Below, one piece after another: positions 1 to 64,000 of a stretch of 64,000 nucleotides of DNA; position 1 is the first letter of the stretch, and the number at the start of each line of letters is the position of its first letter. The notes beneath the pieces were generated by a model, which made no database searches, was not told the origin of the DNA, and saw only the letters and a list, made by a program, of their open reading frames with translations. The translations under genes and the position numbers were made by a program. This DNA is from Phanerochaete sordida (Eukaryota > Basidiomycota > Agaricomycetes > Polyporales > Phanerochaetaceae): contig BPQB01000004.1 of the NCBI GenBank assembly GCA_019973155.2, positions 1,116,001-1,180,000 on the forward strand, read 5' to 3'.

Positions 1-1490
1 TATTGCCGTCAGAAGCTATTTTATGTCATTGGTCACGTCAGACCAACGTCAGGCGACGTGGACACTACTAGGCAGCTATCCACCGACGCCCTCGGTACGA
101 TTTAGAATGAGCAAGACGCCGACGTGGGTTTCACTGGGAACATTGCGGCATTTGTAGAAGCGGCCGCAGTAGAGAACGATCGTCTACTACTTGCCTACCG
201 ACAAGAGCCCTTCCAGCTACCTCACATTTCGGGCCTCACTTCCGCGTGCCGCACCAGTACGCGAAACTGACGGAAGGCGATGAACGCCACAGACCACCTT
301 GTCAAGACCTTTGTGAGCCCTTTCCTCCCTTCTCGCGTTCACGGCTGATAAGTGACCTTCCCTGCATAGCCCTAAGCATCCAATTCAAACATGCTTTAAC
401 ATCCTTGTTCAATTACTTCTGGTACCTACTAATCCTGTTTCGGAGCAGGACTCCCTGCGGCCCCGCAGGCGGTACCACGGCTAGCCGTTGTCCCCGTGAG
501 GAAAGTCTTTCCCTAGCATGCCTCTATTCAGCCTCTTACGATGTTCGACAAGCATCGACATAGCTGCTGATTCCGACCCTATATTGCCTCGAGGATGTCC
601 TTGTTCCATACAGACTCTATAGGCCACCGCACAGTCTATAATACTCACCCACCAAGGACGAATACAGATTGACCGGACCGAACTCCAGCCGCGTGCCTTC
701 CGCGACCGGTGGCAAGTCTGCCGTCTATTCTTCACCGTTATAGAATCACCGCTCGCAGGCAGCTCCGGTGGGCCAGATGTTCCTTTTGCATGGACAGGCG
801 GTAGCCATCACCATTGAGCGCTCTTTCCTGTGGGCGCTATGAAGGGCTGTCGACCCGCGTGGCGTTCCTCATTACTCATTACGTGCAGGGCGGGGCCACA
901 AACATGCGGAAGATCTCGTGTCTTGACACTCATGCGCGTGGTCGGAGGTACGTAGCGAACCTCGGTTACCCTCCCAGCTGCGCTGAGATGAACTAAACAG
1001 CTGTACGCCATGATAGATGAGAACTGTTGTTCAGCGTGGCATGATTCGTGTATCGGAAATTGTCGCACCCATCATACTCCAGAGCACTGCCCTCGCCGCG
1101 AAGTATATTGGCCATTGTACTTGCGTCCACGGACACCTATGCTGAGAAGCCATTCGAGACTTCTCTAGTTCCCGTGAGCACGCCTTTGCCTTTGTCCTTC
1201 ATTCGCGATTTCGATGAACGGCTCACCTTACAGAGGAAGCGTGCTACAGCGTGGCGGTATTCATCGAACTGCGCCCAAATTAGTCGCCAAGCACCTCTGA
1301 TATCCGATGTCGGCCCTCTCGAAAGCCACCAACCAGGGGTCCACGATGCACCTCCATGAGGGTTGACAGCAAGCATGAAAGGCATTCCTACGGAATCGCA
1401 CGGGTCGGGGCGTATTGCCGTGTTGGTCGCGACTTCCCATAGTGGCACATCACTCGTATCATGCGATAATAGGGAGCGAGCCCGTGTGCC
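1..1490. other. No gene recognised
   Basis: Short open frames occur on both strands but none has a recognisable domain, a convincing spliced structure or a signal peptide. The last part is the promoter of the small peptide gene that follows. I see no tRNA or repeat here. Confidence 0.5.
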
Positions 1491-1493
1491 ATG

Positions 1494-1500
1494 TATAAAA
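1494..1500 (+). promoter_or_regulatory. TATA box of the small secreted peptide gene
   Basis: A canonical TATAAAA lies about 141 nt upstream of the ATG at 1635. A TATA box at almost the same distance precedes the paralogue at 13765 on the other strand, which supports both as true promoters. Confidence 0.6.
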
Positions 1501-1634
1501 GCCAGTAATAGATATGGCAGGTCATTCACCGCCCCACACAGACAGCTTTTCGTGAGTGTTAGTCTCTTGGCCCACTCATACACAGAATAACAACCTCCCT
1601 ATACTTACGCAGCTCGTAATTCAAGCCATCGGCC

Positions 1635-1842
1635 ATGCAGCTCAAAGTCTTCATCGTCTCCCTTACCCTTGTCTTGCTGGGCATGGGAACCGCCGCCGCC
1701 CCGCTTCACGTCGAGAGCATCCGCCCTTGCGGTCGGTGAGTCTCCCCGTTCCCGCCTCTGACACATAGCCTCTGACGCGATCCCGCCCAGCGATCTGGCC
1801 GACGAGTCCATTGACAAGCGTCAGGGAGCCTGTTGCTGTTAG
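1635..1842 (+). CDS. Small secreted cysteine-tail peptide precursor, 50 aa (copy 1)
   Basis: Two exons (1635-1735 and 1791-1842) flank a 55-nt GT-AG intron and encode a 50-residue precursor. The N-terminus MQLKVFIVSLTLVLLGMGTA is a good signal peptide. A short acidic propeptide (ADESIDKR) ends in a dibasic Lys-Arg, the Kex2-type cleavage site, and the protein ends QGACCC. Cleavage would release a six-residue Cys-rich peptide with N-terminal Gln, which could cyclise to pyroglutamate. The intact copy at 13558-13765 has the same 208-nt span, 50 codons, 55-nt intron and a TATA box near -130. I do not recognise a named family; a secreted signal or effector-like peptide is inference. Confidence 0.65.
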
Positions 1843-3400
1843 TTGTCACCTGGACGGCCATGCTGATCGTGTCCCCAAGTTATCATCTGTTGCTGCAGGT
1901 CCAGTGTCAGAAATATACTCTGTGCCCTTGTACCGTTTACCGATGGTTCCGAGTCGCTTCCAGCCGTCTAATCCTTCGATCCTGACTTCGAATACCAGCG
2001 TATTGATAAGGGACAGCGCATGCAATTACCGCCAGTATTTTCTGATGTCCTAGCCTCCGTCGACAGGAAATGGTACGACCGATGTCCCGTGAGTCGCTAA
2101 AGTCCATAAACTCTATCCTGACCTATGCGTTCCGTTGACTTCATCTTGCTCAGCTGCTTCGTCGGATGCGTGGACATGATGCGCTCTGCATCCCCGGTTC
2201 TCCTGGCGCTGACGCCACTGTCAACAGCCGCTACGCCGCCGCCACCCCCTTGACATGGTTAGCAGTGCATTGAATTGCTCGCTCGGTTCTCTCCGAGCTC
2301 TGAATCCCGGTGGTTCGCGGATGGGAACGACGTTCCACTGTTTCCGAGGGTTGCGCCGGCCCTGCCAGCGATATGGTATAGGGTGCATATTTTTTGTTAT
2401 GGTTCGGATCCCGCAGTCATGCTTTGACAAGGTTTCGACAGCACGCGACAGCTGCTTGGACAAACGGGTCTGCGTTCCATCAGCTGACATCCTTGGCACG
2501 ACGGCGTCGGCGGTTGTTTGGCCAGGTCTCAGCGTTACAGCTTCAATTTCGTGATGATAATCTGCGCGCCTGGCGGTTTCCAACCATGACTCAGGAGACG
2601 CAGTGCAGACCACCATCGGCGCAGTGAGTTGAACTGTGCACGTCTCAGTGACTGACACTCGACGATAATAGCTCACATCTGGGCGCATGCAGTACCGCGT
2701 TGCAAGTCTTACAGTCCGATTTATTCTCACTAGTAAGTATGATACCTCGCCTACGAGCTCGAGTGACTCAAATGATACACTCAGTGTTCTGCAGCGTACC
2801 GAGATCCTGCTTGCAGCCGAAGACTGCGGAGTGCATGTTGATGCAATCTGTCCTGCCGTGTAGGCCTTTCGCGCCCCGTTCAGAGGCTGTTTTGCGTTTG
2901 TTCGCTGATAGGTGTGACCCTTTCTTGCTCCTTGGCCGGCGGGTGCTGACCTGCATTCCTCCAAAATTCCTATTTTGTACGTGCGCATCGCACCTTTATA
3001 TCTTGACATCACCGCTCGTGAGGCAGAGGCAACTGACGATACAATCAGCGGCTTCGTATAGTACAGGCGCCACGGCCTTCAAGCCCTGACGTAGACACGC
3101 TGTCTGCTCACTGAGGCGTACGGACACCGTCAGAGAAGCCATGTCCACAGTTCCTCATGCCCAAACGCTTACCGGCTCTATTCAAAGAAGCCTACGCTAT
3201 CAAACGCTACTGTGGTCACAAGCCATCCCCGAAGCCAGCATCTCCGAGCCCGCCATGCTGTCGCCAGCCGCCTCGGGCGGGAAGCTTGTATGATGGGCGC
3301 AGCGTCGAGTGTCGGCGAGTGGTATCGTCGATGCTCACCCGCTGTCGCTGCAGCTTCAGGGCGACGCTGCGACACCGTGGTAAAACTGCGCGTCTGCAGA
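1843..3400. other. No gene recognised
   Basis: Open frames are short or compositionally odd; the longest, on the minus strand at 2221-3012, has no domain-like pattern. Some GT-AG-like spacing near 2090-2155 suggests decayed coding sequence, but nothing can be named. Confidence 0.4.
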
Positions 3401-3405
3401 AATGA

Positions 3406-3427
3406 ATATATATATATATATATATAT
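3406..3427. repeat. (AT)n microsatellite
   Basis: An uninterrupted run of 11 AT dinucleotides lies about 125-145 nt upstream of the ATG of the broken peptide paralogue. That is where its relatives carry a TATA box, so the run may be an expanded TATA element. Confidence 0.85.
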
Positions 3428-3550
3428 GCCTAGCAAGTGCAGGAGAATCTTCAGTGCCTCAGCAGATTAATTTTGTGAGCCGTCTTGCCCGGTCTACTCG
3501 CAGCTCCCTCATTTGCAACCCTCGGCGGACAGGACGCACCCAATTTCGAG

Positions 3551-3761
3551 ATGCAGCTCGGAGCCATCATCGTATCCTTGACACTCTTCGCCTTGAGCAT
3601 CGGTGCTGTCGCTGTACCTGTGCCTGAGGTCGACATAGCCAGCCCTTGCAGACGATTGGTGACATTTTATTGTATACAAAAACATATCGCTCATACTCGT
3701 ACTGCTAAGCGATCCCGCTGATGGATCGCTTGAGGCGCGTTAAGAGGGGTGCTGCTGCTGA
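3551..3761 (+). pseudogene. Broken paralogue of the small cysteine-tail peptide
   Basis: Exon 1 starts MQLGAIIVSLTLFALSIGAV, close to the signal peptide of the 1635 copy, and continues to a Pro-Cys. A 51-nt GT-AG intron (3659-3709) sits where the relatives have 55 nt. After it, the frame homologous to the intact copies (from 3711) reads DPADGSLEAR, then TAA at 3741, then EGCCC and TGA at 3759-3761. The homologous exon 2 frame is thus out of phase with exon 1 and stops where the others have the Gln codon CAG. As annotated, splicing gives a truncated product ending LRSR at 3721. A very recent or sequencing-derived lesion cannot be excluded. Confidence 0.6.
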
Positions 3762-3992
3762 CTTCGAGAATGACATTTACATCGCAGCCCCAGAACCATC
3801 GTTTCCTTCGCAGTGAGGAGGATACCGTGCCGCAAACAGCAGCTTTGGGTCTCTGTAAAGCAGTCTCACGATGAGCTGATTGTGGGATCAATTATACCCG
3901 TTGACAACAATCCATCTGTAGAGTTCACTCTGAGATATCGTACAGCATTCGATGCTATAGTACATGAATTGTCTTATACACGCTGTCCAACT

Positions 3993-6900
3993 TTAGCTTG
4001 TCGCTGCGCATCGGTCTACGGAGAGGTTCGCCGGATTGCCCCACCAGTTGGGGAAGTCGACAGCGTTCCCGCTGGCCCCGAAGACCGCGAAGCTCTGCAC
4101 GTTTCCTGTCAGTAAGCCGTACAGCATTTCCGAACCTGATATCACGCACCAGAATAAACATGATGACCTGGCTGCCGCCGTCGAGTGCCGCGCTCGTGAG
4201 GTAATTGTACTTCTTGAACCACTTGGGCCGACGCGAGCGCGCCCACCATTGCGACGCGAAGCCGATGAGCACGCACGACCACCACTGACCGTTGACGGAG
4301 TACGGGAGGTAGCCGACGTAGAGCGCAACGATGGGCGTGTTGATGTAGGCTGCGGCCCGACTGATCCAGCTCCCCTTCGGTGTGTAGCGATGCACAAGCC
4401 AGAACGGGATGGGGAAAACTAGTCCAAAGATGGTCGCAAATGGAATAAGCCAGTATGGCTTGCCAAAGGTAAAGCTGGTATACCGTGAGTACAGAGGCAG
4501 GAAGCGGGAAGATGTACGTACAGCTCCTTGCCCAAGGCACCCATCGCGACCGAAGCGGAGTTGTACTGCTGGATGATCCAGCCGCTCCACTATTGTATTG
4601 GATATCAGCACTTCCCAAATGTTTGACGAGAGCCTTGACGGACCACACGCGTCCCAACGGGATCGAGCAGGACCTCCCTGTTGGCGTTCACAATCGTGAC
4701 CATCACTTGAAAAGCGGCATTAGTCGACAAAGCTTTACAGAGAAGTGAGTCAGACGTACTTGTGTAATTAAAGATGGATCCGACGATAGAGCCCGCCATC
4801 TGCGCCGCAAATGTGACCCTGGGCGGCAGTTTGGTGTATTGGCCAAGCTTGAGATCTATTGCGAGCAGCATGTCAGCAGAAAACTTTCGGTGTATGAATC
4901 AAGCGCACCTTGAAGCATGGCCAACGTCTGGAACGCGGTGCTGTTCCCGTACAGGTTGACGTACATGACGGTGCTACATAGACCCGTGAGCACAAAGCGC
5001 AGCGACGGACACAGGCACTCACATGGGCTGCCCTGGATGGATGAACGCCGCGAGCACCTGGATGGCGTACTTGATGGAAATCTGAAAGCCCGTCGTGGCA
5101 GCAACTGAATGCCGATGTCAGCGTCCGGTCGGGGCTTCGTGGTCGAGAATACGTACTGAACCCTAGGCAGATGGCGATGACGGCGCTGATTGCGGTGAAG
5201 AGGATGACGCTCCACCAGGGCATGAGCGGTGTCGACGTCGTGTACTAGAGGTGCGTCGACGGAGTCAGTGCTAGTGCGCTCATGACGATCGTGAAAGTCG
5301 TACGCTGCAGCCAATGCCCACGGCCAATGACGCAATAAAGAGGAGTCCGTACCACCACTGCGGAACTTCAGGGTATTTCTTCATCTCTGCAGAACTATTA
5401 TCGGCCGTTGAGCGAAAATGTCTGCGCAAGTTACGTACCCCGGTAATGTGCGTCGTCGATCTCCTGATTGCCCTTCAGGAACTTGAAGCCGGAAAATGCT
5501 ACCCCCGATATCAGTCACCGCCACCCCACGCGCATGCACAAAAGTCGACTCACCAGCTTTCAAATCATTCCAATGCCAAAGCATTACGTGTACTATGGCT
5601 GCGCCGAGGCTGAAGTTGTAGCACATTTGGCTGACGACGTACGTCGCGGTGTAGCGCGGAAGCCCAATCTCGGCGAGCTTGCTCTTGTCGAGACCGTTCT
5701 CGGGCGTCAGGATCGCACTCTGGTTGTAGGTACCCCCGTCTGTGCCGAAGAGCGAGGTCGACATGAAATCAAGATCGCGCGCGCCGAAGCTGTTCTTGTA
5801 GTACGCGAGAGTGAGCACGAGGTAGCCGATGGCCATGCCGACTGCAAGACAGAGAGTTGAGCCCGACATCGCTGTCATGAACAAGGTACGCACTATACGA
5901 GTTGATCTGTGTCTGCAGAGGCCAGACAAGCGGGCTGCCCTGCGTGATAAGCGTCCAGCTAGTGCTGAAGCTCAGCAGGCCGATGCCCTCGTTGCTGGAC
6001 CCAGCACCAAAGAGATTCCGGACGAAAGTAGAGCGACCGTTGTCGACAAGACAGATGACAGAGATGGCTGTGAGAAGTGGGAACGGATATTGCGGGATCC
6101 TGTCCGCGTCTCGTCGTCAGGACTAGATTCTACGGAATTTGTTCGAAGTGCGTACCATTCCCAGAGGAATATCGCCGCAAAGACAATCCAGAAGTATCTT
6201 CTCTTCTTGTGGTTCAGCTCACCCTTGAAATGAAGGCTCTGCAGGAGAGACACAACAGAGATGTATGATGGATAGAAGGCGTAAGTCGGATACACCAGGA
6301 GTGTTCGCACTACAAGTCGTCAGCCTTCGCAAACCAGGGAGAGCAGCTGCAATAAACTGACGAATGCCCGCCATCCCATATCCAAGCATTTGGCTAGCGA
6401 AGATCTGGAAAATGGCGACCGCTGCGTTGAGCTTTTCATTGTAGAAGAGATCTGGTGACCTCTTTGTGAGCGAAGACCAGCTGGTACGAGCGATGTACGC
6501 ACCAATGGCTGCGATAACTTCCATAGCAATGGCGACGGATGAAGCGGTGGAAGCCATGATGACGATGGCAGTGTGTTCTATTCATAACGTGAGAAAGACG
6601 TCAGGGAGAGAATATCGGGCGACTAACCCTTAATGTTGAAGGGACCGGGGTTGAGGTACCGGAACCAGCCCTTGGTCGGAATAAGTGCTTTAAGACGGCT
6701 GAGATCAACATTTAGATTCGTAATGAAGGGGAGAAACTCACTGGCCATCCCTTCTCCGAGTACATACGCTATTATGAGACAGAATAACTGCGAGACCGAA
6801 GCATTCTGGGGCTTGAACGTGTAAATGGTCGCGAGGACGGCGCTGAACACGCTGAGTCCAAGTCCAAGGAACACAGCTCTGAACGTGAACGCTTGCTGCG

Positions 6901-7156
6901 TCGGATCGTCTTCCGTTGAAATGACCTATCACCAGATGTCAGCACCTAATCGCAGTAGACAGATCTCCAGGCACACCTTCAGCGCGACATCCTCTGCCTT
7001 CTCGATGACTACAGAATCGGTATCGTCATGTCCATCGTCCGAGGACTCGAGAACGTCGACCTGGGGCGCCTTCTCCTCGTCGAGCTTCTTGAGCGAGAGG
7101 TCGCTCTCTGTGCGTTCCCGGCGGAGGACGCGCACGTCGCTCACTGGGTCCGACAT
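3993..7156 (-). CDS. Oligopeptide transporter, OPT family
   Basis: A many-exon reverse-strand gene encodes a polytopic plasma-membrane transporter that imports small peptides with protons. The N-terminal 60 residues are hydrophilic and acidic. The first membrane block then leads to GWFRYLNPGPFNIKEH, the NPG signature of fungal OPT proteins (the Glu-His pair is completed by splicing at about 6629). Further blocks include NGRSTFVRNLFGAGSSNEGI and GQWWSCVLIGFASQWWARSR. The last intron must end at the second acceptor (gtgcag) to give MFILSFAVFGASGNAVDFPN and the tail NWWGNPANLSVDRCAATS. Length and motif order fit the family and no break is seen. GATA sites crowd its promoter. Confidence 0.9.
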
Positions 7157-7328
7157 GGTGCGAGTGTGAGGTCAACGGACAGGCTGTCAAGAATCGCACC
7201 AGCTCTGGTCGTGAGCGCTGTGAGCCCTTCTCAGCTCCGCCGCCATCTTAACTCTTAGAAGCAGCGCTGCACGTGCCCCTACGGTCCCATGCACACCCAC
7301 CCGCGGTGCATGCACACGACCGGAGTGT

Positions 7329-7765
7329 GATAGCTGGCAATGGGCCCACCTTATCTCTTGGCGTCCACTGCCCAGCGGAGAGCGCAGGGCGCTGGCCCCG
7401 GAATGTGTGCCTCGATAAGGCAGCGGGCTCCTAGAGCGAGCGAACGCTGCTGCTAAAGACGGCCTATCGGCGGGTGGGCGTGCCCAGGGTGATAACCACC
7501 TTGCCTATCGGGGGCGCACCGTGTGGGCGCGAGTGCTAGGGTGCGAGGGCACGGGGCGGAGGCAGCTTGGGGCATCACCCGAGAAGCTATCAGGGAGTTG
7601 GCGAGAAGCCCATGATGGTATACTTATCGGCGCGACTGTGATAAGTCGCGAGAAGAGGCGTCGACGCGCGGGCCGCAACGAAAAGCTAGATACCAGAACC
7701 CAGTAAGACTTGAGTGCCATTTCCGAAAGAAATGACTAGGTGCTCGTACCTCTTGGGTATGATAA
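7329..7765 (-). promoter_or_regulatory. Cluster of GATA-factor sites upstream of the OPT gene
   Basis: About ten GATAA/GATAG motifs in either orientation occur within 440 nt: 7329 (GATAG), 7350-7355 (CTTATC), 7414-7419 (GATAAG), 7464 (CTATC), 7491 (GATAA), 7505 (CTATC), 7587 (CTATC), 7623-7628 (CTTATC), 7640-7645 (GATAAG) and 7761 (GATAA). This is several times the chance expectation. GATA factors of the AreA/Nit2 type switch on nitrogen-scavenging genes in fungi, which fits a peptide transporter starting at 7156. The stretch 7157-8088 holds no gene. Confidence 0.5.
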
Positions 7766-8088
7766 CGATGTCAAGGAACGAGTGGAGGAGATACAGAAGC
7801 CGACGCCGAATGTTTGCATTTGTTGGCAAGGGATCAGGGCGGCTCGACATGGTCCGACTTAGGCAAGCGACGTCGTTGTAGAAATCGCACGCTCAACACA
7901 GCGCGCTGCAAGTGCTCGGATATCGAGCACATTGATATAGCTATGGTAAATGGAGCAACATAGCAGTGACGGTCATGCCTACAATACAAGCGAGGGCGGT
8001 GATAGCGTCCTCAGTAGATGGAAAAGGGAGTTGCCGCAATCCGGCAGCTGGAGTGAAAGGCGACAGAGCATGCCGCGAGTACGACGTC

Positions 8089-10727
8089 TCAATGCGCTGC
8101 TTGCGCGAGCTCCGCGTCGTGACGTGCGCCGGCCTTGTGCTCGGCGGCGAGACGCGCACGTACCTTCTCGACCTGGTAGTTCCAGTCGGTGCGCAAACAG
8201 AGCCACGCGCCGGCGACGGCCTCGTACACGAGCGCGAGGGTGAGGCCGATCCAAAGCCCAAGCAGCTCGTAGTCGCGCTTGAATGCAAGCCAGATGCCGA
8301 ACGGGATGCCGACGACGTAGTACGCGCTGCGAGAAAGGGGTCAGTATGAGACGGGAGGAAAAGGTGCGGGGGCGAGGTGTGGGGGTGCGATGTGGGTGGG
8401 GGAGAGTACACACCTTAGGTTGAGCAGCGCGCCGGTAAACTGCTTGCCCTCCGCGCGGAGGATACCGGAGATGACGGCCCCAAGACCGTCGAAGACCTGG
8501 AAAAGCGCGACGCATGGGAGAATGTACGACACGAGGGCCACCACGCCTACGCGGTGTCCGGTCAGCATGAATAATCCCGGGAGAGAGCAGGCGAGTACGT
8601 ACTCGCGTCGTCATTGAAGAGGTAGGCCCAGCGGTGCCGGAAAACCATGAACATCGTGCTCCACACTAGACTAATGAGGAGGGACATCAGCATCGATGCC
8701 TGAGCCACGTACGCCGCGCGGCGTGCGTTTTCCTCCCCGAGCAAGTTGCCAATCCTGGACTAGCGTTCAGCTGGAAATGTGCAACTTCAGGTTCGGCTAG
8801 GACGCACCGGACGGACGCGGCGACCGCTAGCGCAAACGGCGCCTGGTAGGTGGTCGATGCCGAGACGAGGAGTACTGACTGCGCGGCGAGGGCTGTGGGC
8901 CCGAGGAGGCTAGCGGCAACTAGCGGCGGTCATCGTCAGCTCCATCACAGCGAGTCAGGCACGCGGGCACTCACGTCCGACGAGCTCCCAAGACCACCAT
9001 TCGGAGGCGGTCTGTCCGACTCCTGCGAGGCCGAGCTGGACGAGGACACCGAGGCTGGTGAACGAGCGGCGGCAGATCGGATGCCAGGCCGTGTGCGGCA
9101 CGAACCAGACGCCGTAAACGACAGAGCAAAGCGCAATAAGGTTGAACGAGATGGCCGTCGCGATGGGGGCGCCAATGAAGCCGAGGCGGATGGGCTTCGG
9201 GCCCCAGACTGGAGGATATGGTTAGCCTGCCGCGGCGTGCAGGGGTGCGTTTGCGCTGACGTACCTAGTAGGTAGTTCAAGAGCGCATTGATGGGCGCGA
9301 CACACATGATGACGCGTGTCGGCACCGTGAAGAGGCCTACCAACGCGAGAACAGATTCAGAACCGGGATTTTCGGACCATGAAAGATAATCGCGCACCCT
9401 GTGACTGGAAATACCGCCGAGAGATCGCATTGAACGTGTAGGCGGGCAGGCCAAGAGCGGCCCACTTCAGGTACGTGGCCGCTAACTGCGCGACCTCAGG
9501 CTCCTGCTTCAGCCCGAGAAGGATAGCTTCCGAGCTGAACCAGATCATGATAATCGGCTGCGACCGGTGCTTTTAGTGAACCCGCTCCCCAAAGATGTGA
9601 AACGTACTAACCACCAAGCAAGCGGCCATAACCACGGCTGAAACAGCAGGGGATAAGCGAGAGGACCTCAGGGAAGAACCTATGCGCACTAACCCATCCG
9701 CTGCGCCCAGAGACCGACGAGCTGCGGCTGCGTTGATGTCCAGGCACTCGGCAGCATAGTGTCGAGAGTGCTTGCGAAACCCTGGATGATACTGTAGCCG
9801 GAAACACTGGCGGTCATCGAGCCGAGTGTCGACGCCGCGAGAGCCGTCGTGGACAAATGGCCTATCGACACGACCGAGGCGATGACAAGCGAGTATTCCA
9901 GAACGTGAGTCCTAGCGCAGTTTCATGATCAGCCTATTCTGAGCACGTCGAGACTAGCAGCAATGCGAATGCGAATATTCCGCTTCAGCTTGAATCCAAA
10001 CGTCCAGTCCCTGGAACGTGTAGACCAATTGAGGCCGGCCGCAGCACGTGTGAAGCCAACGAAGGAAACCTGATAGAGTTTTATCAAAGGCTTTTGACGT
10101 CACAAGGTCTTCTCAATGAGGGATGGTTGAAATGGCGAGACGCAGGTGAACACAGATGACCGCTCACGCTGCCCGCCGAGCGGTACGACGGCGGGATGGC
10201 GATAGACGATGAACAATGTACCCTCCAACAGAACCACGGCAATAATGACCCATCAGAGAGCGACCGACTCACCCAAACACAGGCAGGGTATATTTCGCCA
10301 AGATGCATGTCTCCTCCCATAGTATGTTCGGGACGGGCCCCGACTCTGACGAAAGGTCCTCCTCGTCGACTGCTTCAGGGATCCGCGGGACTGCCGGTGC
10401 CAGAAGAGGCGTGTTCTCGGTGGGTTCGAGCAGCGGACCTGAACGATGCCCGTCTCTATCTGGCAGAGGTCCCATGCTCGTGGGATTGAAGGGGGTCACG
10501 TAGGCCGTAGGGAAGCTGCTACGGCGGGGACGCTTTTTGGGCAGAAGCGAAGAAGTCGCCTCTTCCTGGCCGTCTTGAACCGCCGCGTCGTCGTCTACAG
10601 GAGACTGGGGTGCGCCTGTCTCTTCCGGGACCTCACTTATGCCTCGGGCAGCGGCGAAGCGGGAAAGCAAGGCATAATCGGAGGGCAGGGACGAGGGGGT
10701 TGAGTAGTGAACGTAAGTCGAGGACAT
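8089..10727 (-). CDS. MATE-family efflux transporter
   Basis: A multi-exon reverse-strand gene. The first exon (10273-10727) encodes a long hydrophilic, Ser/Pro-rich N-terminus ending just before the first helix (EETCILAKYTLPVFG). An unusually long 361-nt intron (9912-10272) follows, then THVLEYSLVIASVVSIGHLS and the typical MATE block ASTLGSMTASVSGYSIIQGF with ALDTMLPS/QLVGLWAQR-like sequence. A later block carries YLKWAALGLPAYTFNAISRR. The C-terminus is basic and Ala-rich and ends at the TGA at 8089. MATE proteins export organic cations, drugs and metabolites using H+ or Na+ gradients; fungal members are vacuolar or plasma-membrane. Exon junctions in the middle are not all resolved. Confidence 0.85.
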
Positions 10728-10973
10728 GATAGGTCGTAAAGCAGCGTAGGTTTCGCCGAGAGCCCCTCACACCACCGCAGGGGAGAAAGCAAACTTTGCG
10801 GCAGAAGCAAGAGTCAATTGGGCTCCCCCAGGGCGCTTCACTCGGGCCCTGGCGCTGACCCGCCACACTCAAAACGGGAGCGTCGTCGGGATCCCGCCAC
10901 ATCCATATTTGGAAGGCAGCGGTGATCCTTGTCCTTCCTCAACCGCCCGCTGCCGAGTCCGGCCCCAACTCCC

Positions 10974-12789
10974 ATGTCCGACCCAGAGTTCGAGCTCACA
11001 ACCCCGCCCCTCAGGCCCCCACTACACGACTCGTCGTCACCTCGCGATGGCGAGATCGTCGTCGACCTCTCGAAGCTCAAAAAATGGCAGGAGGAGCGCA
11101 TCGCGCGTCGGTTGAGGGGAGAGTATGAGTCCGCTGTCCTTCATTTGGCTGAAGTGGTGCGTTGCAATATCACAGCCTTTCAATACGTTACTTATCAGCA
11201 GTAGGTCAATGCAAACATTGAAACACATATGCGTTTGGCCGCTGTGCGTATCGACGGCGCACCGAAGACACGCTCATCCTTCCTCGGATGGCTCGTGCAG
11301 CCCTACCTCGACAAGCCCAACCCCGAGACGCAGACTCTTGGCACTGTCTTGAACGACGCTCGCTCCATCGGTAGCCTGCTGCAAGAGACCGACATCTTCG
11401 AGTCCGTGTACGCCAAGGTTGAGCGCAGCCGGGAGCCAACCGCGCAGCACGGCGACGTCGAGCTCGTGTTCAAGGCCAAGGAGAGGCCGCGGATGTACTT
11501 GAAAACCGCAACCGAGCTCGGAAACAGTGAAGCGGGCGCTGTAAGTAATCCCTCCGGTGTTTTGCCCCCCGAGTGCTCACGCGTGTTTGACAGAGCGCGA
11601 CGTGCCGGGTCCGCAACGCGTTCGGCGGTGCAGAGGCCTTCGAAGCGCACCTCGCCTTCGGCACAACCACACGCGTCGCATACAACGCCTCGCTGAGCGC
11701 GCCGCTTACGCGGTCCCTCGCGACGCGCGGTGAGCTGAGTGTCTTCGGCTTCGAGCGCGACAACACGCCGTTCTGCAGCGCCTTCGAGGGCGTACGCGGC
11801 GTCCGGGCCGTCGTTAGGGTGAGCTAGGTCAGCCACAACACCGCGCGGCACGATGGGCGAGCTGACCGACCCACAGAACGGCACGCTGCGCACAGGCCTC
11901 CACGAACTCGCGTACGAGGGCGTCCTCCGACACGTCGGGAACCTTCAAGCCTCGGCATCCGTCAGGTACGCCTGGCCTGCGCACGATCGATATCCTTTTG
12001 TTTTTCTCATCTCCGGCACTAGCATGCGCGAGGCTGCTGGGCTCTCCGCCAAGAGCGCGCTTTCACACACGTGGACGCGCGACACGCGCGACGACAGCAT
12101 TACAGGCACGCGCGGCGCGTATGTGCGCTTGGCGAACGAGTTCGCAGGACTTGGCGGCGATGCGCACTTCTTCAAGAGCGAGGCTGCGACACAGCTCGTG
12201 CGACCGCTACTGCCCGGCGTGTCTCTGTCATTCGCCGCCCGCGCGGGCGCGCTCTGGCCGCTGGGACCGATGCGCGTCCCGTTCCCCGACCGGTTCCAGC
12301 TCGGCGGTCCGACAAGCGTGCGCATGTTCCGCACGAGCAGCATGGGCCCCCATGACGGACGTATGTGCTATCCTCGCGCTTGTTCGCCAACGATTTTGAC
12401 TGATAGTGTTTTTACAGCTGATTCGCTCGGGGGTGACCTTTTCTGGTCCGCTGGTCTCAGTCTCATTTCCGACATACCCCGAAAACCGCACTGGCCCGTG
12501 AAATTGCACGGGTTCCTGAACGCGGGGAGGCTTGACTCCGTCGACCGCGGTGCGTCTCTTCTCGTATTTCCCCCCCCCCCCTCCCTGACTCAATGCGGCC
12601 TCAGCAAAACCATTCCAAGACTCGCTCGTTTCCACTCTCTCGAAACCCTCAGTATCCGTCGGCCTCGGCATCGTGTATCGCCTCCAAGGCATCCGCATCG
12701 AGATGAACTTCGGGTTGCCAGTTATCGCTGCGAAGGCGGAGGGCACAAGGAAGGGGTTCCAGTTGGGAGTCGGCATGGAATTCCTGTAG
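10974..12789 (+). CDS. SAM50: SAM50/Tob55, mitochondrial outer-membrane beta-barrel assembly protein
   Basis: Seven exons (10974-11156, 11205-11540, 11594-11818, 11877-11965, 12023-12360, 12418-12549, 12605-12789) join in frame. The protein belongs to the Omp85/D15 family: an N-terminal POTRA-like part (residues about 60-160, VNANIETHMRLAAVRIDG) is followed by a barrel. Family marks are FQLGGPTSVRMFR, HDGPDSLGGDLFWSAGLSL (completed across an intron) and the C-terminal strand GFQLGVGMEFL. SAM50 is the core of the sorting and assembly machinery that inserts beta-barrel proteins into the mitochondrial outer membrane. The ATG at 10974 is the first usable start. The gene is divergent from the MATE gene, with about 250 nt between their start codons. 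It appears intact. Confidence 0.92.
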
Positions 12790-13557
12790 ATCTTTGTTGG
12801 TACCATCGTAAGCCTTTACCGCAGACTTCTTTGCAAGATTGTCCTTCGTCCGCTCTACTCCAATAGGTTCCGCCGCTGCTTCTCCCGGTAAGCTTGCCCG
12901 GGAGATGTCGTCTCATCGCCCGATCGAGCGAGCGTCGTCCCTGGAGCGCCACGTCGCGTGGCGCGCCTAGCCTTCATGATATCTTGCTCGTGCGCGCGTC
13001 GCACGACGTCAGTCAGCTGTGGCAGCACAGTTCAGTTCAAGAATCTCCATGCCAACCGCCGACCATCGATGAACATGGTCGATGGAAGCATCTGGACAGC
13101 AATGTATCAAGTGCTGTGAAACGTCTGCGTTCCAGAAGTCCATCGCGTACACCGACCAAGTCCTCGGGATATGGATCTCTGCAGCGAGTCAATCACTCGG
13201 TCTTCGTGGCGCCCTCTCGGTTAAGGATCATACTCTCTTGACACCGTGTCGGATGTCCCGACAAGTCCGTCGCTTCCGACTTCTTTCGTTTAGCTGACCC
13301 CAGCCCAGGCGGTCGGCCTCGTTCGAAAGTCCCGCGGTTTCCACGCTTGACAACTCAGCCCATCGCACGAGAACAAGTTCCATAAAATAGTCTGTTGTGA
13401 GGTTTGCCGAACAGGTAACAGCGATTACAAAGCACGAGAAGCTCGATTATTCAAGTCATACATGATGTCAGTCCGCTCTCATCATACAGAGGTCTTGATA
13501 CATGAGGGATACAGGGATACAACGTCGTCAACGTCATCAAGGAGTCGTTGCAGTCGT
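12790..13557. other. No gene recognised
   Basis: This is the 3' flank of SAM50 running to the 3' end of the reverse-strand peptide gene. Open frames are short and no domain or splice chain is evident. Confidence 0.5.
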
Positions 13558-13765
13558 TCAGAGGCTCGTCGCGAGACTAGTAGGCTTGATCCTTTCGCAG
13601 CACCCAATCTGGCGCGCCTCGAGAGCCTCGCTAAGCACATAGTCATCAGAACGCAGTCTCACGGCGGAGGGAAAGATGCACTCACGGTGCCGGCATCGGC
13701 GCACCGGCCACGATGACGCCCGCGGCCAGAACAGTGAGAGCAGCGAGGATGGACTTGAACTGCAT
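13558..13765 (-). CDS. Small secreted cysteine peptide precursor, 50 aa (copy 2)
   Basis: Two exons (13765-13686 and 13630-13558) flank a 55-nt GT-AG intron, giving 50 residues. The signal peptide is MQFKSILAALTVLAAGVIVA, followed by a short Pro/Ala-rich propeptide (GAPMPAPEALEAR) and a mature part beginning QIGCCERIKPTSLATSL. Total span, exon split and intron length equal those of the copy at 1635. The motif Arg-Gln-(Ile)-Gly-Cys-Cys corresponds to Arg-Gln-Gly-Ala-Cys-Cys-Cys there. The cleavage context LEAR ends in a single Arg rather than Lys-Arg. The C-terminal extension after Cys-Cys is unique to this copy. Function is unknown; secretion is predicted from sequence only. Confidence 0.65.
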
Positions 13766-13888
13766 CGTCTCAGAGAGAGGGAGCTGGAGGGGCTGTCAGT
13801 GGGTAGACCGGAAAGAGGGAGCGGGAGGGGATTCACGATAGAGGTATAGAACGGGCTCTGGGGAAGCGATAGTGGCCCCGCCGCGAAC

Positions 13889-13894
13889 TTTATA
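13889..13894 (-). promoter_or_regulatory. TATA box of small peptide gene copy 2
   Basis: TATAAA on the minus strand lies about 125-130 nt upstream of the ATG at 13765, matching the spacing at copy 1. Confidence 0.6.
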
Positions 13895-16172
13895 CTCATC
13901 CGCAGGCCGGTGGCCTCCGTGTATACCCGCTGCGACGGGGACAGCCACCCTGATGGCCGGTCGTGACAAAGGTCAAGGCGCATTTTCTCGCCTGCAATGA
14001 GCATACTAAGCTGCATCTGGCAAAGGCACGTCTACACCCCTGGCGAAAATAGCACCCAGCACCCGTCACCACGCATGACTGCCCGAGCGAGTGTTCCGAA
14101 GGCGGCACGGGCAAGGTAAGCGACGATCTACCGATGATATGGTGATTCGCGTGGAAGACTGCTGGCATAGATTCCCTCCTCATCGATAGAGCCAAACGTT
14201 CACCCTTGCGTGCAGATAGAAATCAGATGCAGCCTGAAGCGATTGAGACATCACGCACCCTTTTGACTTCGCGCATTTGTGAGGGACGTGCTGCAGCGCG
14301 TCACCTGCCGGGTTCTAGAAGCATTCGCTGTCGCTGTCCGTGTAGTCGCGAGGCTTCGTCCCTGCGTGCACAAGCCTTCTCTATCCCTCGGACATGAGTC
14401 TTGCTTACGCCATCCGGCGTTCAAACTGAATCATGCATGGTTTCAGAATGCATCACCGGCAGCTGAGATTCAGTCAGTACGACAACACGCTCTTCGATTG
14501 CGACGGGCGACATGCCTCGGAGCATGCACGGTGTACATGCGGTGCTGTCGGTCCCTGACAATGACGCGTGTTAGCTGCGCGCGGCGCCGAGCCTTTCCTT
14601 AGCGGAAGCTGGGCGCGATGAGCTGTGTGCATCTGACATGTGTACCTCGCCGATGATACCGCTGTCAATAGAATGTCCGATGCTGTCCATCGGCGATGAG
14701 GTTGCCATGAAATGGTCCACCGGTGCGCCAGACCTAGGAACGCGGAAAGATTTCAATTTCCTGTCCCTGCTATTGAACTTACACGTAAAATTGTCATACC
14801 TGCAGGTCGCAGCGCCCAAGTACTGTCTTATCCATGCGATTCTTAGACGAGCTTCGAAGGTATAACGTACTTCTACGTAACACCAAACGAGGCGTGGAGC
14901 AGACCGTAACCCTGTCAGGATAAGTCGCGTTTCAGAACTCACTTGAATTCATTAGAATGGCTCACCGCAGTGCGGACTGCGGCTTTGGTCTATCTTCGAC
15001 AGCCGATTCGTCGCTGATAGTACCTGATTCGGTGTGCGCAGACCCGTCTAATCCTGTTCCAGGACGATTGGGAGAGCGTTCTCAGCATCTGCTTCCGCGG
15101 TCGTGGCACAGACACACCAAGTACGGCTAGTCCACAGCGACCCCTCCAGCGTAGACTTTATCGTGCCCTGACGCGTGGATTCGAAACTCGATGAGCCCGG
15201 GTAACTGTCTCAGGAGCGGACTTAGTCTACCGTCAGAAGACCACAGCACGGAAGTTCAGGAGAAAACGCACGAGAGTCCTTCAGTCATCGATACGATCTC
15301 CGGTTTCCGGCCCAGCGCCACCAGCCTGTTGTATATCTAGGCCTCCCACGCGCAGCTGTTCTGAGCTTCTCTCTGCCACGGCCCGCTGCGTTCGAACACG
15401 TTCAAGCGCATGACGTTCGCACTCGTCTGGGGTACAACACTGAGAGAGGAGTCGCTAGATAACAGATGACGTAAGTCAACCTCACTTCACCATCCTGCCA
15501 AAGACTCTCGTGCACTGCCACCTGTAAGTAATCGGGCGTACCGATAACCACTCGAACAGTTGAACGCTACTTGACTGTCTTTCCTGCTATGTCCCCGCGC
15601 TCGGTGGCTGTTTGTCGGCCACCGCAACGCTAGGCGAGCCGCGCGTTTCGGTACGCCCCAAGTATGATTCAATCAGGGACGGCGCCGTTGGCATGGCGAA
15701 AGGCTATCCTGTCTCGCGCGCAGCTGTGCGTCGCCAACTTTCTGGATTTCTCTGCCGCACTCCAGGCCGCCACGGAAGGCTCAGGACCACGTAAAGCACG
15801 CGGAAGTCCTATGAAATGGAGGGGTGAGTGGTAACGCCCGGATTCCGGCAGCCTGCGCCCTTGCGCGCCCGCGACATCACGCTGGGACATGTATTTTATT
15901 CCTGCATCATGATCGGCCAGATCGTTAACTGGAAAGGCACCGGAGTAACAGACACGAGGCCCCTTATATCCACGCCCAGAGCCATCAGACCAATTTCCCC
16001 CTGTTGCTTGTTCTTCACGCCGTCGCATTTGTGAGCCTGGGGACTCATTTGGTGCTTGGACCCTGCGGTTTCTCTGCTTCTTCGACGAACGCTATGCTCT
16101 GCGCTCGTTGAGCCACTGCAGGTCACGGACACAGCTTCAATTCCGGTCCCGCATGCTCTAGTGTCTCGCCAA
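13895..16172. other. No gene recognised (2.3 kb)
   Basis: I find no frame with domain-like or signal-like sequence and no chain of GT-AG exons. The final few hundred bases are probably the promoter of the first DUF6533 gene. A decayed mobile element is possible but cannot be shown. Confidence 0.4.
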
Positions 16173-17892
16173 ATGTCCAATTCAACACAGAATGCTACAA
16201 CAACCCAGGAGGAGAGCGTAACCGCGGCCGCATACGCGAACTTGTACGTCCGCCTTCCTCCACAAGTTCAACGTTCTGACACGTAGCCATAGCGTGCGAG
16301 GCAACTACTTCAGCATGTCGTCTCGGGGTGAGTCTTGGTTCTTCGCTGCGTAGCCCGGCTAACCAGTCCTCGCAGTGCTTTTTCTCTGGGAATTCTGCGT
16401 TACATTTGACGATGAGGTCGAATACGTCTGGAGAGGAAGATGGACACCCGCTACTATTCTCTACATGATCAATCGCTATGTGAACGTCGTGATCACCCTC
16501 CTGGAACTGTTGGATCAAGCACCGTTTCAAACCGAACAGGTGCGCCACACTTTCTGCTGACTTTCGTCGCAGCGCTGACGTGGACACAGAGGTATGTCCT
16601 AACATGCTCGCGTAGTGCTTTGTGCTCAAGCGTGACAGCTGTGGGCCATTCGTTCGCGTTCTACAGTCTTTACTAGTCGTCGCATTGTTTATTGTTGCCG
16701 GTGAGTTGTGGCGCGTTCGCACCTTTCGGGCCTTCTAATCGCGTCTAGCCTTCGCCACTATACGAGTCTACGCCATCTGGAACTACAACTGGAAACCGGC
16801 CTTGTTAATCCTGCTCTTGTCGCTTATTTCGCCGATCATCAGTATCGTCAGTCAGAGTCGGTCCCGCTTCATACGTGTCGCTTACTCTCCCCATACTCCT
16901 CGCAGATTATGGACGTCGACCAACTCCCTGCAATTGCGCCACCACCATCAGTCGGGTGCGCAGTGTACACGATGATGACACCCGATATGTTCAGCAGGTG
17001 CGCCAATTTCTCGTGCAGAGCTTGGGCATTTCTGACTATCCCTCACTCTCGCAGATGTGAGCGATTCGTTGCCAGCGTCGAGGCATGACGTGCTGACGTT
17101 CCTCAGTGACGATCATCAATCGTGCTTCGACTGTGGCGTACGACGGGGTCGTGCTGCTTCTGACGGTCGCGCGGGCCATGAGCCTCAGGCAGGACTCTAT
17201 ACGGCTGCGGGTCAGGGACGGTATTATGGCACTCATTCTTCGAGACGGTGAGGGCACTCCGTGCATGAGGTCTTCGTCCGCGCTGACCGACGAGGAACTC
17301 AGGCGCTCTATATTTCTTGTATGTGTCTTGTCGACGATCTTGCATGTCGGCGTATATCTGACGCCCTCGCAGAGCTCTTCTATGCATAAACTTAACACAA
17401 ATTATCATGTCAGCCGAGCTGGCGGTGAGTTGCTACCTTTATGACCCTTCGCCACGGCGAGACTCACAAGAGGTATCGCCCATAAGGGAAACAACAACAT
17501 CGCCTATTATGTCTCTCCGTGAGTAGATAGAGATGCTCAGCTTTCCGATCCTGATGTGCCTGCCTAGTATGACCTCCGTGCTTATATCTCGCTTTCTCAT
17601 CGACCTACGAAAAGCTGCCGCGAAAGAAGATCAGCGCCTTCGGGAAGCCACGTCGGTGTTCCTGACAACGGAAATCCAGGGCCCGAGTATGTTCGGCATG
17701 GCGACTGACGGCCTCGGAATCGCCAGCCTCGCAGGCCCTTTGGCTACCAGCGTCCTCAGTCCCCTGACGAGCAACTCGGACTACCCGGACACTGAGCACT
17801 GCTTCGAGGAGATACACGAGCTGCAGGGGTTTAAGGCTGCGTGCGATAGTAGCGATACCGTAAAGCATGTAGTACCAGATCAGGTGGTGTAA
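16173..17892 (+). CDS. DUF6533-type seven-helix membrane protein (copy 1), with two 2-nt micro-exons
   Basis: Thirteen exons join in frame to 365 residues: 16173-16243, 16287-16327, 16376-16539, 16590-16591, 16639-16700, 16749-16846, 16906-16997, 17055-17056, 17107-17247, 17303-17318, 17373-17424, 17487-17518, 17568-17892. The start SYANF/YFSMSSRVLFLWEF and FDDEVEYVWRGRW match the basidiomycete DUF6533 pattern. Later helices include LQSLLVVALFIVAAFATIRV, VAYDGVVLLLTVARAM, GALYF and YVSPMTSVLISRFLIDLR, about seven in all. The acidic tail of about 100 residues is cytosolic by inference. Function of the family is unknown; a receptor-like role is often supposed from topology only. The tandem copy at 19488 has identical lengths for most internal exons. 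Confidence 0.8.
16590..16591 (+). other. Micro-exon of 2 nt (AG) in DUF6533 copy 1
   Basis: The introns 16540-16589 (50 nt) and 16592-16638 (47 nt) flank the dinucleotide AG. Joining CAG + AG + C TGT gives Gln-Ser-Cys-Gly-Pro-Phe. The same arrangement gives Lys-Ser-Cys-Gly-Pro-Phe in copy 2. A single-intron alternative using the acceptor at about 16616 also keeps frame here and adds seven residues, but has no counterpart in copy 2. Confidence 0.65.
17055..17056 (+). other. Micro-exon of 2 nt (AT) in DUF6533 copy 1
   Basis: The introns 16998-17054 (57 nt, branch-like tctgact) and 17057-17106 (50 nt, branch-like gctgacg) flank AT. AG + AT + TG ACG reads Arg-Leu-Thr and enters the next helix in frame. 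Skipping the dinucleotide shifts the frame. Retaining the first intron is in frame here, but in copy 2 the equivalent intron contains an immediate stop. Confidence 0.65.
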
Positions 17893-19487
17893 AGTGCCCC
17901 CAGGCTGACGTCCAACTTGTACGCTCCTTAACGTTGCCTTCGTTAATTCACCGTAGAGTGGTGCTTTCTTTCTTCCGCCGTGTACGATCAGCGCTTTGCG
18001 TGTGTCTAGAGGATGATTGCGAGGCGGCCGCAGAGTAGACCTTTGATGCATTCCACTCAGCGGACACGCTCGATTGCACAGGATGTCCGAGAACGGGGGC
18101 GCGGAAGCACCGGGCGGGGCGGGTTATTTGCTTCCGCGCGACCCTAGGGTTTGGCTCATTGAATCATCGGACGAATGAAGGGCGACTGATGTTTACCCAG
18201 TTGACGTAGAGCCACGTCAATCTGCGTGGTGGGATCGGTAAAGGAGCAAGAATCAGATCTCTCGTGCCGTCCTCATGATGGTCAGGATCGTCGCTCCTGC
18301 GGAAGCTGACTCGTGGGCCGGGACGTTTGTTCCGCACATGCACGATACAGCCATTGCCTCCCTCGGGCGCCGCGTGCCTGTGCTGGGCTACGCGCCGCTT
18401 CAAAAGCGGCAAGTGACGCGTCTGCTGAGAGCCGCGTCTGCGGTCAAAAGACTGAGTGGTAAGTGGAATTGCTCGTCATCATGCATTCATGCTTCGAGTC
18501 CGGAAGCCACGTTCGCGGGTCAGGCTCATTCTGAGAGCCGGGAACGCTACAGATACATCGCATGATGAGCCAGACGCTGCCTTTCGTAGCTCGAGCTGTT
18601 CCCGAATCCTGGCTAGACAGCAAGTCGGCAGGCGCGTTCAAGTTACCGTGGACGCGGGCCTAGAGCCGGAGATTACGTAAGCGATCAGCGGGGCGCCGAC
18701 GCCCGAGTTTCGCGGAACCATTTTTTCTTCTGACCTCGGCGTGGGAGCGTTCGACTCGCCAGGACTCGCCCAGCCCAACAAGGCCCAACAGTCCACCATC
18801 GCCATGCTAGGTCGAGCGTACACCGCTGATATCGGCGAGTGTCCGTCGTCCGCAGTCCGGTGGTTGTCTCTCACGTCGGTCAAGCTGGCCGGGCTTGGCT
18901 CGGGTAGGAAGTAGCAGGGATAATGATTATAGCCCGCGCGCCGAGGGACTTCCAATAGCGTTCTGTTGCGTGCTCCTGCGCCCGTGACACGTGCAGGACA
19001 CGGAGTTCTCTCTTTTTGAACTCCTGAGCGTCTCGTATGGCTCTCACGAAGCAAGTGCGCCACCATCTCCTCAAATATTTCCTTAACGCCTTGACGGTTC
19101 GCGACAAACGAGGCCACGGGCGACATACTAGACTGCTCGCGATGCGTGCTGTCGTTCTCCATGTAATCTCTGCCAAGAAGAGTGCCACACCGCGACTCTT
19201 CCAGCGCGCAGCGTACTAAGCACCGTTGCATAACGCAACCCGAGACATCCGAAACTTGGGTACAACTACCATCATGATGGTGAAGTTACCAATACGAGCC
19301 TTCAGGCACCGATAGACGACACAAAAGTATCGCGCCGAGAATCCTATGAATACGAGGTCTCCGGCGGGCATTCCTCGACGCCGAAACTCCTTCCTGACAC
19401 TGTCACATCTTGGCTGCGACAACCCTGGTCAAGAACGGGGTGCATGTCACTCTTCGGACGCCATAGGTCAACGGCTTGCGTGACGAT
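17893..19487. other. No gene recognised (1.6 kb)
   Basis: The spacer between the tandem DUF6533 genes. A 197-codon minus-strand open frame (18638-19231) and a plus frame at 18275 have no recognisable domains and no codon pattern like the neighbours. The last part is the promoter of copy 2. Confidence 0.4.
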
Positions 19488-21134
19488 ATGACCCGCTCAC
19501 CGCTCGACGACACTTCCGCAGCTCCTCTGAGCGCTACTGAGAGCTACGCCAACTTGTGAGGGCCGCAAGTCCAACATACATTCACAAGCTCATGCTTCGT
19601 ATCCAGCGTGCGGAACAACTACTTTAGTGTCTCTGCGAGAGGTATGGATCTTCACTTGTGGCGGTCCTTGTGTGCTTACACTCTCGCCACAGTGCTCTTC
19701 CTCTGGGATTACTGTCTCACCATCGACCGCGAGGTGCAGTACATATGGAACAGCAAGGCTTCTCCAGCATCCGCCCTCTTCCTCATCAACCGCTATGCAA
19801 ATCTCTTGATTACAATTATGGAGCTACTCGAGCAGGGGTCGTTTCAGACAGCCAAAGTGCGTTTTAAATTTGGTTCCAAAGCGTCGATGTGCTCATCCAC
19901 ATTCTGCAGAGGTGAGATCTTACAGCACAGACGTAAGGCGCAGCTAATTTTGGGAGCAGCTGTGGACCGTTCATCCGAATTCTGGAGTCGATGCTGCTGG
20001 TCGTGTCATTAATCGCGGCAGGTGCGCGGCTCAGTCGGTTTTGTTTTTTGAGTGCGCTGAACGCTCGGACCAGCATTTGCGACGCTACGAATCTACGCCA
20101 TCTGGGACTGTGACTGGCGTCCAGCCCTTCCAGTGGGGATGCTGGGTCTTGCGTCCTTCGCTCTCAATATCGTGCGTCGTGCCCTAATCGTCGAATATGT
20201 GATCACTAACATCCCTCCTGCTAGTTGATATATGCGAATCAAACGACTGAGAAAGCACCTGCACCTTCCACTGGCTGCGCAGCGGAGATTCGAATACCGT
20301 ATTATCGGTATCATCAGTAAGTTGTGGCGCACGACCTGTCAGCGGGGGCCCAATGCTGACTCTCTGCCTCGTAGGCGTACGTAGCCGTAGCCATCCCTGA
20401 GCATATCGGAACTCAGCCTTTCATTGCAGTCCTCTTTGCGACGCAGGCTATGACGGTGGCGTACGACGCAATAGCCTTAGTCCTAACGATTGTCAAGACC
20501 GTTCAGATTCGAAGAACGCAGCGCCACACTAGGACTAGTATCCTTAAGCTGCTGGTCACAGATGGTACGTCCTCCTCCTCCGACCGATATCCAGGTGCTG
20601 AAGCCTGTCCTCCGTAGGCACACTGTACTTCTTGTACGCACAGCGTTGTCATGCGGACCGGTTGGCTGCTAACATGTGACCCGCAGTACCTTCTTTTCTC
20701 TCAACCTTGCGTCAACCCTAGTCACAGCTGAAGTCGCGGTAAGTCACTGATGGCCACCACCATGATAGATGCTGATCTGCGCGTTGTAGGGAGACAACGT
20801 GAATTACGTTGGATATTATGTGGCGCCGTAAGTCGACCGGGAGATACCTGCTTGTCGAGGACTCACTTCGTTCAGGGTAACGTCGCTCATGATCTCGCAC
20901 TTCCTGCTCAAGCTGCGGGAGGTCAGCCAACAACAAGATTCAGCCAATCGTTCTTCCGTCTATCTCACTTCGTATATCTGGACTGCCGGCGAGGCATCAG
21001 ACGCGATAGGCATGACGAGTCTCGCAGGTCCTCTCGGCAAGCACGCTACTGGCTTTGATGACTACGACCAAAGTTACGGAAGAGTCGAAGGTATTGATGA
21101 GCCTGTAGAGCTCTTGCCTGTCCCGCCGACGTAA
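19488..21134 (+). CDS. DUF6533-type seven-helix membrane protein (copy 2), with two 2-nt micro-exons
   Basis: Thirteen exons join in frame to 340 residues: 19488-19555, 19607-19641, 19693-19856, 19910-19911, 19960-20021, 20074-20171, 20225-20316, 20375-20376, 20430-20564, 20618-20633, 20687-20738, 20790-20827, 20876-21134. Exons 3 to 8 have exactly the same lengths as in copy 1 (164, 2, 62, 98, 92, 2), as do exons 10 and 11 (16, 52). Marks include VSARVLFLWDYCLTIDREVQ, FLINRYANLLITIMELLEQG, ATLRIYAIWDCDWRPALP and VGYYVAPVTSLMISHFLLKL. It is a plain tandem duplicate with diverged loops and tail. Function is unknown. Confidence 0.8.
19910..19911 (+). other. Micro-exon of 2 nt (AG) in DUF6533 copy 2
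   Basis: The flanking introns are 19857-19909 (53 nt) and 19912-19959 (48 nt, CTAAT branch-like). AAA + AG + C TGT gives Lys-Ser-Cys-Gly-Pro-Phe. I found no single-intron alternative that keeps the frame of the following helix, so the dinucleotide exon appears required. Confidence 0.75.
20375..20376 (+). other. Micro-exon of 2 nt (GC) in DUF6533 copy 2
   Basis: The introns 20317-20374 (58 nt) and 20377-20429 (53 nt, begins gtacgt, ends ttgcag) flank GC. CA + GC + TC CTC reads Gln-Leu-Leu-Phe-Ala and leads into VAYDAIALVLTI. Without the dinucleotide every acceptor tested gives a stop or a shifted frame. Position and length match the AT micro-exon of copy 1. Confidence 0.75.
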
Positions 21135-21564
21135 GCTAGGAGGCAGTGGCGACCTCGTAGCGTTTATTTGCCCACTGTCTCTCATTTTCGCTTCCAATCG
21201 TTTGGCGTCGTCTACTTGTACAGGCTGTCTGTAATGTCACTCCTTGCGCTTCTCGCTGATTTTCTCCCTTCGTCGCATGTCCTAAATCGCTGAGTAACGT
21301 CCCACTTGCCACAGTGATGAGAGAATGATCATGGTATGTGTAGGATCTTGAACTAGGAGGAGCGGAGGCTTCTCGGAGCTCGGCAGTCGGGCGTCTCTGA
21401 ATGGCGTCTATTGGAGGGCGCTTCGTTCTGTCCTCCGTCCGAGAGTTGGTCTCGCTCACCCTTCACCTCGCGGGCTTGGAGTGTATTAACTAGGGGACAA
21501 AGGTATGTGGAAGGCACAGCCGTACGTACCATTTTACACTACTGAACAGTGCCAACAGGCTGCC

Positions 21565-22029
21565 ATGGTTCTCCCGCACGACCTCTGCTCGCACATCCAA
21601 AACGCCTTCCGGGCACGGCATCGGCTGGTCTGCGTCCCGCACACGACGCAAAACCTCGGCATCCTCTCCATCCTCCTGCGCGCGGGCTTCGTCTCGAACG
21701 TGACGCGCGGCACGACCGCGCAGCCGTCGCCGGAGGACTTCCACACCGCGAGCGACGCGCAGCGGCGGATATGGGCCGAGCTCAAGTACCGCGAGGACCG
21801 CCCCGTGCTCAGCGCGATGGAGCTCGTCAGCAAGCCGAGCCGCAAGATATACATGGACCGCAAGGAGATCCTGCTCCTCGCCACCGGCCGCCGGGTGCAG
21901 CGCCAGAAGCCCCTGCGCCTCGGCGAGATCGCTGTCGTGCGGACGGACGACCGGGAGCATGAGTGGTTGGAGGCGCGGGAAGCGTTGCAGTTGCGGTTGA
22001 ACGGCGAGGTGATCTGCAGGGCGTGGTAG
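21565..22029 (+). CDS. MRPS8: Mitochondrial small-subunit ribosomal protein uS8m
   Basis: An intronless frame of 154 residues begins MVLPHDLCSHIQNAFRARHR and ends GEVICRAW, the hallmark C-terminus of S8. The middle segment (SMELVSKPSRKIY-like, here SAMELVSKPSRKIYMDRKEI) matches the RVSRPGLRIY block of bacterial S8. An in-frame ATG at 21505 is possible, but the shorter start fits the family better. The protein binds the 12S-type rRNA in the mitoribosomal small subunit. The gene converges on Sin1, with about 230 nt of spacer holding nothing evident. Confidence 0.85.
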   Translation: MVLPHDLCSHIQNAFRARHRLVCVPHTTQNLGILSILLRAGFVSNVTRGTTAQPSPEDFHTASDAQRRIWAELKYREDRPVLSAMELVSKPSRKIYMDRKEILLLATGRRVQRQKPLRLGEIAVVRTDDREHEWLEAREALQLRLNGEVICRAW

Positions 22030-22259
22030 TGCTGGGTAGTGCTTTTGTCATCTGTGAGGCTCATTTCGATACCTCATGCGCTTTGCACTGACAGCCTTAC
22101 AGAGACCTTTTATAGTATTCATCTCGTCATTTTCTCCTTCCAATGTGCCCTCGTGAACTACCAAGAACATCTCCGTATCCATTCTGACCTCCAGAACTAC
22201 ACTATAAGTTATCTTACAGCGACCGCAGACGACTGGCTGTCCAGCCTGGGACTGCCCGT

Positions 22260-25200
22260 TCAAGTGATGTGCCTGCTCTTCCTCGCCTGCTTGTTCGTGC
22301 CCGACCGCTCCAGCTGCTGCTTCAAACTCCGGATAGTCTGCACGATCTCGGCTGCAGACGCACGTCAATTCTCCTCGCACGACGCCAGCAGGACCAGCAC
22401 GCACCAGCCATCTTCGGGTTCTCGGCCTCGAACTCGTACCGCTTGTTGCGCTCGGCGTCGCGCGGGACGACGAGCTTGAACGTCGCGCTGTTCTTGCCCG
22501 ACTGCTGCACGGTCACGATGCTCTTGATGTCGTACGACGCCGTCTTGCCGCTCTCGAACACGTTCTTCGCCTTGTTCGCCTGCGGCATGATCTGTGCGCG
22601 CGTCAGCCTCCGCCGCGCAGGAGAGGGGGGCCGCGACGCACGTGGATGTACCCGCCGTCGATGGCGAGCAGGCGCGCGCTGCGCGTGACGAGCATGGGCA
22701 CTTTGCGGTAGACGGTGAAGCGCTGCGGGGGCACGGGCTCAGGTATGTGCTCGTCTCTCCCGCGGTCGGGCTTACCTTGTACGCGGTAGTATAGTCGAAC
22801 GGCGAGCTGTACGTCGACTCGGGCACCTCGGACGTGCGCTTGAAGATCGACGCTGCACACCTATCAGCCCGCCCCCTCGCACGCGACTGCAGCGGACTCA
22901 CCGTTGGGGTCCGTCGAGCGCCCGGTGATGCGCTTGCCCATCTCGACGCCGTACGTGGGCAGCATGTTCTTCTTGATGAGCATGAGGTCGCGCTTGCCCT
23001 GGAGCGACTTGACGGTGCGGTCGAGCGGGATGAAGAGCTTCGCGGGCTTGAGGTCGAGCACGAGCGCGTAGTCCTTCGGGTTCGGCAGCTTCCGCTTCAG
23101 GCACACCGCGTCGAGCACCTCCGCCATGTACATCCCGCCGTGCCTGCGCCTGCGTCAGCACACGATGCAATATGAGGGGTAGGAGCGCGTACGCCTGGAT
23201 CGTCGTCGAGACGTGCCCCGCGTCCGCGGTGTCCGCGATGCGGATGCGCAGGAACTGCGGCGGGCCCTGCACAGACGACGGGCCGAACGAGCTCGGGAAG
23301 AGGCCGAGCGACGAGCCGAGCATCGAGCCCGGCCCGACGCTCGCGCTCATGCCCGCGGACAGCGCGTCCGGCGGCGCGAGCCCGCCCGCGCCCGAGCCTG
23401 CGCCGACGCTCTTGAGCAGCTCGACCGACTTTTTCTTCTTGAGCACGATCCGCGAGCGGCGGCGCTGGATCTTGGACTCGGTGATCCGGTTCTGGGCGAC
23501 TGCAGGGGGTAGGGTCAGGTACATGGCTGTGTAGGGTGCGGGCAAGGGCGTACTCTGAGCCTCGTTTGCTTTCAGGACGGCGAAGGCCGTCATGGAGAAC
23601 TTGGACACCTTCAGGGTGCGGTCGGGGACTGCGGACCATGAGCACTGAAAGGCACCGAAAACGCTGACCACGCACTAGGGAAATCCTCGTCCACCTCCCC
23701 ATCGTCCTCCGCGATCCGCATGATCCACCCAAGCGCAGAGCACACGACAGGCCACTTGGGGTCGTCCTCGCCCGCGAGGCCCTCGTCGATGCGCGGGAGC
23801 CAGCCCTCCTCCCAGTACGACCAGAGCGCGAAGCCGAGCACCTCCTCCATGCTCGCGTCGCGGCGCACGCTCAGGCGCAGCGCGCCGCCCGCCGGCGCGG
23901 CCGCGTGCGGGAAGAAGACCTGCACGCGCATGCTCTCGGGCTCGCTCCGCCCCGCGATCGCGCTGTAGAGCTCCGTGAACGGGTTCTCCGACGCCTCGTC
24001 GCTCTCCGCCGCGAGCAGCGCCGTCAGCGCGCTCTTGCCCGCGCGCGCGGGCGCCACGGGCTGCCGCGCGAAGAGCCCCGCGCCGCCCGGCGACGGCACC
24101 GGCGCCGCGGCCGCGAGCGGGCCCGGCACCGTGAGTGCCTTCGGCGGGTCCTCCTTCTTCGCGCTGTCGACCGGCGCGGTGACCATCTCGAAGTAGGAGT
24201 CGACGTTCGCGGACGTCGAGGCGCGCTCGGGCGTGACGTTCGTCGAGCGCTCCTCGTTGGTGTGGCTCTCGCGCACGGGGCTGAGGCGGCTGCTGTTGTT
24301 CCGCACGCTGCCCATCTGCGGTAGAGACGAGTGCGTGATGGAGAAGTCGGAGGCGGAGGTCATGGAATGAGAGCCTGACATCATGGACATGCCATCTGAG
24401 ATGTCGTCCAGCATGGTGCCTCGACTTCCGGCGAATTCCCTGTAAGAAATGCCTTCAGAAAATGAAGCATGATGAAGCAACGAGGACAGCGACTGACGGA
24501 TCGAACTCGTCGTCAGCTAGCATGTCGACTGTGGCATCAACGACGTCGTCCTCGTCCTCATCCAGATCGTCTATGTCCTCTTCCTCTGGAATTGGCTCTT
24601 GCTCTTCCACGTCAGAGATAGACGGTGCAGACGAAGATGATGAAGACGACGACGACAGTTCCGGATTGAGATGAGCTGGAGCAGTCACTGGTGCTCTCAC
24701 AGGCCCGCCCCCTGGAGGTACGCGGTTGCGCATCCGGGCCTGCCGCCTAGCCTCCATTTCTGCGGCGCCCCTGAACCTGGGTATGAACGGGATGGGTATG
24801 TTGGCCGGAGGCGCAGCAACACCAGGGGCAGCTGGTGCCGTGGCAGAGGGGGCGGGCAGGGGCACAGGAGGCTCCTTGTGCACGGGGGACGCCTCGTCGA
24901 CCTTGATCTCGACCTCGGCCGCGCGTCGCGCGACGTCCGCTTTCCTGGGTGACGACGACGCAGGCAGCGTCGGCGTCGCGTCCGGCTCGGCCTTCTCGCC
25001 GCTGCCCTCGCCAGCTGGGCGCGGCTGCGACAGCGAGCGGCGCACAGACTGCCGGCGCGGCATGGAGATGGAGCCGCGCTTTCCGTTCACGCGCATCCCC
25101 AGCGCGCCCGTGCGCGACGGGCCGAGGATCGTCGTCGTGTACTTGAGGCCAGCGCCCGGGAAGGGCCTGCCTGCGCGCCCGCCGCCGCCCTCGTCGTCGC

Positions 25201-25453
25201 TCGGGGCCGGGCTCGAGGGCATGGCGAGCTCGGGCCACTTGTCTGTGTCCGCGAGCCCCGCGTCCACGACGTACGGGTTCGAGCGGTAGGACGGATCGAG
25301 GGAGATCAGCCGCGGGCCATACGGGTCCTCGACATTGCGGAGGTATTGAAGGCGGATGCTATGTATGAGAAAACTGGGGAGTTGTGAGCACGCATAGGAC
25401 GGAAGAGACGCAAGTCTGGGGGTGGCTTACTCTGGGTCGCTTATCAGGGACAT
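22260..25453 (-). CDS. sin1: Sin1/Avo1, TORC2 subunit with CRIM, Ras-binding and PH domains
   Basis: Ten exons give about 912 residues. Exon 1 (25453-25431) encodes MSLISDP. The acceptor ending at 25374 gives DFLIHSIRLQYLRNVEDPYG, the conserved Sin1 N-terminus. A long disordered Ser/Pro part follows. The CRIM domain is visible as VLGFALWSYWEEGWLPRIDE and VCSALGWIMRIAEDDGEVDE. Then comes a basic stretch (IQRRRSRIVLKKKKS), a Ras-binding-like block (CLKRKLPNPKDYALVL), and a C-terminal PH domain (PPQRFTVYRKVPMLVTRSAR ... YEFEAENPKMAAEIVQTIRS). Sin1 is the substrate-selecting subunit of target-of-rapamycin complex 2; CRIM binds AGC kinases and PH binds phosphoinositides. No breaks seen. Confidence 0.93.
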
Positions 25454-25905
25454 ACGGTATAACCGTGAGGAGGAGGTCTACCTGGCAGTCAGTAAGCGTG
25501 CAAAGCGAGCAGAGGTACGTGTCGATGTCGCTGGAGGTGGTGTTCGCCTTGTCGCTGGAGTCTTGGCGGGCACTTTCCGGGCACTGGCTGCGAATGGCGT
25601 GGTTGTCGGCGAAGTAGCGCACGTGGCGGTCCCGCCCAGCCCGAGATCAACATCTGAAAAGGATTGTGGCGCTGATAAGCGCTTCCCCGCACTTGCCTCC
25701 GCGACCCTCGACGCTGCACAAGCCGATTCGCATGTTATTACGGGGCCATACAGGTAAGAAACAAGACTAATACTGGTAAGTAATGTGGTGACATATCAGG
25801 GACACATCCAATAAGGTCATACGCTACATACAAGAAGACATGAATACTCGTTAGGTCATAAATTCACCCTCCAATCCAAACAGCCTATCGGCGGCAGCCA
25901 TTATG
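25454..25905. other. Intergenic: Sin1 promoter and 3' flank of the next gene
   Basis: Both neighbours are on the minus strand, so these 450 nt hold the Sin1 promoter and leader. Short frames are present but unsupported. Confidence 0.5.
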
Positions 25906-28900
25906 CTACCGCCACACAGGCTTGCTCGCTTTCTTCTGGTTCATCCGCGCCTCGTTCCACTTCTTCACGCTCTGCCGCTTCTTCAGCTGGTCGAGCCGCC
26001 TCTGCGCCGCGCGCTCCGCCGCGGTCTGCTGGTCGAGCGACTCGAACGTCTGCACGAGGTCCTTCACGCTCGCGCTGCTGTCGCGCCGCTCGCGCGGCAG
26101 CGCCGCGTTCGCCCCCAGCGCCGCCGGCGCGCGCGGCTCGACGTGGTTCAGGCGCACCCAGTTCTGCGCCGGCTTCGGCGCGACGCGCGGGATCAGCGAG
26201 GGCTTCGGCGCGGGCACGGGGTGCAGCTGCACGAGGGCCTTTGCGGGCGCGGGTTTCGACGCGGGCTTCGCGACGGGGGTGATTATCGGCGCGCGAGGCT
26301 TCTCAAAGACCTCAGGTGGTGGGACGGGTAGGACAGGACCGTTTGCTGCAGGCTTGCCCGACTTCTCCTTGGGAGGAGCCTGTTTTGGGGAACGGAGGTA
26401 GGAGAAGACGAGGCCCTTGACCTTGGTGGCGAGCGAATGTGCTGCACGCCCCGGGAGCAGCGGGCTGATGTAGCTTCTGTTCTGCTCTTTCGTGGGAGAT
26501 TCGTCCTCCTCTACTATGCCCGAAGCATCTGGGTCAGCCAACGACGATTCCGATTGGGTGGTATCGGCCTTGTCCACTTCCATCGCCTCCTCGAGTAGCT
26601 CTGTGTACCGCACGTCGTCGGGTTGCGTAGGTACTTTGCCGGTCGTTGCTGGCGTCCGAGCTGCAGAGACCTGAAGATCGTGTAGCATGGTCGCGTTCGG
26701 CGAGAAAAAGTTGCTATAGTTCTGCGCTGGCGTCCGCGCGCTCTCAGCGAAGGAATCGTGTTGCCGAGCAGGAGACGCAGCGCTTCTTGCGCTTTGCTTT
26801 CGCCTCAGCGCACGGACCCTCCTGAGCAGATTGTCGCTAAGAAAGAACATAAGTCAGGAGCCCATGACGCGAGAAGTAGCAGTCGAACGCACTGTGTCCA
26901 CGCCTCGCCCAGCACTTCCGCGACCTTCGCCCCGCCGATACGATGCATGAACCTCTCCACCACGCGCTCCTCATCCACCTCCTCCGCCGACACGAGCACC
27001 CCGTCGCCCAAGCCCCGTTCCCTGGCCTTCGCGCCGCGCTCTTCCGTGTAACACTGGTCTAACGCCTTCCAGTCCGCCTTCGTCCACGCCCTCGGGCCGC
27101 TGGGCGCCTCGAACACCTTGCGCGCGGCCTCGAAGCTCGCGTGCCCCGGTGTCCGCCCTGCCTCCTGCTCCCGCTCCTTGTCCTTCACGGCCGGCGGCGC
27201 GAGCCCGTACAGGTGCGACTCTTCGAGGAGCACAGTCGCCTCGGCATCGCGGAGGAGCTCGCCGAGCGTCGTGTTCGCGCCGCCGAGCGTGCTACGGTGC
27301 GCGTGCGAGAATGACTTCCCAACGCCGCTCTGCAGCACGGACTTGCGCCGTGCGCTGCGGAGCGCGGAGTAGAGGCTCGCGTTGGGCCGAGCGGGCGAGC
27401 CGAGCGTCTCGACGCAGTCGTACTTGTGCTAGATGGGGGTAAGAATTGAATTTCAGGGGATCGAGTGACGAGAAGGCTTACCAGGCGAAGAATCGCGGCC
27501 GCGCGCGCCGCGGCCATCGGGTCGCTGCTCGTGATCTTCACGATTCCGGGGTCCAGGAGCGACTCGTCAAGCTCGTCCTCGGGCAGGTCGAACTGCGGCG
27601 TCGGGGCCGTCTGCAGCGGCTGGAACCCGCCATGCGCAGGCGGTCGAGGCGCACTTGGCTGGGCGGCGCCGGGGGTCTGGAAGGGGTTGCGCGGGCTGAA
27701 TGTCGGGACGGATACGCGCGGTGCGCGCGGAGCTGGGGCTGGAACCGGTACCGGTACGGGCTTCGGGGCTACGGGAACGGGGCTAGGGGCGGCGGATCTT
27801 GCCTGCCCGAGCTGCGACCAGCGTTTCGACAGCTTGTGCACGACACCTGACGTTTGTTGTGGGGGGCTGACTTCAACCGGTGGTGGTTGCGGGTGGTCCT
27901 TCGGGATTGCAGGCACGCTGGGTACGGCGGCCTCCATCCGCGGCACAGAAACCTGCGGCACCTGCGGTTCTTGTGCCTCTTGCGACTCGTCCACTGGCTC
28001 TGGCGAAGCCAGCCGTTCGTCACCATGCTCGTCGGGCTCTCTTGATAACTCCCGTACGACGGAAGCAGCGTCTTCCTCCTCGGCGACGACCATTTCCTCG
28101 TCGTGCTGCTCTTCCTGCGGCACGCTAAAGGACCACTCTTCCTCTTGGGGCCCGAAATCCTCGGGTTCGAGGTCATCAGGCTCTTCAGATGGCTCCGAGC
28201 CGGCTGAAAAGTCGAAGCGGGCGTCGATCGGTGCCTCGGCGTGCTCTGAGGACGTTTCGAGGTCGAACGTACGTTCTCGGGCCGGGAGGGCGAAACTGAC
28301 GCGTCTCTGAGGGCCTGAGGGAGCTGCAGCGTGCCGTGCTTCCTCGATGTCGTCCGTACCCTCGAAGCTGCCTTCTTCAGCTGGTGCGGCCGGGCGCGTG
28401 CTATGGGCCGCAGGTGCCTCGATATGCTCCACTTGCGTAGAATTCACGGGAGGTATACCTTCCGTAAGGTCGACGTAAGATAGCTCGCTCCGTAGGCCCT
28501 GCGGTCGCGCCTCCAAACTCCCCGTATCTGCCACTTCACCTTCGGGTCTGGGCTCGGCTGCCCTCGGTTCAGAAGGCGCACCCGTTTGTTCTGGACTCCG
28601 GGTCTCCTCCGCTGGGATTGGGCTTGGTGGCAGACGGTCCAAGTTCTCATCCACCTCGAGGACTGTCTCAATGTCAATAGCGACCTCCACCTCCTCGAAC
28701 ACGGCTTCTGGCGGATCAGAGTGACGGTGTCCCGAAGGCCCAGCGATAGGCTCGGCAGGAAGAGGAGTCGGTGACCTGCGAGGTGAGGAGGTAGGCAATG
28801 AAGATCCATCGTCGGCAGCGTCTCCCATCTCGACGTCTTCATCGTCCATGGGTGGAGGCGGAGGCGACTTCCATCTACTGGGCCCCGCTTCCGGCTGCTC

Positions 28901-30333
28901 GTCATCGTATTCCGCGATAGGGATCTCGCTCTCCTGCTCCTCCGCGCCCTCGCGCACTGGAGACTCGGGAATGATGCTATGCCTAGGAGCGGCGGTGCTG
29001 GGACGGAGCTTCTCGTACGGGAACGGGCTGATGGGCCGGCCCCACTGGTCTTGACGGCGGCGCGTCGTGCTGCTTGGCGGGTCCTGCTTCGTAGGGACGG
29101 TGAGGATCTTGAACTTGCCGGTGTACTCGCCATCGTGATCGAATTCGGTTCCAACTTGGTCCTCGTCCTCGTCGGTCCACTCCTCAGGCGCCTCGACTGG
29201 CACGGCGTTATCGTAGTTGGACAAGGGAGGCAGAGGCTCCGCGTCCCAGTCGCTATCGGAGCCAGCGTTGCCGAAGTCGAGGTCTTGTATACGCGAGTAC
29301 TCTTCAGACGGGTCGCGTACAGGCGAAGACGAAGACACAGGCGGCGTGTCGCGTGATCGAACGGAGGCGATGGAGGCGAGACTTGCGCGGGGGGCTTTCG
29401 ACTTCTTCTTGGTACTCGGCGGAGGCCCCTTGAGCAACAGTGGGTCCTCCGTAGGTGAAGGCGGAGGTGGCGGCTCGTTCAAGTCGACCTCCGGAGGCTC
29501 TTTCTTGATTTGCAGTGTCAGCCTCTTGCCCTTGACCGCGCTCTTAGGCAGCGTCTTTCTCTTGCTGGACTTGGAAATAGAGGAAGGAACGGGGGTGAAG
29601 ACTTCCCGGGGCGGTGTGAACCGCTCCGCGGGAGGCTCGTATGGAACAGGAGTGGTATAGCGACGGTGACTGGTGGTATGGTCTCCGGAGTGAGAAGCCA
29701 GAGGTGGTATGTAGTCAGCTTGTGGGTTCTTCGCATGCGGCGATTGGGGTATAGAGTGTTTCGTCGGGGAAGCAGAAGTCCGAGAGCGTGGCGATCTGGC
29801 CGAAGTCTTCGAAGGCGAGGCTTGTTCTGCAGCGAAAGCGACATGGTGCCTGGACTGCTTTCGTGGTTTTGGATTGGGCGTGACATCGAGAGTGACGCGA
29901 GAAGAGCTCGCAACGAGGCCTTCCTCCCCAGTCCAAGATGCTGAAGGCTTCGTGATAGACTGATTTCGCTTGCGCTTTGGAGTAGGCGTAGATGGACGGT
30001 CGTTTGCATCAGTAGCGCTATAGGGCTCGGCTGATGAAGCGCGAGCCGAAGCGACTCTGTTGCGAGTTGTCTATCGACGTGCTCAATATAACGCGACCTG
30101 GATATTGTACCGACGTGACGCACCCTGAGCGTTTCCTCTGGAGGCGGGCTCATCAGCATCCTCGGTGCCTCATCCTCCCACTCTTCGCGCTGTGAGCCAG
30201 ACGAAGGCGGGGTCAGCTCCCCTGGACCCAGAGAGGACGGTGCATCTTGACGAGCTTGCGGGGCACGCCTGGGTGTTATTTTCGTGTTCCTGGGTGTGTT
30301 TGTTGTGCTACGCGTTGCTTTGCGAGGCGGCAT
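25906..30333 (-). CDS. Large mostly disordered protein of unknown function, about 1,420 aa
   Basis: Four long exons are joined by short introns near 30060-30100, 27425-27480 and 26835-26890. The N-terminus (MPPRKATRSTTNTPRNTKIT) is basic with TP sites. A very long Pro/Ser/Glu-rich region follows. A more ordered part begins at HKYDCVETLGSPARPNASLY and contains WTKADWKALDQCYTEERGAK, EERVVERFMHRIGGAKVAEV and, across the last intron, DNLLRRVRALRRKQ. The C-terminus is a basic coiled-coil-like segment (AAERAAQRRLDQLKKRQSVK). The many SP/TP sites and basic ends suggest a nuclear, cell-cycle-regulated protein, but I do not recognise a family and that is inference. Opposite-strand open frames here are shadows of Ser/Pro-rich codons. 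Confidence 0.7.
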
Positions 30334-30624
30334 GATGCATTAAACAAGAAAGAATCCAGATTTACATAGGCAGAGAGAATGAGATATTGGTCAAGAACAA
30401 CCTGCACGATCGCGAGCTACCTCGTTGAAATGGGCGTCTAGATGACCGGACCGGCCACAGTTGAAATTGAACCGGGCGCCCGCTGAGACGAACCGAGCAA
30501 GCGATCCATTTCGAGCAGGCGGCGGGGTGGATGGCGAGCAAAGCATCTGTACATTGAGACATAGACGAGTCTCACAGGGCGTAGACAGCAGCCTGCAGTC
30601 TACATGTGACCTGATGGATATATT

Positions 30625-31892
30625 CTATCCGTCGAGAGTCGCTTGGGCTTCCGTCATCGCCTCGTAGAGTCCATGCTGGTTGCCCAGGCCATAGGTCAAG
30701 GTCAGCCTCTCAAAAATAGACGGGCCTTCGTATGTGTCAGGGTCAAGCTCGAGCTAAAGAAAGACATCATAAGAAGCGGCAGTGCATCAGACCACAGGAA
30801 ACTTACTAGGGAAATAATGTCGTCTAGCAAATGAGCCTGTCCGACTGTTCCACCCATGGAACCGTAGTAGTTCGCATTTACGATGTGCACATGGAAGTGG
30901 TCTAGAGAGCGTCAGCTGCTGCAAGCGAAGTGCTCGCGGTCGCACTCACAATAAGATGGCTGATAATGCACGTAGAATCGAAGACAGCCTTCACCCAGTC
31001 CCCACTTCTCCTTGACTATCCGAGTCGCTTCGACGCGAATGCTTCGGAGCATGGGCAGGTGGATCTTCCGGAGGTCCCGCAGAGACCGTACCGAGCTGGA
31101 GTTCGCGATTGCCACCAGGTACAGCGCAGGAATAGTGATGAGATCCCATTTCATGTCCGGGAGGAGGACATAACCGTAGTCTGGCGATGGCGCGCGGTGC
31201 AGGACCTTCTCCGCTTCAGACTTGCCGGACAGGATATCGTCAACCCTAAGAAATGGTTGAGCAAGCTGCCAATGGTGATAGACACGTGCTACGCGTACCA
31301 TTGCGTGCGTGAAGGCGGGAAGGCTTCGACATATGGCTTCACGATTCTCCGGTACAGCTCGGGGGTTTCTCGCACCATAACGAGATCCTGCTTCGTGTAC
31401 TACAGAACTTTGAGCAATCATATGAAACGCAAGTCCGAGGGCTTACCTTGCGAATGTGGACCTCAGTCGCGGGACATACCACATTGATCTTGAGATCGGG
31501 GTGTTCGCGGGACGGCTCAAGCCATCCCATGAACCACGTATACTGGGATGAGCCGTTAGTACGCCGGAGGGTTTCAAGAAGCAAGCACGCACGATGTCTG
31601 TATTCTCCATGAGCTGCACATCCTTCACGAAGTGCGTGACAAGCCTGGTAGCTTGCTGGGCGGGAAGAGCAGTCTTCTCTACCCTGACGATAGCCTGAAC
31701 CGTCTTGCCTTCTTCATCCGCATCCGGAAGCATGCCCAAGAGGGTCAGACTGTGTGCAACGGGATCTGTGAGGAACAACCCATGTCAGGTGTTGCGATGA
31801 GAAGGCAGGCAGGGCCGCTCACCTTCGTTGAGTATGCGCTCGAACTTAAACAGCCGGAGCGAGTCGACGCCTTTGAGCACTACGCGGGCCAT
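30625..31892 (-). CDS. dcs1: Scavenger mRNA decapping enzyme DcpS (HIT family)
   Basis: Reverse-strand multi-exon gene. The N-terminal domain starts MARVVLKGVDSLRLFKFERI and includes PVAHSLTLLGMLPDADEEGK, like the DcpS dimerisation domain. The C-terminal HIT domain is completed by splicing at about 30952/30900: HYQPSYYHFHVHIVNANYYG carries the His-x-His-x-His triad whose middle His attacks the cap phosphate. The tail FERLTLTYGLGNQHGLYEA matches the family. DcpS hydrolyses m7GpppN left after 3'-5' mRNA decay. Start chosen at 31892, the first in-frame ATG. A short upstream frame ends 2 nt before it. The gene diverges from the metallophosphoesterase at 32318. Confidence 0.9.
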
Positions 31893-31894
31893 GT

Positions 31895-31957
31895 TCAAGT
31901 GCCAGGTGGGGAGTCGTCAGCGTTGTACTCGAGGTCGTGCAGGTAGAAGTAGGGCAT
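31895..31957 (-). promoter_or_regulatory. Candidate upstream ORF in the DcpS leader
   Basis: An ATG at 31957 opens a 20-codon frame (MPYFYLHDLEYNADDSPPGT) that stops at 31895, leaving only 2 nt before the DcpS ATG. If this lies in the mRNA leader it would force re-initiation or leaky scanning. It depends on where transcription starts, which cannot be seen here. Confidence 0.35.
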
Positions 31958-32317
31958 TGAGCGGGTGCGTGGCTGTAACTCAGATATTCAGGCGGTTCGT
32001 CGAGTGGGTTCACAATAAGAGGGTCGATCAAGGTCGGTGTCCATTACGTCCTTGCTCCTGACCATCACCTTGCCGCGCCCACATGCTCGTCGGCGCACAT
32101 GGGCTCGAAGCTAGCGAAGACGAGGTTCGTAAATATAGGATGTCCTCCTCTCCACATGTCGCTGAGAACGTGCGATAGTAGGGGATTGATACATCATCCA
32201 GAACGCGTCTATAGGCTTCTTGGCCGTCGTGTATAAGACCTCTGGTCATCCGCAATAGACGTTCCTTGGGTTGCCCCTCCAACCTGCTGTGACGCGAACC
32301 TGTCATCCCTACGCATC

Positions 32318-34043
32318 ATGCCTGTGTTCACCAACGCCGCGGTGTTGATCGGTCTGGCTTCGTTTGGCCTGAGGTGTCTGGCAGCACCGGCAATGGAGCC
32401 GCGAGGTGTGTCCATTGCAACACGCAGCTTGTGTATCTCGCGCGTGCTTACTGAACACTCGTTCAGTGCTGTCCATTCCTTCTGCTTTGAACCCATACCC
32501 CACGAAACCCCGTCTGACGTTCAAGTCGGACGGCACCTTCAAGGTCACCATCTTCTCCGACCTCCACTTTGGCGAGAATGCGTGGGACGTCTGGGGTCCT
32601 CAACAAGACGTGAACAGCACGCGTCTCATGAACACCGTACTCGCTAGCGAGAAGCCGGACTTCATGTAGGGTATTGACATCGCCAGTATGGCGTTTTACT
32701 AACTGTACCGAAGTGTGTTGAACGGTGACCAGATCACCGGCGAGAGTAAGTCACTTCATCGCTGTACCCTGTGTCTCTGCTGACAATGGCGCAGATACCT
32801 TCCGCGAGAATTCTACGGTGTACATCGACGAAATTCTCGCTCCAATCAACTCTGCGAATATTCCCTTCTGCTCTACTCAGGGTGTAAGTTGAGGGCCCGC
32901 GTGACCGCGTCACCATCTCATAAAACGGCTTCAGAATCACGACAATCAAGTCAACATCACTCATACAGAGGAGATTCAAAGAGAACTCAGCCACACCACT
33001 CTGTCGTACACCCGCATCAATCCTGCTGGCGGCAAGTATGCTCCGGGCACCTACTGGGTCCCTGTAAGGTCTCTTCACGGCCTCCGCTGCGAATGCCGCT
33101 GACTCCATGTCAGGTCTACGCGCACAAGAATGGTGAGATGTTTCTCGCAGGCAAACCTCGCCGCGCTGACCTTTCGCAGACTTCCAACCTGCGCTCATCA
33201 TCTGGGCGTTTGACTCCGAGGGTGGGTCACCTTGCCCATCCCAAATTGTGGCATTCTGAATTGATCTTGTGCTTAGCGGGTGTCTCGGAGGGTGCGAACT
33301 CCACCGCCCTGCCCGACTTTGTCCAAGCTTCGGTCGCAAGCTGGATCGAACAGGAAACCAGCCTTATGGACGAGTATTGGGGGCCAGCTGACAAGACCCG
33401 TGGTGCTCTGGCATTTGTTCATATTCCGCCGTGCGTGCATTTCGTTTCGGGCCTTGTGTTACGAAGCTGAGCTGGCTGTGCTTGCAGTCATGCCGTTCAG
33501 GCTGTTTGGGAAACTCTGAACAGCACAGTGAACCCTGGTCTCAACGGTATGTTTCCACTATACCCTGGATCTCTGTGCTAACATTGGATCAGCGGACTCG
33601 TTGGGTGTAGGCTCAACGCAAGCCTCCGGGACTCCTGCCAACGCTGGTAAAGATCAACCTTTCTGGGATGCGCTGAACGCGAACGTCAAGAACTTGCACG
33701 CAGTCATCTCGGGTCACGGTAATTACTGATACAATGCGCTTTGACCGAGATACTGAGACCAAGGCTACAGATCATGGCGACGAATGGTGTGCCCGGGAGC
33801 CGACCAAGGATGTCATCTTCTGTTTCGACAAGCATTCTGGGTATGTTGGCTTACCTCTCGCATGCGTGTTTCACGCTGACGCAGTTTGCTAGGTACGGAG
33901 GGTACAGCTCTGACGGCTGGGGTCACGGCGTGCGCAATATCGTCTTCTCGACGCCCGACCCGTCCGTCGGCCCAGAGACGTGGATCCGTCTGGAGGAAGG
34001 AGAGACACGCGCGCGCATCACGCTGGATAAGAATTACCAGTAG
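32318..34043 (+). CDS. Secreted calcineurin-like metallophosphoesterase
   Basis: About nine short-intron exons. The N-terminus MPVFTNAAVLIGLASFGLRC is a signal peptide. The metallophosphoesterase blocks appear in order: FKVTIFSDLHFGEN (D-x-H), VLNGDQITGEN (GDxx), GNHDNQVNITHTEE (GNHD, completed by an intron at 32884), FVHIPPHAVQ, and VISGHDHGDEWC (GHxH, completed by an intron near 33720). All metal-coordinating motifs are therefore present, so a catalytic two-metal phosphatase is expected. The C-terminal part GGYSSDGWGHGVRNIVFSTP and RITLDKNYQ is typical of fungal SIA1/DCR2-like members. The substrate is unknown; extracellular or vacuolar phosphate release is inference. Confidence 0.88.
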
Positions 34044-34702
34044 ACATCCTGTGCGCCACGCGCTTTCCGTTCGTACACTGTTTGTATCCCCGGATAGGAG
34101 GTTCAGCGTTTGATAGATTCGGGCGACCTCAATAAGCAGCCTCGGTGAGTAGTGATGCTGCTCATGCGCTCTCGTTATGCCATCTGGGGCGTTCCTTGGC
34201 GATGTCTTCTCACCTCCGAGACGGGTTCTAGAACTCAGGCCTCGCCGGGGCAGGTGTTAGGTTGCCGCCGCGACTCGCACGAAGCTTCGGGCGGCAGGGC
34301 GACTCTGCACGTAAACAGCGTGTCGTCTACCGTGCACGGTGCGTCCACACGCAACGTGGTACCTTTCAGGCTCCATTCATTTGCTCCTTTCGCTCGCTTA
34401 TTCGCCGATGAGCACGGCGAATAACTCTTCGGGTCTCAGATACGGCGATCGCTGCCCCCGGGGGAAGGGGCACCGGGCAATCAACGACGTGCATTTGGCA
34501 GCCTGCTGTTGATAGTCGCCGTGTTAGACACCGCATTCTCGCCGGAAGCCCGCCAGGAATTGCCCGCGGGGGGATGGAGCGCACTGTCACGGGTCATGAG
34601 GCGTACAAAAGGACCGGGCATGCTCACGCCGGCGACTTGAGGTGCTCAGAAAAGTCCCCGGCTGCTTCTTGACGTCCTCCCCTCCCTTCGGTGCCGCGCA
34701 TC
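34044..34702. other. No gene recognised
   Basis: The spacer between the phosphoesterase stop and the P450 start. It contains short GC-rich frames without recognisable features and presumably the P450 promoter. Confidence 0.5.
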
Positions 34703-36788
34703 ATGCTCGCTGTCGACCATGGCTCCGACGATGTCAGGGACACCTTGTTCGCTACCGCTGGGTGCGCCGTAGTGAGTGATTCCCATCTTGCCTGCTTTTA
34801 CGAATCTCACCCTGTGTCACGTAGGTCGTGTACCTGGCCTTCAAGCAATGGGAGCCGTGGCGGCTTTCCATCGTGATCCCACTGACAGTATTCCCACCTG
34901 TGGTGCTGTCTCTGCGGCTCGTCGAGAGCCACGGGATGATGAATGCAACGGCCGTGACCTTCACCACATTCTTCTCGATCCTCATGGCCTCAGTGGCATT
35001 CTATCGCCTGTCACCTCTTCACCCACTCGCCAAATTCCACGGGCCCCTGCAATGCAAGCTGACCGGCTTCTGGATGGCGTGGGTGGCCAGCAGAGGAAAG
35101 CGACACGTGTATATTCAGTCGCTGCATGAACGGTACGGCGACTACGTCCGGATAGGTGTGGCCGCCCGATGACCGGATCGCTTTTACGAGCTGAACATGT
35201 ACCCAGGCCCCAATGAAGTTTCCATCAGTGACGGCACCGTCATATCGCTGATCCTCAACTCTCCTGGCTGGCCCAAGGCATCGGGCATGAGCGGACGGGC
35301 TCTGCATCAGGACCCACTGCCTTTGATCTCCCTTCCCGACGATGCTGAACATGCTCGGCGCCGCAGATCATGGAATAGAGCGTTCAGCTCTGCAGCAGTG
35401 AAGGAGTATCAGCCTATCGTCGCGCAACGAGCAACGCAGCTCATCCACGCGCTACAGGAGCAGCAAGGAGTAGTGGACTTAGCGCAGTGGATGAGCTATT
35501 TCACGTACGTCCGATTCTGCGGTGAACCGACTTCGGATCACTCTAATTGACCACGCCTTAGATATGACTTTATGGGAGACATGGCGTGAGAATGCCCGCT
35601 ACATCTGTGGCTGTGCCCTGTTCATATTCTTCGACAGCTTTGGCGGCGGTACTGAAATGCTGCGTGACGGCGACCAAGATGGGCTCTGGGCACTTCTGAA
35701 GGACGGCATGAGGTGGGCGCACAGATCGACCGAGATATCATAAGCTAATGTTCATTCTCGTAGCACGGCCGTTCCTTTCGAGCATGTCCCTTGGCTGTCG
35801 CACTACATCTCGCATTTTCCATCCATGATTCGCAGCCTCACGAAGCTGCGAACGTTGGCGTTTGGAAGATCGCAGACGCGATACAACAAGGGCTCCAACA
35901 CGAGAGACCTCTTCTACTATCTGGTACGTTGCTCAAGCTCAAGAAATGCTGTATCTGACCGAATCACCAGAGCAATGAGGACCGCGCAGACGCAGAGATG
36001 CCGCTAGTGAAAGTGGTCATTTCGGATGCTGTCCTGGCGATCGTTGCGGGTTCAGACACGACGGCCGTGACGTTGGGCAATATATTCTACTACCTCATAT
36101 CGAATCCACAGGCGTACAAGAAGCTGCAGAAGGAGGTCGACAAGCACTATCCGGCGGGGGAGGACGCCCTTAACCCAAAGAATTACTCACATATGCCATA
36201 TCTCGAGGCGGTGATGTGAGTCGATGTCGTCTCCGCCGGGCTTTCCGCAGGCTTATCTTTTTTGTAGCAACGAAGCCATGCGACTATACCCTGCGTTGCC
36301 TAGCGGCAGCATGCGCACGCCGGCGAAAGACACGGGCGGACAGTCAATCGGTCACCAGTAAGTTTGCGGTTTATGTAGCTTCAGGCGGGCTACTTCTAGG
36401 CTGTTTACCAACGTCTTCCTGCTCTAGCTACATACCGGTGGGCACGCAAGTGCGAGTTCATCCCTACACCATACAGCGCGACCCCCGCAACTTCTCACAT
36501 CCTAGTCTATTTTGGCCGGACCGCTGGCTCATTGCGAGTGGACTTCTGTCACACCCAGAGAAGATCGTACACAACTCCGAAGCTCTCATACCCTTCTCGA
36601 CTGGCTCCAGGAACTGCGTCGGGAAGAACCTCGCGCTACTCGAGATGAAAATGGTGACATGCCATATCTTGCAGAGGCTAGAGTTTAGATTTGCCGACGC
36701 ATGGGATCCTCGCCAATGGTCGGAGGACCTCGAAGACGTCTTTGTGTCACGAATGGGTCAGCTGCCTGTCGTAGTACAGGCGCGATGA
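34703..36788 (+). CDS. Cytochrome P450 monooxygenase
   Basis: A multi-exon gene with an N-terminal membrane part (VVYLAFKQWEPWRLSIVIPL, then a second hydrophobic stretch) and the proline-rich hinge SPLHPLAKFHGPLQCKLTGF. The C-helix WNRAFSSAAVKEY, the oxygen-binding I-helix AGSDTTAVT, the K-helix ExxR (NEAMRLYPALPSGS, completed by an intron at about 36217) and the heme loop PFSTGSRNCVGKNLALLEMK with the Cys ligand are all present. It is an ER-anchored class II P450; the substrate is unknown and no tailoring-gene cluster surrounds it. The intron at 35157 must be removed to join RYGDYVRIG to PNEVSISD. CYP family not assigned. Confidence 0.9.
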
Positions 36789-36966
36789 TCGCGAAGACTT
36801 TGATCTATAATACGTATAATAACGAGCTACCGCTTACGCCTCAGGCTGACCGCGTCGCTCGTGGGCGATTGCACACCGTGTAAGCAGTGTCCAATGTCAC
36901 AGCGAGGCTCATTAACACGACGAGCGTACGTACTACGCTGCATAAGACAGAGCAAAAATGCAACTC

Positions 36967-36971
36967 AAAAA
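36967..36971 (-). terminator. Pol III terminator of tRNA-Asp
   Basis: A run of five T on the minus strand starts 4 nt after the tRNA 3' end, as expected for RNA polymerase III. Confidence 0.6.
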
Positions 36972-36974
36972 TTA

Positions 36975-37058
36975 CTCCCTGGCGGGGAGTCGAACCCCGC
37001 TTTCGCGCGCACCGCAACGGATGACAGGCGCGTGTACTAACCGATATACTACCAGGGA
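36975..37058 (-). tRNA. trnD-GUC: tRNA-Asp (GTC) with a short intron
   Basis: On the minus strand the acceptor TCCCTGG pairs with CCAGGGA. The D-arm is GTAT...GTAC and the anticodon stem CGCGC/GCGCG. The loop CTGTCA places anticodon GTC, followed by about 10 extra nt (an intron after position 37). The T-arm is CGGGG TTCGACT CCCCG. An inverted second copy lies 2 kb away with a different intron sequence. Confidence 0.88.
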
Positions 37059-37609
37059 TGACTGATGGGCACCACTGAGCCGTTATAAGCGGTGACCAGC
37101 CCAATATGTTCGCTCTCGGACTCGCAGCCTGAGCTGTACCGACACTTCTCGACAAAACATGCACGCCCTTGCCAAGGTATGTTACCAATCTCTACGGAAA
37201 GGAAAAGTACATTCGTCTATGCCGCGAGCTCGGGGTCTTAACAGACACGTTTTCCTGATGCACTAGTGCTACGGCGATCAGCCTGGAGTCAAATGTGGAC
37301 GCTTTCGTGACAGAAATGCCGGCCTCGTGTGCTTATTGAGTTGTCGCTTCAGCCACTCTCCCTGCTTTATGGTAGCTTGACAACAGTTGCTGATTGCATG
37401 CTTTGACGGCAGGCCACATTGACAAGCGAAGAAGGATACTGTGCCCGCCGCGTGTCTCTGGACATGCGTGGGGCCACTGATGCTTTGGCGCGGCTATTGT
37501 CCACCAAGCCGTGATATAGGCAACCGTATACCGCGCGCTACGGTGTGGACATTGCTCAACTCCCCGCACTCTACTCATCGGAAGACACGCAAGCAGCTTC
37601 TTCTTCTTC
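37059..37609. other. Intergenic, WD40 promoter
   Basis: No open frame with support. The region precedes the single-exon WD40 gene and should contain its promoter. Confidence 0.5.
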
Positions 37610-38818
37610 ATGGCGAACATCTGGTCGCTCGATGACCCTCTATCGGACCCGATGGGTCCTGTGGACAATTTTCGTCAGGACCCAGTATACTACGAGGAAC
37701 CCGAAGAGTTCACGCCACCTCCTCCTCCAGCCGGCTCGCTGATACTCCCAAACAAGGAACCCGCCGCATTTCCTACACTTATCTTCAGACACGGAAGCGT
37801 CGAAGGTGGTGGCACGTATCCCATGGCTCTATTCCCAGACGGACGCCACCTCGCCATCGGCAGCGTCGATACCATCAACATATGGAACTTGGCCTCCGGC
37901 CGACTTGACCGGCGGCTGCGAGGACACCGCAAACCAGTCTATTCGCTGTGCTTTTCCCCAGACGGCACCCGCCTTGTGTCGGGCTCGGCTGACGCCCACA
38001 TCGCCGTCTGGTCCGTCGACACGGATGAAACCGTCCCGCTTCATTACATATCAACTGGACTTTCCGACGAAGTCCTGCACGCCCTTTTCTCGCCCAACGG
38101 CATCACGTTCGCCACAGCGCACAGCTCAGAAACCGTACGCCTCTACAACACGGCATCGGGCGAGCTACTCTACACCTTCGACCACCCCTTCGGCGAGATT
38201 GAGCGCGTCCTCTTCAGTCCCGACGGCCACCATCTGTTCGCGTACGGTCTTTCGGGGGCGTCTATGTGGGACCTCACCGTTCGGCAGGGCACCCGCATGA
38301 ATGGCCTCGTCAACAGCTTCTGGCGAATGGTGATGAGCTCCGACGGACGCTGGATTATCGCAGGCTCCGCGGACGGCTCGTGCCGGATCTGGGAGACGAG
38401 CACCGGCAGCGAGTTCGACCTCCATATGCTGCACGTCGGCTCAGTCGAGGCGCTCGCCCTTTCCCCCGACGGCCGGCGCGTCGCGTCCGGCGCTATCGAT
38501 GGCTCAGTCGTGCTGTGGAACCTCCGCAGCGGCAAGAGGCGCATAGTCTTTCATAAGGACTCCAGAGAGGGCCGCGGAATCTACTCCCTAGCCTTCTCCA
38601 ACTCGAGCGAGGTGCTGGCGGTTGGCGCTCAGGACGGCGGGATCTCGTTGTTGGACGGCAAGAAGGGCACGCTCATTGGGGAGCTGGAAGGTCATTACGG
38701 CAGAATACGTATGCTGTTGTTCACTCCGGACGACAAGACCTTGCTCTCCTACTCCGACGACGGGAATGTCAGGGCCTGGGACTTGACGGTCGTAAAGGAA
38801 GCACTAGAGTCAGACTAG
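37610..38818 (+). CDS. WD40-repeat protein, 402 aa, intronless
   Basis: A single open frame of 402 residues. After an acidic and Pro-rich N-terminus (about 60 residues) come about seven WD repeats. Examples are GRHLAIGSVDTINIWNLASG, GTRLVSGSADAHIAVWSVD, GRWIIAGSADGSCRIWETST and GRRVASGAIDGSVVLWNLRS, each preceded by the usual SPDG turn. This builds one beta-propeller, a scaffold for protein contacts with no enzymatic motif. Absence of introns is unusual in this window and could mean retrocopy origin, though no poly-A trace is seen. It lies between two inverted tRNA-Asp genes. The partner is unknown. Confidence 0.9.
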   Translation: MANIWSLDDPLSDPMGPVDNFRQDPVYYEEPEEFTPPPPPAGSLILPNKEPAAFPTLIFRHGSVEGGGTYPMALFPDGRHLAIGSVDTINIWNLASGRLDRRLRGHRKPVYSLCFSPDGTRLVSGSADAHIAVWSVDTDETVPLHYISTGLSDEVLHALFSPNGITFATAHSSETVRLYNTASGELLYTFDHPFGEIERVLFSPDGHHLFAYGLSGASMWDLTVRQGTRMNGLVNSFWRMVMSSDGRWIIAGSADGSCRIWETSTGSEFDLHMLHVGSVEALALSPDGRRVASGAIDGSVVLWNLRSGKRRIVFHKDSREGRGIYSLAFSNSSEVLAVGAQDGGISLLDGKKGTLIGELEGHYGRIRMLLFTPDDKTLLSYSDDGNVRAWDLTVVKEALESD

Positions 38819-39102
38819 CTTCGTTATGCACCATCCTGCGTACGTAGTCTTCAGACTGTTACTTAGAACGTGTCGTTCGGCACTTCGAGCAATATTACGG
38901 TTCTGGACGATTCCGACTCGTGCCACGGCAGTGAACTAAGCCTTGGTACACTTTAATTAGCCAGGTGTGACTCACCTCACGCAGCATTCTGCTCCCAGAG
39001 ATGTGAAAATACATTTCCATGGTGGTCACAGGGGATGAGAGCCTCCGTGTCGGATCTGGATCGGATGGCTGCGGTGAACAACAGGATGGGGCCCAACACA
39101 AG
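38819..39102. other. Intergenic, 3' flank of WD40 gene
   Basis: Nothing recognisable apart from the flank of the second tRNA gene. Confidence 0.5.
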
Positions 39103-39185
39103 TCCCTGGTAGTATATCGGTTAGTACACGCGCCTGTCATCCATCCGGTGCGCGCGAAAGCGGGGTTCGACTCCCCGCCAGGGAG
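39103..39185 (+). tRNA. trnD-GUC: tRNA-Asp (GTC) with a short intron, second copy
   Basis: The mature parts match the copy at 36975-37058: acceptor TCCCTGG/CCAGGGA, GTC anticodon in CTGTCA, T-loop TTCGACT. The intron after the anticodon is about 9 nt and differs in sequence (TCCATCCGG-like versus TCCGTTGCGG-like). The gene ends 80 nt before the hAT-like element. Confidence 0.88.
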
Positions 39186-39204
39186 TATTCGTCGTCATCG
39201 AGTG

Positions 39205-39209
39205 TTTTT
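39205..39209 (+). terminator. Pol III terminator of tRNA-Asp, second copy
   Basis: The first T5 run downstream of the tRNA lies 20 nt past its 3' end and is followed by a second T-rich run. Confidence 0.5.
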
Positions 39210-39256
39210 AGTTTTATTTTGGTCTCGACCAACGGCGACAAAATATAGCTTGCTTG

Positions 39257-39264
39257 GTCCAGAG
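39257..39264. repeat. Left 8-bp target-site duplication of hAT-like element
   Basis: GTCCAGAG directly precedes the left inverted repeat; the same eight bases directly follow the right one at 40758-40765. Confidence 0.8.
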
Positions 39265-39284
39265 TAAGGCTCCAACCGTATAGT
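39265..39284. repeat. Left terminal inverted repeat of hAT-like element
   Basis: Twenty bases exactly complementary to 40738-40757. Confidence 0.9.
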
Positions 39285-40737
39285 ATACGTGTACGAAATT
39301 TTTGTACACTCACAGTACACGGTACACACACAGTTGTATACAGTATATACACAGTACACATGTGGTTTTCCGGGAAACTCTGCCAAAAGGTCCCAGGACA
39401 CCTCCTATGACCTACAGCATACAAGGTAGCCACGGCTTAGCAGCATCCAAAGCCTTCTGCGTGCCTCACTATCAAGGGTGGGCAGCCGCCAGTCGACCGG
39501 CCGCCGTGCACGACGTCAGATCTGGGCGTTGCGACTCGGTGGCGGCGGGGGGCCGCGAGGCCATCCGAATCTGAGTCCGAAACTCGGACTCGAAGCATGA
39601 GGTCCATGGTATGCGCGGGACACGATGAGCAACGTCGACTGCAATAGGCCGCTCGGGCGCGGTGCTCTGCATCGGCGAGCGCAAGGCGAGCGTCGGTGAA
39701 CGATACCGGCCGCGCGCAGGACCGGGCTCGCCAAATCCACGAAGTAGAGCGCTCGTGCACGACCATAGGCAGAAGGCCTCCTCCACACGCCGAAGCGGGC
39801 GGTGGTAGAACAGTCGTCAGGCTCCGCGCCCGCCACCGCGCGCGATGTCACCCTTGCCGAGTAACCATGAGGGGCGATACGTTTAGGGCCTAGTTCGGGT
39901 TGTTCCCAACCTCACCTGGGTCGCTCGCAAGCTGTCGCGCTCGGGTAACTCGAGCAGCTCGAGACCGTTGATCACGAACTCTGTCGAAGGCAGGGCTTTG
40001 GCAGGACTACGACGGGTGCTTGAGGGAAAAAAAACAGCGTAGCGTCACGGGACCGAAGCAGCGAGGCTCGTGAGGAGGTACGCCTGCAGGCAGGCCGTGT
40101 CGATACACCTGAGGCTCATGAGCTGCACACGAGAAGAGGAATATATGTACGAGTTTCGAGTTGACTCACCATTGAACGCTTGAACATCTTGGCCCTATTC
40201 AAACTCGCCGTCACTATGTCGCCACGTTCGAGACTCGTACAGATCTTGCTGCGAGCGTTCAGAGTTGAATCGTCGAGATTACAACATCTGCTAGAGGTCT
40301 CGACGAAAGTCTAAGATAGTCCACATGCAGGACTATCGTGGCTATATGCACCGGTCCATGGCCTTGTTGATGTCTGGGTGACTATGCATAATGTCACAGA
40401 GGCACAGTCTGAACGCTGACAAGCAAACTCACGGTCCACAGATGGTGGTTCGACGACAACACTTGGGCGTCTCCGACGTTCACGCTGGCGAGCTCGAGGG
40501 CCTCCGGTGATTCGATGAGGTCGAAGCCGCTACTTCGTGCATTGCAACCAGTAACGTCTTTCATACACAATTTCTGTTCCTAATGACAATGATTCAAACG
40601 TTCTAGCTATGCTTGTCTATAAAGTCGCGACAAACTGTGCGTGTACTGTGTAGTATACGGGTAGTCGATGTGTACGGCGATGACCGTACACTCACAGTAC
40701 ACGTATACAATTGTACACGTATACTCACAGTACACTC

Positions 40738-40757
40738 ACTATACGGTTGGAGCCTTA
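40738..40757. repeat. Right terminal inverted repeat of hAT-like element
   Basis: Reverse complement of the left end with no mismatch. It is followed by the duplicate GTCCAGAG. Confidence 0.9.
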
Positions 40758-40765
40758 GTCCAGAG
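40758..40765. repeat. Right 8-bp target-site duplication
   Basis: GTCCAGAG, identical to 39257-39264. Confidence 0.8.
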
Positions 40766-41761
40766 TCCACACTCCAGACTCCAGTACCACATGCTCACAT
40801 GCTTATTTGTGCTTATTCACTTGCAGCATCTGCTCCTAGCTTCAAGTCGGATGTTCTCGAAGTGCCATGATCCTCTCGCGGAGGCGATAGCATGATACGA
40901 GTCTGGAAGACGACGGCTACATAGGATGCTGCTGAGCGAGCGTACCACGATGACGAATGCTGTGGCGAGCCAGAGGAAGACTTTGTGGCGTCCCGTCATC
41001 ACCGGAGTGGTGGTGATCGGCAAGAAGGTTGGAGCAGAGGCGGCCTGACTCAGCATTCCCGCTCATTCCCGTCCATAGCCGGTCGTTCTGCGCAGCCCAG
41101 AGTCCGCGCGAGACTCATGTAGCTTCTGCGCAGTACCGTCTTCTGGGACACTGCATTGGTAAGTTAACAGTTACTTCTGAGGCCATGGGGGACTGGCGCG
41201 CTGCTTACAGTGGCTGGCTTGACACTGGGACGGTGACCACGACCGCCCGATGCTGAGAGGAACAGCTGGGTGCAGTGGTTAGGGTTGCTCCATATAGCAA
41301 ATGCGCGGAACCTCGCGGAAACGCGGCAGAACGATCCTCAGCTTGCGTGCTCCTTCGATGTGGACTCTCCTTATCCCGGGGCCGCCGTCTGCCAGACTGA
41401 CGCGTACTGCAGCTTACTTCGCTATGTTCGGCACAGCTGAGTAACCAAAGGCCCATGTTCCTCGGCTGGGGCCGGCTTTCAATCCGGCAAAGCGCTTTGT
41501 TACTACCCGGTGCGAAGTGCGCATCCCTTGGCTTCACGGCTCAGAAAATTGTGCGAGCCACCCACAAAGACCCACTCATAGCAAGATAAGTGGGACAACA
41601 GTACACCCTCGGGTATGATTCAGCGGCGCCGTGATTTGCGTTTCCGCTGACTCTTTCGTGAATTTTCCAGGGTAGCTCGATGCCCACGTCGGTACCACAT
41701 TCAACATGCGTCATCGAAATGGCAGCAAACCATATTGCCACAGCGACCCGAGGCGCGAAGG
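40766..41761. other. No gene recognised
   Basis: About 1 kb without a supported frame. Intron-like signals near 41160-41210 suggest either untranslated sequence or a decayed gene. Confidence 0.4.
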
Positions 41762-41769
41762 TATAAAAG
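41762..41769 (+). promoter_or_regulatory. TATA box of the SDR reductase gene
   Basis: TATAAAAG lies about 117 nt upstream of the ATG at 41879 and is followed by a pyrimidine-rich leader, as in strongly expressed fungal genes. Confidence 0.65.
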
Positions 41770-41878
41770 CGTCGAGGTCGCTGCGAGACCCATTCAACTC
41801 AGCTCGACAAACATTCGCATTCCTCTTCCGATACCCACCACCTTTCTACCTAATACTAGACTTTCCTCCTGAACCATA

Positions 41879-43014
41879 ATGCCTGCTGTTAACAAGGGCA
41901 AGGTCCTCGTCACCGGCTGCAACGGTTACATTGCCGTATGGGTCGTCAAGTCTCTCCTCGAGGAGGGCTTCGCCGTCCGTGGCACCGTCCGCAGGGAGTC
42001 CGCCATCCCGTACCTGAAGGAGCTCTTCTCGCAATACGGCGACAAGTTCGAGGTCGTCGTCGTTCCTGACATTACTAAGGTGAGTTGCCACTTTGAGCTC
42101 TTTTTTCAGCCTGATACTGACTGCCGCACCAGGAGCATGCCTTCGACGAGGCCGTCAAGGGCGTCGACGCGATCGAGCACACCGCGTCACCCTTCCACTT
42201 TAAGGCATCGCACCCAAGCGAGATGGTCGACCCTGCCGTCGCGGGCACACTATCCGTTCTGAAGAGCGCGCTGCGGCACGGCGCCGCCGTGCGGCGCGTC
42301 GTCGTCACATCCTCGGTCGCGGCCGTGCTCACGCCCGACCCCGAGCACGTGCGCCACTTCAGCGAGGCGGACTGGAACGAGCATTCCGTGCGCGAGATCG
42401 AGAAGGGCTCCGCCGCGAGTCCGGGCGACATGTACCTCGCGAGCAAGACCCTCGCCGAGCGCGCCGCGTGGCAGTTCGTCGCGGAGAATAAGGGCGCCGT
42501 CGGCTTCGACCTCGTCACCATCTGCCCGCCGTACGTCTACGGCCCCTTCCTCCACGAGGTCAAGAACCCCGAGAGCCTGAACACCTCTGCGCTCGAGTTC
42601 TTCAACTCGGTCGTCAAGGGCGACAAGACGAAGGAGCAGCTAACGACTATTAGGTAAGTTCCATGCCCTCACGTGCGCCACGAGCCGCCGCTGACGATCG
42701 CTTTTAGCGGCGCATGGGTCGACGTTCGTGACGTCGCCACCGCACACGTCCGCGCTCTGCAAAAGGAGGCGGCGGGCGGCGAGCGCATCATCACCTCCGC
42801 GGGCTCATGGGTGTGGCAAGACTTCGTGTCCGTCGGGCACAAGCTCGACGCATCGCTGCCCGCAGGCGACGAGTCGTACGACCCGAGCAAGGCGCGCTAC
42901 ATGGCGTTCTTCGACAACTCGAAGAGCAAACGTGTGCTCGACCTCGAGTACCACACGCTCGAGGAGTGCACGGAGGACTCACTCGCGCAGTTCAAGCAGC
43001 TGGGCTGGTATTAG
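41879..43014 (+). CDS. NAD(P)-dependent extended-SDR reductase (dihydroflavonol-reductase/aldehyde-reductase-like)
   Basis: Three exons (41879-42079, 42133-42653, 42708-43014), 342 residues. The Rossmann nucleotide site is near the N-terminus: KVLVTGCNGYIAVWVVKSLL (TGxxGYIA form). The next strand ends GTVRRE, whose basic residues favour NADPH. The catalytic set is Ser in VVVTSSVAAVL and Tyr-x-x-x-Lys in DMYLASKTLAERAAW. ICPPYVYGP and SGAWVDVRDVATAHV are family blocks. Such enzymes reduce aldehydes and ketones, including lignin-derived or methylglyoxal-like compounds, in the cytosol. The exact substrate is not deducible. Codon use is strongly biased to C/G, with a clear TATA box, suggesting high expression. 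Confidence 0.9.
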
Positions 43015-43138
43015 ATACTCCGCACACGCACACGGACTGTGAAAACGACGCATACTAGAAGATACCTGTACACTCGCATTACACTTAGACCTAGACGCAA
43101 TTAATAGACATAGAGAGCAGTACCACATCCGTCATCCT

Positions 43139-43663
43139 TCATAAACTGTCTGTCGGAGCATTGTGGGTTTTATGCTTGCTCATCTTCTGGTCGTATGCTT
43201 TGTTTACCTGACGCTCGGCTGGACGTGATAAGAGCATCTTAGCAGAGATCCGAAGTACTTATGAGGGAAACTCACCTTCGCAGGCGACGACATTACGGTT
43301 TATATTGAAGCCCAACTCATTCATATCCTCTTGCACCATTGCGTCGCCCACGCAAACGCCTCTGTCGTCCTCATCACATCACTGCCACTTGCGAGGGACG
43401 TAGAATCTGATTACTCACAAGACCTTCTTTGCGCCCTCGGGGCCCTCCACAGGCGGACAGTCCTCGAGACGCTCGGCGTCGTAAATCTGCGACGCCTTGT
43501 ACGCCACGGCATTGGCAGCTCCGTCTTGCGTCAGAGCAGGGTAGTCTGGCTCTTCGGCTAACTAGTGCAGATTGAGTAAATGTGCCGCGCTCTGGAAGAT
43601 GGCCAATCGTACCTCCCTCGCCGCTTTATACTGAGGCGTGTTCTTGGGAAACAGCGAGGACAT
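43139..43663 (-). CDS. Small hypothetical protein, 119 aa, four exons
   Basis: No long open frame exists here, but four exons (43663-43613, 43561-43419, 43361-43276, 43218-43139) separated by GT-AG introns of 51, 57 and 57 nt join to exactly 120 codons. The product starts MSSLFPKNTPQYKAARELAE and contains NAVAYKASQIYDAERLEDCP, GVCVGDAMVQEDMNELGFNI and a basic end (NKAYDQKMSKHKTHNAPTDS). No signal peptide or membrane helix is visible; I do not recognise the family. In-frame stops in the unspliced DNA (such as TAG at 43562-43564) fall inside the introns. A TATA box lies about 85 nt upstream. It converges on the reductase gene. Confidence 0.55.
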
Positions 43664-43745
43664 GATAGGCGACAGTGGGATATCAGTTTCCGAGGGGTAT
43701 CAAGGTGACCAGCAAGCACGATCATGGCTGCGGGGTCTGCAGACC

Positions 43746-43752
43746 TTATATA
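43746..43752 (-). promoter_or_regulatory. TATA box of the 119-aa gene
   Basis: TATATAA on the minus strand lies 83-89 nt upstream of the ATG at 43663. Confidence 0.5.
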
Positions 43753-44624
43753 CTGTTTCAGTACACAGGTACGCTGGTGACGTGCTGCGTCGGGTACTGA
43801 GGCGTTGATAGATAGTACCTGGTCGCGGTGGCGCCACATTGCATCTGCAGCCAGTAGCGTAAATGAACGAGAATAGCCCGCGGTGGCGCAGGGAACTTGC
43901 TCCACCGGTCGCTTCCCGGTTCGGCCTTCAGCCCATGAAAGCCTCCGAGCGTCGCATGCGGCTCACTGATCTGATACCCACCTAGCAGATGATAGAGTTC
44001 GACGTAAAGAGCGCCATAGCTTCTCACAAGTGGAAGATACAATCTGGACGACGTCCAAATATCTTCGAAGAGTGCTGTGGCGTCCTGCAGAGCATCACCC
44101 ATTATCTGAGTCGCGACGGTACACGGCTTACCTATAGGCTGACCTCTGGCAGCATTGAACATCTGTACGAAACCGTCGATGAGTACTGGCATATTCGCCT
44201 GCACGTTCGAAGGCCGAGACACGGAGGTTCATGTAAAGGGTGAATGGACGGCTACGCTGGCCTCCGTTGGGATCATATGCCTGGGTAGAGTCCCGCAACT
44301 TGATATTGTGCCAGTTTCCCGCGTCGAAATGCGCCGTGAGATGCTCGTCGACGGGAAAGGGCAGCGGGACGAGCGTGGACTGGTCCGAGAGCGGATACGG
44401 GGTTTGTTGTGGCGTGTTTGGGCGTCCGGGAGTTGCCGGCAGGGGGCGGCTTGTTGGAATGGGATGTTCAAGTTGGTCGCCGCCGCCTGTCCCGTTCACA
44501 AAACAATCGTGGGCCACTCCTCCTTTTCTTCCTTTCTCCCTTCATTTCTTCTCATTTTACGACCACACCCTGCTTATCCTTGATATCCGAGACCGCCCTC
44601 CGAAGGGAGAACGCATTGTCGACC
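43753..44624. other. Divergent intergenic region
   Basis: The region lies between two divergent starts. A minus-strand open stretch (43758-44222) includes some protein-like sequence but lacks a consistent exon chain, so it is not called as a gene. Confidence 0.4.
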
Positions 44625-46264
44625 ATGCCGAGCACCCAGCCAGCATCCCCTGTCGACCTCCCGCCTCACCGCCCTGAACCTCTCAAGAGAAGCCACTCGG
44701 CCGCGTCGATACACTCGCTGCCTACTCCTCCGCCGACCCGCAAGCGAAAGCGGTCGCGTTCAACCCACTCTCGCGCCACCGACAGCGACCCCGAGATCGA
44801 TGACCTCGACGCGTCAGAGGAAGAAGAGGAGGTGCTCCGGCACAAGGCAGAGACGAAGGGCACCGCGCATGTTGGCGCCAAGAAGCGAAAGCTGCTTCAG
44901 GTCGACTTGATTGCGGCAGAGCTCAGCGGCAGAGCAGCGGAGGAGGACTTCTGGTCGCGCCCGTTCAACACGCTCTCAGGGAAGACTGAGGACAAGAGCG
45001 CGACATCAACAAAGGCAGGCCCCGCGTCGAGCACCCGCCAACGTTCAGAGTCGCCTCAGCGATCGCCGTCAGCATCGCCTCCCGCACGCCTTCTCAAGCG
45101 GAATCGTACCGGCTTGCTGTCTCCACCGCAGTCGAAGCGGAAGTCGGCAGCTCGTGTCAAACGGTTCGAAGTACCACCGCTGATCTTGGAGGAGCCAGAG
45201 GAGCAGGTTGAGGATGCTCCGAAGACGCCCACTCGCTTGCGCACACCACCACTCAGGGCTGCACCTGTTCCTCAAGCACCGAAGAAGGGCGGCCCAGAGC
45301 GCGATACCCCGAACAATCCATTCTTGGATAGCGACGAGAGCTCGGCTGTAACAGAGACTCCGGACGCAGAGAGCACAGTCGCGGGTCCAAGCTCGATCGC
45401 AGGGCCTCAGTTGGTCGAGAAGCCAACAGTCACTTACGTCTTGTACGTAACTCTTCGCATTGTCGCTGCGCATACCTTATTGTGCTTTCTAGCCGCGGCG
45501 TGCGCACGGAGTTCATCAATCCTCTGTATGATCCCGAGCACCCCGAGACGGGTGTCGATCCCAGCAGCGAGGCTCTTTCGAAGCTGCCCGTAGAGCACGA
45601 AGAGTTCGAGCCCTCCGAGCACATCCTCCCGAAACGGCTCTTCGCCGCGCCGAAGAAGGCCAGTCGGCGGCGTCGCGACGCGACGCCTCCGGGCGAGGCG
45701 AGCGAGAAGCTCACCGCGAAGAAGGCACGAGCCAAGGGCAAGGCGCCCGCGCCGAAACAGAAGAGCGAGTGGGACACCTCGGACGAGGAGGACAACGCCG
45801 CGCCCGAGCAGCCCGACGCGCTCGCACTCCCGCGTACGCCCCCGCCGCGCCGCAGCCCACGCATCGCGGGCAAGGCCAAGGCCAAGGACGCCGAGCTCCG
45901 CGCGACACCCCGCATACCCGAGAAGGACCGCAGCGACCCCGCGAAGCGGGCGTTCGGCGTGCACGACAAGCCTGCGGCGCCGGCCAAGGCGCGCGCCCCC
46001 GAGCCGGTCGTCGCGCGCGTCGCGGAGGTGCGGGAGGTGCGGACGGAGACGAGGGTCAAGGTCGTGCCGGCCACGCCGCGCCACCGCCCCGACGAGTCCG
46101 AGAGCGAGACGGTCGAGGAGGTGCACGAAGTCCGCGAGACGACGCACGTCAAGGTCGCGTCGCGCCACGTCGCCCGACCCGCGGCGCCCCGCGCGAAGGC
46201 GAGGTCGCCTCCGAAGGCCGCGCCCGTGCCCGTCGAGGATGCAGAGGAGAACCCCTTCCTGTGA
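44625..46264 (+). CDS. Basic, disordered nuclear-type protein of unknown function
   Basis: Two exons (44625-45442 and 45493-46264), about 529 residues. Most is Pro/Ser/Lys-rich and disordered, with nuclear-localisation-like clusters (PTRKRKRSRSTHSR, KKRKLLQ, SKRKSAARVKRF). The single ordered-looking segment spans the intron, VTYVFRGVRTEFINPLYDPE, and is followed by EHILPKRLFAAPKK. Short NPFLDSD and C-terminal ENPFL motifs recur. Many SP/TP sites suggest phospho-regulation. A chromatin or cell-cycle role is inference; no family is recognised. The ATG at 44625 is chosen because upstream in-frame codons look non-coding. Confidence 0.75.
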
Positions 46265-46897
46265 CCGCTCTTCGCGTGCCCTGCTTGCTCTTGAGCGCCG
46301 TCCCGCCGTCCCCGCCGTTCTGCGGACGCTGCCTCCTCTTGCTGCCGACCTGCGGTCGCCTTCCGTTCCTTTCACACCCGATATCTAGCGTAACACCCTA
46401 CACAATGCGACACCCTATACCACACATACCCGCCCTGCGACACCCCATCCATACACCCCGCCTTTGCTTCGATCTTTCCATGTCTTTCTTGCGTTCTTTG
46501 CTTTGTGCCCTCCCTTGCTTTGTCGTGTGTTCCGCCGCGTCAGGCTGCGGCGAGACGGTGACGACCGCTGTAACATGTCTTCATGTCGATGTAGATAGGC
46601 ATGCAGTATATACTTATGAACTGAACCTCAGGATGTATGTAGAAATCGAAGGCGATATATCAACGGCTCTTGCCGCCGGCTTTGACAACGAGACCTCCAT
46701 GCGACACGGGGCACACCCTGCCCGAGGGTGCTCGCGTCTCAACTCCAAACACACGGTAGATGTCTGCGAACAGCACAGTGTATATCCATCGCCTATTGTA
46801 CACTTTACTTTCTTTCCGTTCCTCCTTGTACAATTACTAGTCTTCACATCTATCGTGGTGCATGCGCTCAGCAGCGCGGACGTGCGGGCGGGGCAAG
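46265..46897. other. Convergent 3' flanks
   Basis: The tail region between the nuclear-type protein and glucose-6-phosphate isomerase. It contains C-rich imperfect repeats of GCGACACCC near 46400-46450. No gene is seen. Confidence 0.5.
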
Positions 46898-49218
<2,321 letters not shown>

Positions 49219-50152
49219 GCTGTGCGTTGGCGGTGGTGTTCGAGGGGATAGAGGAGGATAGAGGGGACGAGAGAGGAGAGGTGGTACGGTCCGGGCTTAT
49301 AAGCTGGGCAGGAGATCTGCTGGGCTGGATCTGGCCGGAAGGCTGATGTCACCGCGCTGTCACCGCGTCTCGACGCAGGCGCAGGCGCCCGAAGGGCAAG
49401 CACGGCTACCGAACGAAGCCGTCGCGTCGCGTCCGCCGCTCTCACGTCCCACCCTTGCCGATCCTTACCGTCCCCTGGGCTTTCACTTGCTTTTCCGCGG
49501 TACTCGCCAGGCTGCGAACAACTCGATTTCTCTGGCAATAGGACCCGGCGCAGGACAGTCGTGGCTGAGACGGCTTACGGGGCGCGACCCCAGTCGGACG
49601 TCTGTGTAAGCTAGCGTACCCCGCACGTGCCTCGTTGTCTGGTCGACATCCCCACAGAGGCCTGGGCTGAGTCAAGCGCAAGGTCCGTACCACCACGCTG
49701 GTAGCGACCCATCGGCCGGCAGCCACGCTCGCGTCAGTCTTGCGCTTTGGGGAAACCATCCTGTTTGGCTCTGTATGCCAAAGCCTTTTGATCCTAACAC
49801 TACCAAACACCTCTCGAGCTTGCCGACCGCGTCGTCCCAGAGATCCATGGCACCCTGTCGAGTCAGTCCAGCCAAGGATGCAGTTTTTGATCTTGGATTC
49901 GACGGGACTGGAGGCTCGGATACGGTGACCTCTGCGACGCGTCTTCTGCTGGCTACACGTCTGAATCGAGCATAGGGATAGGGGCAGCGTCATGTTTCGT
50001 GACCGGGCATCTTGGCTCGATTCGGTGCGGACGTGACTTGACGCGTCGCCCGCGATCGCCCCCCGCGATGCTCCACTCCCTGCACTCTCTGAGCTCGTCG
50101 CCCCGGTCGTCGCCCTCGACGCCGACTCCAGCGAAGACTACCCCAGCGGACG
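49219..50152. other. Divergent promoter region
   Basis: The spacer between the isomerase start and the plus-strand unknown gene. Rich in short frames without support; it should hold both promoters. Confidence 0.5.
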
Positions 50153-52651
50153 ATGCTCAACGATCACGACGGCGACTGGCCATGGCTCTCCTACCACGCG
50201 CTCATTCACCACCATGACGTCCCCGACGGCGACTTCCTGCGGACTTGCATGGAAGAAGTCGAGCACAACCTTGCAAAGGCCTGCCCCCTGGTCACACAGA
50301 GTGTCGATGAATATCTCGAACGCGTCCTCAAAGTCGTTGTCTTCAGCTGGACGTGTTCGCTATTCAGTGTACGTTGTGCGATGACATACACCGCAAATTC
50401 CATACTGACACCATCACAGGTCGAGACTCTGCGGGACACCGATCTTGCGCATATATACAACGTGTCCCCAGAAGACATGCAGAACCTCACTCAGGCTTTA
50501 GATGCCAACCGGAAAGCTATCCACGGCGCAGTCGTGCTCAGGCTGGTTCCTCGCATCGTGCGATACTCTGCAGAAGACAAAGCCGGTCCATCCTCAGAGA
50601 CTGCGCAAGAACGCGATGCGCGGAGACTATATGCACAAGTCGCTGCAGAACGCGACGCACGGAGACTCTATGCACAAGTCGCTGCAAAGGACGATATCGA
50701 GAACCAACCGGCGACGATAGCGAGCGACCGGAAGAGTGATAGTGAGTCTTCACTCACATGGGGTACTGCATATATGCTCACCTCCCATAAGCCTCTGACC
50801 GTGTCACTTCCCCAGCATCCCGTAAAGCCAAGCAACGACCAGGGCGCAAGCAGAGCACTCTGCGAGCACCGAAGCCGACTGGTCCCCAGGTTCAGCCTAA
50901 GACCCGTGAGTTGTGTTACGCTCGCGACCAGCTCGCCATACCACTAACACTTCTTATCTATAGCGAAGCAACGCATACAGCCGAAGAGACTCGCAGGATC
51001 GCGCATTGCAAACACAGCATCTCAACCGGGTACGTCCATAAGACTTTGTCCGAGATAAGTACGCCCTTCAACTTCATTTACAGACACCCCGCACGAACGT
51101 AAATACCGCGCTTCTCGACACACTTGCACAATCACGACAGCCCGCCTCCGTGAGAGTGCGGCTCTTCTCGCACAGACCGCATATCCCACTACATCACCCT
51201 ACTCCGGCAGCAGAACCAGCCTCAATCGGTTCTGGCAAGCAGTACTCGCCCCGGCTCCGCCCAGTTCGCCGTCAATCGCAATATCGGGCGGTCACGCGGA
51301 GTCGTTCTCACGCACAAGGGACATGCCGCAGGCGGCAGGCGATGGCCACGACGGTATCAGGGCCAACCCTGCGAACGAAGTGTGCACCGTACCGTCACCC
51401 ACTAGCAAGAGTGCCAGTGTAGTACGGGTGATGCATGTGGATGCACCTGCAGCTGCAGCTACGTCCGCGCAAGAGGACGACGCGTCTCCGCCAATGCATA
51501 CAGGTGATGGGCGACGACAAAACGAGGTCGAGGCAGCGCAAGAAGCTTCAGCACTGCTGCCTTTGCTTCCGGCTCTCCGTCGCTCGCCTGAGGACAACCT
51601 GCCGACGAACATTAGCTCTCCAACCGACCGACCGCACTCGGGGAGAGACGGGTCGCGTCCTGAACATCCCCAATCTCCCGCTGAAAGTCGGCCATCTGAT
51701 GCACCGAAGAACTCTCAGGTCGGCTCGCCGAAGCATACAAGCGTTCCGACCATTCTTCCCAGTTCCCACAGCCCACGAGGGTTCGAGGCCGGTGCGCCCA
51801 TAAGCCGCTCATCGAGCAGTGACAGCGTCGAGCGCAGGCTCGCCGTCACGGACGATGGAGTGTCGGCCGCATGCGCTCTGCCCGACGCGCCGACATCGGC
51901 GTTGCATTCGTCCGGTCCTTTGTCTGACCATGGGTCATCGTCGCTTCCTGAGCCTACCAACACTGCTGGGCCCCTCATATGCCCAGAGAGCGTGCCCTCA
52001 AAGAGATCGGCACCCGATGTCGCCGCTCAGCCGCTACCTCCACCTCACGCGATCGTTCAGCTACCACCGCCACCTTCACATCCGGCACCCATACCAGCAG
52101 CGAAGTATCACGGAACGGCGCAGCAGAGCCGTCCATCGATCGGCCCCTCCTCATATCCGTTCTCGCACCCGTTGGTCCCACTGCCGCCAGCCCGGCCCCA
52201 GCCCGCCTCGCGCCCTCTCCAACGTGCACCTGCGCCCTACACCTCGGTGCCCCGACCGCTTCCACGCGCACCCGAGCCCACGCCCCCGGCGCCCACGCCG
52301 GCCCCGCTGCTCCTGCACGACCTGCTCACGCGGCTCGACAGCATCGCGGACGTCGAGCTGCGCCTGCGCGTGTGGGCGCTCGACACCGCGCTGCGCTTCC
52401 TCGCGAACTTCGAGCACACCTTCCCGCCGACGTACGCCGCGCCGCCGCACGCGTTCCGCCCCGGCGCGCGCGCGTACGCCGACGCGGGCCGCGACCCCGA
52501 CGTGCAGGCGTACTGCCGCCAGATGCGCGCCGCGCTCCTCGGCGACGTGCGCCGCGCGGAGGGCGCCGTGCTCGAGTACCTCCGCGTCCGCGAGGCCGTG
52601 GGGCGCGGCGCCGCGGCGTGTGTCGTGGCGGTGCCCGCCGAGCGTGCGTGA
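50153..52651 (+). CDS. Hypothetical protein with N- and C-terminal ordered parts
   Basis: Several exons. The first (ATG 50153) encodes MLNDHDGDWPWLSYHALIHH and a helical segment (FLRTCMEEVEHNLAKACPLV). It splices near 50368-50420 to VETLRDTDLAHIYNVSPEDM. A 13-residue unit ERDARRLYAQVAA is repeated twice in tandem. Introns near 50740-50815, 50905-50963, 51028-51083 and perhaps 51100-51150 lead into a long Pro/Ser-rich exon. The C-terminus is ordered and helical: LHDLLTRLDSIADVELRLRV, ALRFLANFEHTFPP and QAYCRQMRAALLGDVRRAEG. No known domain is recognised; middle exon borders are uncertain. Function is unknown. Confidence 0.6.
50609..50686 (+). repeat. 39-nt tandem coding duplication
   Basis: 50609-50647 and 50648-50686 both encode ERDARRLYAQVAA. 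The copies differ at three bases (GAT/GAC, GCG/GCA, CTA/CTC), all synonymous. Confidence 0.85.
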
Positions 52652-53114
52652 CGTGGCTCGCTGCCATGGTTTGTTTCACGTCATGCCGCTTTCATGATTC
52701 TTGTATAGTAGCTCAACGGAAGTCTTGGACACCCTGGATGTATTTAATTTCGCGCTTTTCTTCACACCTCTGCTTTCATTCATCTGCCCTGCATGCACGC
52801 GTCGGCGGACCATACTGCATCATTCCAACATCATTCTCAATGAAGTCACTGTTTGCGTAACCTCGCGTCACTCTTTATGACCATCCTTCTCCACAGGGCT
52901 GGGGGGCGTGTGCATGTATTATGAGCCTTTTAGTACGGTAACGGTTGGGCGTGCTGCCCGTGAGGAGCTGTATACAACAAATTGCGTAATGCAGAAAGTC
53001 TGAGGAAAGTCTAGATATCTTACAGACAGATGGAACAGATAACGGTGTGTCGAAACACAAAGTACGTCGAGGACAAAGTCAACAGCATGTATGATACGGG
53101 GTGGAAAGAGCGGG
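52652..53114. other. Convergent 3' flanks
   Basis: Non-coding tail between two convergent genes; nothing recognised. Confidence 0.5.
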
Positions 53115-56100
53115 TTACGACAGGTGCGGCGAAGGCATCTGCGACGGTGCCTGCGAGGGTCCTTGCGAGAGTCCAGGAACAGAAGAACTGTACTGAGAGC
53201 GTTCGGACTCGAACGAGTTGCGACGCGTGCGCTCGGGCGTGCTCGCCACAGTGGGTATGCTGGACGTGCTGTACATCCGGTTGTTGACGAGCTGTCGCGC
53301 ACGAGAGTCAGCCATGCACACGACCACGCAGAAGCTGAAAGGACTCACCCCGCCTATCGGTCTAGAATAGTCGATGTCATCGCGCAAACTGATCGCTGCC
53401 GAGCTGCGCATGCCCGGGTTGTCCAGCTGCGAGCCCAGCGTCGGGTCGAGCAGACCCTCGGGTATATGCTGGCTCGAGCGCTCCGTGAGCGCGGGCGATG
53501 GCATGCCGCCGCCTGCGAGCGGGCCAAGGCCGGGCCACACGGGCGTGCCTGCGGGCACGCCGTCCTCGGGGATCGCGCCGTACTGTTCGAACATGGTAGG
53601 CGGGAGCGTACCGAGTGTCGGCGACTGCGTTCGGAAGATGGACGAGAGGCTCGCGCTGCTCGGCCCCTGGCGCGTGATCGTCGGGAGGGTGCTGTATGGT
53701 GACTCCGTCGCTGGCCGGGGCGAGCCGAACTGCGCGGTCATGGCGTTGTTGAGCAGGACCTGCGAGGTCATGGAGGCGCGTTGCGAGGCCAGCGACGTCC
53801 GCTGCGAGGCCGTCGAGGAGCCCGAGCCGCTGCGCGGACGCCCGCCACGCACCCAGTTCAACGGTCGCCCGAGGAAGGTTCCGCTGTATTTTCGCTGGGG
53901 ATTTCTGGGCTGTTTGTCCTCGACCGGTCCACGGTACGCTGTTGGCGGGGCCTGTATCTGGGTTGGCAGCAAGCTAGAAGGACCGGGAGATGTTCGTCCG
54001 TCAGCCATGCGGTGGCCGATACTGGAACTTGACGCGCCGTGCCCAACAGAGGACAGTGGGTGCCCGTGGCCGCTCGATGACGCAGCGTGTCCGTGTGCAG
54101 AGCTGGAATGTCCGTGAGCGGAAGACCCGGCGTAGGCAAGTTCGTCCATGGAGAGTCGACTGGCGCTACGACTTGTCCCTTGCAAGGCAGGATAGCTCGC
54201 AGACCGCGGTGAGCTCGCCATCATGAGATGCTCGGCATCTGACCCACTCGAATCCGCGAACGGGTCACTGCCATCGTGGCCGACAGAGGACGACGGCCCA
54301 TGTACAGGTGACAGCGAGTCATCGGTAGGGCTGGCCCCGAGGTCGACGGCGTACGGGAGGTCTTTCCCTCCGAGCCATGCCGCGGGCTCGGGACCAAAGC
54401 TCGCATGAAGCAAGTCTGCGGATTGCGGTGAGATGGGAGAAGACAAGTGGTGGTATTCCGATGATGAGCCATGCGGAGAGGACCGGTCGTCACTGGACCG
54501 CTGACCGGCACCCGCGAGAGTCAAGTGGGTGCTGTTGCTTCTGCGAGCGCGGGCATTGGCAGCAGCGTCGTCGGGATGTTCGAACGGATTGTTGAGGAGC
54601 GTACCGAACGACGCAGAGCCCCTGCTTGCAATGGTCGCAGCCCCAGCGTGCTGCTCGGTCATTGGGCTGCTCCACCGTGTAGCATAGTCGTCGCCATCCT
54701 CGTCCTCCAAAACCGCCGCCCTTCCACGCTCGCCGTTGGAGCCGAAGAAGTGCCCCGACCCTCCTAGCGCAGCCTCTTCCGCCTCCCGGACTCGTGTGTT
54801 GTGTTTCCGGCGAGCAATGCCGATCCAGACGCCAATCAACACCACGAATGCGATGACTCCGATGACAAGCCCACTGATCGCTCCGGGGTTATGTGCAAGG
54901 CTGGATGAGCAGGTCAATTGGCTAATATCTTCACATAGGATCATGGCACTTACGCATTATGGCTCGTTCCAGCATTTGGGATCAGCGTTCCGGTGGCAAC
55001 CGTGGTCGTGTACACTGTGGTGTGCCATGTTCCGCCGCTCGCGTACGACGATGTCACTGTGGTCGTAGTGGTAATCGTCGACGTATGGAAGTTGCCGGAC
55101 GGCAGGGACGATATCGTGGCGGAGTCGCTCGCACTCGCGAGACTGCCGCTGGTGACCGGAAAGAACGGCCGGGTCGTGAACGTTACACTCAAGAGCTCAC
55201 GAGACGACGACAACGACGTCAAGATAGGAGCACTGGCGGACGAACCATCCGAAGACGATACATGTGGACCGCGCGAAGCCCCCAAGCTCTGAGAACGCGT
55301 TGGGGAAGATCCCGAGATGGTAGGCGAGGAGCCAAAAGCGGAAGACGATGCGCCTGGCGACCCGGACGATAGCGACGACGGCCCACTGAGCGAGGACCCG
55401 AACGACGAGGACGACGAGGATGGCGCAGACGATGAGCTGATGCTCGACGGCGGGTGTAGCGACAGTATTGAGCCCGGGAGCGACACCAGACTCGATGACC
55501 CCACGGACACTGACGGCAGCGATGCCGGGATGCTCGGCGCTGACGTGATAGGAAGCGACGAGCTGCCAAACGACGCTAATGCACTGTCAGATGAGATAAC
55601 CGTCGGCGTCGAGAACGGAAGGGAGGTCGGAAGTGAGGGCATCGTAGGCACGGATATCGAGAATGGTAGCGACGACAGCGCGGTGAGGGATGTGAGCACC
55701 GGCGGAAGCGAGAGCGAGAGCGATACCGACACCGAGAGCGGAGCCGAGAACGACGTCGGCACGGAAAACGGGACGGAGAAGGTCGAGGGTACCGATACGG
55801 AGGGAAAGGTGATTTGGGGGAGGGACACCGATGTCATCAGGGACGGGGGTGGCGATGGTAGATCAGTTGAGACAGTGGGGAGTGAAAAGGAGGGAATCGA
55901 TGGAATTGAAGGCGTTGAGAGCGGCGGTGTCGTGGGCGCGGTCGTGGGCGAGGGTAGCGAGATAGCGGGCGAGGTCAATGTCGGTATCGACGGCAAGGAT
56001 AGCGAGAGGGAGATTGAGAGCGGAAGCGATATAGAGGGAAAAGTCATTAGTGATGATGTTGAGCTGAAGTCCGAGACAAAAGCAGATGAAGAGAATGGGT

Positions 56101-58591
56101 TGGATAAAGATGCGACTGAAGATGAAAGTGAGGTGGGAAGGAGCGAAGACGAGGCCCAAGAGGATGGTGGTACAAGCAGAGAAACGGTGGTGGACGGAGG
56201 AAGAGAAGAAGAAAAAGACAGAGGGGACGAGGGTGCTAGGAACGACAGCGAGGACACGGAAGTAGTCGCGCTAGATCCATGGGGCGGTCGCGAAGACAGA
56301 GAGTCAAGGGGGAGAGACGGTGACGTGAACGAAAGGGACGGTGTGGGCGCATGTGTAAATGTGGACCGAGATCCAGATCTCGATGTCGGTGATGGCGAAG
56401 CAGAAGACATATCCCCCGACATACTGCCGACCGAGAAACCAGAGCTCGCCAGCGAAGACCCATGCGCCAGCGCCGTCGACGAGAGCGACCTCGAACGAAC
56501 AGACGTCGGTGCCGGGATCGACGGAACACCCGGGTCGGCCGAAGACAATAATGAACTCGTCGTCCGGCTATTCTGTACACCAGACGACAGTGGAGAGGCC
56601 GTGGAGCTCTCCACGCTGGTGGCGGATGTAAACGAGACAGTGACAGGAACCCCAGAATGAGATGACAAAGTCCGCGCCGAGGAAGGACTAAACGACGAAG
56701 ATAGAATTGACCGATCCAAAATGCTTGTTGTGCCGAGACTACTTGAGGATGCGCTTGTTGTGGATTGCAAAGATACCGAGTCCCAAGTTGTGGAAGAAAA
56801 CGCCAAAGAAGAAGCAGACGAACCGTCTATAGGTTGCGAACTGGAACAGAAAAAGCAAGAAAGCAAAATTGGCACTCCATGCCAACCAAGAACAAAGGCA
56901 AAGCGAAAGAAGGCAGAGCGGGAGAAATGGACACTCACGTTGACCCTGACGAGAGACTACTGCTTGCTTGGAAGCTTGATGCGCTGACAGGCGTTGACGA
57001 GGCGCTCCGTGACCGGGGAAAAGACGCAGATACTGAGACAGAGAGAGACTCGCTAATGGAAGCAGAGATTGTAGTTGAGGATATGATAGACAGAGGAGTC
57101 GTGGGTGTAGAGAGATGTTCCGAGGGCGATGAGCTCGTTAAAGACGTGGATGATCGTGACGACGTAAGCGTAGAGGAACCCGAGGATGATAGGCTGGACG
57201 ATCCAAATGAGAGGGATGAGGAGCTTTGCGAGGACCTCGAACCAGATGAAGCAGAGACGGATGTTGCCGAGATTGTATTTGAGGATTGAGAGGCCGTACT
57301 CTGGCTAGAAGAGCTGGATGTAGATAGCGATACCGAGCGTGAGGCTTGCGAAGGTCCGGACGACCTGGAGGCGGAGCCTGAAGCGCTTGAACTGCTCTGT
57401 AAGCCACGAGTGTGCGACCGCGAACTTTGCGACACCGGAGTCGACTGTGAACTCGGCGGCGGCGTGGACGAGTCTCCACCGGACGTTACAGACACAGACG
57501 TCGAAGAACCATGACTTGAGGTCGAATCGCTGGTACTCGATGAATGGGATTCGGACGACGATGACGTGGTGCTGCTCTGTGACTGTGACATTGGAGGCGG
57601 CGTTGGTGGTCCAGGTCCGACGGAGCTGCGAGACGACGGCCCGCCGCCCGGCGAGGACTGAGAAGACGGCGGTTGAGATAGCGGTAAGCTCGACGAGCTG
57701 CTTTGCGAACTGGCCGACGTGGGCGGCGGCGTCGGGTCTCCAGGATCAGAGCTCTTTACAGAGGACGGGGGTGGCTGAGACGAATGTGAGGACTCTGAGA
57801 CCGGCGGCGGCTGCGTCGAGTGCGAGGTAGGGTCCTGCGAAGTCTGCGAGGAACTTGAACCCTGAGAAGATCGAGACGTCGGTTGCGACTGCGATGATTG
57901 GCTGCTGGGCGGCGGCGTGGGCGGATCCGGGCTATCTGTGCTCCGCGAAGCTACAGACGACGGGGGTGGTTGCGAAGGCGTGGTCGTTGACGAGGTGGAA
58001 GCGCTTGTTGACTGCGAGTGCGACGTCTGAGAGCCGGAGCTCGACGAAACTGACACGACAGATACACTGCTGGGTGGCGCTTGCGGCGTCGACGAAGACG
58101 TCGTCTGAGAGGCGTGCGAAGAAGGAGACGAGCTTGAGGTGGAGGATGTTGAGGATGAGGAGGACTGCGCAGCCGACGACGTGGAAGTCGTTGAAGACTG
58201 TTCCGTGCCCATTCAGGGACGATATTGACGGCCGAAGGACTCAGTACTCACCGTAGAACTCGACGAACCACTAGAGCTCGAGCTTCCCCCCGCGCTGCTG
58301 CTCGACGCATTCGAGCTTGGATTGAGCGGCGCGGCGCGTCGTGCCCGCCGGGGATCGAAGCCGAGCGTAGTCGAGAGCACTGGAGGTTGCGTTAATACGA
58401 TTGTCTTGCCGGCGGTACCTGTGGGCGTGGCTGCAGCGAGTGCGGGGAACCAGGCCATGCAAACGGCGAGAGCGATAGACGGCCATCGCGAAGGATTCCT
58501 GAGAGAAAAGCACAGCGAAAGTCAGTGCGGGTGATGCACGTCAAACAAACAAGGCTCATTACCGTCCCGCCGCTCGTTCGCGCGCGTCCAT
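53115..58591 (-). CDS. Giant Ser-rich mucin-like single-pass membrane protein
   Basis: Exon 1 (58591-58563) encodes MDARERAAG and splices in frame to RNPSRWPSIALAVCMAWFPA, a signal sequence. Later introns begin near 58251, 56938, 54955 and 53351. The extracellular part, more than 1,000 residues, is almost all Ser/Thr/Pro in low-complexity runs and would be heavily O-glycosylated. A single membrane helix follows, GAISGLVIGVIAFVVLIGVW, with a basic stop-transfer (IARRKHNTR). The cytosolic tail is about 450 residues, Ser-rich, ending QAPSQMPSPHLS. This architecture matches cell-wall stress sensors and signalling mucins (Mid2/Wsc/Msb2-like) by layout, not by a conserved domain. Total is about 1,750 residues. 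Confidence 0.75.
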
Positions 58592-60840
58592 CTTGAGTTC
58601 GGGATCTCGCCTCGACGCCGGCAAACAACACGCGCATTTACTCGGTTCCTGGACTGCTTGGCTGAGGACTGCGCTCTGCGAAAACGCGTCAGGACTCGAT
58701 GAATCCTAGGTCACTCCAGACTAGGGCGCGGAGGAATGCCCGCAACGTTCATGGGGGGAGTAGGCCCGACAGCAAGCCTCCACGAGGAAGTCTAGACGGA
58801 GAGAGCAGCGACTCACCACATCGGTTTCCGGGCAGGTGCACATAGATATGCTATTCCTGGACCCAAGACGTCGAGACATGAACAGGGTGGAATGCGCGCG
58901 TTCGTGTCGAGGTCAAGCTGAGCTGTCCTCTTTAGTGGAGGAGGGCATGAGCAAGAACAGGGCACTCCAGTAACGGCGGGGTGAGCAAGATTCCTAACGA
59001 TAGGCCAGAGGTCATTCCACGAGGGATGGTCTGAGATCCCGCCCGGGGACAAGACGGATGGCGAGCGGCGACGGGGACGGGGACACTTCCGAGAACAGGG
59101 GCGACGACGAGGACGGACGGAAGGAGCGCGAGCAGGTCGGTGCAAGGACAGTCGGGATTATGTATTTGGAGGAAAGGAGCTGTGGAACCTCCTGTAAACT
59201 AGCGGCCAGCAGACGCGAGCCGCGAGATGAAGCTCATCCTCCAGCCAAAGCGCGAATCCGGCACCCACCCGCCATAAGCGCTCATTTCCTTTTCCGGCAC
59301 CTCTCCTTCGTCGTTTGCGATCGCTTCACCTCTTTTCCCGCGAGACACCTCCCTGCTCTACAACTTCTCTCACAAATCCCCACTTGTTCTTCTCCGCAAA
59401 GACATGTCCAGTGCTGCAATGCTTCCGTCTGTCGTCCTTCTCCGCCTCGGGCTTCGCCCGTCTCCTGTTGGAGCATCACTCGTTCCTGGTTGCGACGTGC
59501 GGCCTCAGTCCCAGGCTTGCACGTTGACCAACCAGATTCTCCTGGCTCGAAATACAGACGTCATGCGTTAAACAATCGTCCTCGTTTTGATGCCTGGACT
59601 CTTTGACCTCCTGGAATGGGCCATCTTTATCCCAGGAACTGACCAGAGTTTATCAGGGCCGGCGGTACGTACACCTCCTGCATGGGTGTCTCTCATTCGG
59701 ACGCTCTGTGAAACTCGAGACGGACTGATAAGATGCCGTTCGCAGTAAGGGGCTGCCACCCACATCCTGGCGAGCGCGTCCATACCGTACTATCACCGAG
59801 CATCCCTGTGCGCCTGCGAGCTGTCGGGCGCATAGGCAGATAGCCTACCGCCGTACGCTGTGTTCAACTGTATACGCGCTCCACTTCGGAACCGCCACCT
59901 CTGCCAGGCTGCTTCTTCGAGTCCGTGTTCCGACAAGGCAGCCACGCCCTGCTACTCGCCGGGCAGCATGGGTCTGCACGTTTCAGCGCGCGCCCTGCTT
60001 GTGCAGGGTCTGCACGCGGCGTGCTCTTGCGCTCGCAGCCGCACGCGCACCCACGCAGGCCAGGAGGGCCGACGGGCCCAGCCGCCGGGCATCTCGGCGC
60101 ACGCGTTCGCACGGCGCCAGCAACTCAGCGAAGAGGAGCCACCGCGGGCTGCCGCAGCGCCCCAACGCCGGGGCTATCGCACGATGCTCGCGGAAGAGGA
60201 AAGGAGTCTGATCGCAGGAGCCTGCCGGGGTGACCAGGAGCATGCCGTTGGCAATCCCACTGAATCATCGCCACTGCTGCGCGATATGCGCCGCGGCTGC
60301 AAGGGAGTAGCTGTGTTGGAGCTGACCTGCCTTGGGATTGCGTAGTGCGGTGTCATTTTTGACGCAGTCGGGAGTCGGCATCCGGGCCCCGGCGCAGGGA
60401 CGACCTCAGGGCGAGACAAACTACCGGCGGCATCTAGGTCTTCCGAATTTGCTCAATTACTGCTCGATATTCACACAGGACAGGGGTCGGGGGCATGTTC
60501 GTCGCCCGACGGTACAGACTTGGCCCTGTCATCCATGTGCGATAGACTGAGCCCGGGTTCTAGTCACCGTAGTGCTACTGTCAGCATGCTGCGCTGAACA
60601 CGCCACAGGAGTCGTACAATTTGGTATATCAGTTTGCTCAGTCGTCCGCGGGCCGCGTAGAGCGGCGCTGTTCTCCACTTTGCGCATGCCGTTGCGAATG
60701 CCGACAGGTCCTGTCTCACTGGCGCTGGATACTGGTCTCAATAACATTGAATGGCAGGCTGGGCATCTAAACGGTGGTACAGCTCCAAAACAGCACAGGA
60801 CAATTTGCTCCGATATCAAGCACAGAAGTACTTGGCCTCG
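58592..60840. other. Mostly unassigned region with one candidate exon
   Basis: It begins with the promoter of the mucin-like gene. A possible coding start at 59590 (MPGLFDLLEWAIFIPGTDQS) runs to a perfect gtacgt donor at 59665, but I could not chain it convincingly to the GC-rich open stretch at 59920-60345, so no gene is called. No repeat or RNA gene is recognised. Confidence 0.35.
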
Positions 60841-62567
60841 TCAAGCATACATCGACTCCTCAGCCCAGGCCCCCGACGGCGGGGTATTATACATATCCTC
60901 CTCTGTACCCCATGCCTCGTCCTTGTGCTTGAGAGCCTGTGGGGAGTGCGATGAGCATGGACACATTATACCTACCATAAAACACGCACCTTCTGCAGGT
61001 ACTCCTTGCTCGAGTTGAGCGCCCTCTCCACGTCGCGCAGAAGCTTGGCCTGGTCCTGGGCACGCGCCAGCGCCGCGTCGACATCCGCCTTCGTGAACTG
61101 CGGCGTGGAGTCGGCGAAGGTGACGTTGCCATCCACCGATATGCTAGCGTTGATCTCGCCAACTTCGATCTGTCCGAATCATGAGCACGCCACTTCTCGC
61201 ACGAATTGAAGCAGAGGCTCACCATGCTCATCACCACGGCGCGCGCCTCCTCCGCCTCGAGCCCGACTTCCCTGCCGATGTCGGCAAGGCCGAGCGTGAT
61301 GTACGTGAGCGTGAGCCTCTTGATCAGCCACCGCGGCGCACGATCGATGACCTGCTGCACCAGCCCGAAGTTCTGGTCCGCACGGAAAACCTCCACGTCC
61401 TTTTGAATGATCGCAGTCAGTGTGGCCACGGTTTGAGGATAGGCCTTGCCGAGCGTGTTGTATGGCGAGTTCTTGATCATGCGAATGAGCTGGTTGTTGG
61501 CATATTTTGGCGGTTGGATAGGCTGCGTGCTCGATGAGTTGATTGCATACAGCTAGAGCTATTCGACATACCTTGCCGTACAAAACCAGCTGAACCAATG
61601 TCAACTTCTTGAGGGCTTCGTATTGGATAGCTGCCGGTGTTTGAGCAGGGGAAGTCACGACAATCTCGAAGAACTCCTCCGCTTCCCGCCAACGTTTGAG
61701 GGCAGCGAGAACGACACCGCCTGCATAATGGTATACCAGGTTGTCATTATAGTGAAGCTCAGAGATGGAACTGTCGATATTGAGAATAGGCGTTGCGAGG
61801 ACTGGGAGGGCAACAGCAAAGTGTCGTGCAGTAATACAGGCCTAACACAAGTTAAGCACGCGCCACGAGCCGGTCTACAACGACCAGTGCTCACCCGCAG
61901 GAAGATTGCGTGGACATTCGTGAGGTATGTTGAATTTGGTGGATATCTGACGACGATGTCGCGGAGGGGTCCGAGTGCGTGCTTCACCTACGGATGATAC
62001 AAACGAACTTCATGAGCTTGACGTCTGGCACGAATGGTACCACGCACATTATCCCCTGATGCTTTCACGATGCCGTTTGCCAGTGCAGTAACTATCAAGC
62101 ATCAAGTCAGCATCACCACGAACAAGTCATAGCTGGAACCACATACTACGATCAGGAGCAAGGCGAGCGTGCTCGGGAGTGAACCGCTTGCAGAACGACT
62201 CGACGTGTTCGGCTTGTGGTGGCGCTCCGTTCACGTTGAGCTTCGCTGCGCTATGGTGCATATTTTGAATACACATGCAACGTAGTAGGGTGCGTGCAAC
62301 TTACAGGATATAGAGGTATCCGAGTGTATTCGCTTCTGGGCTCAAGATCTCCAGCGGGTCCTGCCCACTTCCAAGGGTACTCGCAAGCAATGCCTCGCGC
62401 GTCTCCTTCGTTCCAAAGCTCCTCAGAGCGTTGTTCACACTTACGGGTGTGGTGTTAGCACCGGTTAGGTAGTGCAGGAGCTCGTCGAGGTTCTTGAGCT
62501 GCTCCTGGGCTGGTGCAGCCGCGGCAGATTGCTCATGCTGTGCGGCGGTCGACGTCGAGGGTGCCAT
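60841..62567 (-). CDS. csn3: COP9 signalosome subunit 3 (PCI domain)
   Basis: Reverse-strand multi-exon gene. The N-terminus has a low-complexity Ala/Gln/Ser start, then LDELLHYLTGANTTPVSVNN. Helical repeats follow, including AKLNVNGAPPQAEHVESFCK and AAIQYEALKKLTLVQLVLYG. The PCI region reads NSPYNTLGKAYPQTVATLTA, NFGLVQQVIDRAPRWLIKRL and TLTYITLGLADIGREVGLEA. Its winged-helix end is completed by splicing at about 61170-61225: IEVGEINASISVDGNVTFAD. This order and the GEINASI/VTFAD block match CSN3 rather than the proteasome lid subunit. The last exon ends GAWAEESMYA at 60841. The complex removes Nedd8 from cullins and in fungi controls development. Confidence 0.88.
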
Positions 62568-63180
62568 GGCTAAGGGACAGTACCATTAGCGTATTCGTAT
62601 TCGTGAGGATACAGCAAGGACATGCAATTGTGTCCCGAAGATAGCCCCGATGCTGCACGATTGCGTACGTAGCACGAATCGCCACTCACTTTGTGGAGGT
62701 CGTATGTGAGAGGCTTACAGCAGCTTGTGCCGGTATTGGGGGAAATCTCGGTACGTTATGATGTCCTCAAGCCACAGAAAGCTTGCGGGAGGTATCTGGT
62801 AGTGTTATAGGACAGCGAACGAATACGCGAGACACGCGCAAGCGGTGCAGATGCGAGAGTGGGACCAAGTGATGTAAGCGCCCATTTATGCGGCACGCGT
62901 CTGCAGGCGCGCTGCGCGTCCGGGATAGCCGAGGATTCACGGTATGCGCATGAGCAGCAGACGCGGAAGGACATGAGTACTAGGATGGTATACACTAGCT
63001 ACGGCTCGGCAACATGATATCTTCTAATTCTAATGCTTGTAAGTGTCCAACAATCTGGAGATAGGTCGTGTCAGGCTCGGGTTTGATATGTTCGGTCTGG
63101 CAGACGAGCAACTTCGAATCAGTCGACGCGCCAACAACGCAGGACAAAACAACACGCATACCGTTAAGAAGTAGAGATCC
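62568..63180. other. CSN3 promoter and 3' flank of quinone reductase
   Basis: Both neighbours are on the minus strand. No further gene is recognised. Confidence 0.5.
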
Positions 63181-64000
63181 TTAGAAGGAAACCTTCGCAA
63201 GAGTGTCCTGGAACATCTTGCCCTGGATCCTTGCGATCTCGAGCTCGAGCTCGCTCGGGTTGCGGCTACCGTCAGGACCAGCGAAGGCGCCCGCACCCCA
63301 TGCAGAGCCACCGTGGACCTCGGTCATGTTGGTCTGCTGAGGGAAGGTGTGGCTGTAGCCGAGCGGCACGTAGATGATGCCGTGGTGTGCGAAGGTCGAC
63401 ATCGCGTTCATCGCGGTAGACTCTGCGTAGCTGCCGTCAGCAAAGCGTGCGATACACACAATAGAAGCAGGACGCACCCTGACCACCACCAGGAGTCGCA
63501 GTAGAGACGAAGAGAGCGGCATACTTGCCGGCGAGGGCGCCCTTAGACCAAAGCTGGCCGGTAGCGTCCCAGAATGCCTGACAAGGTATTAGCTACGTCC
63601 TGCGCTTGGAACAACACCAAAGGCCTACCTTCCACTGTGCGGGGAAGTTACCGAAACGCGTGGGGATACCGAAGACGAAGCCGTCAAACTGAGGGAGCTC
63701 GTCAGGAGTGATGACGGGGTACGCTGGCTTGGCTGGCGCGTGCATCTTCTCGAGGATCTCCTGAGGAAGAGTCTCAGGCACCCTAACAGTGAGGTCAGTA
63801 CGTCCAAATTCAAAGAAAGCAAAAAAGTACTCACTGGTAGATGGTCGCAACACCGCCGGCGCCCTCAATACCGGCCTTGACGGACTCAGCCACTGCAAAG
63901 AGCCCGTCAGTCTTATCATGACAGACACCAAACTCGTGTACGCACACTTGGCTACATGGCCGTACATGGAGTAGATGACGATGGCGATCTTCGCGGGCAT
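63181..64000 (-). CDS. NAD(P)H:quinone oxidoreductase, flavodoxin fold (1,4-benzoquinone reductase type)
   Basis: The ATG sits exactly at the window end (64000-63998), so the coding sequence is complete but its promoter is outside. [20 protein letters not shown] carries the FMN phosphate loop (Leu completed across the first intron). [15 protein letters not shown] and [13 protein letters not shown] are the other FMN-binding loops of the WrbA/Ycp4 family. The tail [20 protein letters not shown] is typical. About 200 residues from five or so exons. The enzyme makes two-electron reductions of quinones and protects against quinones from lignin or aromatic breakdown; intracellular, tetrameric in the family. 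Confidence 0.92.

Follow-up and report, generated by a model that had tools for sequence, protein, structure and literature searches.

Two adjacent membrane-protein genes of the wood-decay fungus Phanerochaete sordida, a tandem DUF6533 pair, raise the question whether their reading frames are closed by separate exons of only two nucleotides. The window, i.e. the whole stretch of DNA that was analysed, comprises 64,000 nt of contig BPQB01000004.1, and all coordinates refer to it. The answer reached here is that each gene very probably contains a pair of constitutive 2-nt exons (A and B), both lying between ordinary introns of 47-58 nt which would be recognized by intron definition and removed successively.

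Structure of the tandem gene pair

Both proteins match the Pfam profile PF20151 (DUF6533), gene 1 with 52.1 bits and gene 2 with 58.4 bits compared to the curated cut-off of 24.1. A structure search on the protein yielded a GPCR-like fold (best E 5.6e-4, TM 0.45), which by itself shows no function. The gene models built here are compiled in Table 1; for gene 2 the model comprises 340 aa, compared to 206 aa for PsYK624_028340.

Table 1. Features of the two DUF6533 genes in the window
Feature	Position	Strand	Description
Gene 1, DUF6533 protein (public model PsYK624_028330, P0001)	16173..17892	+	13 coding exons, 1,092 nt including stop, 363 aa
Gene 1 exon 3	16376..16539	+	164 nt; 3' end phase 0, ...GAACAG
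Gene 1 intron A1	16540..16589	+	50 nt, GT-AG
Gene 1 micro-exon A	16590..16591	+	AG; bases 1-2 of the Ser codon preceding the conserved Cys
Gene 1 intron A2	16592..16638	+	47 nt, GT-AG; branch-like CTAAC at 16599
Gene 1 exon 5	16639..16700	+	62 nt
Gene 1 exon 7	16906..16997	+	92 nt; 3' end phase 2
Gene 1 intron B1	16998..17054	+	57 nt, GT-AG
Gene 1 micro-exon B	17055..17056	+	AT; base 3 of Arg codon and base 1 of Leu codon
Gene 1 intron B2	17057..17106	+	50 nt, GT-AG; branch-like CTGAC at 17093
Gene 1 exon 9	17107..17247	+	141 nt
Gene 1 exon 10	17303..17318	+	16 nt; found again in many modelled family members
Gene 2, DUF6533 protein (public model PsYK624_028340, P0053)	19488..21134	+	13 coding exons, 1,023 nt including stop, 340 aa
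Gene 2 intron A1	19857..19909	+	53 nt
Gene 2 micro-exon A	19910..19911	+	AG
Gene 2 intron A2	19912..19959	+	48 nt
Gene 2 intron B1	20317..20374	+	58 nt; in-frame TAA one codon past exon 7 on read-through
Gene 2 micro-exon B	20375..20376	+	GC
Gene 2 intron B2	20377..20429	+	53 nt
Gene 2 exon 10	20618..20633	+	16 nt

All four dinucleotides are present as originally predicted, each with the canonical AG directly before and GT directly after it that an ultra-short (<3 nt) exon would need, and each of the eight flanking introns has its own GT-AG ends. Exons 3 to 8 are equal in length in both genes (164, 2, 62, 98, 92 and 2 nt). The coding length given before holds for gene 2, while gene 1 comprises 1,092 nt and not 1,098 nt; both values are multiples of three.

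The micro-exons are also needed for the reading frame, since omission of both truncates both proteins. At A, phase 0 at the end of exon 3 meets phase 2 at the start of exon 5; at B, phase 2 at the end of exon 7 meets phase 1 at the start of exon 9, and in either case two bases would restore the frame. Skipping of either exon would result in a frameshift, and a retained intron in a frameshift, added residues or a stop. As read-through of intron B1 in gene 2 leads into an in-frame TAA, its retention is incompatible with a full-length product.

Recovery of the exons by spliced alignment

Spliced protein-to-DNA alignments with guide proteins from elsewhere, mostly intronless ORFs, returned both 2-nt exons of both genes at exactly the predicted bases. 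They were returned when the intronless foreign ORF P0003 guided the alignment and, again, with the best of four foreign guides, with which A and B were likewise recovered in L021 and L064, the sole further close paralogues detected in this genome. In genes 1 and 2, none of the 250 shuffled interiors per site reached the real score at any of the four sites. Taken together over the eight core sites (both exons in each of the four close paralogues), a shuffled interior equalled the real score in 1 of 2000 cases.

The joins were also compared with proteins of relatives, and P0002, P0003 and P0005, the clade's three intronless relatives, have S-C and K-L. None of ten transcript-like ORFs (nine lgn/jgi guides and P0017) shows an insertion at A, and nine of them read through B. 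The tenth, P0017, which matches 60% of the L067 model at 66% identity, stops at B.

Recurrence in the DUF6533 family

At least 150 DUF6533 matches were found in the P. sordida genome. A total of 82 loci were read, of which 44 were well modelled and 38 fell below the score limit of 300 and were left out of the counts. These counts are based on nine transcript-like guides (lgn/jgi ORFs) and then on paralogue models made with those guides, a second round that is partly circular. When only the transcript-like guides were used, 43 loci cleared this limit, and their two-nt exons numbered 15 at A, 26 at B and 2 at other positions.

Within the 460 introns of the 44 genes, 44 of the 47 two-nt exons lie at junction A (17 genes) or B (26 genes, 27 under a looser rule), an assignment that rests on the length of the next exon and not on a full alignment. 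The B exon of L084 is counted under the looser rule only, and an exon of L059, misassigned by the next-exon rule, is excluded from the 44. The search of the genome for similar intron pairs, suggested along with the original prediction, revealed recurrence at both junctions in many family members, and the exons are not special to the tandem pair: A and B are found together in each of the four close paralogues, and B occurs in more than half of the well-modelled genes. The introns adjoining 2-nt exons have a median length of 53 nt (n=94) compared to 55 nt for the others (n=366), and the joined span has a median of 109 nt.

In L080, the dinucleotide AG of A is fused to exon 5 and follows a single 52-nt intron; for B, no convincing case of fusion to a neighbouring exon was observed. 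B was not called in 18 of the 44 genes, in some owing to poor models, and several genes scored as B-less show B when aligned with another guide, for which reason the following tree count does not serve to estimate rates. When gain and loss of B are placed on a tree, 10 changes are required, 6 of them forced by well-supported branches, and the B label is clustered beyond most shuffles (5 of 500 equally low), with two small groups, L060 with L066 and L074 with L078 and L084, lacking strict B.

The strength of the individual calls differs between the sites. With 24 shuffles at each of 43 sites, the real score was reached in 28 of 624 cases for B and in 43 of 408 for A; no shuffle reached it at 18 of the 26 B sites and at 7 of the 17 A sites. 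At the other 10 A sites, at least two shuffles equalled the real score, and weak B sites are L018 (11 of 24), L067 (6 of 24) and L057 (4 of 24). Alternative models were obtained by forbidding each micro-exon acceptor and re-aligning; all of them, single-intron and GC-donor models included, lost at all 43 two-nt exons, with a margin to the next best model below 3 points at 11 of the 43 sites and of at least 10 points at only 17. In the tandem pair, the gaps amounted to 8.8 (gene 1 A), 5.1 (gene 1 B), 8.3 (gene 2 A) and 5.2 (gene 2 B), the best alternative at the last site being another 2-nt exon.

Altogether, exon B is a widespread and probably old feature of DUF6533 genes in P. sordida, with conserved length and varying letters. 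All four genes of the window clade have exon A, which probably occurs in some further genes as well; in most genes beyond this clade its support is weak.

Alternative explanations

The micro-exons could be real without being constitutive. Their inclusion might vary, and each failure would give a frameshifted, decaying mRNA and therefore a control point. Such a reading is improbable. It would fit P0017, which lacks an insertion at A and stops just past exon 7, which could reflect retention of intron B1. However, a single truncated ORF may originate from an unspliced or misassembled molecule, the nine others read through B, and read-through of the intron B1 of L067 itself gives residues differing from P0017.

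One long intron per site is very improbable. Its donor would lie two bases further on as GC (GT|GCGC), and the resulting GC-AG intron, about 100 nt long, would preserve the frame and require no micro-exon. The sequence permits this at gene 1 A, gene 1 B and gene 2 A, which have GTGC as the first donor; at the latter two it is the best alternative by exon lengths, and at gene 1 B it would, by eye, yield identical residues. Furthermore, in the Irpex model P0006 the residues at A are V-C-G-P-F, the product expected from a GC-AG intron. In contrast, S and not V precedes the Cys in the three intronless clade relatives, and the long intron is impossible at gene 2 B and the four sites of L021 and L064 (donors GTAA, GTAC, GTAA, GTTT and GTGA). 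GC at +2 is missing from 22 of the 26 tested B sites, and introns of at least 90 nt are rare elsewhere in the modelled genes (30 of 366).

It is very unlikely that the public gene models are correct and that other splice sites, adding or dropping residues at the joins, make the micro-exons unnecessary. P0001 does insert seven extra residues to cross A and keeps part of an intron to cross B, and at gene 1 A the best alternative is a 91-nt intron with the acceptor at 16630, which would add R-D. Among 14 public models of relatives, 3 are free of indels at A and 6 fit the B join. Nonetheless, 11 of the 14 carry an indel at A, in ten distinct sizes from +17 to -6, and 7 carry one at B, compared to 0, 1, 2 and 0 indels at four ordinary upstream junctions of the same models, while none of the ten transcript-like ORFs has an insertion at A. 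P0053 enters a frameshift, the public model of L067 (P0040) is frameshifted downstream of A, and L080 is split at B into two public genes, P0015 and P0036. The expectation that gene finders would mis-annotate the family was thus borne out for both genes of the pair and for several relatives in other Polyporales, and a recurrent 2-nt exon would explain such frequent errors. Due to these errors, public gene models tried as alignment guides (P0007 and others) gave misleading structures at A and were discarded.

Finally, it is scarcely credible that both genes are frameshifted pseudogenes or that indels of the assembly, a draft according to the available text of PMC8530024, hit the micro-exon sites, even in a large, clustered family in which pseudogenes are unsurprising, since two bases are taken each time at the same two junctions, B in 26 and A in 17 of 44 paralogues, the frames are otherwise open over 363 and 340 aa, and the joins agree with the ORFs of relatives, including S-C and K-L of P0002, P0003 and P0005.

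Proposed splicing and implications

Constitutive 2-nt exons would be compatible with ordinary splicing. The spliceosome would pair splice sites across each short intron, and the two introns of a pair would leave successively, so that after the first removal the dinucleotide would belong to an exon of normal size. Because every intron has its own complete donor and acceptor, we infer intron definition and sequential removal. Sequence, frames, recurrence and agreement with the ORFs of relatives are observed; that the exons are actually and constitutively spliced is an inference. The original view that such exons strain splicing theory holds to a small extent only, as introns of about 50 nt, intron definition and sequential removal tolerate tiny exons; for an Arabidopsis 1-nt exon, intron definition with stepwise removal was already argued to allow this (PMC4674806, available text).

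A further reading, which we regard as doubtful, is that the paired exons are an old trait of the receptor-like DUF6533 proteins of Polyporales, kept in dozens of paralogues per genome as a splicing checkpoint that gates output. The product would be in frame only if four neighbouring introns were correctly removed, and selection would act on length while the letters drift.

If confirmed, one fungal genome would offer dozens of natural replicates of a 2-nt exon, with fused and split forms of one position, and minimum exon size, the removal order of neighbouring introns and the origin and loss of exons would become testable in one organism. Public models of this large membrane-protein family, of which little is understood, frequently fail at predictable positions by truncation, frameshift or splitting, and as a result family counts, domain calls and structure predictions are corrupted.

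Comparison with known systems

Constitutive exons below 3 nt are already known from APC11, VPS55 and Fusarium CYP621A; no large gene family carrying two such exons was found in the literature searched. As described in the available text of PMC8831610 and PMC4674806, plant APC11 (Arabidopsis and most land plants) has a 1-nt constitutive exon and VPS55 a 1-nt exon. The likeness comprises an exon below 3 nt between two introns that is essential for the frame, long conserved and missing from annotations, and copies with the base inside a larger exon exist there as in L080 here. While the plant exons are 1 nt long, occur once per gene in small families and were shown by RNA, those of DUF6533 have 2 nt, occur twice per gene in dozens of paralogues and are known from sequence.

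The Fusarium cytochrome P450 genes CYP621A contain a 1-nt exon crossed by RNA reads, and all but one of the transcripts built from gene models were wrong at its join (PMC12940212, available text). This case is likewise fungal and was detected by the phase mismatch of the flanking exons. In contrast to the two sites in a basidiomycete multigene family, it concerns one 1-nt exon in the orthologues of one gene within a single ascomycete genus.

In the same genus as P. sordida, the P450 genes of Phanerochaete chrysosporium share frequent introns of 45-55 bp and very small exons across a large family. According to the accessible parts of PMC1184071, these micro-exons comprise 2-10 codons, the shortest 6 bp (an 8-nt one is quoted in PMC12940212), whereas those of DUF6533 have 2 nt and split codons. 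Spliceosomal twin introns (stwintrons) resemble the present pairs in two adjoining short introns with probably consecutive removal (PMC5639578, in the text available). However, a stwintron has one intron inserted into a splice element of the other; the DUF6533 pairs are of a different kind, since both introns are complete, with their own GT and AG and a normal length, and two coding bases lie between them.

Probable two-nucleotide exons in the tandem DUF6533 genes

The DUF6533 domain was detected by profile search in both tandem genes, with 52.1 bits in gene 1 (public protein PsYK624_028330) and 58.4 bits in gene 2 at a cut-off of 24.1. The locus tag of the gene 1 protein indicates P. sordida strain YK-624. 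For each gene, two exons of only 2 nt, here termed A (exon 4) and B (exon 8), had been predicted by eye. A spliced protein-to-DNA alignment written for this analysis, which permits exons of 1 nt or more, returned all four at exactly the predicted bases when run with guide proteins. The claimed dependence of the reading frame on these exons also held, as omission of both leads to a premature end of the protein in either gene. Regarding the coding lengths, the 1,023 nt given for gene 2 were reproduced, while gene 1 comprises 1,092 nt instead of 1,098 nt. Both genes also contain a 16-nt exon 10, and the 141/16 exon pattern is repeated across many modelled DUF6533 genes.

Micro-exons A and B, exon 10 and other open reading frames (ORFs) of the window
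Feature	Position (strand)	Exon sequence	Flanking introns	Basis
Micro-exon A, gene 1	16590-16591 (+)	AG	50/47 nt, GT and AG ends	by eye and script
Micro-exon A, gene 2	19910-19911 (+)	AG	53/48 nt, GT and AG ends	by eye and script
Micro-exon B, gene 1	17055-17056 (+)	AT	57/50 nt, GT and AG ends	by eye and script
Micro-exon B, gene 2	20375-20376 (+)	GC	58/53 nt, GT and AG ends	by eye and script
Exon 10, gene 1	17303-17318 (+)			
Exon 10, gene 2	20618-20633 (+)			
Presumed cytochrome P450 C-terminal piece, putative	36216-36788 (+)			by eye from the ORF list
Presumed WD40-repeat protein, putative	37610-38818 (+)			by eye from the ORF list
Presumed glucose-6-phosphate isomerase-like ORF, putative	47326-48606 (-)			by eye from the ORF list
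Presumed serine-rich, mucin-like ORFs, putative	53115-58212 (-)			by eye from the ORF list

A single guide, P0003, which is an intronless ORF of a public assembly other than the P. sordida genome and 55% identical, was sufficient to place both micro-exons of both genes exactly. Four foreign guides, three of them intronless ORFs and one a public model, were used as well, and the best one led to an identical result for genes 1 and 2 and also revealed A and B in the loci L021 and L064, and A and B are present in all four genes of this window clade. The four genes are located on contig C4 within approximately 36 kb (1099919-1136000, in the order L064, L021, gene 1, gene 2) and are 54-100% identical over one exon; no other close relative was detected in the genome, where the next match stands at 39%. 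As a control, the stretch enclosed by the outer splice signals was randomised with preserved dinucleotides and re-aligned. At the eight core sites of the clade, the real score was matched by 1 of 2000 shuffles; at the sites in genes 1 and 2, none of the 250 shuffles per site matched it.

Recurrence across the DUF6533 family

The P. sordida genome (40.8 Mb, 222 contigs) comprises at least 150 DUF6533 matches above the cut-off (203 candidates, 150 scored), many of them clustered. The two window genes and 80 further loci, 82 in total, were analysed; with no guides other than transcript-like ones, 43 of them had an alignment score of at least 300 and contained 15 two-nucleotide exons at A, 26 at B and 2 elsewhere. 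After addition of paralogue models as guides, 44 loci passed this limit. These 44 genes with 460 introns showed 47 two-nucleotide exons, of which B accounts for 27, A for 17 and other positions for 3; a further 7 internal exons measure at most 9 nt. Sites were assigned to A or B by the length of the following exon; under a strict definition, A occurs in 17, B in 26 and both in 11 of the 44 genes. B is scattered over the family tree, occurring in most larger groups and missing from two small ones, and is adjoined by exons of 89-110 nt upstream and 135-157 nt downstream. Its letters differ among the genes (GC, AT, CC, GA, CT, AA and others) and its length alone is constant, as expected for an exon that supplies the last base of one codon and the first of the following one. 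Exon A reads AG in all four window-clade genes. In a second set of DUF6533 loci (L012, L024, L028, L043 and others) with scores below 300, A and B were not called; their exons measure in parts 10, 20, 130, 60, 33, 132, 105, 105 and 27 nt.

For the 43 sites in well-modelled genes, the real score was matched in 28 of the 624 shuffles of B sites and in 43 of the 408 of A sites, and none of 24 shuffles reached it at 18 of 26 B and 7 of 17 A sites. Since shuffles rarely match the real score, B is generally well supported, with weak cases in L018 (11/24), L067 (6/24) and L057 (4/24). For A, support is good in the window clade as well as in L039, L049 and L066, whereas in the ten others it is weak, 2 to 8 of 24 shuffles reaching the real score. 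When each of the 43 exons was forbidden in turn, the score always dropped; the loss was below 3 points for 11 exons and at least 10 points for 17.

The most serious alternative would be a single GC-AG intron with its donor two bases further on and no micro-exon. Such an intron is possible at three core sites with the donor GTGC, where the score gaps amount to 5.1 to 8.8. The remaining five core sites and 22 of 26 B sites do not allow it, and therefore it cannot account for the family pattern. Introns flanking the two-nucleotide exons have a median of 53 nt (n=94) and all other introns one of 55 nt (n=366), while the joined span across a micro-exon has a median of 109 nt (n=47); only 30 of the 366 other introns reach 90 nt.

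The locus L080 is a natural control for A. Here, a single 52-nt intron is followed by an exon starting with AGCTGCAAT, whose 64 nt correspond to 2 + 62, so that the dinucleotide of A is exonic and encodes Ser-Cys. B is still a separate 2-nt exon in L080, and the public annotation consists of two genes parting at B, P0015 ending with exon 7 and P0036 beginning inside exon 9.

Transcript-like ORFs and public gene models

Ten transcript-like ORFs, namely P0017 and the nine lgn/jgi guides, were aligned; none of their contigs exceeds 2,563 bp. Since these ORFs are open across all intron positions, we infer an RNA origin. None of the ten carries an insertion at A, and nine read through B. In P0017, exon 7 is followed by eight foreign residues and a stop, which may reflect a retained intron B1; read-through of the own intron B1 of L067 gave residues unlike those of P0017.

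The predicted mis-annotation by gene finders was examined in 14 public models of window-clade relatives (P. sordida, P. carnosa, Irpex, Trametes, Lentinus and others; two species besides P. sordida represented twice). Indels occurred at A in 11 and at B in 7 models, compared to 0, 1, 2 and 0 at the ordinary junctions 1/2, 2/3, 5/6 and 6/7, the count for B being a lower bound, since P0001 arrives at this join by a different route and still passes. Errors also occur at the left (7 models) and right (6 models) border of the 16-nt exon 10 and, in 3 models each, at 11/12 and 12/13. None of the three transcript-like ORFs of the window clade showed an indel at A or B. Such junction-specific indels are the output to be expected of a gene finder without micro-exons. 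For P. sordida, whose gene models were obtained by BRAKER2 and manual curation according to the description in PMC8530024, the models P0040 (L067) and P0053 (gene 2) are frameshifted and P0001 (gene 1) is padded at these junctions. Variation of the splice choices from model to model speaks against the assumption that those of the public models are correct. The disorder of the public models, being specific to these junctions, suggests that other Polyporales families may have A and B as well. An identical 2-nt mismatch at one junction in 26 genes would hardly arise from assembly errors or pseudogenes.

Possible splicing mechanism and comparison with known micro-exons

Splice sites of genes whose introns measure about 50 nt are most likely paired across the intron. 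Simultaneous splicing of two complete introns 2 nt apart would hardly be possible, because U1 positioned at the donor of the second intron would overlap with the acceptor of the first, and thus the introns flanking a micro-exon are most likely removed consecutively. In Arabidopsis APC11, which has a 1-nt exon, consecutive removal is likewise proposed (PMC4674806).

In the open-licence PMC literature covered, no report of 2-nt exons in the DUF6533 family or any fungus was found. Constitutive exons below 3 nt as such are already known from plant APC11 and VPS55 (PMC8831610, PMC4674806) and from Fusarium CYP621A (PMC12940212). The 2-nt exons of the DUF6533 genes are notable for the presence of two sites per gene and for their spread over a gene family.
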